Positions 1 through 64,000 of a DNA stretch of 64,000 bases are shown one piece after another (positions within the stretch are counted from its first letter, which is position 1; each line of letters opens with the position of its first letter). The stretch lies in assembly GCF_008107625.1 (NCBI RefSeq), contig NZ_SDKK01000009.1:43591-107590 (forward strand), read 5' to 3'. The position numbers and the translations under genes were made by a program. Origin of the DNA: Zoogloea oleivorans (GTDB taxonomy: Bacteria > Pseudomonadota > Gammaproteobacteria > Burkholderiales > Rhodocyclaceae). Below the pieces are notes generated by a model that was not told where the DNA came from, ran no database searches, and saw only the letters and a list, made by a program, of their open reading frames with translations.

Positions 1-971
1 GCCGGATCGGCGGCCAGGCGCGCGACGGCGGCAGTCAGCGCCGGCACGTCGCCCGGCGGACACAGGATACCGGTCACTTCGTCCTGCACCGCCTCTGGCA
101 GGCCACCGGCCCGGCTGGTGATGATCGGCACGCCGGCGGCGGACGCCTGCAGCAACGACACACCAAGGCCTTCCATGTCGGCCGGGTGCACCAGCATGTC
201 GAGCCCGCCGATCCAGCGGGCCAGATCATGGCGAAAGCCGGTGAAATGGACCACATCGGCGAGGCCATGCTTCGCCACTTCGGCGCGCAACTCGGCCTCG
301 AGTGGCCCCTGACCGAAGATCAGCACCTGCAGCGCCGGGTAGCGCTGGAGGAGTTCCGGCAGGGCCGCCAGCAGGTAGCGATGGCCCTTGCGCGGAATCA
401 GCTGGGCGACCACACCGGCCACCAGCGCATCGGCGGGCAGGCCGAATTCGGCGCGGAAGGCGGCACCCTCCACCGGCACGAGGTAGGGCGTGGCATCGAC
501 CGCGCTGCGCACACAACTCACCTTGCCCGGCGCCAGCCCTTCGCCCAGCAGCACCTGGCGGATGCCTTCGGAAATGGTGATCACGTGGTCGTAGAGCCGG
601 TACTTGATGGCCACGGCGAGGCGCGACTCCGGGTTGTCCACCCGTCGCGACAGCACGCAGGGCACACCGGCCAGCTTCGCCGCGAGGCCGCCCCAGGTAT
701 CGGCGCCACGCCGGCTGTGGAGGTGCACCAGGTCGGGCTTTTCGGCGCGGGTCAGGCTGGCCAGACGCAAGGCCAGGCCGATGTCGCCATCGCCGCCCAT
801 TTTCATCGGCAGCACGCGCACACCGGCCGGCTGCTGACGGGACATCTCGCTGCCGCTCGGGCAGGCCAGCAGGTTGTCCACGCCCCGGGCGGCGAGGCCT
901 TCGGCGATGTACAGCACCTGGCGGGCACCGCCGTAGAGGTGCTTGCCGGCTTCCACGTGCAGAATCTTCAT
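1..971 (-). CDS. Glycosyltransferase family 4 protein (partial, runs off left edge)
   Basis: Probable GT-B fold sugar transferase acting at the cytoplasmic face of the inner membrane during LPS core assembly. The 323 visible codons begin MKILHVEAGKHLYGGA, the glycine-rich N-terminal loop typical of GT4 enzymes. A phosphate-binding-type loop (FGQGPLEAEL) and the acidic EGLGVSLLQA motif of the donor-binding site lie near the visible end. The C-terminus is missing because the gene crosses the window edge. Its ATG overlaps the TGA of the upstream heptosyltransferase-like gene by four bases (ATGA), so the two are probably translationally coupled. Acceptor and sugar cannot be read from the sequence. 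Confidence 0.85.
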   Translation of the reverse strand, partial: MKILHVEAGKHLYGGARQVLYIAEGLAARGVDNLLACPSGSEMSRQQPAGVRVLPMKMGGDGDIGLALRLASLTRAEKPDLVHLHSRRGADTWGGLAAKLAGVPCVLSRRVDNPESRLAVAIKYRLYDHVITISEGIRQVLLGEGLAPGKVSCVRSAVDATPYLVPVEGAAFRAEFGLPADALVAGVVAQLIPRKGHRYLLAALPELLQRYPALQVLIFGQGPLEAELRAEVAKHGLADVVHFTGFRHDLARWIGGLDMLVHPADMEGLGVSLLQASAAGVPIITSRAGGLPEAVQDEVTGILCPPGDVPALTAAVARLAADP

Positions 972-2017
972 GTTGTGCCCTGGCCGGCGGCGAGCATGGC
1001 TTGCGCGCGCGCCAGCACTATTTCCGGGGTGATGTCGCGCAGGCAGGTGAACTTGCCGCCGCAAGTGGGCCGACGCCGGCACGGAGAGCATTCGAGGCCC
1101 AGCCAGATCACGCTGCCGGTGGGCCGGCCGGTGTTCTGGTAGGGGCAGGTGGAACCGAAGATCGCCACCGTCGGCCGCGCCAGCGCGGTGCCCATGTGGG
1201 TCAGGCCGGTATCGACGCCAATCAGCAACGCCGAATGGGCGATGGCAGCAACGGCTTCGGGCAGGCGCGTCTGGCCGGCAAGGTTGACGATGCGCGGGTC
1301 GGCGGCGGCGATGCGCGCGGCGGCTTCGGTGTCGGCCGGGCCGCCGAGGATCACCGGCGTCAGGCCGGTGGCAGCGATCAGTTGCGGGGCGAGAGCCTGC
1401 CAGGCATCCTCGAACCAGTGCTTCTGGGGCCGCGTGGTGAAGGGGGCAAATACGGCGTAGCTGCCGGGGGCAAGGCCGTGTTCGGCGAGCTTGCCGAGCA
1501 CCGTGGCTGCGGCGGCCGGGGCCACCGTCAGGGTCGGCAGAAAGTCACCTGCCTCAAAGCCCATCTGCTGAGCCAGGTACTGGTATTCGGAGCCGATGCG
1601 GGCCGCCTCGCCGCCACGGGGGATGACCTCGGTCATCAGCCACTGGCTGCCTTCCTTCGAACCCAGCCCGACCCGCCGGGGTGCCCCCGACAGCCAGGTG
1701 ATGAAGCCGCTCTTCATCAGGCCCTGCAGGTCGAGGGCGATGTCGAAACGGCGCGCGTGGAGTTCGCGCCGCAGCTGGCGCACGCGCCGCCACAGTTCGA
1801 GCCGCTTGCCGTCCTTCCACAGCCTGACCCACTCGGCCTTCGACCAGGTGATGACTTCGTCGATGTTCGGGTCGGCCAGCAGCAGTTCGTGGATGCCCGG
1901 CTCGACCAGCCAGGCGATGTGGGCATCCGGATGCGTGCGACGGATCGCCGCCGGCAGCGCGGAGGCAAACACCACGTCGCCGATGGCCGAGGCACGAACG
2001 ATGAGGAGGCGCTTCAC
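968..2017 (-). CDS. Glycosyltransferase family 9 / LPS heptosyltransferase-like
   Basis: GT9 enzyme expected to transfer ADP-heptose (or a related sugar) to the lipid A-Kdo core. The protein opens KRLLIVRASAIGDVVFA, the family's N-terminal signature, and carries the C-terminal IGVDTGLTHMGTAL block that binds the nucleotide sugar. Length is 349 aa from the GTG at 2017, close to the family norm. I chose this GTG because homology starts directly after it and GGGACGGG lies upstream; an in-frame TTG at 2047 would add ten residues. It precedes the GT4 gene with a 4-base overlap. It could be WaaC, WaaF or WaaQ; the sequence alone does not decide. Confidence 0.85.
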   Translation of the reverse strand: MKRLLIVRASAIGDVVFASALPAAIRRTHPDAHIAWLVEPGIHELLLADPNIDEVITWSKAEWVRLWKDGKRLELWRRVRQLRRELHARRFDIALDLQGLMKSGFITWLSGAPRRVGLGSKEGSQWLMTEVIPRGGEAARIGSEYQYLAQQMGFEAGDFLPTLTVAPAAAATVLGKLAEHGLAPGSYAVFAPFTTRPQKHWFEDAWQALAPQLIAATGLTPVILGGPADTEAAARIAAADPRIVNLAGQTRLPEAVAAIAHSALLIGVDTGLTHMGTALARPTVAIFGSTCPYQNTGRPTGSVIWLGLECSPCRRRPTCGGKFTCLRDITPEIVLARAQAMLAAGQGTT

Positions 2018-2265
2018 GGCGTGCTCAAACCCGTCCCGACCGGACAAGGACGGCGTCGACGAATCCGGTGCACGGCATGGAAAAGACAGGCGTAATCAAT
2101 TGGCGGGATGGAAAACGGAATGTGGACGGGCGGGCGAGGCCGTATTTTGCCGCAATCGCCAGAGAGCGGGTTGAACTTGCAGGGAAGGCACCGGGCGCCT
2201 GGTGCTCTAAAATGCCAGCCGTATCCAGATACTTTCAACTCACAGCGGCTACGCTCACCCACAAA

Positions 2266-3117
2266 ATGCTTGACCTCTCCTCGACCAGCCTGCTTTGCCT
2301 CGACACCCGCAATCCAGAGTTGGCTGTGACCGTCATGCAGCGCTGCATGGCCGGTACGCGCTTTTGCGAGGCTGTTCTGCTGACCCATGCAGACTTTAAG
2401 TGCAGCGACCCACGCATCGCCATTCATCCCGTGGCGCCCCTGCGCAATGTGACCGAGTATTCGAACTTCATGGTCAAGGAGCTGGGCCGGCACTTCCGTG
2501 GCAGCCATGTACTGGTGGTGCAGTGGGATGGCTTCATCCTCGATCCGGCAGCCTGGGACCCAGCCTGTCTCGACTACGATTATGTCGGCGCGCCATGGCC
2601 GCACACCCGGCATCCCGTGGGCAACGGGGGCTTTTCCCTGCGCAGCCGAAAACTCGTCGACGCCCTGCAGGACCCGGACATCTGCGAACTCCAGCCCGAG
2701 GACTATTGCATCTGCGATCTTTATCACGACCTGCTGGTCAACCGTTACGGCATCCGCTTTGCCCCGGTGGAGCTGGCCAGTCGCTTCGCCTTTGAACTGA
2801 TTCCCCCCACCGGACCGACCTTCGGCTTCCACGGTTTTTTCAATCTGCATCTGGCACTGACGGATACGGAAGGGGTTGATTACCTGGATCAGGTGAAGCC
2901 GGACGTGTTTGTCTCGCGCATGGGTCGGCAGACATTGAAGAGCCTTTACCGGAGCGGCCATTACCGGTCTGCCGGACGAATTCTGCGGGTGCGGGCCAGT
3001 ACTGGCCATATCCGGCAGCGGCTGGATGCGATGAAACTGTATTGCCGACTGGGCGTACACCGTTTTCGGAACCTGCTGCGCCCCAAACGGCGCAATCCCC
3101 TATTCCGCCAACACTGA
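2266..3117 (+). CDS. DUF5672 family protein, putative glycan-related
   Basis: 283 aa protein resembling the DUF5672 family, often found among glycosyltransferase genes and probably itself a nucleotide-sugar transferase-like fold. Visible hallmarks are MLDLSSTSLLCLDTRN at the start, then VVQWDGFILDPAAW and DYVGAPWPH, and the NGGFSLRSR segment that in GT-A-like enzymes precedes the catalytic region. The basic C-terminal tail (RKFRNLLRPKRR-like) may touch membrane. It is the only + strand gene in the LPS cluster and is divergent from the GT9 gene, with a 248-base gap that holds no other ORF I trust. An in-frame ATG at 2212 is an alternative start. No experimental function is known to me. Confidence 0.7.
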   Translation: MLDLSSTSLLCLDTRNPELAVTVMQRCMAGTRFCEAVLLTHADFKCSDPRIAIHPVAPLRNVTEYSNFMVKELGRHFRGSHVLVVQWDGFILDPAAWDPACLDYDYVGAPWPHTRHPVGNGGFSLRSRKLVDALQDPDICELQPEDYCICDLYHDLLVNRYGIRFAPVELASRFAFELIPPTGPTFGFHGFFNLHLALTDTEGVDYLDQVKPDVFVSRMGRQTLKSLYRSGHYRSAGRILRVRASTGHIRQRLDAMKLYCRLGVHRFRNLLRPKRRNPLFRQH

Positions 3118-3125
3118 CACGAAGG

Positions 3126-3893
3126 CTAGCGGCCTGTCGGGCCAGCCCCCGTGTCGCGCCGGATCGCCTGGCCCCGCGCCCGGTTTCTGGCGAGCAGCAT
3201 CCAGAACAGGCGGAACGCGGTAGTGCCCTGGGAGACCGCCTTGCGCGGCAGGGTCAGCAGGTCATCGGCCGGCGTGGCGGGGCCCCACTGGCAGGTCGTG
3301 CCGCTCACATAACCGGCCGCGCTGGCGGCTTCGACGGCACGGATGTCATGGCTGCCGTAGGGGTAGCACAGGTGCTCGACGCACCCGCCGAGCACGTCTT
3401 CCAGCATCCGCTTGCTGGCACCCAGTTCTTCGACGATGCGCGGGGTCTCCAGCGTGATCAGGCGCGGATGCGTCACGGTATGGGAGCCGATGGAAAAGCC
3501 CATGGCGTGCACTTCCCGCAGTTGGGCGACGTTCATCAGGGGCGCCTGCGTCAGCCCCTCCGACGCCACCCATGCATTAGCCTGGCCGAGCAGGCCGGCG
3601 ACGGCATAGACCGTTGCCGGATAGCCATGCGCCAGCAGCACCGGGGCCGCATGCTCCAGAAAATCCACGTACCCGTCGTCGAAAGTCAGTACCACCGACC
3701 GGGACGGCAGGCGCGCCTCCCCGCGCAGGGCGGCGACAGCCGCATCCAGGCTGACCACGTTGTAGCCAAGCTGCCTGAGCATGCTCATCTGCGCCTTGAA
3801 ACGGGGCAGATCACAGTATTGCGCCCGGTGGCTGGGCATGCGCTGGGGAAAATCCCCCACGCGGTGGTACATCAGGATGTGGATACGGCTCAT
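3126..3893 (-). CDS. Polysaccharide deacetylase (NodB homology domain)
   Basis: Carbohydrate esterase family 4 enzyme that removes N- or O-acetyl groups from a glycan using a metal ion. In the 255 aa protein the metal and base motif TFDDG is at residues 70-74, the metal-binding SHTVTHP motif at 137-143 and the CYPYGSH motif further on. No signal peptide is evident, so it may act on a cytoplasmic, lipid-linked LPS intermediate. I start it at the ATG at 3893, because the protein then begins MSRIHILMYHRVGD as relatives do; an ATG-type start at 3938 would overlap the upstream gene. It follows the DxD glycosyltransferase gene by 25 bases. Confidence 0.85.
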   Translation of the reverse strand: MSRIHILMYHRVGDFPQRMPSHRAQYCDLPRFKAQMSMLRQLGYNVVSLDAAVAALRGEARLPSRSVVLTFDDGYVDFLEHAAPVLLAHGYPATVYAVAGLLGQANAWVASEGLTQAPLMNVAQLREVHAMGFSIGSHTVTHPRLITLETPRIVEELGASKRMLEDVLGGCVEHLCYPYGSHDIRAVEAASAAGYVSGTTCQWGPATPADDLLTLPRKAVSQGTTAFRLFWMLLARNRARGQAIRRDTGAGPTGR

Positions 3894-3918
3894 GGATGGA
3901 AAAAATGTAACTGCTGCA

Positions 3919-4599
3919 TCAGAACCAGCCGGATGCAAACCACACGGCGCCTGCCACGACGAGGCCGCCGAGCACCACGTTGCGGACTTTCTTGATCACC
4001 CGCTGCAGTTTGACGCGCCCGCGGCTGGCCTGGAAGTGCTCGATCACCGGCGGCTCGGCGCCCCGGTCGAAAATCTTGACGTAGCTCTCCGGCAACGGCT
4101 GGATGACCAGCGCCGGATTCTGCTCGATGGCGGCGGTGAAGCTGTCCTGGTCGACGCCGAGCACCATGCCGTTCTGAGCATCGATCCAGTCCTGCACGAA
4201 GGCATGCACGGCCGGGGTGTTGCGGAGGTACAGCGTCCCGGTCAGGTAGCGGTGCGACAAGCCGCTGGCCGCCGGCGCGACAAACACCCCGATGTCACCA
4301 GGGAAATCGAAGAACAGCATGAGCGGCGCACGCACCACCGAGTCGGCATCCAGGTACACGATGTCGCGGCCGGGGAAGCGCTGCAGACAGTCGCGCAGAA
4401 ACTCGGGCTTGATGCGGGTGTTGGCTTCCCAGTAACCGCGGCTCGGGCAGCGCTTCAGGAAATACGGGGTACGGGTGTGCTCAAGGGAGGCCTTGAGCTG
4501 TTCCGCCTCGGCAGCGTAGCTGTCGGTGAAGAAGCAGCAGGTGAGGAAGGGCGCGCCCGGTACATCGTTCAGCATTTGCCCGTCGGCATCCATTTTCAT
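3919..4599 (-). CDS. Putative GT-A glycosyltransferase with C-terminal membrane helix
   Basis: 226 aa protein with the layout of a small GT-A nucleotide-sugar transferase. It has an N-terminal strand (FLTCCFFTDSYAAEA), the DxD-type metal motif in DIVYLDADSVVRAP (residues 84-86) and a later TGTLYLRNTPAV segment as in DUF273/GT77-like proteins. The last about 20 residues (VVLGGLVVAGAVWFASGWF) form one hydrophobic helix preceded by a Lys/Arg patch, which suggests C-terminal anchoring to the inner membrane. The ATG at 4599 has AAGG about seven bases upstream. It sits between GT25 and the deacetylase and likely belongs to the same transcription unit. The substrate is unknown. Confidence 0.65.
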   Translation of the reverse strand: MKMDADGQMLNDVPGAPFLTCCFFTDSYAAEAEQLKASLEHTRTPYFLKRCPSRGYWEANTRIKPEFLRDCLQRFPGRDIVYLDADSVVRAPLMLFFDFPGDIGVFVAPAASGLSHRYLTGTLYLRNTPAVHAFVQDWIDAQNGMVLGVDQDSFTAAIEQNPALVIQPLPESYVKIFDRGAEPPVIEHFQASRGRVKLQRVIKKVRNVVLGGLVVAGAVWFASGWF

Positions 4600-4647
4600 C
4601 GTCGACCTTCGATTACGCGCGCACAGGTGGCAGGACAAACACAGCCG

Positions 4648-5394
4648 TCATTGTGCCCGATTGCCCCTGTCGCGATGGCGGGCCAGCGCGCACAAGCGGC
4701 GCGCCATCAGGAATACCGCGATCTTGCGACACTGCGCCTCGGCCACCCGCTTCAGGTGGCGCACCAGCGTATTGCGCCCGTCGCCCCCCATGCGCCCCCC
4801 GCCGATGGTGCTGTTCATCGAACAGTCCTCCTCCACCAGCGTGGGAAACACCACCGGAATGCACAGGCCATGCTTCCAGTACGCATCGAAGGCATCGTCC
4901 ACGGGCTGCTTCGGCACCGCCAGCCGGGCCAGCAAGCGCCGGGCGCCGGCCTGGCTGACGAGATAGCCCTGTGCGCCACTGGGATTCTTGTTCGGCAGCA
5001 CCAGCCGCTGACCGCCGGACAGCGTGACCACCGGAATGCCCCGCACCGCCTCCAGCGCGGACAGCCGCACGGCGTCGAAAGGCAGCGCGAGCGCAGCGAT
5101 TTCCTCGGCGACCCGCAGCAAGTCGGGGCTGATGATCACGTCGTCTTCGAGCAGGATTGCATGATCGAGCTGGCGCTCGACGACCGTTTCCCAAAACCGG
5201 CGATGCGACAGGTAGCAACCGATTTCACCGGCCGACAGACCCGGCGCGGTATCCCCCGGCAGACTCTTCCGGTCGACACGGGCACCGTCAATGGCCGGCA
5301 GTATCTCGGCCGGCCAGCCCATCGCCTGCAGGCGGCCGAGCATCACGACGCGGCGGTCGGCGGCACGCGCCAGATTCAGCACGAAGATTTTCAT
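4648..5394 (-). CDS. Glycosyltransferase family 25 (LPS glycosyltransferase)
   Basis: GT25 enzyme of the Lex1/LgtB type, which adds galactose or a similar sugar to LPS outer core. The 248 aa protein starts MKIFVLNLARAADRR, has the family motif GEIGCYLSHRRFW (residues 56-68) and the acidic metal-binding stretch LLEDDVIIS (82-90). The later GAQGYLVSQAGARRLL matches the conserved acceptor-side block. It lies seven bases downstream of the O-antigen ligase gene. The basic C-terminal tail (RRLCALARHRDRGNR) could hold it at the membrane. Confidence 0.88.
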   Translation of the reverse strand: MKIFVLNLARAADRRVVMLGRLQAMGWPAEILPAIDGARVDRKSLPGDTAPGLSAGEIGCYLSHRRFWETVVERQLDHAILLEDDVIISPDLLRVAEEIAALALPFDAVRLSALEAVRGIPVVTLSGGQRLVLPNKNPSGAQGYLVSQAGARRLLARLAVPKQPVDDAFDAYWKHGLCIPVVFPTLVEEDCSMNSTIGGGRMGGDGRNTLVRHLKRVAEAQCRKIAVFLMARRLCALARHRDRGNRAQ

Positions 5395-5400
5395 CGGGCG

Positions 5401-6633
5401 CTAGCGCCCCCCGGGAACGGGCTTCGGCTTGCCAAGCAGCACGACGGCAAAGAGCACGAACAACAGGCTGGTGTTCGATCGCCACAGGTAATCCTCGAAG
5501 AGACAGCTCACGCCGATGAACACGACCAGGCCGATGCGCAGGTGATCCAGCTTGTCCCCCTGGCGCCGCCACAGGGCGGGCGGGAAGAGCGTCAGCAGCA
5601 GGATCGCGCCGCCGAGCAGCCCGGTGGTCGTGAGCACGAACAGATACTGATTGTGCGGGTTCGTCGTCGTCAGCCAGCCGGGCGAGTGCTGTTCATGAAC
5701 GCGCGCATATTCACGCGTGAAATCCCCGGCACCGACCCCGATCAGCGGATGCTCGGTGAACAGACGCACCGAGTTGGCGTAAAAGGTGAGGCGCAGGCCG
5801 GTGGAGGTATTGACGGTGTTGTCGATGCTGGCGATTTCCTCAACGGCCATGTCGAGCCGGCTGCGGAAGTAGTCGTTGCTCACGTAACTGACCGCCAGCA
5901 GGGCACTGATCAAAGCAGCCGACAACAAGGTGGCCAACGCCGGCCGTTTGGCGAAACGCTGGAAAACGAGCACGGCCAGCAGCGCCAGGAAGACCATCTG
6001 CCCGGCCCGCCCGCCCGAAAACACCAGGTTGCCACAAGTAGCCAGGGCCAGCAGGCCATAGCCACGGCGGTGGCCTGCCTCACCGAACAGGAAGCGGTAG
6101 GCCGCCAGATAGCCCGCCCAGGCCAGGATCGGGGCGTACAGGATGTGATCGACAAAGGGCGCGGTGTCTTCCGCTTCCTTTTGCACCCGGATGCCGCGGG
6201 GCCATTCCGGAACGACGTGCATCTGCAGCCAGTTGTAGTACGCCAGCACTTCGGCACCGGCGATGCCGGCCAGAAAGACGAGGATGCATTTGCCGGCATG
6301 CTCGCGGCGGGCAACCAGCAGGTAGAGCGGCGAAAGGAGGAAGAATCCGTAGCGGCCGAGCATTTTCAGGCCGGCGGCAAGGTCTTCGGTCCATAACAGC
6401 GAAAGCGGGATAATCCAGAAAAAAGCCTGGAAAATCCAGAATAGGGAGTCTCCGCGCAGGATCGTCCACTTCTCCCTGAAACGCCCCTCGAACAGCGACA
6501 ACAAAAGCATCAGCGCGGTCAGGACATAAACCGGGGCGACGTGCGCAGGAATAAAGAAGAACAGGGACACGAACAGGGCCGCCCCCATGCGCGGCGCCAG
6601 TTGCCGGAGCGAAGTGATCACGGCAATCGTCAC
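5401..6633 (-). CDS. O-antigen ligase / Wzy-type polymerase family protein
   Basis: Polytopic inner-membrane protein (410 aa) of the WaaL/Wzy_C superfamily, which joins undecaprenyl-linked glycan to lipid A-core on the periplasmic side. Numerous hydrophobic segments are separated by a large periplasmic loop. That loop contains GVGAGDFTREYARVHEQH and, near residue 325, the NPHNQYLFVL motif with the conserved His of ligases. The position inside an LPS core cluster favours ligase over polymerase. Its ATG overlaps the stop of the upstream sialyltransferase-like gene by four bases. Confidence 0.82.
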   Translation of the reverse strand: MTIAVITSLRQLAPRMGAALFVSLFFFIPAHVAPVYVLTALMLLLSLFEGRFREKWTILRGDSLFWIFQAFFWIIPLSLLWTEDLAAGLKMLGRYGFFLLSPLYLLVARREHAGKCILVFLAGIAGAEVLAYYNWLQMHVVPEWPRGIRVQKEAEDTAPFVDHILYAPILAWAGYLAAYRFLFGEAGHRRGYGLLALATCGNLVFSGGRAGQMVFLALLAVLVFQRFAKRPALATLLSAALISALLAVSYVSNDYFRSRLDMAVEEIASIDNTVNTSTGLRLTFYANSVRLFTEHPLIGVGAGDFTREYARVHEQHSPGWLTTTNPHNQYLFVLTTTGLLGGAILLLTLFPPALWRRQGDKLDHLRIGLVVFIGVSCLFEDYLWRSNTSLLFVLFAVVLLGKPKPVPGGR

Positions 6634-7661
6634 TGCACTTCAACACCGCAGGTGGTAAAGGCCGCCCGCATGTCGCGCCGCTGTGCGTCCGACTTGAAAC
6701 GAATGCGATCCCAGCCGAAAGCGATCACCCGGGTTTCCGCCGGGCTGCTCTGGCGAGCGAACAGCAGCGCACTGGAACGCACGCCGAGTACCGCGTCGTA
6801 GGGCGTGTTGGCGAGGTGTACCTCGAGGGCTTCGTCGAGGTTCACGAGCATGTAGTCGGAAAGCCTCAGCTCCTGCCCCGGGTCTTTCGGATGGGCCTTG
6901 TAGAAAATCCGCTCGATACCCTGGGCAGCCAGCCAGGCGCGGATTTCGGCCGCCACCGCGTCCCGGTCTTCGGCCGCCATGAGGCCGGCCCCGACCAGCG
7001 GCTGACCAATGACGAGGGCCCGCCGCACGCCCGGCTCGCAGGCGGTACGCGCGGTCGACACGGTCACCAGCGGCGGCAGCACCACGACCTTGTCCGCCGG
7101 ATAGTTGTGCGGCAAACCGGGGATCACATAGATGCGGTCGCAGAAGGGCGCATCGGAGCCGATCCGGTCGCCGGAGAAGCACCAGTAATCCAGCTCGGGC
7201 GCGATCAGCCGACGCAGCTTGCGGGCGTACTGGGCCAGACGCTTGGTGATCGACAGGGGATAGCGGTGGATGCTGATGATCCCGTCGGGCAGGATGCGCG
7301 CCTTCATCTGGCGCGCCCCGCAGGCCTTGGGCAGGGCCCGCAGGAAGTAATTGATGGCCTCGGTGTCGAACACCGCGCTGTGGATGTGCAGCGTCTCGCA
7401 GCGACCAACCAGCCCGACCACCAGATCGATGTTGTCACGCAGGCGACGATGCCGCCCGCAGATACCGGGCAGCGGCTCCCAGCGGGGCCACGGCATGTAG
7501 CGGGCAGCGTCCCAGTCCTCCATCCGGACGATGGGCGTAACGCCGGGCTTGTACCACACCAGCACCTGGCGGGCCCCGGCCTCGAAACGCTCGGCAATGC
7601 GCCGGGCTGCCAGATATTGAAGTGGCGAGGCGACAAAGTAGAGGGCGACGCGTTCGCTCAC
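6630..7661 (-). CDS. Sialyltransferase-like glycosyltransferase (GT52 / polysialyltransferase type)
   Basis: 343 aa protein that I place tentatively with bacterial sialyltransferases. After an N-terminal YFVASPLQYLAA strand it has an acidic-Gly motif (ILPDGIIS, PDG at 125-127), an HP motif (FYKAHPKDPGQ, 257-258) and a Ser-Ser motif (GVRSSALLF, 296-297). These occur in the order and spacing of the D/E-D/E-G, HP and S-S/T motifs of GT38/GT52/GT80-type enzymes. I start it at the GTG at 7661, four bases after the msbA stop, with GAGGGT upstream. No CMP-sialic acid synthesis genes are visible in the window, so the donor could be another CMP-nonulosonate or CMP-Kdo-like sugar. Confidence 0.6.
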   Translation of the reverse strand: MSERVALYFVASPLQYLAARRIAERFEAGARQVLVWYKPGVTPIVRMEDWDAARYMPWPRWEPLPGICGRHRRLRDNIDLVVGLVGRCETLHIHSAVFDTEAINYFLRALPKACGARQMKARILPDGIISIHRYPLSITKRLAQYARKLRRLIAPELDYWCFSGDRIGSDAPFCDRIYVIPGLPHNYPADKVVVLPPLVTVSTARTACEPGVRRALVIGQPLVGAGLMAAEDRDAVAAEIRAWLAAQGIERIFYKAHPKDPGQELRLSDYMLVNLDEALEVHLANTPYDAVLGVRSSALLFARQSSPAETRVIAFGWDRIRFKSDAQRRDMRAAFTTCGVEVQ

Positions 7662-7665
7662 GACG

Positions 7666-9413
<1,748 letters not shown>

Positions 9414-9417
<4 letters not shown>

Positions 9418-10445
9418 TCGGCGTTACTGGCCGCAGGACTCGTCTTGCGTACGGCGGCAAAGACCTCATCAACGGTGATGCGGTCCAGGGTGGCATGGTT
9501 GAGGCAGTGGATCAGCGGGTCATGCAGCAGCAAGGGGCGCTTGCCCAACAGACAAATCGACGGCTTGTCGGTGGCAGCCGCCATGTTCAGCACCCCGGTG
9601 TCGTTGCCGACACAGCAATCCACCGCGCGCAGAACGCCGGCGGTTTGCAGGATGGTGTTTTTTGTCAGACCGCGAATACCGCCGCGCCGCTCGGCCGACA
9701 CGCAGTCGAGGATCCGCTGGGCGCTCGCCGCCTCGCCGGGGCCACCCAGCAGGACAACTGAGTAGCCTCGTTCGATCAGGGTGTCGGCCAGGGCGCCGTA
9801 TTTCTCGTCGCCCCAGTGCTTGTGCACTTCCGAAGTGCCAATTGCAAACCCCACCACGGGATGCGGCAAGCCGGCCACCGCCTGCCGACCGAAGGCCAGA
9901 TCGACCTCGGGCACCTTCATTTTCGGAACGACCCGCTTGTCGACAAAACCATGCGCAACCGCCAGGGACGTAGCGTCCTCGAATACCTCGACACCCACCC
10001 CCTTGTATTTGACGATATAGGGCTGCTGGTTCAGGAAAAGGCGCTGGCGGAGATTGGTGCCAAATCCGGCCCGCATCGGAATACCGGCCAGCCAGGCCAC
10101 CAACGAGTGGTGATAGCGCCGCGAAAAGATATAGATCCGTTCAAAGCGGTATTTCTCGATTTCCCGCGCGAAACGGAACATGCCCCGAATTCCGCCATGC
10201 AGGCCCTTGCGCTTTTCACCGCGCCGCGGGTTGCGGTCATAAAGGATGACCTCGTCGATGCAATTTTCGGCAGCCAGGATTTCCGGGGCTCTTGTAGTCG
10301 GGGCGGCAATCACCGACACCTTGCCGTCGAGGCTGTCGGCAGCAATGGCACGGATATAGGGCAAATGCCAGATCAGATCGCCTATTCCGATGTGACGAAG
10401 TAAAACCACGGTTTTCTTGCGCGCAGCGGTCACTTGCTTGTCCAT
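9414..10445 (-). CDS. Glycosyltransferase family 9 (second heptosyltransferase-like gene)
   Basis: 343 aa GT9 enzyme, second of the window. It shows the family N-terminus VVLLRHIGIGDLIWHLPYIRAI, modified from the usual IGDxxLxxP, and the C-terminal nucleotide-sugar block CVGNDTGVLNMAAATDKPSICLLG in overlapping short motifs. The FAIGTSEVHKHWG segment corresponds to the PGASxxxKxWP motif of heptosyltransferases. It starts with an ATG at 10445 and its stop overlaps the msbA start (ATGA), so it is probably the head of the msbA transcription unit. Expected substrates are ADP-heptose or a related sugar and LPS core. Confidence 0.82.
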
Positions 10446-10527
10446 ATCAAAAATAAGCTCCTACCCTTTCCCGACCCCGGGGGTATTCGTGCAACGGGAA
10501 ATGAAATAACCGCTCGGGATCCGGCAA

Positions 10528-11190
10528 CTATTCGCGATGAAGAACCTTGTCCACGATCAGGCTGGCCCAACCTTCATCGTGGAAACGCGCCTGAAGTGAC
10601 TCACGATTGTATTCCGTATCCACCCACTCGAGAAAGTCGATGGGCTGGGCTGCATTGCGGACCAGATACGTGGCAAAAAAGAAGTCCAGCACGCCGGTCT
10701 TGGCCTGCTTGAAATGACCGTATTTCCAGCTCAGCTCGGCCACCGCGTCCTCCACCCGATGCCCGAGGTGCAGGATGCGGTACAGCGTGGCCCCCAGTCC
10801 GGCCCGGTCAGCGCCGGACTTGCAATGCATCAGGGCCGGGCCTTCGAGTGTCCGGAAAAGATCGTCCATGGCGTGCACCTCCTCCACTTCGGGCGGGGTG
10901 CGGGAATACAGTTTGACGTCATGGAGGATCAGCCCGAGCTTCTCGCAGGCCTCCTTTTCCAGCGCGTAGGAGCCATAACCGTGGGGCCCGCGCAGGTTGA
11001 TGACATTGCGGATGCCGTATTTTTTCCGGTACTTGGCGAGCTGTGCCGGGCTGGGCTGGCTGCAGCGGTACATGCCGTCGCCCAGGGGATAGAAGTTGTT
11101 GTAGATCGCGCGGATGCAGCCGTGATCGACCAGATGCATGTCGAACCAGGCGCGGACCCGACCATTGGTCGTGGAGATATCCATCGTCAT
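10528..11190 (-). CDS. Dual-specificity / tyrosine phosphatase family protein (CX5R)
   Basis: 220 aa phosphatase of the cysteine-dependent PTP/DSP superfamily. The catalytic P-loop is MHCKSGADRAG (Cys123, Arg129), and an earlier NVINLRGPHGY segment carries the usual pre-catalytic strand. A YSRTPPEVEEVHAMDDLF stretch would supply the general-acid loop, but which Asp acts is not clear. The ATG at 11190 has GAGG about seven bases upstream and lies nine bases after the HldE-like gene, so the two genes are co-transcribed. The substrate may be a sugar phosphate, a phospholipid (PTPMT1-like) or a protein; the LPS context makes the first two attractive, but this is inference. Confidence 0.75.
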   Translation of the reverse strand: MTMDISTTNGRVRAWFDMHLVDHGCIRAIYNNFYPLGDGMYRCSQPSPAQLAKYRKKYGIRNVINLRGPHGYGSYALEKEACEKLGLILHDVKLYSRTPPEVEEVHAMDDLFRTLEGPALMHCKSGADRAGLGATLYRILHLGHRVEDAVAELSWKYGHFKQAKTGVLDFFFATYLVRNAAQPIDFLEWVDTEYNRESLQARFHDEGWASLIVDKVLHRE

Positions 11191-11199
11191 GAACGGGCC

Positions 11200-12531
11200 T
11201 CAGTCGGGCAGCACAACGGAGTGCAAGCCGACGGCAGCAGCACACACCTCGACGGGCAAACGCGCCAGCACTGCCGCGGAACCCAGCAGCATGTCCGGGC
11301 GGATCTGCACAAGGATACGGTCGCGCGTGGCGTCATCGGCCAGCACGACCCAATCCACCGGACGCAGGGCGGCCAGGATGGTCGTGGCATCGGGCGGCGT
11401 GCCGACGGGCTCGATCACCAGCAGGCGGTCACCCATCTGGCTGGCCTGATCCAGCAAGGCCAGGGAAGCCGCATCGAGGGGCCCCAGCGGGCCCAGCAGC
11501 ACCGCGATGCGCTCGCCGGCGGCACGCGCGCGCTGACAGGTGCTGGCCGCGGCGTCGGCGTTCAGCAAGCCGCGGGCCAGCGGCGCATGCACGTTCATTG
11601 CCTCGCACAACTCGTCGAGGCTGGCCGTGGCCGTTCCCAGCTTGCCGACCACCACGCCGGCCGCCAGATTGGCCAGGGCGGTCGCTTCGCGCAGGCCGAG
11701 ACCGGCGGCGATACCGCAGCCGAGGGCCGCCGACACCGTGTCGCCGGCGCCAGTCACATCGAAGACGTCCCGGGCGCGCGTCGGCTGGTGATGGGCCGGC
11801 TGGCCCTTTTGCAGCAGGGTGACGCCTTGCTCGCCCCGGGTCACCAGCAAGGCTTCGAGGTCCAGCTCGGCGCGCAGCGCCTCGCCACGGGCGATCAGCG
11901 TGGCCTCGTCCGGACAGGGGCCGACCACCGCCTCGAACTCGGACAGGTTGGGTTTGACGACGGTGGCGCCGCGATAACGGGAAAAATCCGTGCCCTTCGG
12001 ATCGACCACCACCGGAATGCCCCGCGCCCGCGCCGCGGCGATCAGGGCCGGCACGTCGGCCAGGGTGCCCTTGGCGTAATCGGACAGCACCAGCACGTCC
12101 ACGCCGTCGAGATGCGCAGCGAGGGCGGCGCCGATGCGCGCCGCGTGACAGGCATCGAAAGGCTCCTCGAAATCCAGGCGAATCAGTTGCTGGTGGCGGG
12201 AGATGATGCGCAGCTTGGTAATCGTTGGCGCGTCGCTCAAACGTTCGAAGGCGCATTCCACGCCCTGGGCAAGCAGGCTTTCTTCCAGCAGGCGACCGGC
12301 TTCATCCTCGCCGATCAGACCGATGACCCGCGCCTGCGCGCCGAGGGAGGCGGCGTTGAGGGCCACGTTGCCGGCCCCGCCGGCGCGCACCTCGTCGTTC
12401 TTCACCTGCACCACCGGCACCGGCGCCTCGGGCGAGATGCGGGCCGTGGCCCCGTGCCAGTAACGGTCGAGCATCACATCACCGCACACGAGCACGCGGC
12501 AGGCGGAAAAGTCCGGCAGGGGAAAATGCAT
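11200..12531 (-). CDS. hldE: HldE-like heptose-7-phosphate kinase with degenerate adenylyltransferase domain
   Basis: Bifunctional HldE makes ADP-heptose precursors: a PfkB-type kinase phosphorylates D-glycero-manno-heptose 7-phosphate, and a C-terminal nucleotidyltransferase attaches AMP. Here (443 aa) the kinase half looks intact: LVCGDVMLDRYWHG at 14-27, GGAGNVALNAASLG at 51-64, VVVDPKG at 174-180, KPNLSEFE at 193-200 and DVTGAGDT at 258-265. In the C-terminal half the TNGCFDILHAGH signature is replaced by LLGPLGPLDAAS (345-356), yet flanking blocks (QMGDRLLVIE, PVDWVVLADD, RPDMLLGS) are still alignable. So this is probably a kinase with a dead second domain, and an adenylyltransferase should be encoded elsewhere. 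Start chosen at the ATG at 12531. Confidence 0.8.
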   Translation of the reverse strand: MHFPLPDFSACRVLVCGDVMLDRYWHGATARISPEAPVPVVQVKNDEVRAGGAGNVALNAASLGAQARVIGLIGEDEAGRLLEESLLAQGVECAFERLSDAPTITKLRIISRHQQLIRLDFEEPFDACHAARIGAALAAHLDGVDVLVLSDYAKGTLADVPALIAAARARGIPVVVDPKGTDFSRYRGATVVKPNLSEFEAVVGPCPDEATLIARGEALRAELDLEALLVTRGEQGVTLLQKGQPAHHQPTRARDVFDVTGAGDTVSAALGCGIAAGLGLREATALANLAAGVVVGKLGTATASLDELCEAMNVHAPLARGLLNADAAASTCQRARAAGERIAVLLGPLGPLDAASLALLDQASQMGDRLLVIEPVGTPPDATTILAALRPVDWVVLADDATRDRILVQIRPDMLLGSAAVLARLPVEVCAAAVGLHSVVLPD

Positions 12532-12633
12532 GCGCAGTCGGACGCCCGCACAGCCGGGCGCCAAAGGAAATAAAGCGCAATTATCGCATCAAGTGGCACA
12601 GCGGGCGCGCGCCGACTTGCGGCCGCCCCGCCA

Positions 12634-13587
12634 TCACGCCAGCCGGTTGCGCGGCGCCCCGGCGGAAAAGGCCTCGATGTTGTCGATCAGCTGGTCGGCC
12701 AGCGCCTGCATGGCCTCGCGGCTCGACCAGGCGACATGGGGCGTGAGGATGAAGTTGCCGGCGGCGAGCAGGTCCGGGGCCAGCAGCGGGTTGTCGGTCG
12801 GCGGCTCTTCGGTGAGCACGTCGAAGCCGGCGCCACCGATGTGCCGTTCGCGCAAGGCCGTGGCAAGCGCCTGCTCATCCACCAGACCGCCGCGGGCGGT
12901 GTTGATCAGGAGCGCGTGGGGGCGCATGGCAGCCAGTTCGGCAGCGCCGATCAGGTGGCGGGTGGCGTCGTTGAGCGGGCAATGCAGGCTGATCACGTCG
13001 GCCTCGCGAATCAGTTGCGCGAAAGGCACGTAGCCGTCACGCACATTCGCCGCGCCCTTGTGTTCGCCGAGCATCACGCGCATGCCGAAGGCCGCCGCCA
13101 GCCGGGCGACACCCTGCCCCAGCACGCCACCGCCGAGGAGACCGAGGGTCTGCCCAGCCAGGTCGCGGATCGGGTAGTCGAAATAGCAGAACTGCTCGCT
13201 CTTCTGCCAGCGCCCGGCGGCCACCGACTGGTGATAAGGGCCAATCTGCCGGGACAGGGCCAGGAGCAGCGCAAAGACATGCTCCGGCACGGTCTCGCGG
13301 GCGTAGCCGCGCACGTTGGACACCACGATGCCGCGGGCCCGGCAGGCGTCGAGATCGACATTGTTGTAGCCGGTGGCGGCAATGGCGACCATCTGCAGCC
13401 CGGGCAGGCCGGCGATGATCTCGGCCGTGAGCAGGCGCTTGTTGACGATGGCAATGCTGGCACCGGCCAGACGAGTGGCGATGTCGGCCTGAGTCGTGGC
13501 CTCGTACTCCGTCCATTGATGGGCGAAGACAGGGCGGCGGATGTCGGCGATCAGGGCGCCGGATTCGAGGTGAACGATGCGGTGCAT
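12634..13587 (-). CDS. D-isomer-specific 2-hydroxyacid dehydrogenase (glycerate dehydrogenase-like)
   Basis: NAD-dependent oxidoreductase (317 aa) interconverting a 2-oxoacid and its D-2-hydroxyacid. The nucleotide-binding turn is LGLLGGGVLGQGVARL (148-163). The catalytic Arg lies in INTARGGLVD (Arg232), the Glu in the VLTEEPP segment (about 260) and the His in TPHVAWSS (His284). Overall it resembles HprA-type hydroxypyruvate/glycerate dehydrogenases more than SerA, as no ACT domain follows. Start at the ATG at 13587, which lies ten bases after the cobO stop; upstream in-frame codons would overlap cobO. It may simply ride on the cobalamin transcription unit. Confidence 0.85.
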   Translation of the reverse strand: MHRIVHLESGALIADIRRPVFAHQWTEYEATTQADIATRLAGASIAIVNKRLLTAEIIAGLPGLQMVAIAATGYNNVDLDACRARGIVVSNVRGYARETVPEHVFALLLALSRQIGPYHQSVAAGRWQKSEQFCYFDYPIRDLAGQTLGLLGGGVLGQGVARLAAAFGMRVMLGEHKGAANVRDGYVPFAQLIREADVISLHCPLNDATRHLIGAAELAAMRPHALLINTARGGLVDEQALATALRERHIGGAGFDVLTEEPPTDNPLLAPDLLAAGNFILTPHVAWSSREAMQALADQLIDNIEAFSAGAPRNRLA

Positions 13588-13597
13588 GGCAGGGCTT

Positions 13598-14233
13598 TCA
13601 GAACTCGACACCGGCCTGGGCGGCGATGCCGGCCTTGAAGGCGTGCTTGACGACGCCCATGTCGGTCACCGTGTCGGCAGCCTCGATCAGCGCCTCGGGG
13701 GCCGCGCGGCCGGTGACGATGACGTGCTGCATCTCGGGCCGGCTTTCGATGTCGGCGATGACCTGGTTCACGTCGAGATAGCCGTACTTGAGGGCGATGT
13801 TCAGCTCATCGAGCACCACCAGGCCGATTTCCGGGTCGTCGAGAAAGACCCGGGCCTGGGCCCAGCCGGCCTGGGCGCTGGCGGTGTCGGCGGTGCGGTC
13901 CTGGGTATCCCAGGTGAAGCCGTCGCCCATCACGTGCCAGCTGACTTCGGGCTGGCGGCGGAAGAAGGCTTCCTCGCCGGTATCCGAGCGGCCCTTGACG
14001 AATTGCACCACGCCGACCTTGAGGCCGTGGCCGATGGCCCGCGCCAGCACGCCAAAAGCCGCGCTGGACTTGCCCTTGCCGTTGCCGGTGTTGATCAGCA
14101 AGAGGCCGCGCTTGTCGGTGGCAGCGGCGATGCTGGCGTCCACGACCGCCTTCTTGCGTTCCATGCGGGCCTTGTGGCGGGCGTTGCGTTCGGTCTCGGC
14201 GTCAGTGGCGGGCGGGTTCTGGTGTTCGCTCAT
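13598..14233 (-). CDS. cobO: Cob(I)yrinic acid a,c-diamide adenosyltransferase
   Basis: Transfers the 5'-deoxyadenosyl group of ATP to the cobalt of cob(I)inamide or cob(I)yrinate diamide, making the coenzyme form (also named BtuR/CobA). The 211 aa protein has the P-loop LLINTGNGKGKSSAAFG, a KVGVVQFVKG strand and the LVVLDELNIALKYGYLD acid motif that are diagnostic for the family. Its highly charged N-terminal extension (RNARHKARMERKK) is typical. Start at the ATG at 14233, preceded by GAGAG at good spacing. It lies just downstream of btuD in a riboswitch-led unit, consistent with B12 salvage. Confidence 0.93.
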   Translation of the reverse strand: MSEHQNPPATDAETERNARHKARMERKKAVVDASIAAATDKRGLLLINTGNGKGKSSAAFGVLARAIGHGLKVGVVQFVKGRSDTGEEAFFRRQPEVSWHVMGDGFTWDTQDRTADTASAQAGWAQARVFLDDPEIGLVVLDELNIALKYGYLDVNQVIADIESRPEMQHVIVTGRAAPEALIEAADTVTDMGVVKHAFKAGIAAQAGVEF

Positions 14234-14267
14234 GGTTTCTCTCGGTTGGATGTTCTGTGGGTACGGT

Positions 14268-15050
14268 TCAGACCGGCACGAATAAGGTCGAATTGCCATC
14301 CACCACCGCCCGCAGCGGGTGGCCGAAAGCAGCGGACAGACGTTCGGCGGTGAGCACCTCGGCCGCCGGACCGATCACGTGACCACCCTCGCCGTCGAGC
14401 AGCAACACGTGGCTGGCGTAGCGGGCGGCGAGGTTGATGTCGTGGAGCACCATGACGACCCCGGCGCCGCGGGCGGCCAGGTCGCGGAAGTGGTCGAGGA
14501 CAGTGATCTCGTGGTGCAGGTCGAGGTGCGCGAGGGGCTCGTCAAGCAGGTACAGGCGCGGCTGCTGGACCAGCAGCGCGGCGATGGCCAGGCGCTGGCG
14601 CTCGCCGCCGGAGAGGGTCGGCACCTGGCGTTCGGCAAAGCTTTCGAGGCCCATGGTCGCCAGGGCGGCCAGCGCGATGGCTTCGTCCTCGGGCCCTTCC
14701 CAGTCCCAGCGACCCAAGTAGGGATGACGGCCGACGAGGGCGGTTTCGAGCACCGTGGCGCTGAAAAAGTCGGGCTGACTCTGCGCCAGCAGGCCGCGCA
14801 GGCAGGCTTCGTGACCGCGCGGCCAGGCAGCGTAGGGCTGGCCCGACAGCAGCACGGCACCCCGGAGCACGTCGCGCAGGCCGGCCAGGGTATGCAGCAG
14901 GGTGGTCTTGCCGGCACCGTTGCGGCCGAGAATGACCAGCGTGTCGCCGGGCTGAACGGTGAAGTCCAGCGCGCGGCACACGTCGCGCCGACCCACTTCA
15001 ACGCTGAGCCGGTCAACGGCGAGGACGGGCGGACGGGCGTCCATCTTCAT
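14268..15050 (-). CDS. btuD: Cobalamin ABC transporter ATP-binding protein
   Basis: ATPase of the FecCD/BtuCD importer class (260 aa). Walker A is ILGRNGAGKTTLL, the signature is LSGGERQRLAIAALL and Walker B LYLLDEPLAHLD is followed by the H-loop VVMVLHDINLA. The ATG at 15050 overlaps the btuC stop by four bases (ATGA), which decides the start; a longer reading frame continues upstream but only antisense to nothing conserved and inside btuC. Position after btuC and btuB, under a cobalamin riboswitch, makes corrinoid the likely substrate. A periplasmic BtuF-type binding protein is not seen nearby. Confidence 0.9.
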   Translation of the reverse strand: MKMDARPPVLAVDRLSVEVGRRDVCRALDFTVQPGDTLVILGRNGAGKTTLLHTLAGLRDVLRGAVLLSGQPYAAWPRGHEACLRGLLAQSQPDFFSATVLETALVGRHPYLGRWDWEGPEDEAIALAALATMGLESFAERQVPTLSGGERQRLAIAALLVQQPRLYLLDEPLAHLDLHHEITVLDHFRDLAARGAGVVMVLHDINLAARYASHVLLLDGEGGHVIGPAAEVLTAERLSAAFGHPLRAVVDGNSTLFVPV

Positions 15051-16087
15051 CGCGGATGCCTCGCCAGCAGAAAGAGGAAAACCGGCACACCGATCAGCGC
15101 GGTGAGCACCCCCACCGGCAACTGGATCGGCGCCACGACGGTGCGCGCGGCGGTGTCGGCGGCACACAGCAGCACGCCGCCGGCCAGCGTGGCGGCGGGC
15201 AGCAGCAGGCGCTGGTCGTTGCCGATGAGCAGGCGTACCAGGTGCGGCACGATCAGCCCGACAAAACCCACCGAACCCACCGTCGTCACGGCGATGGCGG
15301 TGAGCAGCGAGCCCAGCCCATACACCAGCCCGCGCAAGCGCCCGACCCGCACCCCGAGGGAACGGGCAGTGACTTCGCCGCGGGCCAGCAGATTCAGCTC
15401 CCGCGCAAAAGGCATCGCCAGCAGCAGGCCAACGACCAGCAGGGCCAGCGCCGGCCACGGCCGGGTAGCGCCGCTGGCATCGCCCATCAGCCAGAACAGC
15501 ATGCCCTTGACCCGCCCTTCCGGGGCCAGGCTGAGCATCAGGGCGACCGCCGCGCCGCAGCCGGCGGCAACGATGACGCCGGTGAGAAGCAGGCGCGTCT
15601 GGGTCCATGAACCGTCGCCGTGGGCGAGGCCGAAAACCAGCAAAGTGGCACCGAGGGCACCGATGAAGGCCCCGGCGTCGATCCAGCCGGAAGCGGCACC
15701 GGCCAGGATCGCCCCCAGCGCACCCACCGCCGCCCCGCCCGAAATCCCCAGCACGTAGGGGTCGGCCAGCGGGTTGCGCAACAACACCTGCATCAGCGCA
15801 CCGGCCAAAGCCAGCAGGCCGCCACAAGCAAAGGCCGCCACGGCGCGGGGCAGACGCAGGCCGCGGATGATGTCCACCTCCATGCCGCCCTCACCACCGC
15901 TGAGGGCGGTAATCAGGTCGTCGAAGGAAACCGGCAGGGAACCGGCGGAGAGCGACCAGGCGAAGGCCGCCAGCGTGGCCAGCACAAGGCCGGCCAGCAC
16001 CAGTCCGGCACGCCGGCGCACCAGTCGAATGCTGCTGGTGGCACCGAGTTTTGCCACGTGCCCGTGGGCCATCGTCCCTCCGCTCAT
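15047..16087 (-). CDS. btuC: Cobalamin ABC transporter permease (FecCD family)
   Basis: Inner-membrane permease of 346 aa with about ten hydrophobic helices. FecCD hallmarks are RLPRAVAAFACGGLLALAG, the NPLADPYVLGISGGAAVGA loop and the late VGSVGFVGLIVPHLVR coupling region that contacts the ATPase. It lies six bases after btuB and overlaps btuD by four bases. The family includes siderophore and haem permeases, but the riboswitch upstream and cob genes around argue for vitamin B12. An alternative ATG lies five codons in (MAHGH). Confidence 0.9.
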   Translation of the reverse strand: MSGGTMAHGHVAKLGATSSIRLVRRRAGLVLAGLVLATLAAFAWSLSAGSLPVSFDDLITALSGGEGGMEVDIIRGLRLPRAVAAFACGGLLALAGALMQVLLRNPLADPYVLGISGGAAVGALGAILAGAASGWIDAGAFIGALGATLLVFGLAHGDGSWTQTRLLLTGVIVAAGCGAAVALMLSLAPEGRVKGMLFWLMGDASGATRPWPALALLVVGLLLAMPFARELNLLARGEVTARSLGVRVGRLRGLVYGLGSLLTAIAVTTVGSVGFVGLIVPHLVRLLIGNDQRLLLPAATLAGGVLLCAADTAARTVVAPIQLPVGVLTALIGVPVFLFLLARHPR

Positions 16088-16093
16088 GGGATG

Positions 16094-17911
16094 TTATTTC
16101 GGTGCGTAGCGTACGCCGAAGAACACGTTTGCACCGGCCGTCTCGTAACCCCCGGCGGTGACGTATTCCTTGTCGAGCACGTTGTTGGCACGGGCAAAGA
16201 CCGACCAGTCACGATCCGGACTGTAGCTGCCGTACAGATTCAGCAGGCTGTAGCCGCCCAACCGAGTGGTGTTGGCGTCGGTGTCGAAACGGCCACCCGA
16301 GGCGTACAGCTCGGTTCTCCACTCCCACTTGCCGCGCTTTTGCCCGACGCTCAGCGTGCCGAAGTTGGCCGCCCGGCGAGCCAGGCGGTTGCCGGTGCTG
16401 TCGTCCTTCGTGTCCTGGTGGGTAGCGTTGGCGGCCAGCTTGAAACCGGCAACATTGCCCGCGTAGGCCAGGGTTGCGCCACTCAGGCTGGCGCTGCCGA
16501 TGTTCACCGGCGAGGTGCGGCCGGACCACGAAATCAGGTCGGTGATCTTGTTGGAGAACCACACCAGGCTGGCTTCGTGGCCGCCACTCCCGTAGTAGAG
16601 ACCGGCTTCCCGGTTCTTCGAGGATTCCGGCTTCAGGTTCGGGTTGCCCTCGTAGCCAAAACCATCCAGGGGGTAGTACAGATCGTTGAAGGACGGGGCC
16701 TTGAAGGCCGTGCCGTAGGACGCGCTGGCGCGCCAGGCGCGGCTGATCTGGTAGCCGTAGGCCAGCGAACCGGTATTCCGGTCGCCAAACTGGGAGTTGC
16801 TGTCCCGGCGCAGCGTGGTTTGCAGGCGATGGGCTTCGAACGAGGCGTTCCAGCCGACGATGAACGAATCGATGGTCCGGTCGTTCTGGGTGTAGGTGGA
16901 CGACGCGTCGATCTGCTGCTGGAGGCGTTCGGCGGCCAGCAGGAAGCGACCGACCCGGGTCGTGATGTCGTTCTGCCAGACGTACTGCTCCTGGATCGTG
17001 CGGAAGCGGCTGCTCGCGACCGCGTTCTTGATGTCGAAGGACTTGTCAGTGCTCTGACCCGCCCGCAGGGTGCTGGTCCAGCTCTCACTGAAAATGTTCT
17101 TCAGGTAGAGGCCGTAGCTGAGCACACTCAGATCGTTGCGATAATCGGTCTTCCGGCCAGTACCGTCGTAGTGGTTGGAGCCTTCGCTCTGAAACAGGTT
17201 GAGGCCGATCTCGTGTCCCTTGGCCAGCTGGTAAGCAAAATTGGCGCTGGCGCTGTTGTTCTCGAAGCCGTCCCGGTCCGGGTTGTAGGTAGGGCCGACC
17301 CGGCTGGTGAAGCCGTCGGTCTTGTTGTGAGTGGCCTGCAGGCTGTAGTTGAAGACCGCAGTGCCGCCGGCGACACCGGCACTCAGGGAGCGGGTGCCGT
17401 AAGTGCCCATGCCGGCTTCCACGTTGGCGCGGGCCGGGCCTTCGCCGCGGCGGGTGAAGATCTGGATCACGCCACCGATGGCATCGCTGCCATACAGCGC
17501 AGACGCCGGGCCACGCAGGATTTCGATACGTTCAATCTGGCTGGCGGGCAGGCGCGACCAGGAAAACTGGCCGAGGGAGGCCGAACCGACGCGCATGCCG
17601 TCGATCAGCACCACGGTGTGCTTGGCATTGGCGCCGCCGCGCATGTAAACGCTGGAGCTGGCGCCAGGGCCGCCGTTGGAGGCGTATTCCAGGCCGGGCT
17701 GACGGGCGAGGATCTCGGCAACGGTGTTCTGGCCGGCGTTTTCCAGATCAGCACGCTCCAGAACCGTGACATCGCTCAGTTGTTCGTTGATGCGGGTCAC
17801 CTGGCGGGTGGCGGTGACGACCACGATAGGCTGTTCGTTGTCGGCGGCCAACGTGGTGGCAGGGAATGCAGCAGCGACCGCAATAGCGGCGGCAGAAAGG
17901 CGGATGATCAT
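16094..17911 (-). CDS. btuB: TonB-dependent cobalamin receptor
   Basis: Outer-membrane beta-barrel of 605 aa that imports corrinoids with energy from TonB-ExbBD. A signal peptide (MIIRLSAAAIAVAAAFPATTLAA) directs export. The TonB box region is PIVVVTATRQ, followed by the plug domain with VLERADLENAGQNTV and GPASALYGSDAIGGVI. The C-terminal strand ends NVFFGVRYAPK, with the aromatic-rich terminus required for barrel assembly. Start at the ATG at 17911. The leader of about 140 bases before it ends a cobalamin riboswitch, so expression should fall when adenosylcobalamin is plentiful. Confidence 0.93.
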   Translation of the reverse strand: MIIRLSAAAIAVAAAFPATTLAADNEQPIVVVTATRQVTRINEQLSDVTVLERADLENAGQNTVAEILARQPGLEYASNGGPGASSSVYMRGGANAKHTVVLIDGMRVGSASLGQFSWSRLPASQIERIEILRGPASALYGSDAIGGVIQIFTRRGEGPARANVEAGMGTYGTRSLSAGVAGGTAVFNYSLQATHNKTDGFTSRVGPTYNPDRDGFENNSASANFAYQLAKGHEIGLNLFQSEGSNHYDGTGRKTDYRNDLSVLSYGLYLKNIFSESWTSTLRAGQSTDKSFDIKNAVASSRFRTIQEQYVWQNDITTRVGRFLLAAERLQQQIDASSTYTQNDRTIDSFIVGWNASFEAHRLQTTLRRDSNSQFGDRNTGSLAYGYQISRAWRASASYGTAFKAPSFNDLYYPLDGFGYEGNPNLKPESSKNREAGLYYGSGGHEASLVWFSNKITDLISWSGRTSPVNIGSASLSGATLAYAGNVAGFKLAANATHQDTKDDSTGNRLARRAANFGTLSVGQKRGKWEWRTELYASGGRFDTDANTTRLGGYSLLNLYGSYSPDRDWSVFARANNVLDKEYVTAGGYETAGANVFFGVRYAPK

Positions 17912-18049
17912 CTTGAGGTTTCTCCCGGACCCGGTGGCGTCCCCGCCGACCTGGGTGGATTGCGTCTGGACGTGCCGGGAGGGGGGAGAGAAGGCCAGGA
18001 AAATCCATGACCGCGCTCGTCGCCACCACCCCGTGGCACTTCCGCTTTG

Positions 18050-18280
18050 TGTGATCAAGGCCGGTATCCGGGCTCACAAGCTGTGCCGGGGCGGCATGAA
18101 TGCCGGACCGGACGCGGTGTATCGCCTTCCCAGACCCAGAGGCCCAGTGGCTGTGTGACACACCTTGCGCTTGCTTACCGTTGCGGGGGCAGCACAGGCA
18201 TTACGACTTCCGAAAGAAGATCGCGCACCTGTTTCCCGTTTAACCCCTGGGCCGGAAGGCCCGTGGAGCACCTGGAACAC
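18050..18280 (-). ncRNA. Cobalamin riboswitch upstream of btuB
   Basis: Read on the - strand, this stretch has all the conserved parts of a B12-sensing leader in order. These are AGGTGCTCC at 18273-18265, GGGTTAAACGGGAAAC, the core GCTGCCCCCGCAACGGTAAG (18193-18174), GCCACTGG (18151-18144), GGGAAGGCG (18131-18123) and the closing B12 box AGCCCGGATACCGGCC (about 18074-18059). It lies about 140 bases upstream of the btuB ATG. Binding of adenosylcobalamin is expected to block translation or cause termination for btuB-btuC-btuD-cobO. Exact ends are approximate. Confidence 0.93.
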
Positions 18281-18288
18281 GTTTGTCT

Positions 18289-18308
18289 GCTGCGGATCTA
18301 TCCGCAGC
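18289..18308. promoter_or_regulatory. Perfect 8-bp inverted repeat between cobU and the riboswitch
   Basis: GCTGCGGA and TCCGCAGC flank a four-base TCTA centre. The dyad sits between the 5' end of the btuB riboswitch and the cobU start, so it could be an operator for the divergent pair or a leader hairpin. No regulator gene is adjacent. Function is not established. Confidence 0.4.
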
Positions 18309-18390
18309 GCAACAGCCTGCGATAATACCACCAGAATCAGTCACTTCCTGCAACGAGTTGACGTGCACGGAACATCAGCGAAAGTCCCTT

Positions 18391-18936
18391 ATGCCTTCTG
18401 AATTGATCCTCGGTGGCGCCCGCTCGGGCAAGAGTCGCCACGCCGAAACATTGGCCGCCGCCAGCGACCTGTCGGTGCACGTCATCGTCACCGCCGAAGC
18501 GCTCGACGAGGAGATGGCGGCCCGCATTGCCCGTCACCAGGCCGACCGCCCCGCCGGATGGATGGTGGTCGAAGCACCCACACGCCTCGCCGCCGCCCTC
18601 GCCGCCGAAGCCGCCCCCGACCGCTGCGTGGTGGTCGACTGCCTGACCCTGTGGCTGGCCAACCTGCTCGACGGCGCCGAAAACCTGCCCCCCGCAGCCA
18701 GCGCCGATCAGCTCCCCGCCTTTGCCCGTGAACGGGCCGCGCTACTGGCGCTGATCCCGACGCTGCCCGGCCGGGTCATCTTCGTCGCCAACGAAGTCGG
18801 CCTCGGGCTGGTGCCGGAAACGCCGCTGGGACGCCTCTTTCGCGACGAAGCCGGACGCCTCAACCAGGCTGTCGCCGCACTGTGCGAACAGGTCACCTTC
18901 GTGGCCGCCGGATTACCTCTCAGGCTCAAGGGCTGA
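18391..18936 (+). CDS. cobU: Adenosylcobinamide kinase / adenosylcobinamide-phosphate guanylyltransferase
   Basis: Bifunctional enzyme of nucleotide-loop assembly: it phosphorylates adenosylcobinamide and then attaches GMP. The 181 aa protein has the P-loop GGARSGKS at residues 8-15, the VVDCLTLWLANLL block and the VIFVANEVGLGLVPETPLGR motif with RDEAGRLNQ, all diagnostic of CobU/CobP. The ATG at 18391 matches the usual start (MPSELILGGARSGKS). It diverges from btuB and is followed by the chagasin-like gene, cobT, cobS and cobC on the same strand. No second riboswitch was seen in front of it. Confidence 0.93.
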   Translation: MPSELILGGARSGKSRHAETLAAASDLSVHVIVTAEALDEEMAARIARHQADRPAGWMVVEAPTRLAAALAAEAAPDRCVVVDCLTLWLANLLDGAENLPPAASADQLPAFARERAALLALIPTLPGRVIFVANEVGLGLVPETPLGRLFRDEAGRLNQAVAALCEQVTFVAAGLPLRLKG

Positions 18937-18948
18937 GCAAAAAAATAC

Positions 18949-18969
18949 CAACAACAACAACAACAACAA
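18949..18969 (+). repeat. (CAA)7 trinucleotide microsatellite
   Basis: Seven consecutive CAA units lie between the cobU stop and the next ATG at 18987. The tract follows a run of A residues and no Shine-Dalgarno sequence is visible before that ATG. Unstructured CAA repeats can help ribosome loading in some leaders, and simple repeats can vary in length by slippage; neither is shown here. Confidence 0.85.
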
Positions 18970-18986
18970 CCGGACCAGCCCACACC

Positions 18987-19295
18987 ATGCCCCACCAACG
19001 ACTTGCCAGCGACATCGGACAGACCTGCCGCATCGCCCTTCCGTCCTATCCCGGCAGCGGAGCCACCTGGTACGTGGATTCAGCCCACGCACCAATCCGC
19101 ATCACCCTCGAAGAGACCCTGCCGGAGGCCGGCCGGCTCCGGGCGGGCAGTCAGGTTTTTGCGCTCATCGGTGACATTGCCGGCGATTACGAACTGCGCT
19201 TCGTCCTCAAGCGCGCCTGGCACAAGGAGATCCGCAACAGCCGCCGGATTGTCCTGCAAGTGCGCCAGGCCACCCTTGGCGGCGGCGGTCACTGA
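18987..19295 (+). CDS. Small chagasin-like (inhibitor I42 family-like) protein
   Basis: 102 aa protein, not certain in function. It resembles the immunoglobulin-like cysteine peptidase inhibitors of MEROPS family I42. A GSGATWYVD segment takes the place of the NPTTGxxW loop, GSQVFALIGDIAGDYELRFV the central GxxG...F strand pair, and LKRAWHKE replaces the RPW loop. No signal peptide is evident, so a cytoplasmic role is possible. It is embedded between cobU and cobT on the same strand, behind a (CAA)7 tract and with no clear ribosome-binding site. A role in cobalamin metabolism is unproven; it could be a passenger. Confidence 0.5.
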   Translation: MPHQRLASDIGQTCRIALPSYPGSGATWYVDSAHAPIRITLEETLPEAGRLRAGSQVFALIGDIAGDYELRFVLKRAWHKEIRNSRRIVLQVRQATLGGGGH

Positions 19296-19377
19296 AGACA
19301 GCGGCGCGGCGGCGCTTGATGTAAACGCCGCCGCGCCCTAGCATCCGCGGCCTCTACCCCGCCCACAGATGCGCGCC

Positions 19378-20412
19378 ATGACCTACGCAATCGTCCGTCC
19401 CGACCAGACCCTCGCTGCAGCCCTCCAGCAGCGCATCGACACCAAGACCAAGCCCCTCGGCGCCCTCGGCCGCCTGGAATCGCTGGCCAAACAGATCGGC
19501 CTGATCCAGCAAACCGTGGCCCCCGAACTGCGCCGGCCGCACATGCTGGTGTTTGCCGGCGACCACGGCGCAGCCAAGGCCGGCGTGTCCGCCTACCCCC
19601 AGGACGTGACCTGGCAGATGGTCGAGAATTTCCTTGCCGGCGGCGCTGCCATCAACGTTTTTGCACGCCAGATGGGCATGGACCTGTCGGTGGTGGATGC
19701 CGGCGTCGCCCATGATTTCGGCACCCGACCCGGCCTGATCGACGCCAAGATCGCCCCCGGCACCGCCAACTACCTCGAAACCCCGGCCATGGACGCCGCC
19801 CAGCGCGATGCCGCCATCGCCCGTGGCCGTGAACTGGCCCGCACGCTGGCCAGCCAGGGCTGCAACGTGATCGGCTTTGGCGAAATGGGTATCGGCAACA
19901 CCGCCGCCGCCTCCCTGCTCACCCATTGCCTGACCTGCGCCGAGCTCGACGTCGTGATCGGCCGCGGCACTGGCCTCGACGACGCCGGCCTGGCCCGCAA
20001 GCGCGAACTGCTGTCCCGCGCCGTAACCCGCGGCGGGCGCCTGTCCGAGCCCCTCGCCGCCCTTGCCGAATACGGCGGCTTCGAGATCGCCATGATGGCC
20101 GGCGCCATGCTCGGCGGCGCAGAAGCCGGCATGCTGCTGCTCATCGACGGCTTCATCGTCACCAGCGCCCTGCTGGTGGCCTACAGCCTCGCCCCCGCCA
20201 TCCTCGACTACTGCGTCTTCGCCCATCGCTCCGACGAGGCTGGCCACCGGGTTCAGCTCGCCCACCTCAACGTCGAACCGCTGGTCCAGCTCGACCTGCG
20301 CCTGGGCGAGGGCACCGGCGCTGCGCTGGTTTACCCGCTGGTGCAGGCAGCGGTCAATTTCCTCAACCAGATGGCCAGCTTCGAGTCGGCCGGCGTGGCT
20401 GGCAAGGCGTGA
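19378..20412 (+). CDS. cobT: Nicotinate-nucleotide--dimethylbenzimidazole phosphoribosyltransferase
   Basis: Transfers phosphoribose from nicotinate mononucleotide to 5,6-dimethylbenzimidazole, giving alpha-ribazole phosphate, the lower ligand of B12. The 344 aa protein carries [18 protein letters not shown], the glycine-rich [14 protein letters not shown] motif and, near the C-terminus, the [13 protein letters not shown] segment with the catalytic Glu. Length agrees with CobT (about 350 aa). The ATG at 19378 matches family starts; an ATG at 19369 would add three residues. It overlaps or abuts cobS (GTGA at 20409). Confidence 0.94.
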
Positions 20413-20432
20413 GCAGAACGCCGCTCACCACC

Positions 20433-21206
20433 ATGATCCGCACCCAGATCGAGCTGTTGTTCATCGCCCTCGGCTTCTTCACACGCCTGCCAATTCCCGG
20501 CTGGGTCGCGTTTTCGCCGGACAAGCTCGGCCAGGCGGCGCGGTTCCTGCCGCTGGTGGGCTGGATCATCGGGCTGATCGGGGCGACGGTGTACTGGCTG
20601 GCCGTGCAGGTTCTGCCCGTCGATCTGGCGCTCGTCCTCTCGATGGCGGCCACCATCCGCGCCACCGGCGCCTTCCACGAGGACGGCTGGGCCGACACCT
20701 GCGACGGGCTCGGCGGCGGGTGGACCAAGGCCCAGGTGCTGGCCATCATGAAGGACTCGCGGATCGGCAGCTACGGCGCCATCGGGCTGGTCCTGGTACT
20801 GCTCGCCAAATACCTGGCGCTGGCGAATCTCGCAGCCGGCGACGATTACCCGGTGATCGCCGCCCTGCTGGTCGCCCATTCCCTGTCGCGCCTCGCCGCA
20901 GTCAGCCTGATGGCGGTACTCGACTACGCCCGCGCCGACGACAGCGCCAAATCGGCCTCCGTCGCGCGCCGCCCGACGAGTGCCGAACTCGGCCTGGCGA
21001 CCCTCGCCGGCATCCTCCCGCTGCTGCTGCTCAACCCCCGGGAAGCCCTGACGGCGCTGGTGCTGACCGCCATCGTGATCGTCTGGGCGATACGCACTTT
21101 CGCCCGCCGCCTCGGCGGCTACACCGGCGACTGCCTGGGCGCCACCCAGCAGGTCGCCGAACTCGCCATCTACTTCGGGATACTCGCCGCATGGAGCTCT
21201 ACCTGA
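20433..21206 (+). CDS. cobS: Adenosylcobinamide-GDP ribazoletransferase (cobalamin synthase)
   Basis: Polytopic membrane enzyme (257 aa) joining adenosylcobinamide-GDP and alpha-ribazole (phosphate) to make adenosylcobalamin (phosphate). It shows FFTRLPIP near the N-terminus, the catalytic [18 protein letters not shown] motif, [13 protein letters not shown] and the late [13 protein letters not shown] block, all typical of CobS. Start placed at the ATG at 20433; a GTG at 20409 in the same frame overlaps the cobT stop and would add eight residues. The stop overlaps cobC by 16 bases, so translation is coupled. Confidence 0.94.
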
Positions 21207-21742
21207 TCCGTCATCCCCGGCCCGATGTACAGCCGGGCACCTGTTACGGCCAGACCGACCTGGGCCTGGCTGAATCCCCTGTCACCGTGGCCGAACGCCT
21301 GCGCCCGCTGCTGCCGCAGGATTTCGCCCTCTACGCCAGCCCGCTGGCCCGCGCGCGACTGCTGGCCGAAGCCCTCGGCACACCGCTGCTCGACCCGCGC
21401 CTGAAGGAAATCCACTTCGGCGAATGGGAAGGCCGCACTTTCGACGACATCGGCAGCGCCATCGACGCGTGGGTCGACGCACCTCTCGACTTTGCCCCGC
21501 CGGGAGGCGAATCGCCGCGCCAGATGGCCGCCCGCGCCCACGATTTCCTCGCCGAACTGCGGGCCGCCAGCCCCGCGCCGGCGGTCGTCATCGTCGCCCA
21601 CGGCGGGCCGCTGCGGGCGCTGGCCGGCCAGCTCCTCGGCCTGCCGCCGGAACACTGGCTGGGGCTCGACTTCGCCTGCGGCGAAGCGTCCCGGCTCGAC
21701 ATCCATGAATGGGGCACGGTGCTGCGCTGGTTTAATCGCTGA
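21191..21742 (+). CDS. cobC: Alpha-ribazole-5'-phosphate phosphatase (histidine phosphatase family)
   Basis: Histidine phosphatase (183 aa) that removes the phosphate from alpha-ribazole phosphate or cobalamin phosphate. The catalytic motif is [11 protein letters not shown], with Arg7-His8; Pro replaces the common Gly or Thr, as in many CobC. The second Arg lies in [15 protein letters not shown], followed by [14 protein letters not shown], and the second His in [12 protein letters not shown]. It ends the + strand cob unit. Just past the stop an imperfect TTAATCG...CGATTAA repeat (21732-21756) is visible but lacks a T-run. Confidence 0.88.
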
Positions 21743-21874
21743 TTAAGGTCGATTAACCCCACAAAATCCGACCTGTTTGCGCGGGATACCGCTCGCGCTA
21801 CCAGAACGAACTGATGGACAGCGCAGGGATTCGGGCAGAATCGGGTTTCCCCGGACAGACCGAATCCGCGCGCC

Positions 21875-22396
21875 ATGAACGTCATCTCCTGCACCCACGC
21901 AGCCCACGCCGAGGCGATCCTGGCCATCTTCAACGAAGCCATCGCCACTTCCACCGCCCTTTACGACTACCAGCCGCGCACCGCCGACAGCATGGTCGCG
22001 TGGTTCGCCGCCAAGGCCGCCGGCAACTACCCGGTGATCGGTGCCATCGACGCCGACGGAACCCTCCTCGGCTTCGCCAGCTACGGCCCCTTCCGCGCTT
22101 TTCCAGCCTACAAATACAGCGTCGAGCATTCCATCTACGTACACCGGGAACACCGCGGCCAGGGCCTCGGGCGGGCGCTGCTGGAAAGACTGGTCGAGGC
22201 AGCGCGGGCGCAGGACCTGCACATGCTGGTGGGCGTCATCGACATGGCCAACAGCGGCAGCATTGCGCTGCACGAACAGCTCGGCTTCCGCCATGCCGGC
22301 ACGCTGCAGCAGGCCGGCTTCAAGTTCGGGCGCTGGCTCGATGTGGGCTTCTACCAGCGCATTCTCGACACACCGGGCGCACCCGTGGACGGCTGA
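21875..22396 (+). CDS. GNAT family N-acetyltransferase (phosphinothricin acetyltransferase-like)
   Basis: 173 aa acetyl-CoA dependent N-acetyltransferase of the Pat/YncA type. The acetyl-CoA pyrophosphate loop is YVHREHRGQGLGRALLERL. The preceding SVEHSIYV strand and the following NSGSIALHEQLGFRHAG and KFGRWLDVGFYQR blocks are characteristic of this subgroup, which acts on amino-acid analogues such as methionine sulfoximine. Start at the ATG at 21875. It stands alone between cobC and the hydrolase gene with about 130 bases upstream. Confidence 0.87.
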   Translation: MNVISCTHAAHAEAILAIFNEAIATSTALYDYQPRTADSMVAWFAAKAAGNYPVIGAIDADGTLLGFASYGPFRAFPAYKYSVEHSIYVHREHRGQGLGRALLERLVEAARAQDLHMLVGVIDMANSGSIALHEQLGFRHAGTLQQAGFKFGRWLDVGFYQRILDTPGAPVDG

Positions 22397-22449
22397 CCTT
22401 CCGTGCACGTCATATACTCGGGCTCTCACCTCATTACCCGAGCGATCCC

Positions 22450-23289
22450 ATGGACCACTTCCTCACCGACGATGGCGAAAAACTCCACCTGAAGATTTCC
22501 GGCGAGGGCCCGCCGCTGGTGCTGCTGCACGGCTGGACCTCCACCCACCGGGACTGGAACCCCTTCCTGGAAGCCTTCGAGGCAAAGCATCGGGTTTTTC
22601 GCTGGGACGCCCGCGGCCACGGCGGGCATGCGTTGAAGTCGGCCACCGTGCCCACCGTCGAGCGCATGGCCCGCGACCTGCAAAACCTGCTCGATCACTA
22701 CGGACTCGAGCAGGCCGTGGTGGCCGGCCATTCAATGGGCGCCCTGACCTTGTGGCAATACCTGCGGGATTTCGGCAGCACCCGCCTGTCGCGCCTCGTC
22801 TTCATCGACCAGTCGCCCAAGCTGCTCACCGACGACAGCTGGAAACGCGGCATTTACGGCGATTTCGACCATCGCCGCAACGCGGCCTTCATCGGCGAGC
22901 TGGAGAAGGACTTCGCCGAAACGGTGCTGCGCCTGGCGGCCTTTGGCCACAACGAGCGCTCACGGGCCAAATACCTGGAAAACGGCTCCGGCATCGAGAC
23001 CGCCCGCCAGCGTCTGCGCACCCTCAACCCGCGCCCGCTGATCGACTGCTGGACCAGCCTGACCGCCGCCGACTACCGGGACGTGCTGGCCCGCATCCCC
23101 ATCCCGGCCCTGCTGGTGTACGGCGGCGCGAGCAACTTCTATTCGACCGGTACCGCCGAATACGTACGCGACAGCATTCCCGACGCCCTGCTGCGCATCT
23201 ACGAAGGCGTGGACCACGCCCCCCACTTGTGGGAGCGCGAACGCTTCGTGAAGGACGTGCTGGATTTCATCGACGCCGGGACGACCTGA
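22450..23289 (+). CDS. Alpha/beta hydrolase
   Basis: 279 aa esterase or hydrolase of the alpha/beta fold. Landmarks are the oxyanion segment LVLLHGWTSTHRDW, the nucleophile elbow AGHSMGALTL (catalytic Ser), and the GVDHAPHLWE motif holding the catalytic His near the C-terminus. An Asp candidate lies in the LVFIDQSP region or the later loop. No signal peptide is visible. The ATG at 22450 is the first in frame with homology. Substrate unknown. Confidence 0.85.
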   Translation: MDHFLTDDGEKLHLKISGEGPPLVLLHGWTSTHRDWNPFLEAFEAKHRVFRWDARGHGGHALKSATVPTVERMARDLQNLLDHYGLEQAVVAGHSMGALTLWQYLRDFGSTRLSRLVFIDQSPKLLTDDSWKRGIYGDFDHRRNAAFIGELEKDFAETVLRLAAFGHNERSRAKYLENGSGIETARQRLRTLNPRPLIDCWTSLTAADYRDVLARIPIPALLVYGGASNFYSTGTAEYVRDSIPDALLRIYEGVDHAPHLWERERFVKDVLDFIDAGTT

Positions 23290-23628
23290 ACACAGGGCAA
23301 TCCCTGCACGCCCCGGCACGTAGCCGGATACCGGCTGGCACCGACAAGGGTCGGAAGAAAAGCGCAAAAGAAAGCTGGAAGGCGTGGATGCATGGTCTAG
23401 GATCAGCAATAGGGGATAACACGCTGCAAGGATGGCCGCTTGTCCCATTTTCCGGCCGTAACGGATGAAATCCCGTTAAGCACCCCACCTCCTTCAAGGC
23501 ACTTATCGTAACTTTGGTTAAATGGGTTAATCCGCGTTAAAGCGATACAGAAAGGGAGTGGAAGGCGTGTTACGGTGAAACACACTCCATGGCCGATGGC
23601 ATACAGGCCACCTAAAAAAGAGATTTTC
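23290..23628. other. 339-base intergenic region without a recognisable gene
   Basis: Holds two short hairpins, AGCCGG-ATA-CCGGCT at about 23322-23336 and CCGAC-AAGG-GTCGG shortly after. Neither is followed by a T-run, so terminator function is doubtful. Further on, GTTAA-type elements recur (CCGTTAAG, GGTTAAATGGGTTAATCC, GCGTTAAAG), within which the promoter of the GspC-like gene probably lies. I see no coding signal. Confidence 0.5.
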
Positions 23629-24171
23629 ATGAACGGATTCGATTTCAAACGCCTGCAGAAAATCCTCCTGAGCCTTGGTGTTCTGGTGGTTTCGGTGCTG
23701 TGGATTGGCGAAGAAATGGGGCTGCTGCTGGTGGTCAATCCCTCCACCCCCCAGTTCATCGAACGGCCTCAGGCCGACCCCCCGCTTGGGCTCGTACTGC
23801 AGGGAGTGATCATCGGCAACGACAGCGCACCGGGAGTGGCCATCCTCGCCGAGACCGGCAAGCGTCCCGTGCTGGTGCCCGAAGGCGCCTCCTTCAGTGA
23901 AGACATCCTCGTCGATCGGGTGCTGGCCGACCGGGTCATCCTGCTCCAGCGCAGTACCAGTACCCCCATCGTGCTCCCTCTGGCCCCGATGGCGGGCGGT
24001 GAAACGCCCACGCCTCCCATGACCACCTCCCGCAACGCCCTGTCTGCACAGCGCGACGAACCTCCGCTGCCGCTCAACCGTATCCCGGCCCCCGCCGACG
24101 CTTCCGGTCCGTCGCCCGGACCAGGACTCAGCGGCCCCGCCCTTCCCGGGCCAGTCGCGGCAACGCGCTAG
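23629..24171 (+). CDS. Orphan GspC-like (type II secretion C / HR domain) protein
   Basis: 180 aa inner-membrane-anchored periplasmic protein. One N-terminal membrane helix (ILLSLGVLVVSVLWIG) is followed by a domain like the HR region of GspC: LVLQGVIIGN, then GVAILAETGKRPVLVPEGASF, VDRVLADRVILLQR. The tail after about residue 120 is Pro/Ser/Gly-rich and disordered, without the PDZ domain of full GspC. Start at the ATG at 23629 with AAGAG upstream. No other gsp genes are nearby, so it may assist another envelope system or a type II secretion cluster elsewhere. Confidence 0.6.
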   Translation: MNGFDFKRLQKILLSLGVLVVSVLWIGEEMGLLLVVNPSTPQFIERPQADPPLGLVLQGVIIGNDSAPGVAILAETGKRPVLVPEGASFSEDILVDRVLADRVILLQRSTSTPIVLPLAPMAGGETPTPPMTTSRNALSAQRDEPPLPLNRIPAPADASGPSPGPGLSGPALPGPVAATR

Positions 24172-24254
24172 GCACTACCAGCCGCAAACCCCGCCGCCCT
24201 TGCGCCCGGCGGGCAGGCCCCGCACAATTGGCCGTCATTTCCCGGGGCCACGCC

Positions 24255-24893
24255 ATGCCCGCACCCGCTGCGCATCCGACCCTGCCCGCCGACCTGATCG
24301 CCTGTCACGAGTGCGACCTGCTGCAAACCGAACCGCAACTCGCCCCTGGCGAGACGGCTCGCTGTGCGCGCTGCAAGGCTTTTCTCGCCCGTAACCCGCC
24401 CGACAGCATCGACCGGACCCTGGCGCTGACCCTGTGCGCCGCCATCCTCTACGTGCTGGCCAATGTCTATCCGCTGGTAGGCCTCGAGATGCAAGGCCGC
24501 CGGGTCGAGGTGACGCTGCTCGAAGCCGTACAGGTGCTGTGGCGCGACGGCATGGGACCGGTGGCGGGGCTGGTCTTCGTCACCGCGCTGCTGTTCCCCG
24601 TGCTCGAATTGCTGATGATCCTGCTGGTGCTGGTGCCGCTGCGCCTCGGACGCGTATCGCCCAAGCTGGCAGCCTTTTTCCGGCTGGTGCGCTCGGTCCA
24701 GCCGTGGGGCATGACGGAAGTCTTCCTGCTCGGCATGCTGGTATCGCTGGTCAAGCTGTCGCACCTGGCCAGCGTGATTCTCGGCACCGCCTTCTGGGCC
24801 ATGGCAGCGCTGATCGTCGCCCTCACCCTCGCCGGGCGCGCCTTCGACACGCGCCTGCTGTGGCAGACGCCCCTCGCCGAGGAGCGCCCGTGA
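24255..24893 (+). CDS. pqiA: Paraquat-inducible protein A, first half-size copy
   Basis: 212 aa inner-membrane protein of the PqiA family, partner of MCE protein PqiB in lipid transport between inner and outer membrane. It begins with a zinc-ribbon (CHECDLLQ...CARCKAF) followed by four hydrophobic helices, with the conserved NVYPLVGLEMQG and VKLSHLASV segments. E. coli PqiA has two such modules in one chain; here each is a separate gene. Start at the ATG at 24255 by homology. The stop overlaps the start of the second module gene (GTGA). Confidence 0.85.
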   Translation: MPAPAAHPTLPADLIACHECDLLQTEPQLAPGETARCARCKAFLARNPPDSIDRTLALTLCAAILYVLANVYPLVGLEMQGRRVEVTLLEAVQVLWRDGMGPVAGLVFVTALLFPVLELLMILLVLVPLRLGRVSPKLAAFFRLVRSVQPWGMTEVFLLGMLVSLVKLSHLASVILGTAFWAMAALIVALTLAGRAFDTRLLWQTPLAEERP

Positions 24894-25549
24894 GCACGTC
24901 CCACGCCGCGCCACATCTCACCGCCCGCCAGGCCGGGCTGATGAGTTGCCACATCTGCGGCCAACTCGCCCACCTGCCGGACGGCGACAGCCACCACCTG
25001 CGCTGCCCGCGCTGCAACGCACCGATGCACATGCGCAAACCCGCCAGCATCAGCACCACCTGGGCGCTGATCCTCGCCGCCGTCCTCCTTTATGTTCCCG
25101 CCAACCTGCTGCCAATGATGGTCACCACTTCGCTGCTGGGCAGCCAGGAAGACACCATCATGAGCGGCGTGGTGTTCCTGTGGCAGTCGGGCTCGTGGCC
25201 GCTGGCGGCGGTGGTGTTCTTCGCCAGCGTGATGGTGCCGCTGCTCAAGATCATCGCCCTGATCTACCTCACCGCCTCGGTGCAGCGCCGCTCGCGCCAG
25301 AACCTGTTGCAGCGCACCCGGCTGTACCGCATGGTCGAGTTCGTCGGACGCTGGTCCATGCTCGACATCTACGTGATCACCATCCTGGTGGCCCTGGTGC
25401 ACTTCCAGGGCCTCGCCATCATCCAGGCCGGCCCGGCGGCCGTGGCCTTCGGCGCGGTGGTGGTGCTGACCATGTTCGCCGCCATGAGCTTCGACCCGCG
25501 CCTGATCTGGGACCCTCTAACCGATACCGACGCACCCGACCATGACTGA
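24890..25549 (+). CDS. pqiA: Paraquat-inducible protein A, second half-size copy
   Basis: 219 aa PqiA-module membrane protein with its own zinc-ribbon (CHICGQLA...CPRCNAPM) and four membrane helices; NLLPMMVTTSLLG and VEFVGRWSMLDIYVI are family blocks. The GTG at 24890 is favoured because GAGGAG lies at proper distance and the codon overlaps the previous stop. Its 3' end overlaps the pqiB ATG by eight bases. It likely forms, with the first copy, the membrane base for PqiB. Confidence 0.86.
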   Translation: MSTSHAAPHLTARQAGLMSCHICGQLAHLPDGDSHHLRCPRCNAPMHMRKPASISTTWALILAAVLLYVPANLLPMMVTTSLLGSQEDTIMSGVVFLWQSGSWPLAAVVFFASVMVPLLKIIALIYLTASVQRRSRQNLLQRTRLYRMVEFVGRWSMLDIYVITILVALVHFQGLAIIQAGPAAVAFGAVVVLTMFAAMSFDPRLIWDPLTDTDAPDHD

Positions 25550-27179
25550 ACCCGCTCCCCCCGCCCTGCCCGTCGCCGCCGTGGACAAGCCACGGCGCTT
25601 CCGCATCCCGCTGGTGTGGATCATCCCGCTGGTCGCCGCGCTGATCGGCCTTTTCCTGGCCGCCCGCACCTACTACGAGCAAGGCCCGACCATCACCATC
25701 CACTTCAAAACCGGCGAGGGCCTGGAGCCTGGCAAGACGCGCATCAAATTCAAGGACGTGGATGTCGGCCAGATCACCGGCGTGGCCCTTGACGAGGACG
25801 GCGCCCACGTCATCGCCACCGCCAAGCTGGCCCGGGAGGCGGCCCGGCTGCTGGTGGACGACACGCGCTTCTGGGTGGTCAGCGCCAAGGTTTCGGGCAG
25901 CGCCGTGTCGGGCCTCGACACCCTACTGTCGGGTGCCTACGTGGGCATGGACGCCGGCAAGTCGGCCGAGGAGCGGCACCATTTCACCGGCCTCGAGGCT
26001 GCGCCGATCATCACCTTCGACGTACCCGGTCGCGCCTTCGTGCTGCAGGCGGAAACCCTTGGCTCGGTCGGGGTCGGCACACCGGTGTATTTCCGGCGCA
26101 TTCAGGCCGGCCAGGTCACCGGTTTCAAACTCGGTGAAAACGGCCGGCAACTCGACATCCAGGTCTTCATCAAGAGCCCCTACGACCGTTTCGTGACCAC
26201 CGACAGCCGCTTCTGGAACGCCAGCGGCGTCGACGTGAAACTCAGCGCCGACGGCGTGCAGGTGAATACCGAATCCCTCGCCTCGATCCTCGCCGGCGGA
26301 CTGGCCTTCCAGACACCCGATGGCCCCAACGACGAACCGGCCCCCAAGGACCACCACTTCCGCCTCTTCCCCAACCGGACCGAAGCCCTCAAGCAGCCCC
26401 ACACCACCGTGCAGAACTACCTGCTGCGCTTCACCGAATCGGTGCGCGGGCTGTCGGTGGGTGCGCCGGTGGACTTCCGCGGCATCCAGGTCGGCGAAGT
26501 AACAGCGATCCATCCGGACTTCAACTCCCGCACCACAGAGCTGGGCCTGCTCGTCGAGGTGGCCATCTTCCCGGGGCGCATGCAGGCTCGGCCACGGCCC
26601 AGCAATACAACGTTTTTTGGCAAGGACGCCGGAGACAAGGATTTCCGCGCCTTTATCGACAAACTGATCGCCAATGGCCTGCGCAGCCAGCTGCGCAGCG
26701 GCAATCTGGTGACCGGCCAGCTCTACGTGGCGCTCGATTTCTTCCCCGGCGCCAAGCCGGCCAAGGCCGACTGGAGCCAGACCCCGCCGGCGCTCCCCAC
26801 CCAGCGCGGCAGCCTCGACGAACTACAGACCACGCTGCTGCGCATCGTCGCCAGGCTCGACAAGCTGCCGCTCGACGAAATCGGCCAGGACACCCGCAAG
26901 GCCATCGTCGGCCTCGGCCGGACCATCGACGAGGCCGAAGGCCTGGTCAAGCGCCTGGACGGTCTGGCCAGCGGCGATGTGCGCAACACCGTGGTGGAAG
27001 CCCGCGCCGCCATCGCCGACACCCGCAAGCTGCTGGCCAGCGATGCGCCCCTGCAGCAGGACCTGCGCGCCAGCCTGCAGGAACTGTCCCGCGCCGCCCA
27101 GGCCCTGCGCCACCTGGCCGACACCCTCGACCGACATCCCGAAGCGCTGCTGCGCGGCAAACCCGAGGACAAACCCTGA
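25542..27179 (+). CDS. pqiB: MCE-domain intermembrane lipid transport protein PqiB
   Basis: 545 aa protein anchored by one N-terminal helix (PLVWIIPLVAALIGLFLAA). Three MCE repeats follow, recognisable by GxxVxFRGxxVG-like segments: KTRIKFKDVDVGQITG, GTPVYFRRIQAGQVTG and GAPVDFRGIQVGEVTA. The C-terminal third is a predicted long alpha-helical region (from about residue 430), which in E. coli PqiB builds a needle spanning the periplasm. Overlaps the upstream pqiA and the downstream pqiC (ATGA at 27176-27179), so all four genes form one operon. Confidence 0.92.
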   Translation: MTEPAPPALPVAAVDKPRRFRIPLVWIIPLVAALIGLFLAARTYYEQGPTITIHFKTGEGLEPGKTRIKFKDVDVGQITGVALDEDGAHVIATAKLAREAARLLVDDTRFWVVSAKVSGSAVSGLDTLLSGAYVGMDAGKSAEERHHFTGLEAAPIITFDVPGRAFVLQAETLGSVGVGTPVYFRRIQAGQVTGFKLGENGRQLDIQVFIKSPYDRFVTTDSRFWNASGVDVKLSADGVQVNTESLASILAGGLAFQTPDGPNDEPAPKDHHFRLFPNRTEALKQPHTTVQNYLLRFTESVRGLSVGAPVDFRGIQVGEVTAIHPDFNSRTTELGLLVEVAIFPGRMQARPRPSNTTFFGKDAGDKDFRAFIDKLIANGLRSQLRSGNLVTGQLYVALDFFPGAKPAKADWSQTPPALPTQRGSLDELQTTLLRIVARLDKLPLDEIGQDTRKAIVGLGRTIDEAEGLVKRLDGLASGDVRNTVVEARAAIADTRKLLASDAPLQQDLRASLQELSRAAQALRHLADTLDRHPEALLRGKPEDKP

Positions 27180-27748
27180 TGCGTCGTCTCCTGAGCACCT
27201 TCGCCCTGATCGGCCTGCTGGCCGGCTGCGGCACCACCCCGCCCGTCCTCAACTACACTCTCGGCCCGCTGTCTGCCGGGCCGGCAAGCTCGCTGCCGAC
27301 ACTGACCGGTGCCAGCCTGGTGGTCGGCCCGGTGGGTGTGCCGGCCGCCATCGACCGCCTGCACATGGTTCGCCTGCTCGACGACAGCCGCGCCGACGTG
27401 TCCGACAGCCACCGCTGGGCGGCCCCGCTGAAGACTGAAATCGCCCGCCGCGTGGCGGTTGAACTGGCCCGCCGCACGCCCTACAGCCGCGCCGTGGCGT
27501 GGCCGCAGGCGAGCATCGCCGAACCCGACCTGAGCCTGCCCATCGACGTCCAGCGCTTCGACGCCGACGGCTTCGAGCGGGTCACGCTGGAAGCCGTATG
27601 GACCCTCCGCAAGGCCGGCAAAGACGTGACCAGCCGCCGCTTCGCCGCCACCGAGCAACTCGCCGCCCCCACCTGGGAAGCCCTCGCCACTGCCCACGGA
27701 CGCCTGGTGGACGCCCTCGCCCGGGACATCGCCGGAGCACTGCCGTAG
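27179..27748 (+). CDS. pqiC: PqiC-like outer-membrane lipoprotein (transport auxiliary component)
   Basis: 189 aa lipoprotein with signal and lipobox LLAGC (Cys17), matching the ABC-type transport auxiliary lipoprotein family. Features include LNYTLGPL after the lipobox, the VVGPVGVPAAIDRLHMV segment, and RWAAPLKTEIARRVAVEL. It is thought to dock the PqiB needle at the outer membrane. ATG directly overlaps the pqiB stop. It ends the operon; no terminator hairpin is evident behind it. Confidence 0.88.
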   Translation: MRRLLSTFALIGLLAGCGTTPPVLNYTLGPLSAGPASSLPTLTGASLVVGPVGVPAAIDRLHMVRLLDDSRADVSDSHRWAAPLKTEIARRVAVELARRTPYSRAVAWPQASIAEPDLSLPIDVQRFDADGFERVTLEAVWTLRKAGKDVTSRRFAATEQLAAPTWEALATAHGRLVDALARDIAGALP

Positions 27749-27854
27749 GTTTCTGTGTCCCCCTCCCAACGGCTTGAAACGTCCTGGCAACAGGCTGAAC
27801 ACCCGGCGACCAGCTCCCGTTAAATCCCTAACGGCATTTATTTATGACAAAACA

Positions 27855-27882
27855 TTGACTATCGTCGACCGATCGATAGAAT
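27855..27882 (+). promoter_or_regulatory. Predicted sigma-70 promoter for the small lipoprotein gene
   Basis: TTGACT (27855-27860) and TAGAAT (27877-27882) are separated by 16 bases, in a distinctly AT-richer stretch about 100 bases before the ATG at 27983. It is one of the best matches to a housekeeping promoter in the window. Confidence 0.55.
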
Positions 27883-27900
27883 TCATCCTTTTGTCATTTA

Positions 27901-27921
27901 GTTTATGTTTTTAGCATAAAC
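27901..27921. promoter_or_regulatory. 7-bp inverted repeat downstream of the predicted promoter
   Basis: GTTTATG and CATAAAC flank a TTTTTAG centre, positioned about 20 bases past the -10 element. It may be an operator or a 5' leader hairpin; function not known. Confidence 0.4.
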
Positions 27922-27982
27922 GGGGTCGACTGAGATTAGCCTTTTGGCACAGGAAGATCCTGAACGGGGATTGGTCAATAAA

Positions 27983-28372
27983 ATGCATAGCAAGAAATTG
28001 GTTTCGGCTCTGATTGCCACGAGTTTGGCGCTGAGTGGTTGCGCATCCATCATCAAGGGAAACAGCGACAACATCACCGTAAACTCTCTTGAAAAGGGTT
28101 CCGTAATCTATGTAGATGGCGCCGCGCGCGGTGTAGATACCGCCATGGTTAACATCAAGAAAGGCAAACCACATACCCTGCGTGTGGAAAAGGAGGGCTG
28201 CAAGGCAGTCACCGGCGAAAGCGGAGAAGCCTTCGAGCCGGTGTCACTACTTGGCATCCTGCTCGACTTCGGCATTCTTACCATCCCGATCGACATGATT
28301 TCCGGCGCAGCCTGGAAGGTCGATCCCACCACTTACACCATGACCCCGATCTGCATGAAAGAGAGCGGGTAA
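27983..28372 (+). CDS. Small lipoprotein with PEGA-like beta module
   Basis: 129 aa lipoprotein. The signal peptide ends in LSGC (lipobox), followed by ASIIKGNSDNITVNS. The next strands, GSVIYVDGAARGVD and KGKPHTLRVEKEGCK, resemble the PEGA/carboxypeptidase-like surface domain in which a Gly-rich loop alternates with short strands. A hydrophobic stretch (LLGILLDFGILTIPIDMISGAAW) precedes a final GAAWKVDPT segment common in related lipoproteins. Base composition is less GC-rich than neighbours and it has its own promoter. Function unknown. Confidence 0.7.
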   Translation: MHSKKLVSALIATSLALSGCASIIKGNSDNITVNSLEKGSVIYVDGAARGVDTAMVNIKKGKPHTLRVEKEGCKAVTGESGEAFEPVSLLGILLDFGILTIPIDMISGAAWKVDPTTYTMTPICMKESG

Positions 28373-28390
28373 TCACACCGTTTCTGTGAT
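28372..28390. terminator. Small hairpin between convergent genes
   Basis: ATCACA and TGTGAT pair across a seven-base loop between the ends of the lipoprotein gene and the ClpP-like gene, which converge with only 18 bases between stops. There is no T-run, so bidirectional termination is only a suggestion. Confidence 0.3.
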
Positions 28391-29014
28391 CTAAGGTTTC
28401 GTCGCGCTCTTGCGCGGCGCTGCCTTGGGATGCTTGATGCGTCCGAGGCGGCGCCGGATCTCGTCGGAATCCATCCACAGGTCGCTGCCCTGCAGGATGT
28501 GGTTGATGTCGGTGGGACTCAGGAAAGGTGTGCACAGGCGCGTCGTGACCTTCTCGAACCAGTTGCCGAGGGCGTGCACCTCAGCCAGCTGCTCGCTGCC
28601 CTTGCCGGCGAAACTGCTCGAATAAGTGTGAAACATGAGCTGGCAGTTGTCATGCACCACCAGCTCGTCGCCGCTCAGGAAGATGAAAGCGGCCATCGAA
28701 TAGGCCCGCGCCTCCAGCACCGTGACCACGTGAGCGTCCGAAGCCAGCATGTTGTTGATGATCTGCAGGCCGGTGTTGAAATCACCGCCGGGTGAATTGA
28801 TGTGCAGGTAGATCAGATCGGTTTCGGAAGCCGAGCGCAGGGTATAGAACAACTCGGTATAAAACTGGGGTGCCTGGATCTCGCCGCACAGGTAATAGGA
28901 CACCTGGTGGATCGGCACCTGCCGCTCATAACGCATCAACCCGCCGAAGGGCTCGAGTTCTTCTTCGTCCGGCGGTTCGCCACCACCATTGCGGCCCGGG
29001 GAATGCTGCAGCAT
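28391..29014 (-). CDS. ClpP-like serine protease
   Basis: 207 aa member of the ClpP/crotonase fold. The nucleophile lies in EARAYSMAAFIFLSG (Ser106), a catalytic His in QLMFHTYSSSF (His129), and an Asp candidate near SDLWMDSDEIRRR (Asp178). The ahead-lying LIYLHINSPGGDF oxyanion block is typical. The N-terminus is Gly/Glu-rich and unlike housekeeping ClpP, so it is a ClpP paralogue of specialised use. Start at the ATG at 29014, preceded by AAGGAGAAG. No ClpX or ClpA partner is adjacent. It follows the histidine-kinase-like gene by 70 bases. Confidence 0.8.
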   Translation of the reverse strand: MLQHSPGRNGGGEPPDEEELEPFGGLMRYERQVPIHQVSYYLCGEIQAPQFYTELFYTLRSASETDLIYLHINSPGGDFNTGLQIINNMLASDAHVVTVLEARAYSMAAFIFLSGDELVVHDNCQLMFHTYSSSFAGKGSEQLAEVHALGNWFEKVTTRLCTPFLSPTDINHILQGSDLWMDSDEIRRRLGRIKHPKAAPRKSATKP

Positions 29015-29084
29015 GGTCTTCTCCTTGTCGGCTCCACGATGCAGGCAGTATGCAACCGCCCGGCAGCCGTCACAACCAGCAGGC

Positions 29085-30692
29085 TCAGACCAGCGCCGGC
29101 GGCTCAGCGGCGGCTTCAGCCACCGGCAGTTCGATCTTGAATACCCCGTGATTGGCCACCTCGCCCCACAGACGGCCGCCATGGATATCCACGATGGCGC
29201 GGCTGACGGACAGGCCGAGACCAAGGCCGCTGGACTTGGTGGACTGGAAAGGCTCGAAGATGCTCGCCGCCAGCCGGGCCGACAGCCCCGGCCCCGAATC
29301 CTCCACCCGCAGGCAGATCCTTCCATTCGCCTCCAGCACGGCCGCCACCCAGATCCGGCGCGGCTGGCGAGGACTGTCGCTGACCGCGTCGAAAGCATTG
29401 GAAAGCAGGTTGCGCAGCACCACTTCCATCTGCAGGCGGTCGACCAGCAGATGCACGTTCGGCATGCTGCCGGTCTTCAGGCGGATGCCGCTGCGTTCGG
29501 CACGGCTCCGGTAGGGCGCCACCGCCGACTCGACGAACGCTTCCAGGCTGATCCGTTCGAGCCGGGTCGCCCCGGTGTTGAAGAAGTCGCGCAGGCGCAG
29601 CAGCACTTCTCCAGCGCGGGCAGACTCCCTCTGCACACAGTGAATCGCTGCCTTCAGTTGCTCTCCCTCGCCCCGCTCCAGCAGTTGTTCGCAGGCCCCC
29701 GCATAGGCAGAAAGCGCCGTGAGCGGCTGGGAAAGTTCGTTGGCCAGCGCGCCAGCCATCTCTCCGGCGGCAGCCAGACGCAGGCTATGGCGCAGTTCCT
29801 CGCCGGTCCGCTGCTGTTCGTCCACCACCACGCCAACGAAGAACCCCACCAGGGCCATCGCCAGCGCCAGCAGTTGCAGCTCCTCGAGACTCACCGCACT
29901 GAGCTGCATCACCTGCACGGCAACGATCACCCCCACCTGCAAAAAGGCCGCACACACGATGGCCCCCGCCATGCCCTGGCGTGCAGCCGCCCATACAATC
30001 GGGAGGAAGAGCAGGTAAAAGAGCTTGAAGCCGTTATGCCCGCCCATGCCGAACGCCACCCACAGGGCAAGCAGAGCCAGCAGCAGGTAGGCGATACTTT
30101 CCAGATTGGCCACCGCCCGCCACAACAGCAGACGACCCCGCTCGCAGCTCAGCCACCACAACAGCGGCATCAGCACAGAAATGCCTACTGCATCGCCCAC
30201 CCAGAAGCGCTCCACGCCAACCCACCAGCCCGACTTGGGCAGCAAGCCCACTGCCCGCAGCGTAAAGAGGTAAACGCACGTCACCACCAGCAAACCCGCA
30301 ATCACCACGATCAACCAGGTAAACAGGCTGCGCCGGTCGTCGAGGAGGGTGTCGCGCGGCAGATGGCTGGCCAGCAGGGTCGCCAGGAACACGTAACCAC
30401 CAGCCAGGATCAGCGCCGACAGAATGCTGGCCAGCGGCGCCGCCGACACCCCGCGTACCGCCAGCTCGCTGAGGAGCACCGCTACCGCCAGGGGCAGCCA
30501 GGCCACCCGGCCAAGGCGCAAGACGAGTACCAGCCCCAGAGCGGGCGCAGGATTCCACGGGGTGATGTTGAGGTCATGCAGCGGATGGATAAAGCTCGCC
30601 ACATCGACAGCCACGTAAAGGACGATGAAGGCGATGAACAGCGGCACCCGCTCGAGCCACCCGACCACCGGATGTTTGACGTCGCTAATCAT
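29085..30692 (-). CDS. MASE1 sensor histidine-kinase-like protein lacking the phospho-acceptor His
   Basis: 535 aa membrane protein. The first 280 residues form about eight hydrophobic helices of the MASE1 sensory type (NITPWNPAPALGLVLVLRLG is characteristic). A kinase module follows, with an H-box-like AAAGEMAGALANELSQPL, in which Asn318 stands where the phosphorylated His is expected (AHELNQPL in relatives). The ATP-binding part is intact: N-box VVLRNLLSNAFDAV, G1 VEDSGPGLSA and G2 GLGLGLSVSRA. No response regulator is adjacent. It may be a pseudo-kinase that senses and regulates allosterically, or it may phosphorylate nothing. Its start overlaps the helicase gene by eight bases. Confidence 0.82.
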   Translation of the reverse strand: MISDVKHPVVGWLERVPLFIAFIVLYVAVDVASFIHPLHDLNITPWNPAPALGLVLVLRLGRVAWLPLAVAVLLSELAVRGVSAAPLASILSALILAGGYVFLATLLASHLPRDTLLDDRRSLFTWLIVVIAGLLVVTCVYLFTLRAVGLLPKSGWWVGVERFWVGDAVGISVLMPLLWWLSCERGRLLLWRAVANLESIAYLLLALLALWVAFGMGGHNGFKLFYLLFLPIVWAAARQGMAGAIVCAAFLQVGVIVAVQVMQLSAVSLEELQLLALAMALVGFFVGVVVDEQQRTGEELRHSLRLAAAGEMAGALANELSQPLTALSAYAGACEQLLERGEGEQLKAAIHCVQRESARAGEVLLRLRDFFNTGATRLERISLEAFVESAVAPYRSRAERSGIRLKTGSMPNVHLLVDRLQMEVVLRNLLSNAFDAVSDSPRQPRRIWVAAVLEANGRICLRVEDSGPGLSARLAASIFEPFQSTKSSGLGLGLSVSRAIVDIHGGRLWGEVANHGVFKIELPVAEAAAEPPALV

Positions 30693-33600
30693 GGCTTGCC
30701 TTCAGCGGCTTGCCGCGTTTTTTGGGCGCCGCCGCGTCGCCTTTTATCTCCGGCAGGGGGGCGAGCAGTGCGCGGATGTCATCCTCACCAAACTTGACCG
30801 TACCTTCGTGATCCTCACCGAGAATGCCCGCCGCCAGTTCGGCTTTTTTGTCTTGCAGGGCGAGGATTTTCTCTTCGATGGAACCGGCCACCACCAGCTT
30901 GTAGACGAACACCGATTTGGTCTGGCCGAGGCGGTGAGCCCGGTCGGTAGCCTGGTTTTCGGCGGCCGGGTTCCACCACGGATCGTAATGGATCACCGTG
31001 TCGGCAGCCGTGAGGTTGAGGCCCACGCCACCGGCCTTCAGACTGATCAGGAAAACCGGCACGGCGCCATCCTGAAACTGGCGTACCGGCGTTTCCCGGT
31101 CGGCGGTATCGCCGGTGAGCATCACGAAACGGATGTCGCGGGCCTCGAGTTCGGCGGCAATCAGCGCCAGCATGCCGGTGAACTGCGAGAACAACAGCAC
31201 CTTGCGGCCCTCGTCCACCAGCTCCGGCAGCATGTCCATCAACAAGTCGAGCTTGGCGCGTTCCTTGACCTTGGCAGCTACCTCGGTCTTCAGCAGGCGC
31301 GGGTCGCAGCACACCTGGCGCAGCTTGAGCAGCGCGTCGAGGATGAGGATCTGGCTGCGCGCAAAGCCGCGGGCGGCAATTTCCTCGCGGATGCGCTTGT
31401 CCATGGTGGCGCGCACCGTTTCGTAGAGATCGCGCTGGCGGCCTTCGAGTTCGACACTGCGCACGACGATGGTCTTGGGCGGCAGCTCCTTGGCCACGTC
31501 CTCCTTGCGCCGGCGCAGGATGAAGGGCGCAATGCGGCGAGCCAGGATGTCGCGCCGCACCACGTCGCCGCGCTTTTCGATGGGGCTCCGCCAGCGGGCC
31601 GTGAAGTCCTTGGCGTCACCGAGAAAACCCGGCAACAGAAAGTCGAACTGACTCCACAACTCGCCGAGGTGATTTTCCAGCGGCGTGCCGGTGAGACACA
31701 GGCGGTGCTCGGCCTTGAGCATGCGCACCACCTGGGCGGCCTGGCTGGCGGCGTTCTTCACCGTCTGGGCTTCGTCGAGGATCAGCGAGTGGTATTCGTG
31801 GGCGGCGAGCTGCTCCCGGTCGCGCCACAAGAGCGGGTAGGTGGTGAGGCACACGTCGTGGTCGGGAATCTGCGCAAACGCCTCGGCCCGGCCGCTACCG
31901 CGCAGGCTGAGCACCTTGAGGGCCGGCGCAAAGCGTTCGGCCTCGCGCTGCCAGTTGAAGACCAGCGAAGTCGGCAGCACGATCAGGGCCGGCTTGCCGA
32001 GACGGCGGGCACGCTTTTCGACGAGCAGGTGGGCGAGGGTCTGGGCGGTTTTGCCGAGGCCCATGTCGTCGGCGAGGATGCCGCCCAGGCCGTGCCGGCG
32101 CAGGTGTTGCAGCCAGGCCAGGCCTTCGAGCTGGTAGGGACGCAATTCGAGCGCGAAACCCTTTGGAACGGCCACCTTCTTGATGCTGGCGGCGTCGCGG
32201 ATGCGAGCGATCCATTCCTCGACACTGGCCATGCCGCGCGCCTGCCAGCCCTCGCCAAGGGCTTCGGCCAGACGCGGCGCGTCCAGGCGCGACACCTTGA
32301 GGCTGGCCGACGGCGTATCGAAAAGATCCACCAGCGTGCGCGCGATGGGCTTGATGCGCTCGGCCGGCAGGGCCATCCGCTCGCCATCGTCGAGCTCGAC
32401 CATCACCCGCGCGTCGTCGCGGATGGCATCGATCTTCTTGCGGTCGAGCCAGCGCGGATCCTGGCGGAAAACAGCGTGGAGCATCGGCGCCAGATCGAGC
32501 CGGCGGCCTTCCACCTCGACGCCGAGGGACACCTGGAACCAGCCACCCTCGCCTTCCTCGATGTCCACGTGCCATTCGGTCGGCACCAGCACCCGGTGAC
32601 GAAAATCCTTCGGGCAGTCGATGCGCCAGCCGGCCTCGCGCAGGGCCGGGGCGGTAAGTGAGAAGAAATGCGCCCAGTGGGCCTCGCTTTCGAGGCCGAA
32701 AATACTTTCCGGCCGCGCACCGGAAACCATCAGCCAGGTCGGTTTGACGGGCTGGAAGCCGGCGGCCAGAAAAGCCCGCCAGGCGGCCGTTTCCTGCTGT
32801 AGATCACGTTTGACGCGCACCGCCCGGCCGTCGTCGAGGGTGGCCACATCATGGGTGGAGCCCGCCTCGAAGCGCACTTCGCCGTAGGCAAAGAGCGGCA
32901 GGGCCACGTCGTACTCCTGCCCGTTGTAGTCCACCGGGTAACCCCGGTGCTTGCGCCAGCTCCAGCAATGCAGGGTTTGCAGGCTGAGTACCGGCTGGCA
33001 AGGCAGTTCGAGACGCGGCAGTTCCGCCGCACTGGCGCCACGGGGGGAAGGCAGCGTCGGCGCCACCTGGGCCAGGGCGCTGGCCACCACCGGCAGTTCG
33101 AGCGGTGACAGGGGTGGCAGGGCGAGCACTTCGGCCAGCACGGCACCGCCTTCCATCTGCACCCGGCCAGCCTCGCCGCGGCTGGCATCGAAATAGGCCA
33201 GCGGCTCGGTGCAGATCACCAGCGGGGCCGTGGGCACGACACGGACCCGCGCCTTGACCCCCTCTTCGCCCGGCATCCATTCAAGCTGACCGGGGCGCGG
33301 TGCACCGGCGGCCAGCGGCGTAATGCGCCCGCTGTCGTCCAGTTCGAGGTAAGTCCGCCCGGTGGCGAGAGCGGCTTCCAGCAAGGCCAGTCCCTCTGCC
33401 CCGCGCAACTCGGGGCGTCCGTACGAGCCGCTGCGCCGACTCGCCTCGCGCAGCAGGCGGAAGACCTGCAGGTCTTCCTCGCGCACGAAGGACGGTGGCT
33501 TGAGCAGGGCCTGCTCGTAATTGCTCCAGACGCTGGCGCTCGCCATCGGTTCACCTTCAGGCCCGACACGGCTCTTGATGAGGCTGAATTCCACCCCGTC

Positions 33601-34044
33601 ACCCAGCATCCAGACGCTGCAGATGTAGAAGATGCCCTCCTTCGCCGGAGCCGGCTTGCGCGCCTTGTCGGCCTTGGCGACACGCTCCTGCAGGGTCCTG
33701 GCCCACGCCAGGATCTCGGCACGCGGCTTGTCTACCAGAGCCCCGGGGCGACGGGCGGCCAGAATCAGGGCCGCCGCGTGCTTGCAGCGGTTGCCCACCG
33801 GGCAGGTGCAGCGGGTGCTGAGTTCGATGGAGCTCTCGCCAAAGTACTCGCGCCGTTCGATTCTCACACTGACCCGATAAGGCACCGCCTCACTACCCTG
33901 CACTTGAGCCTGCAACTGGTGACCGGCAGCCTCGATATGACGTACCCGTCCTACATAAGCGCGGGCACGGCTCAGGGAGTTGGCAGAAAACAGTTCGGAG
34001 AGAAGGGTGTCGTCGAGGTGGGCGAGAAGGCGAGCGAGTTCCAT
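30685..34044 (-). CDS. SWIM zinc-finger SNF2-family helicase
   Basis: Large (1119 aa) DEAD/DEAH-type ATPase that likely translocates on double-stranded DNA or remodels protein-DNA complexes. The N-terminal SWIM finger is CTCPVGNRCKH (Cys-x-Cys ... Cys-x-His). The SNF2 core includes GGILADDMGLGKTAQTLAHLL (motif I), the LILDEAQTVKN motif (DEAQ), LCLTGTPLENHLGELWSQ (motif III) and the C-terminal GVGLNLTAADTVIHYDPWWNPA and QATDRAHRLGQTK blocks. Proteins of this layout are widespread in bacteria, with roles in transcription or genome maintenance not fully settled. It reads toward the histidine-kinase-like gene. Confidence 0.9.
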   Translation of the reverse strand: MELARLLAHLDDTLLSELFSANSLSRARAYVGRVRHIEAAGHQLQAQVQGSEAVPYRVSVRIERREYFGESSIELSTRCTCPVGNRCKHAAALILAARRPGALVDKPRAEILAWARTLQERVAKADKARKPAPAKEGIFYICSVWMLGDGVEFSLIKSRVGPEGEPMASASVWSNYEQALLKPPSFVREEDLQVFRLLREASRRSGSYGRPELRGAEGLALLEAALATGRTYLELDDSGRITPLAAGAPRPGQLEWMPGEEGVKARVRVVPTAPLVICTEPLAYFDASRGEAGRVQMEGGAVLAEVLALPPLSPLELPVVASALAQVAPTLPSPRGASAAELPRLELPCQPVLSLQTLHCWSWRKHRGYPVDYNGQEYDVALPLFAYGEVRFEAGSTHDVATLDDGRAVRVKRDLQQETAAWRAFLAAGFQPVKPTWLMVSGARPESIFGLESEAHWAHFFSLTAPALREAGWRIDCPKDFRHRVLVPTEWHVDIEEGEGGWFQVSLGVEVEGRRLDLAPMLHAVFRQDPRWLDRKKIDAIRDDARVMVELDDGERMALPAERIKPIARTLVDLFDTPSASLKVSRLDAPRLAEALGEGWQARGMASVEEWIARIRDAASIKKVAVPKGFALELRPYQLEGLAWLQHLRRHGLGGILADDMGLGKTAQTLAHLLVEKRARRLGKPALIVLPTSLVFNWQREAERFAPALKVLSLRGSGRAEAFAQIPDHDVCLTTYPLLWRDREQLAAHEYHSLILDEAQTVKNAASQAAQVVRMLKAEHRLCLTGTPLENHLGELWSQFDFLLPGFLGDAKDFTARWRSPIEKRGDVVRRDILARRIAPFILRRRKEDVAKELPPKTIVVRSVELEGRQRDLYETVRATMDKRIREEIAARGFARSQILILDALLKLRQVCCDPRLLKTEVAAKVKERAKLDLLMDMLPELVDEGRKVLLFSQFTGMLALIAAELEARDIRFVMLTGDTADRETPVRQFQDGAVPVFLISLKAGGVGLNLTAADTVIHYDPWWNPAAENQATDRAHRLGQTKSVFVYKLVVAGSIEEKILALQDKKAELAAGILGEDHEGTVKFGEDDIRALLAPLPEIKGDAAAPKKRGKPLKASHD

Positions 34045-34104
34045 GCCGACGAGATTGGGCGGGCGAAAGTCAGGATTTTAGGGCTTAAGGAGCCCGAGCG
34101 ATAC

Positions 34105-34917
34105 CTAAGCGCAGGCATCGCGACCGCTATCGAGGGAATAACCGGCCGCATCGAGCATGGCCGGCAAGGCTTCGGCGGCACGCAGGCGCAGGCGGATGGC
34201 AACCCGTTCACTGAGCGGCGAGTGACCAGGGTTGATCTCGATGGTCGGAATCCCGTTCTCCACCGCCCACAACACCGGGCCGGCGATATACGGGAAGGCG
34301 CTGCCGGTGCCAACGGAAAGTATCAGGTCCGGCCCGGCGGCAAGCACACGCTCAAAGCGATGCAGCGCCTGATCGGGCAGACTCTCGCCAAAAAGCACCA
34401 CATCCGGACGCAGGATGCCGCCGCAGTGGGGGCATTCGGGAGGAATCGACAGGCCGGCATAGTTATCCACATGACGGGAGCGCCCGCAGTCCACGCAACG
34501 CAGGCGGCGCAGGGTGCCGTGCATTTCAATCACATTGCGGGAACCGGCAGCCAGATGAAAACCGTCTACATTCTGGGTCAGCACCGTGACGCCGCCATGC
34601 AGTGCTTCCAGCCGGGCAATTGCATAATGGCCGGCATTGGGGCGGGCGCCGCGGCAGGCCGACTCGATCTGCGCCAGATAGTGCCAGGTGATGTCGGGCC
34701 GCTGTTCGAACATTTCCCCCGACAGGGCCTGCTCGATGGGCAGTCCGATGTCGGTGTGGGCATCTTCGTAGAGGCCGCCGACGCCCCGGTAGGTGGGCAG
34801 CCCGGAGTCGGCCGAGAGCCCGGCACCGGTGATGAACAGGATGCGCCGTGCGGTCGAAAGCAGGCGACCCGCGGCGGCAATCCCGGTGGCGTGTTCGGTT
34901 AAGGTGTTGTTTGACAT
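34105..34917 (-). CDS. NAD-dependent protein deacylase (Sir2 family)
   Basis: 270 aa sirtuin that removes acyl groups from lysine with NAD+ as co-substrate. The NAD-binding motif is ILFITGAGLSADSGLPTYRG, the catalytic region VLTQNVDGFHLAAGS with EMHGTLRRLRC, and the zinc site CVDCGRS...ECPHCGG. Late FGESLPDQAL and LSVGTGSAFPYIAG segments complete the Rossmann fold. Start at the ATG at 34917 where homology starts. It diverges from the YafJ-like gene over a 148-base region with a perfect dyad. Confidence 0.9.
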   Translation of the reverse strand: MSNNTLTEHATGIAAAGRLLSTARRILFITGAGLSADSGLPTYRGVGGLYEDAHTDIGLPIEQALSGEMFEQRPDITWHYLAQIESACRGARPNAGHYAIARLEALHGGVTVLTQNVDGFHLAAGSRNVIEMHGTLRRLRCVDCGRSRHVDNYAGLSIPPECPHCGGILRPDVVLFGESLPDQALHRFERVLAAGPDLILSVGTGSAFPYIAGPVLWAVENGIPTIEINPGHSPLSERVAIRLRLRAAEALPAMLDAAGYSLDSGRDACA

Positions 34918-35019
34918 GCTGGATCCCAGGCGGGAGAAAACGGGGAAAATCACGCGAGGCGTAGCGCCATCCAGACAGACTATCCGCCTAATGAGAGGCG
35001 CTGCGAAGGGTTTAATTCT

Positions 35020-35035
35020 GACCGACTCGTCGGTC
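35020..35035. promoter_or_regulatory. Perfect dyad in the divergent sirtuin / amidotransferase promoter region
   Basis: GACCGAC and GTCGGTC flank a TC centre. Size and symmetry match operators bound by TetR-type dimeric repressors. It lies 31 bases before the amidotransferase ATG. No candidate regulator gene is found in this window. Confidence 0.45.
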
Positions 35036-35065
35036 GGAGGCCATACAGAAAAAGCGAAGAAAACC

Positions 35066-35884
35066 ATGTGTCAGCTGTTAGGAATGAATTGCAATACACC
35101 GACGGACATCTGTTTCTCGTTCGCCGGCTTCCAGGCCCGCGGCGGGCTCACCGACGTCCACGGTGATGGTTGGGGCATCGCCTTCTTCGAGGGCCGCGGC
35201 GTGCGCGTATTCCTCGACCCGAAGGCCAGCAGCGCCTCGCCGGTGGCCGAACTGGTGCGCCAGTACCCGATCCACTCGCTCAACGTCATCGCCCACATCC
35301 GCAAAGCCACCCAAGGCGTCATCACACTGGAAAATACCCACCCTTTCCAGCGGGAGTTGTGGGGGCGCTACTGGGTGTTCGCCCACAACGGCAATCTCAA
35401 GGGCTTCATGCCCGAGCTGCCTGGTCACTTCCAGCCCGTCGGCCAGACAGATTCCGAACGAGCCTTCTGCTACCTGATGGAATCCCTGCGCCACCGTTTT
35501 CCCGACGGCGAACCTTCCCGCGACACCCTGTTCGCGGAGATCCGGAAGATCGCCACCGAGATCGGCAGTCACGGGGAATTCAACTTCCTGCTCTCCAACG
35601 GGACCTGCCTGTTCGCCCATTGCGCTTCGCGGCTCACTTACATCGTGCGCCAGGCCCCCTTCGACCAGGCCCACCTGAAGGACCAGGACCTCACCGTGGA
35701 TTTCCGCAAGCTGACCTCTCCTGCCGACCGGGTCGCCATCGTGGCCACCACGCCGCTGACCGACAATGAAACCTGGCTGCCGATGGCGCCCGGAAGCCTG
35801 ATGCTCTTTGTGGACGGCGCCCCCGTGGATGCCGGACCAGCCGGAACTTGCGCCTTTATCCGGACCGATCCCCCCGCCTGCTGA
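35066..35884 (+). CDS. Class II glutamine amidotransferase (YafJ-type)
   Basis: 272 aa protein with the N-terminal nucleophile fold of class II amidotransferases: after removal of Met, Cys2 (MCQLLGMNCNTP) is the catalytic residue. Further marks are GDGWGIAFFEG, HIRKATQG and HPFQRELWGRYWVFAHNGNL, matching YafJ and GatX-type proteins rather than GlmS, because no sugar isomerase domain follows. It presumably hydrolyses glutamine or a related gamma-glutamyl compound. ATG at 35066 with GAAGA upstream. Confidence 0.88.
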   Translation: MCQLLGMNCNTPTDICFSFAGFQARGGLTDVHGDGWGIAFFEGRGVRVFLDPKASSASPVAELVRQYPIHSLNVIAHIRKATQGVITLENTHPFQRELWGRYWVFAHNGNLKGFMPELPGHFQPVGQTDSERAFCYLMESLRHRFPDGEPSRDTLFAEIRKIATEIGSHGEFNFLLSNGTCLFAHCASRLTYIVRQAPFDQAHLKDQDLTVDFRKLTSPADRVAIVATTPLTDNETWLPMAPGSLMLFVDGAPVDAGPAGTCAFIRTDPPAC

Positions 35885-36009
35885 GTCGATTTTGTCAAAA
35901 TCGCCCGGAAGCACTTTTTATGAATTACGTCACAGAAAAGCAGCAGTGAAAATTTGCGATATATCCGGGCTAGAATCCTCTGATATTGCAACACCGGGCT
36001 GAAGCCGCC

Positions 36010-36453
36010 ATGTCGACAAGCGCACCTCAAGACTGCCCCCTCTGCTTTCCCGAACGGGAGAACCTGCTTTGGCACGATGCAAGCTGCCGCGTGATCCGGG
36101 TCGAGGATCCGGATTACCCCGGCTATTGCCGCCTGATCTGGAACGAGCACGTGGCGGAAATGAGTGATCTGTCCCCTGCCGAGCAACGCCACTGCTTCAA
36201 CATCCTGATGGCCGTGGAAGTAGCCCTGCGGGAATGCTTCCACCCGGAAAAGATCAACCTGGCCAGTTTCGGCAACGTGGTGCCCCATCTGCACTGGCAT
36301 CTCATCCCGCGCTATCTCGACGACCGTCATTTTCCCCAGCCAGTGTGGGGCATGGCGCAGCGCAAGGGCGGCGCATCACCCGCCCCCGCTGTCGATGACG
36401 CCCGCCTCGCCCTGGCGGTACGCAACGCCATCGCCGAGCACCTTTCAGGCTGA
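36010..36453 (+). CDS. HIT family hydrolase
   Basis: 147 aa protein with the histidine-triad motif VVPHLHWHLIPR, N-terminal CPLCFPERENLLWHD (possible zinc Cys pair) and a DDRHFPQPVWG C-terminal block typical of the YcfF/HinT-like diadenosine and nucleoside-phosphoramidate hydrolases. Start at the ATG at 36010. The next gene follows 17 bases behind, so they probably form one transcript. Confidence 0.88.
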   Translation: MSTSAPQDCPLCFPERENLLWHDASCRVIRVEDPDYPGYCRLIWNEHVAEMSDLSPAEQRHCFNILMAVEVALRECFHPEKINLASFGNVVPHLHWHLIPRYLDDRHFPQPVWGMAQRKGGASPAPAVDDARLALAVRNAIAEHLSG

Positions 36454-36470
36454 AGCCGGAGGATCGTTCC

Positions 36471-38081
36471 ATGACGGACAGCCCCCAAACCTACACCGAT
36501 CTGCGCAGCGTGGAGCAGTACCGCAAGCTCCTGCGCAATCTGCACACCCTCAACGCGACCGAGAGCCACGCCACCCTGGTGCGCATGCTCGAAGGCCTGC
36601 TGGCCAGCCCCCTGGGGCCGGAGGAGCAACTCGAAGTCCTCGAATCGGCACGCCAGACGATCACTTTCGTGCAGCACGAAATGTCGTCCCGCTACGCCGC
36701 CCACCCGCTGCCCCCCGACAGCGCCGAGGATGCCACCCTGCGCCAGGTGGTCCGCCTGTGGACCGCCCTGAGCACCGCCTACGCACGGCTCTCCGAAGGC
36801 GGTAGCGGCACCGACGAGTTCCGCGCCCAGTGGCCGCTGCTGGCACAGCGCCGCATCCAGTACCTCGGCCAGGTCATCATCGAGTATTTCCGGGCTCACC
36901 GGGCCGAACCGCCGGGTGCCTGGAAATCGGTACATGCCGCATTCATCGAAGCCGAACGGGCCGGCGTCTCCCACAGCCGGGTCATCGACCCGCTCAACAA
37001 CACCTGGAAAGCCCAGAGCCCGGACGAGGCCTACATCGCCCTGCTGCTGGTGGACCTGACCAATCCCTACGGCCGCAACCAGCGCGAGCTCAACTGGATC
37101 TGCCGCTGGGCCCAACGCTTCGCCCCCTACTGCATCATGCAGAGCACCTGGGAAAAGGACGACGCCCGCGCCTACGGCCTCGATCTGTCCGAAGACCACG
37201 GCCTGCGGCCGATCGCCCTGATCGGCTCGCGACCGGGCATGCGCCGCTTTGACGGCCACCGCCTGGCGGCCCAGATCAAGGCCATGCTGGCCGAGTTCAA
37301 GCAGGGCACCACGCCGGCCTCCCTGGGCCTTGGCGACGACTGCTCCCAGCCGGCCTGCGCCCGCCTCCTCGTGTCGCTGTATCGTCCGTGGGGGATGTCG
37401 GCCGCCGGGCGGCGCTTCCCGCGGCGCAGCAAGAAGGGCAGCAACAAGATCTGCACCGAATGGGACGGCATTGGCCTGCTGGTGTCAGGGCAGGAATTCA
37501 TTCCGCCCAACCGGCGCCAGACCATGGGCAGCCGCTACGACATGAATGTGATCACCTTCGGTGCCCGCGTGGACAACGAAGTCATGCCAGTCATGGATCC
37601 GGAAGTGGAAGCGGTGCGGCGCGGCTACAACATCGACGAATGGGCCACGGTCGATCACTCCGTGTCGGGCTTCCGCCTCCAGCGCAAGCACGCGGGCCAG
37701 CGCATCGAACACCACCAGCTGGTCGGCATCAAGCCCAGCGACGGCAATCAGTACCTGCTCGGGCAGGTGAGCTGGCTGATGTACGAACCGGACGGCACCC
37801 TGATGGCCGGCATCCATTTGCTCGCCGGGCTGCCGTCGACAGTGGCCGTGCGGGGCACCGGCGTCAATGTGGGCAGCCACGAACCTTACCTGCAGGGGTT
37901 TCTGCTGCCCGAAATCACTGCCATGCGGGCACCAGCAACCATTGTGCTGCCAGGTGGCTGGTTCCACGCCGACCGGGTGCTCGAACTGCACAACGGCGCC
38001 TCCCGGCAGGTTCGCCTGACCACGCTGGTGGCGCGAGGCACCAACTTCGATCAGGCAACCTACGAGAACATCGTCAGCTGA
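36471..38081 (+). CDS. Conserved protein of unknown function with a PilZ-like motif
   Basis: 536 aa soluble protein I do not recognise by name. The N-terminal half is helical and rich in Leu/Arg/Glu. In the C-terminal half VDHSVSGFRLQRKH (Asp395, Ser397, Gly400) fits the DxSxxG element of c-di-GMP-binding PilZ domains. Several Arg/Lys pairs precede it (RRFPRRSKKGS, about 320-330), but the spacing from the RxxxR element is unusual. The last 130 residues (LVGIKPSDGNQYLLGQV to the end) look beta-rich. It follows the HIT gene by 17 bases and converges with phoR, overlapping by eight bases. Confidence 0.6.
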   Translation: MTDSPQTYTDLRSVEQYRKLLRNLHTLNATESHATLVRMLEGLLASPLGPEEQLEVLESARQTITFVQHEMSSRYAAHPLPPDSAEDATLRQVVRLWTALSTAYARLSEGGSGTDEFRAQWPLLAQRRIQYLGQVIIEYFRAHRAEPPGAWKSVHAAFIEAERAGVSHSRVIDPLNNTWKAQSPDEAYIALLLVDLTNPYGRNQRELNWICRWAQRFAPYCIMQSTWEKDDARAYGLDLSEDHGLRPIALIGSRPGMRRFDGHRLAAQIKAMLAEFKQGTTPASLGLGDDCSQPACARLLVSLYRPWGMSAAGRRFPRRSKKGSNKICTEWDGIGLLVSGQEFIPPNRRQTMGSRYDMNVITFGARVDNEVMPVMDPEVEAVRRGYNIDEWATVDHSVSGFRLQRKHAGQRIEHHQLVGIKPSDGNQYLLGQVSWLMYEPDGTLMAGIHLLAGLPSTVAVRGTGVNVGSHEPYLQGFLLPEITAMRAPATIVLPGGWFHADRVLELHNGASRQVRLTTLVARGTNFDQATYENIVS

Positions 38082-39393
38082 CCAGCCGACGGGCCGGGAA
38101 ACAGGCCGTGAAGCGGCTGCCCTGCCCCGGCTGACTGTCGATCAGCAAGTCGCCCTGGTGGCGACTCACCACGTGCTTGACGATCGCCAGCCCCAGGCCG
38201 GTACCGCCGGTTTCCCGCGAACGGCCCCGGTCTACCCGATAGAAACGCTCGGTCAGGCGGGGAATGTGCTCCGGCGCAATGCCGATCCCGTCATCCGCCA
38301 CCGAATATTCGACCACTGAGCCGCGCTGTCGCCAGCCAATACGGATGTGCCCGCCTGTCGGCGTGTAGCGCACCGCGTTGATGGCCAGGTTGGCGAAGGC
38401 GCTGTAGAGCTCCTTGGCATTGCCAAGAAGGCGGGCGTCGCTGGCACAGTCGAGTTCGATGACATGACGGCCGGCGGAGACAACCTCGGCCTCCTGCTGG
38501 ACTTCTTCGAGCAACTGGACCACATCCACCGGCTCTTCCAGCTGCATCGGCGCACCGGTTTCGAGGGCCGACAGGGTCAGCAGATCCTGGATCAGGCGCT
38601 GCATCCGCCCAGCCTGCTCGGAAGCCAGGCCCAGGTAGTGGCGAATGTCTTCCTTGCCGAGATCATCGAGCCCGTCGATCACCGTTTCGAGGAAGCCGCT
38701 CACCACGGTCAGTGGCGTACGCATCTCGTGGGACACGTTGGCGACAAAATCCCGCCGCATGGCCTCCAGGCGTTCGCCCTGGGTGATGTCCTCGGACATC
38801 AGCAGGCGCATGTCCTCGCTGAAGGGCACCACATGGACCATCAAGGTCCGGCCGATCGGGCGGCTGGCGGTAAAGGTCAGCGGCGCATCATGCTGCTCCT
38901 GCTGCAGGTAGCGCACAAAATCGGGCTGGCGAACGATGTTGGTGACCGGCGTGCCCTGGTCCCGCGCCCGGTCAAGACCGAAATGCTGCTCGCCCTGACG
39001 ATTGACCCATTCGATGGTGTTGCTGTTCGACAGGAACATCAGCCCGTGAGGCATTGCCTGACTGGCTTCGCGGAAGCGCTCCAGCGCCGCGGACAGGCGT
39101 TCCTGATGGTGGCTGGCGGTACGCGCCCGCCGGTTCACATCGGCGAAAACGTAGTCCCACATGCCAAAAGCGCGCGGCAACGGTGCAGCCTCTTCGACGG
39201 GAGTCCGCAGCCACCTGACCAGCTTGAAAAGGTTATTGACGTGGTAAGCACCCGCCAGCATCAAGGCCACAGAGAAAGTGATGAGCGCCGGCACCAGCCC
39301 GAAAAATACCCCAACAGCGACAGCCAGAATGGCGATAAGCGCCAGAATGGTTAAAACGGCAACACGAATGTAGCTGATCGGACGGATGAGCAC
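38074..39393 (-). CDS. phoR: Phosphate regulon sensor histidine kinase PhoR
   Basis: 439 aa sensor kinase. Two N-terminal helices (VAVLTILALIAILAVAVG and ALITFSVALMLAGAY) and a short charged linker precede a PAS domain (GLMFLSNSNTIEWVN). The HisKA box FVANVSHEMRTPLTVVSGFL holds the phospho-acceptor His, and the HATPase domain has NLAINAVRYT, VADDGIGIAPEH and GGTGLGLAIVKHVV. It is paired with PhoB, 30 bases upstream. A GTG at 39393 with GGAG five bases before it is the best start; other GTG codons lie at 39396 and 39420. It sets PhoB phosphorylation in response to phosphate. Confidence 0.9.
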   Translation of the reverse strand: MLIRPISYIRVAVLTILALIAILAVAVGVFFGLVPALITFSVALMLAGAYHVNNLFKLVRWLRTPVEEAAPLPRAFGMWDYVFADVNRRARTASHHQERLSAALERFREASQAMPHGLMFLSNSNTIEWVNRQGEQHFGLDRARDQGTPVTNIVRQPDFVRYLQQEQHDAPLTFTASRPIGRTLMVHVVPFSEDMRLLMSEDITQGERLEAMRRDFVANVSHEMRTPLTVVSGFLETVIDGLDDLGKEDIRHYLGLASEQAGRMQRLIQDLLTLSALETGAPMQLEEPVDVVQLLEEVQQEAEVVSAGRHVIELDCASDARLLGNAKELYSAFANLAINAVRYTPTGGHIRIGWRQRGSVVEYSVADDGIGIAPEHIPRLTERFYRVDRGRSRETGGTGLGLAIVKHVVSRHQGDLLIDSQPGQGSRFTACFPARRLVS

Positions 39394-39423
39394 CACGTCT
39401 CCAACAGACTGGACCGGCACGGA

Positions 39424-40134
39424 TTATCGCACCGCTACCGGCGTTTCCTGCTGGGTCGAGAAACGATATCCACTGCCGCGCACCGTCTGCACCAGGCTAT
39501 CAAGGTTGCTCGGCTCAAGAGCACAACGCAGGCGCCGAATATGCACATCGACCGTGCGCTCCTCGACGAAGACATGGTCGCCCCATACCTGGTCGAGCAA
39601 CTGGGCGCGGGAATGGACCCGCTCCGGGTGAGTCATCAAGAAGTGCAGCAGGCGGAATTCGGTGGGGCCGAGGGTGATCGGATTGCCGCCGGCGGCCAGC
39701 CGGTGCGTGGCCGGATCAAGGCGCAGGCCGCCCAGATCGACCGGATCCTCGGTGGTTTCCGGCGCCCGGCGTCGCAGCACAGCCTTGATGCGGGCCACCA
39801 GTTCGCGGGGCGAGAAGGGTTTGGTGATGTAGTCATCGGCGCCAGATTCGAGGCCGAGGACCTTGTCCTGCTCCTCGCCGCGAGCAGTCAGCATGATCAG
39901 CGGAATGCCCCGGGTACGCTCCTCGGCACGCAAACGGCGGGCAAACTCGACACCCGACATGCCGGGCAGCATCCAGTCGAGGAGTATCAGGTCCGGCAGT
40001 GCATCACGCACGATGCGCTGGGCGGTTTCCGCATCGGAAGCCCGCACCACATGATGGCCGGCCCGCATGAGATTGGCGGCAATGAGTTCCTGAATTGCAG
40101 GCTCGTCTTCGACAAGCAGAATGGTAGCGGCCAT
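39424..40134 (-). CDS. phoB: Phosphate regulon response regulator PhoB
   Basis: 236 aa OmpR/PhoB-type transcription factor. The receiver domain has acidic pocket ILLVEDEP, phospho-acceptor Asp in [13 protein letters not shown], Thr in LIMLTARGE and Lys in YITKPFSP. The C-terminal winged helix carries [23 protein letters not shown] and [14 protein letters not shown]. Start at the ATG at 40134 with GAGG spaced properly. A PHO box lies 47 bases upstream, suggesting that PhoB activates its own gene. Confidence 0.94.
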
Positions 40135-40180
40135 GAAAACCTCGGTGGGATGACAAGACAAGCGCAGTGTATTGCAGCTA

Positions 40181-40199
40181 CTTTAACGTTTCATGACAG
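40181..40199 (-). promoter_or_regulatory. PHO box upstream of phoB
   Basis: Read on the - strand, CTGTCATGAAACGTTAAAG has a perfect CTGTCAT repeat, a four-base spacer and a weaker second half (CGTTAAA). That agrees with the PhoB-binding direct repeat CTGTCAT-N4-CTGTCAT. It stands upstream of phoB, as for autoregulation. Confidence 0.65.
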
Positions 40200-40299
40200 G
40201 TCACAAGCCTGCAATGCAGCTTGGCTCCTGTGAGTACAGGGCGCCGGGGCCGCCTTCTAGTATCATGTCCGGATTCCACATTCTGACGACGGAGCCCCA

Positions 40300-40725
40300 A
40301 TGGCCGGCCTTCGCAAGGACGATCCCGTCCCCACCGAGATCAAGCTTCACCAACGCTCGCACCTCATGGAGGTCGCCTTCGACGACGGCCGGCGCTTCGA
40401 ATTCAGCTATGAGTTCCTGCGCGTCAACTCCCCGTCCGCCGAAGTCCGCGGTCATGGTGTCGGCCAGGAAGTCCTGCAGCTCGGCAAGCGGGACGTCGAC
40501 ATCACCCGCATCGAGCCGGTCGGCAACTACGCGATCCGCCCGATCTTCTCCGATGGCCACGACAGCGGCCTGTATTCGTGGGATTACCTCTACCAGCTCG
40601 GCGAGAACCACGACGAACTGTGGCAAACCTACCTGCTGCGCCTAGCCGAAGCCGGTGGCAGCCGCGATCCTGCCGACCTCCCGCCACCCGCGCCCAAGGC
40701 CGGCGGCTGCGGTCACCACCACTGA
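40300..40725 (+). CDS. DUF971 family protein (gamma-butyrobetaine hydroxylase-like N-terminal fold)
   Basis: 141 aa single-domain protein of the DUF971 family, similar to the N-terminal non-catalytic part of gamma-butyrobetaine hydroxylases. Signatures are VPTEIKLHQRSHLMEVAFDDG, FEFSYEFLRVNSPSAEVRGHG and RIEPVGNYAIRPIFSDGHDSG in overlapping blocks, then LYSWDYLYQLG. It ends with GGCGHHH, a possible metal-binding tail. It lies just before ubiE, an arrangement that occurs repeatedly in proteobacteria, which hints at a link to quinone or Fe-S metabolism (inference). Confidence 0.85.
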   Translation: MAGLRKDDPVPTEIKLHQRSHLMEVAFDDGRRFEFSYEFLRVNSPSAEVRGHGVGQEVLQLGKRDVDITRIEPVGNYAIRPIFSDGHDSGLYSWDYLYQLGENHDELWQTYLLRLAEAGGSRDPADLPPPAPKAGGCGHHH

Positions 40726-40773
40726 TTTTCCGCCGGGCCAGTTGTCCCGGCCAACCGATCCCCTCTCCAGATC

Positions 40774-41511
40774 ATGAACGACAAGACCACTCACTTCGGT
40801 TTCCAGAAGGTTGCCGAATCCGAAAAGGCCGGCAAGGTACGGGGCGTGTTCTCCTCCGTGGCCAGCAGCTACGATGTGATGAACGATCTCATGTCCTTCG
40901 GCCTGCATCGCCTGTGGAAGGCTTTCACCGTGCAGATCGCCGGCGTGCGCAAGGGCGACCGGGTGCTCGACGTGGCCGGCGGCACCGCCGACCTGTCCCT
41001 CGCCTTCGCCAAAAAGGTCGGCCCAACCGGCCAGGTGTGGCTCACCGACATCAATCACGCCATGCTCTCCGTCGGCCGTGACCGGGTTGTCGACAAGGGC
41101 TTCCTGCTTCCCGTGGCCCAGTGCGACGCCGAAAAGCTGCCCTTCCCGGACAACCACTTCGACGTGGTCACCGTCGCCTTCGGCCTGCGCAACATGACGC
41201 ATAAAGACCAGGCCATCGCCGAGATGCGTCGCGTCCTCAAGCCCGGCGGCCGCCTGCTGGTGCTGGAATTCTCCAAGGTCTGGAAGCCCCTCGCCCCGGC
41301 TTACGACTTCTACTCCTTCAAGCTGCTGCCGATGATGGGGGAGAAAGTCGCCAAGGATGCCGAAAGCTATCGCTACCTGGCCGAAAGCATCCGCATGCAC
41401 CCGGACCAGGAATCCCTCAAGGACCTGATGGAACAGGCCGGCCTGGCGCGCGTTGAATACTTCAACATGAGCGCTGGCGTGGTCGCCCTGCACCGGGGCT
41501 ACAAGCTCTAG
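40774..41511 (+). CDS. ubiE: Ubiquinone/menaquinone biosynthesis methyltransferase
   Basis: 245 aa SAM-dependent C-methyltransferase of quinone synthesis: it methylates the ring of demethylmenaquinone and of the 2-methoxy benzoquinol intermediate. The SAM-binding motif is [15 protein letters not shown]. The [20 protein letters not shown] block and the C-terminal [17 protein letters not shown] are diagnostic. An N-terminal [15 protein letters not shown]-type segment is typical. ubiJ follows after 68 bases. Confidence 0.95.
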
Positions 41512-41579
41512 CATCGCGCCGCTTCCCGCGGACCATCAACGCGGGGGCTTCGGTCCCCGTTTTCACTCATGGAGTCGAG

Positions 41580-42152
41580 ATGTTCGCCTCGTCAGCCATT
41601 GCCGGCCTCAATCACCTTCTTGCCGATGCCCCGTGGGCGCGGGAGCGCCTCGCGCCCTTCGCCGGACGCACCGCGATCTTCGTACTCAAACCCCTGGAGC
41701 TCGGCCTTGGTATCGACAAGGACGGCTACTTCAGCGATGCCGCGACCACGGAACCGGACGTATCCCTTGAGCTGCCCCTGGCCTCCCTGCCCAAAGCCAT
41801 GGGGGGCCCGGATGCGCTGATGAGCGACATCCGCATCAGCGGCAATGCGGACCTCGCCGACGCCCTCGGCTTCGTCCTGCGCAAGTTGCGCTGGGACGGC
41901 GAAGAGGCTTTGTCGCGTGTCATCGGCGACATTGCCGCCCATCGCGCAGTGGGCACGGTCCGGAGTCTTGCCGGCTGGCATCGTCAGACCGCGCAGAATC
42001 TGCTCGAAAACCTGGCTGAGTACTTTGGGGAGGAACAGCCCGTCCTCGTCAAACGTCACGCACTGGAAGACTTCTCCCGCACCACCACCGTCTTGCGCGA
42101 CGACCTTGCCCGCCTGGAAAAACGTTTGCGCAAGCTTGAGTCCCGCAACTAA
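41580..42152 (+). CDS. ubiJ: Ubiquinone biosynthesis accessory factor UbiJ (SCP2 domain)
   Basis: 190 aa protein with an SCP2 lipid-binding domain that holds ubiquinone precursors for the Ubi enzyme complex. The N-terminal LNHLLADAPWARERL helix precedes strand-rich GRTAIFVLKPLELGLGID. A helical C-terminal region follows (RTTTVLRDDLARLEKRLRK). It follows ubiE as in E. coli ubiE-ubiJ-ubiB, but no ubiB follows here: a terminator and the atp operon come next. Confidence 0.85.
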   Translation: MFASSAIAGLNHLLADAPWARERLAPFAGRTAIFVLKPLELGLGIDKDGYFSDAATTEPDVSLELPLASLPKAMGGPDALMSDIRISGNADLADALGFVLRKLRWDGEEALSRVIGDIAAHRAVGTVRSLAGWHRQTAQNLLENLAEYFGEEQPVLVKRHALEDFSRTTTVLRDDLARLEKRLRKLESRN

Positions 42153-42172
42153 ACGGCACCAGGAACCAAACA

Positions 42173-42202
42173 AAAAGGGCAGCCCTTGCGGACTGCCCTT
42201 TT
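42173..42202. terminator. Bidirectional intrinsic terminator between ubiJ and atpC
   Basis: AAAAGGGCAG and CTGCCCTTTT form a 10-bp stem around a 10-base loop. T-runs follow on both strands, so it can end both the ubi transcript and the convergent atp operon. Confidence 0.85.
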
Positions 42203-42225
42203 GCAATACAGCGACTTCGTCTTGA

Positions 42226-42651
42226 TCAGTGACCGCGCTTCTTCAGCTTGCTGATTGCCGCGATCTGGGCCAATGCCGAAGCCAGTTCGGACTGAGCCTT
42301 TGCGTACTCCAGGGCAGAACCCTGATTCTGCAGAGCCTCTTCAGCCACACGCTTGGCTTCCAGAGCCTTCGCCTCATCCAGATCCTTGCCACGGATGGCG
42401 GTATCCGCCAGAACCGTAACCAGACCCGGTTGAACTTCCAGCAGGCCGCCAGCCACAAAAACCAGCTCTTCCTCAGCCTGGTTCTGGACCTTGACGCGCA
42501 CGGCACCCGGCTTGATCCGGGTCATCAGCGGCATGTGGCCGGGCAGAATCCCCAACTCACCAGCTTCGCCGGGCAGGGCCACAAATTCAGCCAGACCGGA
42601 GAAAATCTGCTCTTCCGCGCTAACGATATCGACGTGAATAGTCATTGCCAT
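42226..42651 (-). CDS. atpC: F0F1 ATP synthase subunit epsilon
   Basis: 141 aa central-stalk subunit of F1, which couples rotation and inhibits ATP hydrolysis. It starts [40 protein letters not shown] is the conserved beta-sandwich block, and the C-terminal helical hairpin ends [19 protein letters not shown] at 42651, with GAGG upstream. It is last in the nine-gene operon. Confidence 0.95.
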
Positions 42652-42711
42652 AGCTAGTATCCTCTTCGATCCGGCGGGCTCCTGAGGAACACCACCGGAT
42701 GGTCGCGATGA

Positions 42712-44115
<1,404 letters not shown>

Positions 44116-44985
44116 TTACACCGCGGCTGCGCCACCGACAATTTCGGACAGTTCTTTCGTGATCGCTGCCTGACGAGTCTTGTTATAGACCAGTTGCAGT
44201 TCGCCGATCACGCTGCCGGCGTTGTCAGAAGCGGCCTTCATCGCCACCATCCGGGCACTCTGTTCGGATGCCATGTTCTCGGCGACAGCCTGGTACACCA
44301 GCGCTTCGACATAGCGCACCAGGAGTTCGTCGATCACCACCTGCGCATCCGGCTCGTAGAGGTAGTCCCAGTTCCCTTCGGGGGTTCCGAGACGCTCGCC
44401 GGTCAGCGGGAGAAGCTGCTCAAGCTGGGACTCCTGCTTCATCGTGTTGATGAAGCGGGAGTAAACAAGGTGCACTTCGTCCAGCTCACCATTCTGGAAA
44501 GCATCGATCATGACCTTGACGGGTCCGATCAGCTTTTCCAGATGGGGAGTATCCCCGAGCTGGGTGACATGCGAGACGACCTTGGCACCCAGACGCTGCA
44601 TGAAACCCAGCCCCTTGTTGCCAATGCAGGTCACACGCATGTCGGTGACACCCTTGCTTTCCCAATCCTTGAGCGCGCTCAACCCGGTGCGCAAGGTGTT
44701 GGTGTTGAGGCCGCCGCACAGACCCTTGTCGGTCGTTACGACGATCAGCCCAACACGCTTGACATCGTTCTTCGTAACGAGGAACGGATGCTTGTAGTCG
44801 GTGATGTTGGCTGCAGACAGATTCGCGGCGAGACGGCGGATCTTCTCGGCATAGGGACGGGCAGCCCGCATGCGCTCTTGAGCCTTGCGCATTTTGGAAG
44901 CTGCAACCATTTCCATGGCCTTGGTGATCTTTTTAGTGTTCTGGACACTCTTGATCTTGTTACGGATCTCTTTACCGCTAGCCAT
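44116..44985 (-). CDS. atpG: F0F1 ATP synthase subunit gamma
   Basis: 289 aa rotor shaft subunit. The N-terminal helix ([24 protein letters not shown]) and the C-terminal helix ([25 protein letters not shown]), together forming the coiled coil inside the alpha3beta3 ring, match the family in overlapping blocks. The [10 protein letters not shown] segment is conserved. Fits between atpA and atpD. Confidence 0.96.
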
Positions 44986-45006
44986 TTCGCTCTCCGTATG
45001 CCTGCG

Positions 45007-46545
<1,539 letters not shown>

Positions 46546-46556
46546 AGCTTATGCTC

Positions 46557-47093
46557 CTAGTTCTTTAGCGCGGCGGCCATGTTCGCGAGCTTGCCGCGGA
46601 CCGAGGCATCGATGACTTCATCCCCAACGGCGATCTTGACCCCACCAATCAATTCGGGGTCTACGCTGACGATTACGTTGAGCTTGGCCTTGAAACGGGC
46701 TTCCAAGTCAGCAACGAGCGCTTTCAGCGTGGCATCGTCCATCGGGAACGCGGAGGTAATGTTCGCCTCCTTGACGCCTTCTTGTTCGTTCTTGAGGATA
46801 ACGAACAGGTCACGGATCTCGGGAAGCACTTGCAAACGCTCATTCTCGACCAGGACACGAACATAGTTCTGCTGTTCGGCAGATAGTCCGGTACCGGATA
46901 CATCAAGAAAAAGCCCTGCCAGTTGTTCCGGCAGGAGCTTGGGATCGGTAATGCAATCCCGCATTTGCGGATCGGAGGCCACTGCGGCCAGCCGATCTAG
47001 TACTTCCGACCAAGGCCCCAGCGCATTGCCCGCAGAAGCGAGCTGAAATGCCGCTTCAGCATAGGGGCGTGCGATGGTGACGTTCTCGGCCAT
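46557..47093 (-). CDS. atpH: F0F1 ATP synthase subunit delta
   Basis: 178 aa peripheral-stalk cap joining the alpha subunits to the b dimer. N-terminal six-helix bundle starts [17 protein letters not shown]. The C-terminal part with [25 protein letters not shown] is the conserved OSCP block. It abuts atpF by three bases. Confidence 0.94.
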
Positions 47094-47096
47094 GGC

Positions 47097-47570
47097 TTAT
47101 TGAAGTTCCTGTTTCAGGTTGGCCAGCAGGTCGGCATGCGCCTGAGCGTTGATTTCCTTGCGGAGAATCTTCTCGGCGCCGGCAACAGCGAGTTGGGCGA
47201 CCTGATCACGCAGGGCTTCCTTGGCACGTTGAGCAGCGACGCCAGCTTCGGCTTCAGCGGCTTCACGGGCCTGGGCAATGATACGGGCGGCTTCGGCGCG
47301 AGCTTCATCGACGAAAACTGCAGCCTGCTTTTCAGCAGAGGCACGAACGTCCGTAGCGGACTCACGCGCCTTGCGCAGTTCTTCGACGACTTTCTTCTCG
47401 GCATGAGCGAGATCGCTCTTCGCCTTGTCCGCAGCCGTCAGCCCGTCAGCGATCTTCTTCGCACGCTCATCGAGTGCCTTCACAATGGGGGGCCACACGA
47501 ACTTCATCGTGACCCACGCCAGAATGAAGAACACAACGAGCTGGGCTACCAGGGTTGCGTTCAGATTCAC
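47097..47570 (-). CDS. atpF: F0F1 ATP synthase subunit b
   Basis: 157 aa peripheral-stalk subunit. One N-terminal membrane helix ([23 protein letters not shown] in short) is followed by a long charged, Ala-rich helix ([26 protein letters not shown]...) that dimerises along F1. It fits the order between atpE and atpH. Confidence 0.95.
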
Positions 47571-47605
47571 GGTAATCTTCCTTTAGTCAGGTTGAACCGC
47601 GAAAC

Positions 47606-47875
<270 letters not shown>

Positions 47876-47913
47876 TTAAATTGAAACCGAAACGACTGCT
47901 TAAACTTTGAAAC

Positions 47914-48756
47914 TTAGTGACTTTCGTGCGCCTGACCGATGTACACCAGGGTCAGCATCATAAAGATGAATGCTTGAAGCGCAACGATCAGGATGTGGAA
48001 GACGGCCCAGATGGAACCGGCAACAACGTGACCGAGGAAACCAAACACGGTAGCGGTACCACCCATCAGCGCGATCAGCATGAACACCAGCTCGCCAGCG
48101 TACATGTTGCCGAACAACCGCATGCCGTGGGAAACGGTCTTGGCGAGGAATTCGATCATCTGCATCAGGAAGTTGATCGGGTACAGCAGCGGATGCGAAC
48201 CGAAGGGGGCGGTGAAGAGTTCGTGAACCCAGCCGCCGAAACCCTTGATCTTGATGTTGTAGTAAACACAGATCAACAGCACGCCGATGGACATGCCAAG
48301 AGTGCCGTTCAGGTCGGCCGTGGGCACGACGCGGAGGTAGGCATGTTCGTCACCGGTGATCAGTGCCCAGATCTTCGGCAGCAGATCGACCGGCAGGAAG
48401 TCCATGGAGTTCATCAGGAAGATCCAGAAGAACACCGTCAGGGCAACCGGCGCAACAAACTTGCGGGACTCGGCGCTATGCACGATGCCCTTGGCCTGAT
48501 CGGCCACCATTTCGAAGAGAATTTCGATGGCTGCCTGGAAGCGTCCCGGAACACCTGAAGTCGCTTTATTGGCGGCTGTAATCAGGATGAACAGGGTGAC
48601 GACACCCATGGCAATAGAGAAAAAGATGGTATCCAGGTTCCAGACGCTCCAGTCGATGATCGCGGTTTGGGCGTGACCAGTCGAATTCAGGTGGGTCAAG
48701 TGGTGGACAATGTATTCACCCGCGGTAGGGGCGTGCGCTTCGTGGCCAGTGCTCAT
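47914..48756 (-). CDS. atpB: F0F1 ATP synthase subunit a
   Basis: 280 aa proton-channel subunit. The essential Arg is in [21 protein letters not shown]. The [12 protein letters not shown] loop and the C-terminal helix ending [15 protein letters not shown] are conserved. Start at the ATG at 48756 ([15 protein letters not shown]); upstream in-frame codons would run into atpI. Two bases separate it from atpI. Confidence 0.95.
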
Positions 48757-48758
48757 GG

Positions 48759-49100
48759 TTAGTTCTTCACCAAAAATGCAAATAAATTCGCCTTCAGCGC
48801 CACAACAAACCCGATAAACAGCGCCAACCAATGGACGTCTGCATACACGAGCTGAACGGTCGCCAACAATCCTACGGTTGACGCGATCTTTACGAACTCG
48901 CCAACGAAAAACTCAAGCGGATACGACGCATCGGGACGCTTGGCAACTGCGCTCAGACGCAGGGCGAACAACAAATTGGGAAGAACACAGGCTGCGCCTC
49001 CCAACGCCGCCGACAGCGCACCTGGCAACCCCATTACTAATCCGGCAATCAATGATGCCAGTATTGTCGCGCCTATCTGCAGGTATACCGCTTTTAACAT
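48759..49100 (-). CDS. atpI: ATP synthase subunit I (AtpI)
   Basis: 113 aa small membrane protein of the AtpI family, which assists c-ring assembly. Four hydrophobic segments are visible (starting [34 protein letters not shown] and so on). It starts at the ATG at 49100 with AGAGAACC before it, and leads the atp operon. A promoter-like element lies 58 to 86 bases upstream. Confidence 0.85.
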
Positions 49101-49157
49101 TGGTTCTCTGCGTGGCACGTCGGGTGTTGCGCCATCCGCCGTACGAAAAACGTGCGG

Positions 49158-49186
49158 ATGGTAAGGGTTAACCGTAGCCAAGTCAA
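49158..49186 (-). promoter_or_regulatory. Predicted promoter of the atp operon
   Basis: On the - strand TTGACT (49186-49181) and TACCAT (49163-49158) are separated by 17 bases, ahead of atpI. The -35 fits sigma-70 well, the -10 less so. Confidence 0.45.
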
Positions 49187-49267
49187 TGCTTGCTGCACTG
49201 CGGCAATCAGATGGCCGCCGGCTGCCGCTAATCGAATGCAGCACAAGGAGTTGACATGCCTGACAAA

Positions 49268-49289
49268 CATATCGATCATTATCGATATG
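49268..49289. promoter_or_regulatory. Perfect 9-bp dyad covering the start codon of the ArsR-family gene
   Basis: CATATCGAT and ATCGATATG flank a CATT centre. The right arm includes the ATG of the regulator, the usual position for an autoregulatory ArsR/SmtB operator. The site lies about 80 bases upstream of the divergent atp promoter and need not affect it. Confidence 0.65.
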
Positions 49290-49598
49290 AATAAAGACTA
49301 CTCCCGGGCCATTCCGGAAACCTGGTGTGACATCGCAGCAGTCTTTGCGGCTCTCGGCGACGAGCACCGACAACGCATCCTGCTCACCTTCGAACCTGGC
49401 GAACGGCTTAACGTCGGTCAGATTGCGGAGGTGTCCACTCTCGCCCGGTCAACCGTATCCCATCATTTGAAGGTACTTCGGGAGGCTGGGGTGCTGCAGG
49501 CTGAGCGTGAGGGGAAGGAAATTTATTTCCACGTGAACAAAGCATTTCTGCAGGAGGCCTTTGGCAAGGTCGCCGTGTATCTCGATACCTGTCTCTAG
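49287..49598 (+). CDS. ArsR/SmtB-family transcriptional regulator
   Basis: 103 aa winged-helix repressor. The DNA-binding helix is LARSTVSHHLKVLREAGVL with the wing AEREGKEIYFHVN. The family's metal-binding ELCVCDL motif is missing (NVGQIAEVSTLARS stands there), but Cys14 and Cys102 could form a redox pair as in sulfide or persulfide sensors of this family (inference). ATG at 49287. It lies 31 bases before the acyltransferase/AMP-ligase gene and diverges from the atp operon, so it probably controls the downstream envelope genes. Confidence 0.85.
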   Translation: MNKDYSRAIPETWCDIAAVFAALGDEHRQRILLTFEPGERLNVGQIAEVSTLARSTVSHHLKVLREAGVLQAEREGKEIYFHVNKAFLQEAFGKVAVYLDTCL

Positions 49599-49629
49599 AC
49601 TCCAGGCTCCGACCCGCTCTCCCTCAATC

Positions 49630-51768
49630 ATGCGAAACCTCATCAAAGCCCTGCTGCGCAGCATCGCCTCCATCCTGTTCCGCGTTCGCATCAACGGATC
49701 GCTACCGGAGGAAAAATCCCGGCTGCTGATCGTCGCCAACCACGAATCCTTTCTCGACGGCCTGCTGCTCGGCCTCTTTCTGCCCCTCGATCCGGTCTTC
49801 GTCGTGCATACCGGCGTAGTGCGCAACCCGGCCTTCCGGCTTCTCCTCGCGCTGGTGGATTACCTCGCTGTCGATCCGACGAGTCCGATGGCGATGAAGA
49901 AAGTGATCCGCCTTATCGAGGGCGGACGCCCGGTGGTGATCTTCCCGGAAGGCCGCATCACCACCACCGGCAGCCTGATGAAGACCTACGACGGCCCGGC
50001 CTTCGTCGCCGCCAAGACCGGCGCGACCATCCTGCCGGTGCGCATCGACGGTGCCGCCCGCACCTATTTCTCGCGGCTGGCCGCCCACGTGCCACGCAAG
50101 CTCTTCCCGCGCATCAGCCTGTCGATCCTGCCCACCACCCGCATCCCGATGCCGGATGCCGCCACCGCCCGCCTGCGCCGTCGCAAGGCGGGTGAAGCGA
50201 TGCGCCGCCTGATGCAGGAAATGATTTTCGCAACCCGCCCCGAGCAGACCCTCTTCGGCGCCCTGCTCGACGCAGCCGACATCCACGGGGTCAATCGGCG
50301 CCAGATCGAGGATCTCAAGCAGATCGAATACAGCTACCGCGACCTCATCAAGATGGCCCTCGCCCTTGGGCGCCTGGTGGCGAAAGAAAGCCAGCCCGGC
50401 GAACGGGTCGGCCTGCTGCTGCCCAACCTGGCGCCGACCCTCGGCCTGATCTTCGGCCTGGCGGCCCATCGGCGCACCGCCGCGATGCTCAACTACACTG
50501 CCGGCGTCGATGGCATGCAGGCCGCCTGTACCGCCGCCCAGGTGCACACAATCATCACCTCGCGCGCTTTTGTCGAGCAGGCCAAGCTCGGCGACAAACT
50601 CGCGGCCCTGCAGGGCGTGCATCTGCGCTACCTCGAAGACCTGCGCGACACCATGAGTTTTGGCGACAAACTGTGGCTGATGCTGTGGGCGCTGCCCTTC
50701 CCGCGCACTGCGCTGCCAGCGGGATCGCCCGAAGACGCGGCGGTGGTGATGTTCACCTCCGGTTCCGAAGGCAAGCCGAAGGGCGTCGTGCTGTCGCACC
50801 GGGCACTGCTCGCCAACATCGCCCAGATCCGTGCGGTGGTCGATTTTTCTACCGATGACAAGATCCTCAACGCCCTGCCGCTGTTCCACTCCTTTGGCCT
50901 CACCGCCGGCGGGCTGCTGCCGGTGCTCACCGGTGCCAAGGTCTTTCTTTACCCCTCGCCGCTGCATTACCGGGTCATCCCCGAACTCGCCTACGACCGC
51001 AACTGCACGGTGTTGCTCGGCACCAGCACCTTTCTCAGCAACTACGCCAAGTTCGCCCATCCTTACGACTTCTACCGCCTTCGCTACGTGATCGCCGGCG
51101 CCGAGAAGCTCGCCACACCCGTGCGCGACCTGTGGTTCGAGAAGTTCGGCATCCGCATCTTCGAAGGCTACGGTGCCACCGAAACCGCCCCCGTACTCGC
51201 CGTCAATACCCCGATGGCCTTTCGCAGCGGCACCGTCGGCCAGTTTTTGCCGGGCCTGCAGCACCAGCTGGTGCCGGTCCCCGGCATTCCAAAGGGCGGC
51301 ATGCTCCACGTGAAGGGCCCCAACCTGATGTCCGGCTACCTGCGCTTCGAGCAGCCCGGCGTACTGCAACCACCCGCCTCGCCCGCCGGCGAGGGTTGGT
51401 ACGAAACCGGCGACGTGGTCGAGATCGACGAAGACGGCTTCGTGAAGATCGTCGGCCGGGTCAAGCGCTTCGCCAAGGTGGCCGGCGAAATGGTGTCCCT
51501 CGAAGCCGTCGAAAAGCTGGCTGCCGTCGCCTCGCCCGGCGCTGCCCATGCCGCCTCGACGCAGCCGGATCCGGCCCGCGGCGAAACCATCCTGCTGTTC
51601 ACCACCGACCGCCAACTGGCCCGCGAACAGCTCCAGAGCGCTGCCCGCGACAGCGGCTGGCCGGAAATCGCCGTGCCTCGCCGGATCATCCCGGTAGAAG
51701 CCCTGCCACTGCTCGGTACCGGCAAGATCGACTACGTCACCCTCAAGCAATGGGCCGAAAAAGCCTGA
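49630..51768 (+). CDS. aas: Aas-type bifunctional lysophospholipid acyltransferase / acyl-ACP (acyl-CoA) synthetase
   Basis: 712 aa protein of two enzymes. The N-terminal PlsC domain has the NHESFLDG (HX4D) motif at about 37-44 and the VIFPEGRITTTG motif near 105; it re-acylates lysophospholipid. The C-terminal AMP-ligase has VVMFTSGSEGKPKGVVLSH, the GYGATETAPVLA motif and GWYETGDVVEIDEDGFVKIVGR, and activates a fatty acid on ACP or CoA. Start at the ATG at 49630. In E. coli Aas works with the flippase LplT, found here (fused to another PlsC) at 54403, so the cluster probably serves lysophospholipid recycling. Confidence 0.88.
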   Translation: MRNLIKALLRSIASILFRVRINGSLPEEKSRLLIVANHESFLDGLLLGLFLPLDPVFVVHTGVVRNPAFRLLLALVDYLAVDPTSPMAMKKVIRLIEGGRPVVIFPEGRITTTGSLMKTYDGPAFVAAKTGATILPVRIDGAARTYFSRLAAHVPRKLFPRISLSILPTTRIPMPDAATARLRRRKAGEAMRRLMQEMIFATRPEQTLFGALLDAADIHGVNRRQIEDLKQIEYSYRDLIKMALALGRLVAKESQPGERVGLLLPNLAPTLGLIFGLAAHRRTAAMLNYTAGVDGMQAACTAAQVHTIITSRAFVEQAKLGDKLAALQGVHLRYLEDLRDTMSFGDKLWLMLWALPFPRTALPAGSPEDAAVVMFTSGSEGKPKGVVLSHRALLANIAQIRAVVDFSTDDKILNALPLFHSFGLTAGGLLPVLTGAKVFLYPSPLHYRVIPELAYDRNCTVLLGTSTFLSNYAKFAHPYDFYRLRYVIAGAEKLATPVRDLWFEKFGIRIFEGYGATETAPVLAVNTPMAFRSGTVGQFLPGLQHQLVPVPGIPKGGMLHVKGPNLMSGYLRFEQPGVLQPPASPAGEGWYETGDVVEIDEDGFVKIVGRVKRFAKVAGEMVSLEAVEKLAAVASPGAAHAASTQPDPARGETILLFTTDRQLAREQLQSAARDSGWPEIAVPRRIIPVEALPLLGTGKIDYVTLKQWAEKA

Positions 51769-51793
51769 GCACGCTTAAGCAAAGGAATCCGTC

Positions 51794-52636
51794 ATGATCC
51801 GCAAATCCGTCGTGCTTCTGTGTGCAACCCTGGCTCTGGGCACCCTGTCCGGCTGCGCCACCTGGTTCGATCACAATTCCCGCACCCAACGCGGCACAGT
51901 GGTCGAATACCTTTACCCGAAGGGCGACAAGCCCATCCTCGCCCCCACCGTACCCGAGCTCCGCCTGCCCCTGCGGGTCGGCATCGCCTTCGTCCCCGGC
52001 GAGCGCTTCGGCGACCTGAGCGAAGCCGAGCGCGACCAGCTCCTCAACCGGATCAAATCGGCCTTCGCCAATCGGCCCTACATTTCCGCCATCGAGGTCA
52101 TCCCCAGCGCCTACCTGCGGGCCGGCGGCGGTTTCGACAACCTGGAACAGGCCGCCCGCATGTTCAACGTGGATGTCGTCACCCTCTTGTCCTACGATCA
52201 GGTCCAGTTCAACGACAGCAACCGCCTGTCCCTGCTTTACTGGACCATCGTCGGTGCCTACCTGATCAATGGCGACCAGTACGACGTAAACACCCTCGTC
52301 GATGCCTCGGTATTCGACGTGAAAAGCCGCAATCTGCTCTTCCGCGCACCCGGCACCAGCCAGATCAAGGGCAGTTCGCCAATGGTCAAGTTCTCGGAAG
52401 CATCCCGTGCCGCGCGCAGCGAAGGCTTCAGCCAGGCCATCGACAGCCTGATTCCCCAACTCGACAAGCAACTGGAAACCTTCAAAGTCCGCGTAAAAGA
52501 AGAGAAAGTCGCGCGTATTGTCGAAAAACCGGGTTACAGCGGCAGCCACAGGGGTGGTGATACCGGTCTTGCCGGACTTGGCCTGATCGGCGTCGCCGCC
52601 TTGCTCGCCCTTGCCCGCCAGCGTCGTGGTGGCTGA
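51794..52636 (+). CDS. Rhombotail lipoprotein
   Basis: 280 aa protein with a lipoprotein signal (lipobox LSGC) and, at the C-terminus, a GlyGly-CTERM-like tail: Gly-rich segment SHRGGDTGLAGLGLIG, a hydrophobic helix AALLALA and basic RQRRGG. That is the layout of the rhombotail lipoprotein family, whose tail is recognised by rhombosortase, the gene directly after it. The middle part contains YLYPKGDKPILAPTVPEL and RVGIAFVPGERFGDLS segments typical of the family. It overlaps the rhombosortase start by about 11 bases, implying coupling. Confidence 0.85.
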   Translation: MIRKSVVLLCATLALGTLSGCATWFDHNSRTQRGTVVEYLYPKGDKPILAPTVPELRLPLRVGIAFVPGERFGDLSEAERDQLLNRIKSAFANRPYISAIEVIPSAYLRAGGGFDNLEQAARMFNVDVVTLLSYDQVQFNDSNRLSLLYWTIVGAYLINGDQYDVNTLVDASVFDVKSRNLLFRAPGTSQIKGSSPMVKFSEASRAARSEGFSQAIDSLIPQLDKQLETFKVRVKEEKVARIVEKPGYSGSHRGGDTGLAGLGLIGVAALLALARQRRGG

Positions 52637-53174
52637 AAACCGCCTGCTTCTGGTCGCCCTCGGGTTTATCGTCGTGGCCAATCTGCTGCCCGCAGACCTG
52701 ATGGAGTTCAACAGGCCGGCCATCCTCGGCGGCCAGTTGTGGCGTCTGTGGACCGGCCAGTTCTGCCACTGGTCCACGCTGCACCTGGCCGGCAACCTCG
52801 CCGCCATCGCCGGGCTGGCCCTGGTGGCCGGCAAGCCGATCTGCCGCTGGCTGGTTCTGTTGCCCGTCGCGGCCCCGCTGCTGTCGCTGTTTCTGCTGGC
52901 CACCACGCCGGAAATGGAACATTACCGGGGCCTGTCCGGACTGGTGGCGATGCTGGTGGTCGGCGCTGCGGTCGAAGGCGGCACGATCGGGTGGATCCTT
53001 GCCATCGCGTGGATCGGCAAGCTCACCTTCGATATTTTCAGCGGCACACCATCACCACTACTGCCCGACGGTATCGTCACCAGCTGGCAGTCCCATGTAG
53101 GCGGCCTGCTGCTTGGCCTCCTCGCCGCTGCCGGCTTCCGGCTGCGCGACACCCGGAAGCCTTCCCGCCCATGA
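52626..53174 (+). CDS. rrtA: Rhombosortase (rhomboid-family GlyGly-CTERM protease)
   Basis: 182 aa intramembrane serine protease with about six helices. The catalytic Ser is in EHYRGLSGLVAML (GLSG), the catalytic His in SWQSHVGGLLLGLL and the N-terminal WTGQFCHWSTLHLAGN block is the family motif with its His-Trp and Asn. It cleaves the C-terminal tail of GlyGly-CTERM/rhombotail substrates. Start unclear: I take a GTG at 52626 (or 52629), though a TTG at 52611 is in frame. Stop overlaps the amidohydrolase ATG (ATGA). Confidence 0.85.
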   Translation: MVAENRLLLVALGFIVVANLLPADLMEFNRPAILGGQLWRLWTGQFCHWSTLHLAGNLAAIAGLALVAGKPICRWLVLLPVAAPLLSLFLLATTPEMEHYRGLSGLVAMLVVGAAVEGGTIGWILAIAWIGKLTFDIFSGTPSPLLPDGIVTSWQSHVGGLLLGLLAAAGFRLRDTRKPSRP

Positions 53175-54406
53175 ATCGACGTCATTTCCTGTTCGGCACG
53201 TTGAGTGCTGCAGCACTGTTCGGTTCCGGCGGCACGGCACTGGCCCGCCATACCGTCTGGAACCCGTGCCGCGCCAACCTGCCGCCCGACATCGCAAACC
53301 ACGATATCGTCCGCTCGGCCTGGCAGGGCCTCGACCCCACCAAGGTGTGGGACTGCCACGCCCACCTGGCCGGCATTGGCGACGGCGCCTCCGGCATCGA
53401 GATGAATCCACGGATGCTCAGTCCGCTCCACCCCACCGAATATCTGCAGCGCCTCTTCTACCTCAACGCCGGCTGCGCCCACGAGGCCCCCGGCCGGGTA
53501 GACCAGAGCTACGTGGAACGCCTGCACAACCTGAGCGATGGCATGGCACCCGGCTTCAAGCTGCTGCTCTTTGCCTTCGAGCGCACCCACAACAGCAGCG
53601 GCCAGCCTCGCCCCGAACTCACCGCCTTTCACGTCCCCAACACCTACGCCCGCGACGTGGCGCGCGCGCATCCGGCGTACTTTGAATGGGCCTGCTCGAT
53701 CCACCCCTACCGGCCGGATTGCGTCGAGGCCCTCGAAGCCGCCACCCGCGATGGCGCGCGCGCCGTGAAATGGCTGCCGCCGGCGATGGGAATCGATCCC
53801 GCCTCCCCCGCCTGTGACCGTTTCTACGCCGCCCTCGCCCGCCTCGACCTGCCGCTGATCAGCCACGCCGGCGAAGAAAAAGCCGTCCATGGCGCCGGCC
53901 AAGCCGCTTGGGGCAACCCGCTGCGCCTGCGCCGGGCCCTGGATCACGGCGTGCGCGTAGTCGTCGCCCATTGCGCCAGCCTTGGCGAGGACCACGACGA
54001 AGATCAGGGCACTCACGGGCCGAAAGTTTCCAGCTTCAGCCTGTTCGCCCGCCTGATGCGCGAAGCCCGTTACGAAGGCAGGCTCTTCGGGGACATCTCG
54101 GCGATCACCCTGCGCAACCGCCAGCTGGGCGTCATCCGGACCCTCCTCGAGCGGGACGACTGGCAACCGCGCCTGCTCTTCGGCACCGACTACCCGCTGC
54201 CCGGCATCCTGCCGCTGGTATCCCCCCGCCGGCTGGCCGCCGAAAAACTCCTCGACGCCGCCGCCGTGCCGGTGCTGGAAACCCTCCGCGAGCACAATCC
54301 GCTGCTTTTCGACTTTGTCCTCAAGCGCCAGCTGCGCTCAGGCAAACATCACTTTTCCGCCAACGTCTTCGAAACACGCCCCTTTTTCGATCGGAAACCC
54401 GCATGA
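53171..54406 (+). CDS. Tat-exported amidohydrolase family protein
   Basis: 411 aa metal-dependent hydrolase of the amidohydrolase-2 group. A twin-arginine signal (MNRRHFLFGTLSAAALFGSGG) directs folded export. Metal ligands are suggested by WDCHAHLAGIG (HxH), ISHAGEEKA, VVVAHCASLGEDHDED and the Asp in LFGTDYPLPG. Overlaps the rhombosortase and the LplT-PlsC gene by four bases each (ATGA), so it is part of the same operon. Substrate unknown. Confidence 0.8.
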   Translation: MNRRHFLFGTLSAAALFGSGGTALARHTVWNPCRANLPPDIANHDIVRSAWQGLDPTKVWDCHAHLAGIGDGASGIEMNPRMLSPLHPTEYLQRLFYLNAGCAHEAPGRVDQSYVERLHNLSDGMAPGFKLLLFAFERTHNSSGQPRPELTAFHVPNTYARDVARAHPAYFEWACSIHPYRPDCVEALEAATRDGARAVKWLPPAMGIDPASPACDRFYAALARLDLPLISHAGEEKAVHGAGQAAWGNPLRLRRALDHGVRVVVAHCASLGEDHDEDQGTHGPKVSSFSLFARLMREARYEGRLFGDISAITLRNRQLGVIRTLLERDDWQPRLLFGTDYPLPGILPLVSPRRLAAEKLLDAAAVPVLETLREHNPLLFDFVLKRQLRSGKHHFSANVFETRPFFDRKPA

Positions 54407-56283
54407 GTTCCCAGTTCCATCTCCTCCGCGAGCAACGTTTCCGGCCCTTCTTCCTGACCCAGTTCCTCGGCGCCTTCAACGACAACCTGTTCAAGAACGC
54501 GCTGGTCGTGCTGCTCACCTTCCAGGCGGCCAGCTGGACGACGATCAAGCCGGAGCTCCTCGCCAACCTGGCTGCGGGCATTTTCATCCTGCCCTTCTTC
54601 CTGTTCTCGGCAACCGCCGGCCAGCTCGCCGACAAATACGACAAGGCCTATTTGACGCGACTTGTGAAGGTGCTCGAAATCGCCATCATGGTCGTCGCCC
54701 TCGCCGGCTTCCTGCTGCACAACCTGGCGACGCTGTTCGGCGCCCTGTTCCTGCTCGGCTGCCACTCGACCCTCTTCGGCCCGGTGAAATACGCCCTGCT
54801 GCCCCAGCACCTGCACGAGGAAGAACTCGTCGGAGGCAACGCGCTGGTGGAAGCCGGCACCTTCGTCGCCATCCTCATCGGCACCCTGGTCGGCGGGCTG
54901 CTCGCCGCTGCCGAATATGGCGATCTATGGATCGCCGGCGGCGGCATCCTGGTCGCCATCACCGGCTATTTCACCAGCCGCGGCGTACCGCCGGCCCCCG
55001 CGCCCGAACCCGGCCTGAAGGTCAATCCGAATCCATTCACCGAAACCTGGCGCAACATCGGCTTCGCCCGCGAAAACCGGCCGGTTTTCCTGGCAATCAT
55101 GGGCATCTCGTGGTTCTGGCTGTACGGTGCACTGTTCCTGGCCCAGTTTCCGGCCTACGCCAAGGGCGTCCTGGGGGGCGGCGAAGGCACCGTAACGCTG
55201 CTGCTGGCCACCTTCACGGTGGGCATCGGGCTCGGTTCCCTGCTGTGCGAAAAACTCTCCGGCGGCCACGTGGAAATCGGCCTGGTGCCCTTCGGCTCCA
55301 TCGGCCTGACCCTTTTCGGGCTCGACCTGGCCTTCGCTTCGCCGGCCGTGCTGCCCGCCGGTGCGCCGCTGGCCATCGGCGCTGTGCTGGCCCAGCCGGG
55401 CATGCTCCGGGTGCTGCTGGCCCTGCTGATGCTCGGCGTTTTCGGCGGATTCTTCATCGTGCCGCTCTACGCGATGATGCAAAGCCGTTCCGCCGCCGGC
55501 CACCGGGCCCGGGTGATCGCCGCCAACAACATCCTCAACGCGCTGTTCATGGTTACCGGCGCGCTGGCTGCCGGCGCCCTGCTCGGCGCCGGCCTGAGCA
55601 TCCCGATACTGTTCGGCGTGGCAGCCCTGATGAACGCGGCGGTGGCGCTGTACATTTTCCGGCTGGTGCCGGAATTTCTGCTGCGTTTCATCGTCTGGCT
55701 ACTTATCCACAGCGTGTACCGCCTGCGCACCGAGGGCCTCGAGCACATCCCGGAAAACGGCCCGGCAGTCATCGTGTGCAACCATGTGAGCTTCGTCGAT
55801 GCGCTGGTGATCGCCGCCGCATGCCGGCGCCCGATCCGCTTCGTGATGGATCACCGCATCTTCCGCTGGCCGGTGCTGTCCTTCGTGTTCCGCCATAGCC
55901 AGGCGATTCCCATCGCTCCGGCCAAGGAAGACCCGGCGATGATGGATGCGGCCTTTGCCGAAGTGTCGGCGGCGCTGGCCGCCGGCGAGCTGATCGGGCT
56001 GTTCCCGGAAGGAAAGATCACTGCCGATGGGGAGCTGTGCCCCTTCCGCCCGGGCATCGCCCGCATCCTCGACGCCAATCCGGTGCCGGTCGTGCCGCTG
56101 GCCCTGCGCGGACTGTGGGGCAGCATGTTTTCGCGCAAGGACGGTCCGGCACTCAGCCGGCCCTTGCGGCGCGGCCTGTTCAACAAGATCGAGCTGGTCG
56201 CCGGCGCACCACTTGCGCCGGAAACGGTAAGCATCCCCGGCCTTCAGGTGCAGGTGGCAGAACTGCGTGGCGACTGGAAATAG
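54403..56283 (+). CDS. Fused LplT-type lysophospholipid transporter / PlsC acyltransferase
   Basis: 626 aa protein. The first about 400 residues are a major-facilitator transporter of the LplT type, with FLTQFLGAFNDNLFKNALVVL and LLGCHSTLFGPVKYALLP as diagnostic blocks. The last about 180 residues form a PlsC acyltransferase with NHVSFVDALV (HX4D) and GLFPEGKITADG. LplT flips lysophospholipid into the inner leaflet and PlsC re-acylates it. The fusion supports direct hand-over. ATG at 54403 overlaps the upstream gene. Together with Aas at 49630 the locus holds two PlsC domains. Confidence 0.88.
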   Translation: MSSQFHLLREQRFRPFFLTQFLGAFNDNLFKNALVVLLTFQAASWTTIKPELLANLAAGIFILPFFLFSATAGQLADKYDKAYLTRLVKVLEIAIMVVALAGFLLHNLATLFGALFLLGCHSTLFGPVKYALLPQHLHEEELVGGNALVEAGTFVAILIGTLVGGLLAAAEYGDLWIAGGGILVAITGYFTSRGVPPAPAPEPGLKVNPNPFTETWRNIGFARENRPVFLAIMGISWFWLYGALFLAQFPAYAKGVLGGGEGTVTLLLATFTVGIGLGSLLCEKLSGGHVEIGLVPFGSIGLTLFGLDLAFASPAVLPAGAPLAIGAVLAQPGMLRVLLALLMLGVFGGFFIVPLYAMMQSRSAAGHRARVIAANNILNALFMVTGALAAGALLGAGLSIPILFGVAALMNAAVALYIFRLVPEFLLRFIVWLLIHSVYRLRTEGLEHIPENGPAVIVCNHVSFVDALVIAAACRRPIRFVMDHRIFRWPVLSFVFRHSQAIPIAPAKEDPAMMDAAFAEVSAALAAGELIGLFPEGKITADGELCPFRPGIARILDANPVPVVPLALRGLWGSMFSRKDGPALSRPLRRGLFNKIELVAGAPLAPETVSIPGLQVQVAELRGDWK

Positions 56284-56291
56284 GACAAAAA

Positions 56292-56717
56292 CTACAACCC
56301 TGTCCGCACCTCGAAACGCAGTACGGCCTTGTCCGCTCCGTCAAACAGCACCAGATGGCGACCCTCGATCTGCCACCGCACGACCCTCTGCAACAGGCTG
56401 ACGAATCCGGCTTCTTCCTTCATGCCAGTTGCGCAGGCCATTCTGCTTGCGGCGAGCAGGCCGAACTTGAGCTTGTCACCATCCAGCGTGTAAGTCGTCA
56501 TCAGGCGGTTACACCCCCCGCTGCCACCAAGCCGCTTGTCCTTGAGCAAGATTTCGGCTGGACGGGCCCGACTGCCGGGTGCTACGGCAACCCCATCCTG
56601 ACTGACCAGCGTCCAGGGCGTGTCTTCCAGCGGCACGGCCGACGTAGCGGAAATCCCGCTACAGGCCTGAACCAGAAGGGCAAAGGGCAACGCGGCGAGC
56701 AAGGGGCGTATCGACAT
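56292..56717 (-). CDS. META domain lipoprotein (HslJ-like)
   Basis: 141 aa envelope protein with lipoprotein signal (lipobox VQAC, Cys19) and one META domain: PLEDTPWTLVSQDG, then RLGGSGGCNRLMTTYTLDG, and the SRMACATGMKEE motif with the conserved Cys. Such proteins are linked to envelope stress or drug tolerance, with unknown mechanism. Converges with the LplT-PlsC gene, eight bases apart. Confidence 0.85.
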   Translation of the reverse strand: MSIRPLLAALPFALLVQACSGISATSAVPLEDTPWTLVSQDGVAVAPGSRARPAEILLKDKRLGGSGGCNRLMTTYTLDGDKLKFGLLAASRMACATGMKEEAGFVSLLQRVVRWQIEGRHLVLFDGADKAVLRFEVRTGL

Positions 56718-56746
56718 GAGAAACCTCCGCTGAAACTGTGGATAAC

Positions 56747-57373
56747 TCAGGCGCCCTGGGCGGCTGCCAACTCAGCGTCCTTTTCGCGCGCCCACAACAG
56801 TGCCGGCCGGGCGTTGACGCGCTCGGCGTAGGCGCGCAGCACCGGCAAGTCGGGCACCAGACCAAACTGCAGGGTCCAGCCGAGAGCGGTTCCCCACAGC
56901 ACATCAGCCGCGCTGAAACGCTCGCCGAGCAGCCAGGGGCCTTTTTCAAGCTGCGCCACCAGCGTCGCCAACATGGTGTCGAAGTCGCCATAAGGCGACA
57001 AACCCTTCGATGACGCCTCATGTTTCATGGCCCGGTCGACCACTGCCGGCTCATAACTGGAACCGTAGAACACCAGCCAGCGCAGGTAGGCGCCGCGCAG
57101 CGGGTCGCCCATTTGCGGTGCCAGACCGCTTTCCGGGTAGAGATCGCCCAGATAGATGACGATGGCCGGCTGCTCGGTGACCAGGGTTTCCCCGTGCACA
57201 ATGGCCGGCACCTTGCCCATCGGGTTGATGGCCAGATAGGCAGGCTCACGCTGCTCGCCAGCCTTCATGTTGAGCACCTTCAGTGCATAGTCGGCGTCCA
57301 GTTCGCGCAATAGCGCGAGGATGCCCGAGGAGCGGGTGTTGGGGGAATGAAAAAAGGTAACGCGACGATCCAT
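56747..57373 (-). CDS. Glutathione S-transferase family protein
   Basis: 208 aa GST with an N-terminal thioredoxin-like domain (VTFFHSPNTRSSGILALLREL) in which the Ser/Thr of SPNTRSSG would contact glutathione, then MGKVPAIVHGETLVTEQPAIVIYL and a helical C-terminal domain (GERFSAADVLWGTAL). Substrate unknown; the class resembles beta or nu GSTs. An AAGGAG precedes the ATG. Confidence 0.87.
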   Translation of the reverse strand: MDRRVTFFHSPNTRSSGILALLRELDADYALKVLNMKAGEQREPAYLAINPMGKVPAIVHGETLVTEQPAIVIYLGDLYPESGLAPQMGDPLRGAYLRWLVFYGSSYEPAVVDRAMKHEASSKGLSPYGDFDTMLATLVAQLEKGPWLLGERFSAADVLWGTALGWTLQFGLVPDLPVLRAYAERVNARPALLWAREKDAELAAAQGA

Positions 57374-57432
57374 GCTGAATCTCCTTCAAGAGCCGGTCGC
57401 AGGCAGCTTAGCCCATGACCGGCGACGGGCCG

Positions 57433-58149
57433 TCAGCCCAGGTTCTGCAGGGCAAATTCCCAGTTGATGAGCTTGTCGATCAGCGCATTCACATAATCGG
57501 CACGACGATTCTGGTAGTCCAGGTAATAGGCGTGCTCCCACACATCGATGGTGAGCAAAGGCTTGAGGCCGGCCGTGAGGGGCAGCTCGGCGTTGGCGGT
57601 CTTGACCACCTTGAGCTTGTCGCCATCGGCCACCAGCCAGGCCCAGCCACTACCAAACTGGCTCATGGCAGCGGCGGCGAGTTCCTTCTTGAGGGCATCG
57701 ACGCTACCAAAAGAGGCTTCGATCTTCTGCTTGAGGGCCGCCGGCGGTTCACCACCGCCATTCGGGCGCAGGCTCTTCCAGTAGAAACTGTGGTTCCAGG
57801 TCTGGGCAGCGTTGTTGAAGATGGCGGTTTTGTCGGCCTTGCCGGCCACCGCGGCGATGATCTTGTCGAGGGACAAGTCAGCCAGATCCGAACCGGCAAT
57901 CAGCTTGTTCAAGTTATCCACATAGCCCTTGTGATGCTTTCCATAGTGGAAGCCCAGGGTGTTGGCGGAAATAACCGGACTCAAGGCGCTGTCTGCATAA
58001 GGCAGGGACGGCAGCACGATGGGACTGGCGGCGCGGGCGATCGCAGGAACGCCGCCGAGGGAGGCAAAGGCAAGCGCGCCCAGCGAAGCACCCAGAAACT
58101 GACGACGACTAAAGCCGGCTGGCGAATCAGAAAAAACCAAGGAAGGCAT
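57433..58149 (-). CDS. sodB: Superoxide dismutase (Fe type) with Tat signal peptide
   Basis: 238 aa enzyme converting superoxide to oxygen and hydrogen peroxide. The metal ligands are found in [18 protein letters not shown] (His), [11 protein letters not shown] (His), and [17 protein letters not shown] (Asp, His). Gln in AAQTW and the GGGEPP/LRPNGG segment fit the Fe form. Unlike cytosolic SodB it starts with a Tat-type signal, [20 protein letters not shown] (residues 14-33), then an AIARAA cleavage-like site. So it is likely exported to the periplasm. Confidence 0.88.
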
Positions 58150-58258
58150 GCGATATCTCCGGTTGGGAATCGATGAGTCCGGATTTCGTGAGGAGAACCC
58201 GGTCCGCCATTATTAGCCAGTACGGCAGGCTTTTGTCATCGATCCGTGCAAGCGGAAA

Positions 58259-58804
58259 TTACGTCTGCGGATAGACCGTCCGCAAACTCAGCGTGAGTGT
58301 GGTGTCACCGCTGGAAAACCAGATCTGACCGTCCTGGATGGTACAGCTGAGGTTCATGTTGCGCTCGGCCAGCGCAGCGAGTGCCCTGGAATCTTCCGGT
58401 GCAAGGGAAAACACCTTCAGGTTGCCCAACTTGCCAAGGGTGGCCGCGTCCTTCTGCCACCAGAGATCCACCACCCGGCCACCATAGGCGAAAACGATCA
58501 CCTCATCGGCGCGGCCGCAGGCACGACGCAACAAGCGTTCGTCGGGCAGGCCAACTTCAATCCACTGGATTTCGCGACCGGTGTCGTCGCGCACCCAAAG
58601 GGCGGGCTCGTCCACGGTCGAAATGCCGCGACCGAACTGCAGGCGCTCGTCGGCATTCAACGCAAAGGCGAGGACACGCACCATCATCCGCTCGTCGGTT
58701 TCAGAGGGATGTCGGGCCAGGGTCAGGATGTGCTCGGCGAAATGCCCCCGATCCAGGTCGGAAACAGTGAGATTGGCGCGAAAAATGGTGGATTTGAGAG
58801 CCAT
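58259..58804 (-). CDS. yaeQ: YaeQ family protein
   Basis: 181 aa protein of the YaeQ family, related to PD-(D/E)xK nuclease-like folds, function unsettled. It begins MALKSTIFRANLTVSDLDR, followed by the family blocks TDERMMVRVLAFALNADE and EPALWVRDDTGREIQWIEVG. The C-terminal strand ends LTLSLRTVYPQT. ATG at 58804. Confidence 0.9.
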   Translation of the reverse strand: MALKSTIFRANLTVSDLDRGHFAEHILTLARHPSETDERMMVRVLAFALNADERLQFGRGISTVDEPALWVRDDTGREIQWIEVGLPDERLLRRACGRADEVIVFAYGGRVVDLWWQKDAATLGKLGNLKVFSLAPEDSRALAALAERNMNLSCTIQDGQIWFSSGDTTLTLSLRTVYPQT

Positions 58805-58821
58805 GGCGATCGTCGGGCTGA

Positions 58822-58851
58822 AAAACAAAAAACCGGGCACAAGGCCCGGTT
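58822..58851 (-). terminator. Intrinsic terminator of the Lys/Ala-rich lipoprotein gene
   Basis: AACCGGGC and GCCCGGTT form an 8-bp stem, followed on the - strand by TTTTGTTTTT. It lies directly after the lipoprotein gene. Confidence 0.8.
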
Positions 58852-58871
58852 CGAAAAGCTGGCTGGCCGGA

Positions 58872-59243
58872 TTACTTGCCGACAGCAGCCTTGGCCTTCT
58901 CGGCAGCTTCCTTGGCGGCATCAGCGGTAGCGGCAGCCGCATCCTTGCCGGCTTCCTTGGTCGCGGCAGCAGCATCCTTGGCAGCAGAAACGGCGTCCTT
59001 GGCAGCTTCCTTGGTCGCGTCAGCGGCGCTCTTCGCAGCGTCGGTGGTCGCGGTCGCTGCATCCTTGGCGGCATCCTTGGTGGCTTCGGCAGCCAGCTTG
59101 GCGGCCTCAGCAGCCTTGTCGGCAGCTTCCTTGGCAGCGTCTACAACGGGGGTCGGAGCCGGAACGGGTGCTTCTTCCTTCTTGGAGCAGGCAGCAAGGG
59201 CGAGGGCAATCAGGGCAGCAACAGCAAGGGAACGGGTATTCAT
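58872..59243 (-). CDS. Lys/Ala-rich repetitive lipoprotein
   Basis: 123 aa, lipoprotein signal with lipobox LAAC (Cys19), then SKKEEAPVPAPTPVVD and about 85 residues almost wholly of Ala, Lys, Asp, Glu and Thr. These are arranged in degenerate 11-residue units (of the type TKDAAKDAATA), as in LEA group 3 and Lpp-like coiled-coil helices. It probably forms an amphipathic helix in the periplasm. ATG at 59243. Confidence 0.75.
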   Translation of the reverse strand: MNTRSLAVAALIALALAACSKKEEAPVPAPTPVVDAAKEAADKAAEAAKLAAEATKDAAKDAATATTDAAKSAADATKEAAKDAVSAAKDAAAATKEAGKDAAAATADAAKEAAEKAKAAVGK

Positions 59244-59359
59244 CGGAAAGTCTCCAGCGGGGGGTTGTTCAACAAGGAATTCAACCGGACGAAAATCCGT
59301 CCGCATGCACTATGCGCGCGCCATCCTAACGCACCAGGATGCAGGAAGGATGACCTTCA

Positions 59360-59390
59360 CACAAAAAGAAAAAGGCCCCATGGGGCCTTT
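59360..59390 (-). terminator. Intrinsic terminator of efp
   Basis: AAAGGCCCCATGGGGCCTTT is a perfect 20-base dyad, with TTTTTCTTTTTG on the - strand after it. It stands 24 bases downstream of the efp stop. Confidence 0.85.
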
Positions 59391-59413
59391 CCTTGAAACC
59401 TGACGCTGCGGAA

Positions 59414-59974
59414 TCACTTCACCCGGGCGCGGTATTCGTCGGTACGGGTGTCGATTTCGATCTTGTCGCCGATTTCCACAAAGGCCGGAACGGACAGTTC
59501 GAAGCCGCTGGGAAGGATGCGGGCCGGCTTCAGAACCTTGCCGGAAGTGTCGCCCTTGACGGCCGGTTCGGTGTATTCGACTTCTCGCACGACGGCAGTC
59601 GGCAGATCCACGGAGATCGCCTTGCCGTTGAAGAACACGACTTCGCAGGGCATGCCGTCGATCAGGTACTTGAGCGCGTCGGTCATGTTTTCAGCTTCGA
59701 CTTCGTACTGCTCGTAGTCGGCGTCCATGAACACGTACATCGGATCGGCAAAGTAGGAGAAAGTCACTTCCTTCTTGTCGAGAACGACGACTTCGAACTT
59801 GTCGTCAGCCTTGTAAACCGACTCGGACGGAGCGCCCGTGAGCAGGTTCTTGAGCTTCATTTTGACGACAGCGGCATTGCGGCCGGACTTGTTGTACTCG
59901 GCCTTTTGAACCACGAGGGCATCGGCGCCCACCATGATCACGTTGCCGGAGCGGAGTTCCATTGCGGTTTTCAT
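59414..59974 (-). CDS. efp: Elongation factor P (Arg32 type)
   Basis: 186 aa translation factor that rescues ribosomes stalled at polyproline. The tip of the first domain, [14 protein letters not shown], carries Arg32, the residue that is rhamnosylated in the EarP group, instead of the Lys of the EpmA/B group. The remaining domains ([33 protein letters not shown]) are standard. Start at the ATG at 59974 with AGGAAACAGC upstream. A TAGAAT (60039-60034 on the - strand), within the end of earP, may be its own -10 element. Gene follows earP by 57 bases. Confidence 0.95.
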
Positions 59975-60031
59975 GCTGTTTCCTGCTTGCTGAAGTTTGC
60001 GCGGCACGTGCCACGGACAATAGGTAACTTA

Positions 60032-61198
60032 TTATTCTAGCGCAACTTTACAGAATTGCACTAACTGGCTGGCCAGATCGTCCACCTCCTGCAGCTTTGC
60101 CGACCACCGCTTGGCATGGCTAAACAGGGCGGGCAGTGCTGCCAAAAAGGCTGGCCAAGCTTCGCCGATGCCTTCCCCGCGGTTCCACGCCAGCCAGAAA
60201 TCCGTCAGAGCCCGCGCCACTTCCGGGTCGAGTCCGGCTCGGTAGCAAGCAAGGAAAGCCTCCAGTTTTTCCAGATGGGCGCCCTCCTGCTGGGCGTAGA
60301 TGTGCCAAACGAAGGGTTTTTCGGCCCACTGGGCGCGCACGAAAGAATCTTCCCCGCGCACGAAATTGAGATCGCAGGACCACAGCAGCTCGTCGTAGCA
60401 GGCTTGTTCGACGAAGGGCAGTATCCGCACAGTCAGGCTGTCGCGGATCAGACGGTCACCGGCACGCAGACCACTGACTCCGAATTCCGCTGCCACCCCA
60501 GGCAGTATCCGCCCCTCCGGAACCAGGCAGGTAACCCGCGAAACACTGCGCGACCAGGCATCGAAGAGCTCCGGCAAACCGGCGTTTTCATAGGAAAACA
60601 GGGAAACCCGCAATTCTTCGGGCTCGGGCGGGGCTAAATCGAGGGCATCCCAGAAGGCTTGCGGCGAAAAAACGGCCCGGCGCGCCGCGTAATCGGCCTC
60701 GCGGATCAAACCCCCCGTGTTCGCTTCCAGGCCTGGAAAGAAAAAATGCTGGGTCAGCGGCAGGCGCGGATGCGGTGAGGGCATGCGATGGCAGCCACTC
60801 ACCCACTCTTCAGCACTCAGGTATTCGAGATTTACCCACACCGGTCTCGGCGTGCGCCGGGCCATGGCCTCCAGGAAAGATTCCGGCAAAGAGCAGGCAA
60901 AAGCCGCAATCACGACTTCGCCAGGATCAACCGACGACAGTGGATCGCCCCACTGGCGGATCTCGACACCATCAATGAACTGCCTGGAGGCTGCCGGATC
61001 AAGAGCCGGAATCAGGCGACGCGTGCTTTTCAGGTCATCCACCCACAAGCGGACGGCAATCCCGTGCTCGGCCGCCAGTTGCCGCGCCAGCCGCCAGCAC
61101 ACACCGATGTCGCCAAAATTATCCACAACAACGCAGAAAAGGTGCCAACGGGATGGCGCCGGAACGGAAGGGTCTGGAGTCTGCGAAAGAACTGACAA
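60032..61198 (-). CDS. earP: EF-P arginine 32 rhamnosyltransferase EarP
   Basis: 388 aa GT-B type glycosyltransferase of the DUF2331 family, which attaches rhamnose from dTDP-rhamnose to Arg32 of EF-P. The N-terminal block WHLFCVVVDNFGDIGVCWRLARQLA, the RLWVDDLKS segment, and NLEYLSAEEWV and the late FVRGEDSFVRAQWAEKPFVWHIYAQ blocks are distinctive, here seen in part. Start unclear: no ATG or GTG precedes the conserved part; TTG at 61198 is the closest start-type codon. It is followed by efp, the usual pair. Confidence 0.9.
   Translation of the reverse strand: MSVLSQTPDPSVPAPSRWHLFCVVVDNFGDIGVCWRLARQLAAEHGIAVRLWVDDLKSTRRLIPALDPAASRQFIDGVEIRQWGDPLSSVDPGEVVIAAFACSLPESFLEAMARRTPRPVWVNLEYLSAEEWVSGCHRMPSPHPRLPLTQHFFFPGLEANTGGLIREADYAARRAVFSPQAFWDALDLAPPEPEELRVSLFSYENAGLPELFDAWSRSVSRVTCLVPEGRILPGVAAEFGVSGLRAGDRLIRDSLTVRILPFVEQACYDELLWSCDLNFVRGEDSFVRAQWAEKPFVWHIYAQQEGAHLEKLEAFLACYRAGLDPEVARALTDFWLAWNRGEGIGEAWPAFLAALPALFSHAKRWSAKLQEVDDLASQLVQFCKVALE
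61119..61127 (+). promoter_or_regulatory. Perfect DnaA box within earP
   Basis: TTATCCACA, the high-affinity DnaA-binding consensus, sits in the earP N-terminal coding region about 240 bases from the next box at 61360. Confidence 0.6.
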
Positions 61199-61229
61199 AG
61201 CTGGGGATAAACCGGGAAAAGAAGGCGAA

Positions 61230-61430
61230 TGGATTGTGCACAAAGCCCTTCGATGAAGCGAGGTCAAAATTGCTCAACAATCCCTCCACACACCGTACAG
61301 GGTCTTGCAGACAGCTTTATAAACCGGATAACTTTTTGAAAAAAATGGACTTTAAGTACTTATCCACAGAAAACATCCGAGCGTAAACGTTAACAGTATT
61401 TATATATAAACAAAAAACAGTAAACAAATC
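61230..61430. repeat. Imperfect direct repeat, copy A (period 431)
   Basis: Contains in order ATTGTGCACAAA (61233), CAAAATTGCTCaaCAATC (61265), TTATCCACAGAAAA (61360), GTTAACA (61389) and TATATAAACAAAAA (61404). Copy B has the same elements at +431, with 428 for GTTAACA. Confidence 0.75.
61360..61368 (+). promoter_or_regulatory. Perfect DnaA box, copy A
   Basis: TTATCCACA followed by GAAAA, 33 bases before the first AT tract. Confidence 0.7.
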
Positions 61431-61660
61431 CCTTACCCACTAAAACCACGCCCTCCTCAAGAACTTCCTCTGTTTTGGACAACAGAGGTCTATCTGCTTG
61501 ATCCGAAAATCGTCCAGGCACTGAACAACATTCCTTGGGGTCCTGAAGACAAATTTGCAGGGTTCGTGATCAGGTTGTGCAGATCGCAGACACTCACAAA
61601 CTGTCTCCAAAACTTGGTTTGGCGTTCTGCCTGTGCACAACTTGACGGTTAACTTCCGCA

Positions 61661-61860
61661 GAAATTGTGGACAAACCAGGTAAACCGCGCAGGCGCAAAA
61701 TTGCTCCCCAATCTGTCCCAGTCTTGATCCCCCCTCTGTCCAGAGCTTTTTCCCACTTCCATCTCAATGAAAAAAAAGGGGTTTACCGGGTTATCCACAG
61801 AAAAGGCCTGTACACAGTTAACATAGTCTTATATATATAAACAAAAACATAAGAACAAAC
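61661..61860. repeat. Imperfect direct repeat, copy B (period 431)
   Basis: Contains ATTGTGGACAAA (61664), CAAAATTGCTCccCAATC (61696), TTATCCACAGAAAA (61791), GTTAACA (61817) and TATATAAACAAAAA (61835). Sequence between these elements has diverged, so the elements seem to be under selection. Confidence 0.75.
61791..61799 (+). promoter_or_regulatory. Perfect DnaA box, copy B
   Basis: TTATCCACA followed by GAAAA, about 32 bases before the second AT tract. Confidence 0.7.
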
Positions 61861-61989
61861 CTCCTCAAGACTTTTCCCCAAAACCTGTCTTCAGCAGGAA
61901 GGGCAAAGTCATACGGGTTCATCCCTAGACCAGACTTCACGGACCTCCCCCATAATCCCGATCCGTCCTGTCTGCAGGCATGCCACTTC

Positions 61990-62895
61990 ATGTCCGACCG
62001 TCGATTTCCCCGGCTTCTGACTCACCCCTATTTGTTGCTGACGCTGACTGTCCTGTTTTGGTCAGGCAACATGGTGGTGGGACGTGGACTGCGTGAAGCG
62101 GTACCACCCATGAGTCTGGCTTTCGGTCGCTGGATCCTGGCCCTGCTGCTGACCCTGCCCTTCGCCTGGCCCCACCGGCACACCCTGCGCGGGCTGAATG
62201 CCGGCCAATGGGGCATCCTGCTGGTCCTCGGTGTGCTGGGCGTCGGGGCTTACAACACGCTGGCTTACCTGGCCCTGGCCCACACCACCGCAACCAATGC
62301 GGCCCTGCTGAATTCCTTCATTCCGATCGCGATCATCGCCATCTCGTGGTTCCTCGGGCACCGGGCCACGCGGGTGGAGTCGGTCGGGGTGGCGCTGTCC
62401 TTCATCGGCGTGATGACCATCGTCAGCCGTGGCGATCCGGCCGTGCTGGCCGGTTTGAGCCTGAATGTGGGCGATTTGTGGATGCTGGCGGCGGTACTGT
62501 CATGGGCGCTGTACACCCTTGGCCTCAAGTGGCGTCCGGCGGGTGTGCACCCGATGGCCCTGCTGGCGACCTTGACGGTGATTGGTCTGGCGGTGCTGGC
62601 GCCTCTCACCTGGCTGGAACTGGCTGGTGGCGTACAGCTGCATCTGAGTCCGGCAGCACTGGCCGGAGTGGCCTACACCGGGATCTTTCCGGCCTTTCTC
62701 GGTTATGTTTTCTACAACCGGGCAGTGGCCGAAGTCGGTGCCTCGAAGGCCGGGCTGTTCATCCACCTGATGCCGGCTTTCAGCACGATCCTGGCTACGC
62801 TGTTCCTTGGCGAGGTACCGCGGCTCTACCATTTTTCGGGAATTGCGCTGATTCTTGCCGGTATCTGGCTGACGACGGGTTTCAAGAACCGCTAA
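61990..62895 (+). CDS. EamA/DMT family transporter
   Basis: 301 aa inner-membrane protein with ten hydrophobic helices in two EamA repeats. N-terminal repeat motif LFWSGNMVVGRGLREAVPP and second-half LSWALYTLGLKWRPAG; GIFPAFLGYVFYNRAVAEVGASKAGLF is typical of RhaT/YedA-like metabolite exporters in short blocks. The substrate is unknown. It is the first gene to the right of the non-coding region. Confidence 0.88.
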   Translation: MSDRRFPRLLTHPYLLLTLTVLFWSGNMVVGRGLREAVPPMSLAFGRWILALLLTLPFAWPHRHTLRGLNAGQWGILLVLGVLGVGAYNTLAYLALAHTTATNAALLNSFIPIAIIAISWFLGHRATRVESVGVALSFIGVMTIVSRGDPAVLAGLSLNVGDLWMLAAVLSWALYTLGLKWRPAGVHPMALLATLTVIGLAVLAPLTWLELAGGVQLHLSPAALAGVAYTGIFPAFLGYVFYNRAVAEVGASKAGLFIHLMPAFSTILATLFLGEVPRLYHFSGIALILAGIWLTTGFKNR

Positions 62896-62923
62896 ACTCC
62901 GCGCCTGACTTCCGGAGCAGCCC

Positions 62924-63397
62924 TTGCATTTCGAACACCTGATTGCGATCAACGATCCGCTCAATGCCTTCATCGAGCCCCTGGCCGTGGAGCAGGTCTG
63001 GGAAGGCCTGATGTACCGGGTGGAGGAGCCTTGTGTGTTCCTGCCCGGGCTGGATCGCTGCGAAATTTTGTCGCGTAGCCACGAGGGGGTGGAGCGCGCG
63101 CTGTACTTCGGCAGTGCGCACATCCGCGATACGGTCACCTTCGTGCACCACGAGTGGGTGTGTTTCGAGTCGGCTGCGAATGCCGAGCACGCGGGTGGCA
63201 AGCTCACCATCCGCCTCGAGCAGCCCGATCCGAACAGTCTCTACCTGCGCTTCACCTACTCGACGTCCCTGCCGGATGGCATGAGTGCTGGTGAAGGGCT
63301 TCAGGTGTCGGAATTCGTCAAGGCCGCGTACCGGGAATCGGACGTGGATACGGTCCGCATCATCCGCATGATCGCGGCCAACGGCCGCCCCCAGTAG
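62924..63397 (+). CDS. SRPBCC-fold protein (DUF1857/AtaL-like)
   Basis: 157 aa soluble protein of the START/Bet v1-like superfamily that binds a hydrophobic ligand. Blocks are [31 protein letters not shown] and [13 protein letters not shown], ending with [21 protein letters not shown]. It starts with a TTG at 62924; GGAG seven bases before supports this. It follows the DMT gene by 28 bases. Confidence 0.75.
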
Positions 63398-63418
63398 CCA
63401 AAAAAACAAGGAGATACC

Positions 63419-64000
63419 ATGAAGGTCGCACGCCCCGAGATCCGTTCCTTCCAGCCGCCGGTCCGTACCCTGATGGGGCCCGGACCGTCCGATGTGCCGC
63501 CGCGGGTGCTGTCCGCCATGGCGCGGCCCACTGTTGGCCACCTTGATCCGGCCTTCGTCGGCATGATGGACGAGCTGAAAAGCCTGCTCCGCTACGCCTT
63601 CCAGACCGAAAACGAGCTGACCTTCCCGGTCTCTGCCCCCGGCTCGGTGGGCATGGAAACCTGTTTCGTGAACCTGGTCAGCCCCGGCGACAAGGTCATC
63701 GTGTGCATCAACGGCGTGTTCGGCCAGCGCATGGCCGAGAACGTGCGCCGGGCTGGCGGTGTGTTGGTGATCGTCGAAGATCCGTGGGGCGCCCCGGTCG
63801 ATCCGGCCAAGGTCGAAGAAGCCTTCGCTGCCAATCCAGATGCGGCCCTGTTTGCCTTCGTGCACGCCGAAACTTCCACTGGTGCGCTGTCCGATGCGGC
63901 TACGCTGGCGGCGATTGCCCGCCGTTACGGTGCGTTGACGATCATGGATTGCGTGACGTCCCTTGGTGGCGTGCCGGTTTTGCTGGACGCGTGGGGCATC
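63419..64000 (+). CDS. Class V aminotransferase, alanine/serine-glyoxylate type (partial, right edge)
   Basis: PLP-dependent aminotransferase; only the first 194 codons are visible. It begins [14 protein letters not shown], with [16 protein letters not shown] and [19 protein letters not shown], typical of the AGXT/serine-pyruvate group, and ends with the [12 protein letters not shown] and MDCVTSLGG region just before the PLP Lys. AAGGAG six bases before the ATG is a textbook ribosome-binding site. Role: photorespiratory or glyoxylate/serine metabolism. Confidence 0.9.

Follow-up and report, generated by a model that had tools for sequence, protein, structure and literature searches.

Does a gene-free region far from dnaA serve as the replication origin of a Zoogloea chromosome? 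The question is raised by positions 61199–61989 of the window, the 64,000-nucleotide stretch analysed here (G000:C40:43591–107590, plus strand). The window belongs to contig C40 (232 kb) of a draft genome of 5.68 Mb in 107 contigs. The region is bordered on the left by earP, encoding the EF-P arginine rhamnosyltransferase (60032..61267, minus strand; PF10093, E 1.1e-150; longest open frame, start uncertain), which is followed by efp on the same strand, and on the right by the gene of an EamA-family transporter (61990..62895, plus strand; PF00892, E 4.4e-49). The two neighbours point apart, in agreement with the diverging gene order on which the original prediction of an origin was partly based. 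The left edge at 61199 hinges on the earP start codon and is fair but unproven, because the longest earP open frame extends to 61267.

The DnaA-box content of these 791 bases was compared with 2000 dinucleotide shuffles of the same sequence. The region contains 2 exact boxes, 4 boxes with at most one mismatch and 10 with at most two, against shuffle means of 0.0045, 0.17 and 2.5; the observed counts were reached by 0, 0 and 1 of the shuffles, respectively. This above-chance cluster is as expected of a bacterial DnaA-dependent oriC. Both exact boxes (TTATCCACA), identified by sequence match and module alignment, are on the plus strand, box A at 61360..61368 and box B at 61791..61799. On the minus strand, box A is preceded at 158 bases by a one-mismatch box (TTATCCCCA, 61202..61210) and at 125 bases by a two-mismatch box (TTGTGCACA, 61235..61243) in a conserved alignment position. 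Box B is preceded at ~158 bases by a two-mismatch box (TTGTGCACA, 61632..61640, from the module alignment) and at 125 bases by a one-mismatch box (TTGTCCACA, 61666..61674). The two perfect boxes and near-matches that had been predicted are thus present and stand far above the shuffles. A further exact box on the plus strand (61119..61127) lies 241 bases before box A, at Val-Asp-Asn codons in the 5′ coding part of earP. Within 20 kb around the region we found 6 of the 19 exact boxes of the genome, compared with 0.07 expected. Three more exact boxes, at window positions 55703, 56737 and 57914, lie outside the region but at most 6 kb away.

Direct repeats at a constant offset of 431 bases run across the region and identify it as a diverged tandem duplication with two head-to-tail modules, a feature absent from the original prediction. 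As cut for alignment, module A spans 61185..61444 (plus strand; −175 to +85 around box A) and module B spans 61616..61875 (plus strand). When 37 modules from 24 loci were aligned, with earP-internal boxes excluded and one module with TTTTCCACA included, a common plan emerged: minus-strand near-boxes lie ~158 and ~125 bases ahead of a plus-strand TTATCCACA, and after that box come a short spacer and an AT-rich tail. In the window these tails correspond to two tracts of 25% GC on the plus strand, tract A (61386..61445) and tract B (61816..61875), starting 17 bases past box A and 16 bases past box B. The predicted AT tracts proved to be the two joint lowest-GC 60-mers of the whole 232-kb contig, directly after the boxes. 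Their position is that of a candidate unwinding site next to boxes, as looked for in a bacterial DnaA-dependent oriC.

Other sequence signals were also analysed. The octamer GGGNAGGG, which we take to be FtsK-type, occurred in small counts per stretch and was left unused for origin placement. GATC clustering, a feature of E. coli oriC, is not shared by the Zoogloea region, which has 5 GATC in 791 bases against 5.05 expected from the window. A basal unwinding system is described in PMC8287927 as a box, a spacer of up to 16 bases and DnaA-trios. With the trio strand relative to the box assumed, 8 of the 37 modules have three or more trios no further than 16 bases from it, compared with 7.3 in base shuffles; neither window module was among the 8, and the same count on the other strand gave 1 of 37.

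The non-coding DNA of the region matched 21 of 22 same-genus genomes and none of 17 genomes outside the genus. With modules defined by a filter of our choice (a box with at most one mismatch plus A or T at 29 of 42 tail positions), 20 of the 22 matched Zoogloea genomes, our own included, carry two box-plus-tail modules with boxes 354–592 bases apart. Both boxes are exact in 14 of these genomes; one mismatch occurs in box A in 5 and in box B in 1. G008 and G017 have a single module, and the 23rd genome, G001, had no match. In a FastTree phylogeny of the modules, the Zoogloea A copies group together (0.91), as do the Zoogloea B copies (0.997), and the A and B copies of Aromatoleum are sisters (0.986). 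This topology hints at two independent duplications, one in Zoogloea and one in Aromatoleum, and is only suggestive because it is based on ~260 columns and gene conversion is possible.

Upstream regions of earP were then compared across 80 loci, scanning up to 1.5 kb from the start of the tblastn match, with the start codon unproven. At least one exact box was present in 10/10 Zoogloea loci (including L048 and L049) and in 14/14 loci of an Azoarcus/Parazoarcus/Thauera/Aromatoleum group. The latter includes two MAGs, L067 and L073, and L073, with little upstream DNA, has the earP-internal exact box alone. Among the other loci an exact box was found in 1 of 56 (L095, a nitrosomonad, with a different geometry). 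All 14 Azoarcus-group loci have the earP-internal box at the Val-Asp-Asn codons. Besides the window, one of 10 Zoogloea loci has it, and none of the 56 remaining loci does. In the Azoarcus/Parazoarcus/Thauera/Aromatoleum group it precedes the main box by 223–224 bases in 11 of the 13 loci with both boxes and by 233 bases in the other two. Loci of Azoarcus, Thauera and Aromatoleum also repeat the box spacing of the region. A search with the Azoarcus-type motif matched 11 of 150 family genomes (among them G155, identical by its coordinates to G040, Azoarcus sp. L1K30), and the reversed-pattern control matched 0. None of the 4 Zoogloea among the 150 family genomes was matched by this motif, because the tail has diverged there.

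On C40, dnaA is located at 144.7–146.2 kb, about 40 kb from the region, with a dnaN-like frame on one side and an rnpA-like frame, recognised by eye, on the other. The original prediction had noted that the usual origin neighbours were missing; this holds beside the region itself, but dnaA–dnaN and the rnpA-like frame are found on the same contig ~40 kb away. Region and dnaA occur on the same contig in eight Zoogloea genomes (G000, G004, G006, G012, G016, G019, G020, G021), where they are 36–93 kb apart and the orientation of dnaA relative to the region varies between species. Both loci share a contig, 12–112 kb apart, in 9 of the 11 family genomes with the Azoarcus-type motif. Seen from the region, dnaA is on the side of earP in L1K30 and on the opposite side in the eight Zoogloea genomes. 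Sites resembling parS (at most one mismatch) occur 5–17 kb from dnaA in 6/6 genomes, and none occurs at the region. On C40 two such sites, at 153073 and 153866, lie near dnaA and outside the window.

Boxes also occur at dnaA. One exact box is found upstream of dnaA in 13/15 Zoogloea loci and in the Thauera and Azoarcus loci examined. Exactly one is present in 18 of 19 loci, irrespective of the earP motif; these 19 are 27 loci minus G047 and seven with at most 307 bases upstream, the rest having the full 960 bases. In these 19 loci, counting exact boxes ahead of dnaA does not distinguish the genomes that have the earP motif from the others. Among the genomes listed for boxes around the DnaA domain, a set that covers G089 in part and leaves out G178, this domain is closely flanked by exact boxes on either side in at least four motif-less single-contig genomes (G047, G060, G065, G094), as would be expected if their origin lay by dnaA. 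In G085, among the genomes listed, exact boxes 224 bases apart lie about 29 kb from dnaA; this is the spacing of the earP type, to which G085 may be assigned.

A skew minimum elsewhere had been named beforehand as one observation that would speak against an origin here. We calculated the cumulative G+T−A−C curve in three Zoogloea and one Azoarcus, and in 4/4 its minimum falls at most about 160 bases from the homologous region, with dnaA 38–105 kb away on the same contigs. In G006:C9 the minimum is at 915,713 (within 800–1,020 kb), the region match at 914,969–915,552 and dnaA at ~953 kb. The corresponding values are 103,958 (over the contig), 103,017–103,814 and ~197 kb in G020:C71, and 269,207 (over the contig), 269,362–269,988 and ~205 kb in G012:C23. 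In Azoarcus sp. L1K30, the minimum at 3,377,909 (within 3.2–3.6 Mb) is next to the main box at 3,378,033, with dnaA at ~3,483 kb. GC skew or T−A skew alone gives minima 0.2 to about 12 kb off the region: 927,503 and 904,180, respectively, in G006:C9, 104,309 and 95,452 in G020:C71, 267,650 and 280,519 in G012:C23, and 3,378,239 and 3,380,549 in L1K30. As the single-skew minima are scattered, the sharpness is confined to the combined curve. Coarser sampling gave a compatible picture. In spaced 20-kb samples of G006:C9 the lowest running GC sum is in the 900–920 kb sample. The 20-kb samples of L1K30 have negative G+T−A−C between 1.0 and 3.38 Mb, apart from a value close to zero at 3.30 Mb; between 3.38 and 4.77 Mb, and again between 0 and 0.77 Mb, they are positive, the sign changing at the homologous region.

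The strand-composition switch looked for at a DnaA-dependent oriC is thus found at the site in all four relatives, while the window's own contig is mixed. Taken over the whole of C40, T−A skew reaches its minimum within the region, at 105,545 (window 61,955). The G+T−A−C minimum over C40 1–180,000 is at 105,618 (window 62,028). The GC minimum over C40 1–180,000 is at the right end, and over the full contig both the GC and the G+T−A−C minima are near 207,000. The cumulative-skew check proposed with the original prediction favoured the region in the relatives by their combined minima and gave a mixed picture on C40, where the whole-contig minima near 207 kb oppose it. We did not follow ~207 kb as an origin because the relatives agree on earP, and it stands as contrary evidence. 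The draft contig contains 1,053 Ns, and its right half is possibly rearranged, inverted or misjoined. Over ~148,000–207,000 of C40, outside the window, the GC skew falls again, contrary to a simple origin at 105 kb.

These observations indicate that region 61199–61989 is very probably the chromosomal oriC of this Zoogloea, ~40 kb from dnaA. The assignment draws on the anatomy, conservation and duplication of the region, its distance from dnaA and its coincidence with the strand-composition switch in four relatives. Weighing against it are the C40 minima near 207 kb and at the right end, the offset of the single-skew minima in relatives, the parS-like sites by dnaA, box counts ahead of dnaA that are the same with or without the earP motif, a trio count near that of shuffles and the unenriched GATC. 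The original prediction had left a displaced origin and a second DnaA-binding region side by side; with combined minima at the region and dnaA 38–105 kb away in 4/4 relatives, the displaced origin is the better supported of the two. An origin at dnaA was rejected on the same minima at earP. In a related but improbable scenario, the origin would lie beside dnaA as usual, and the region would be a DnaA-titrating or reactivating locus like datA or DARS of E. coli. Such loci do have box clusters, and the raised box density for several kb around the region, the exact box upstream of dnaA (13/15 Zoogloea loci) and the parS-like sites near dnaA fit this scenario. A locus of this kind would nevertheless be expected off the skew switch, and in 4/4 relatives the combined switch coincides with the region and not with dnaA; the two AT-rich tracts adjoining perfect boxes also fit unwinding sites.

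Two origins, a main one at the region and a weaker one near dnaA or vice versa, could account for the repeated sign changes of the C40 skew on the right-hand side of the region and for the exact box upstream of dnaA. In L1K30, however, the skew is single-signed from the earP region past dnaA, on contiguous sequence to 3.6 Mb, and therefore carries no trace of a second switch at dnaA, which makes this arrangement very unlikely. We give least weight to an ordinary promoter region in which boxes regulate earP or the transporter gene via DnaA, a reading we consider extremely improbable. The location between two diverging genes would suit it, but the size, the tandem duplication and the skew coincidence argue against it, as does the presence of an exact box at most 1.5 kb upstream in just 1/56 earP loci outside the group.

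For the displaced oriC, we infer DnaA binding, unwinding and the use of the modules (A, B or both) from established oriC biology. DnaA would bind the box array of conserved spacing that ends at the perfect TTATCCACA, extend from this box into the following AT-rich tail and open it. Helicase would then be loaded, and two forks would depart, passing through earP and the transporter gene, respectively. The dnaA gene, ~40 kb from this proposed origin, sits together with dnaN and the parS-like sites. With two head-to-tail modules, the Zoogloea origin would offer two candidate opening sites. Tentatively, and with the odds somewhat against it, the two complete tandem modules (20/23 Zoogloea, separately evolved in Aromatoleum) may form a twin origin whose opening sites both function or act as backups for one another.

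In the E. coli oriC, whose neighbours are mnmG and mioC, an array of boxes leads up to an AT-rich unwinding tract. This oriC is separate from dnaA (PMC8287927), and DnaA-box density is raised near it (PMC12371093). The Zoogloea region is similar in its box array followed by an AT-rich tract, its distant dnaA and the enrichment of boxes nearby. It differs from the E. coli origin in its neighbours, earP and the EamA gene, in its unenriched GATC and in its doubled module. In the bipartite origins of Bacillus subtilis and Helicobacter pylori, clusters flank dnaA and there is one unwinding site. The Zoogloea region shares with them more than one box cluster per origin, but it is distant from dnaA and consists of two entire modules in tandem, each of which includes an AT-rich tract.

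Azoarcus sp. EbN1 is akin to Aromatoleum, whose loci carry the module, and by this kinship an earP-side origin is a candidate explanation for a skew anomaly reported for EbN1. Its skew origin lies 5.1–6.0% of the chromosome from a complete origin-gene cluster, a displacement resembling that described here, and the excerpted text names no site (PMC2099444). No oriC at earP and no Zoogloea oriC was found in the literature among the matches listed; DoriC may hold such predictions. An oriC away from dnaA is known already from E. coli, and what seems new is a probable displaced origin that a whole clade has next to earP, together with its twin-module form.

The best reading of the comparative data is an oriC 12–112 kb from dnaA in this group of Zoogloea and relatives, with the twin layout in Zoogloea. 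A single named locus next to earP would then hold the origin of Zoogloea and, by conservation, those of Azoarcus, Parazoarcus, Thauera and Aromatoleum. Contig 1 starts with dnaA in 4 of the 11 motif genomes, 12–112 kb from the earP locus, and the zero point of those genomes would therefore be off the origin. Relatives with single and double modules provide a natural system for the role of a second unwinding site and, where parS-like sites stay with dnaA, for the coupling of initiation and segregation. Elsewhere in the window, a cobalamin riboswitch (RF00174, 91.6 bits) is located at 18042–18290 on the minus strand, and the GC content over 42000–50000 is 0.56–0.59, below that of the surroundings.
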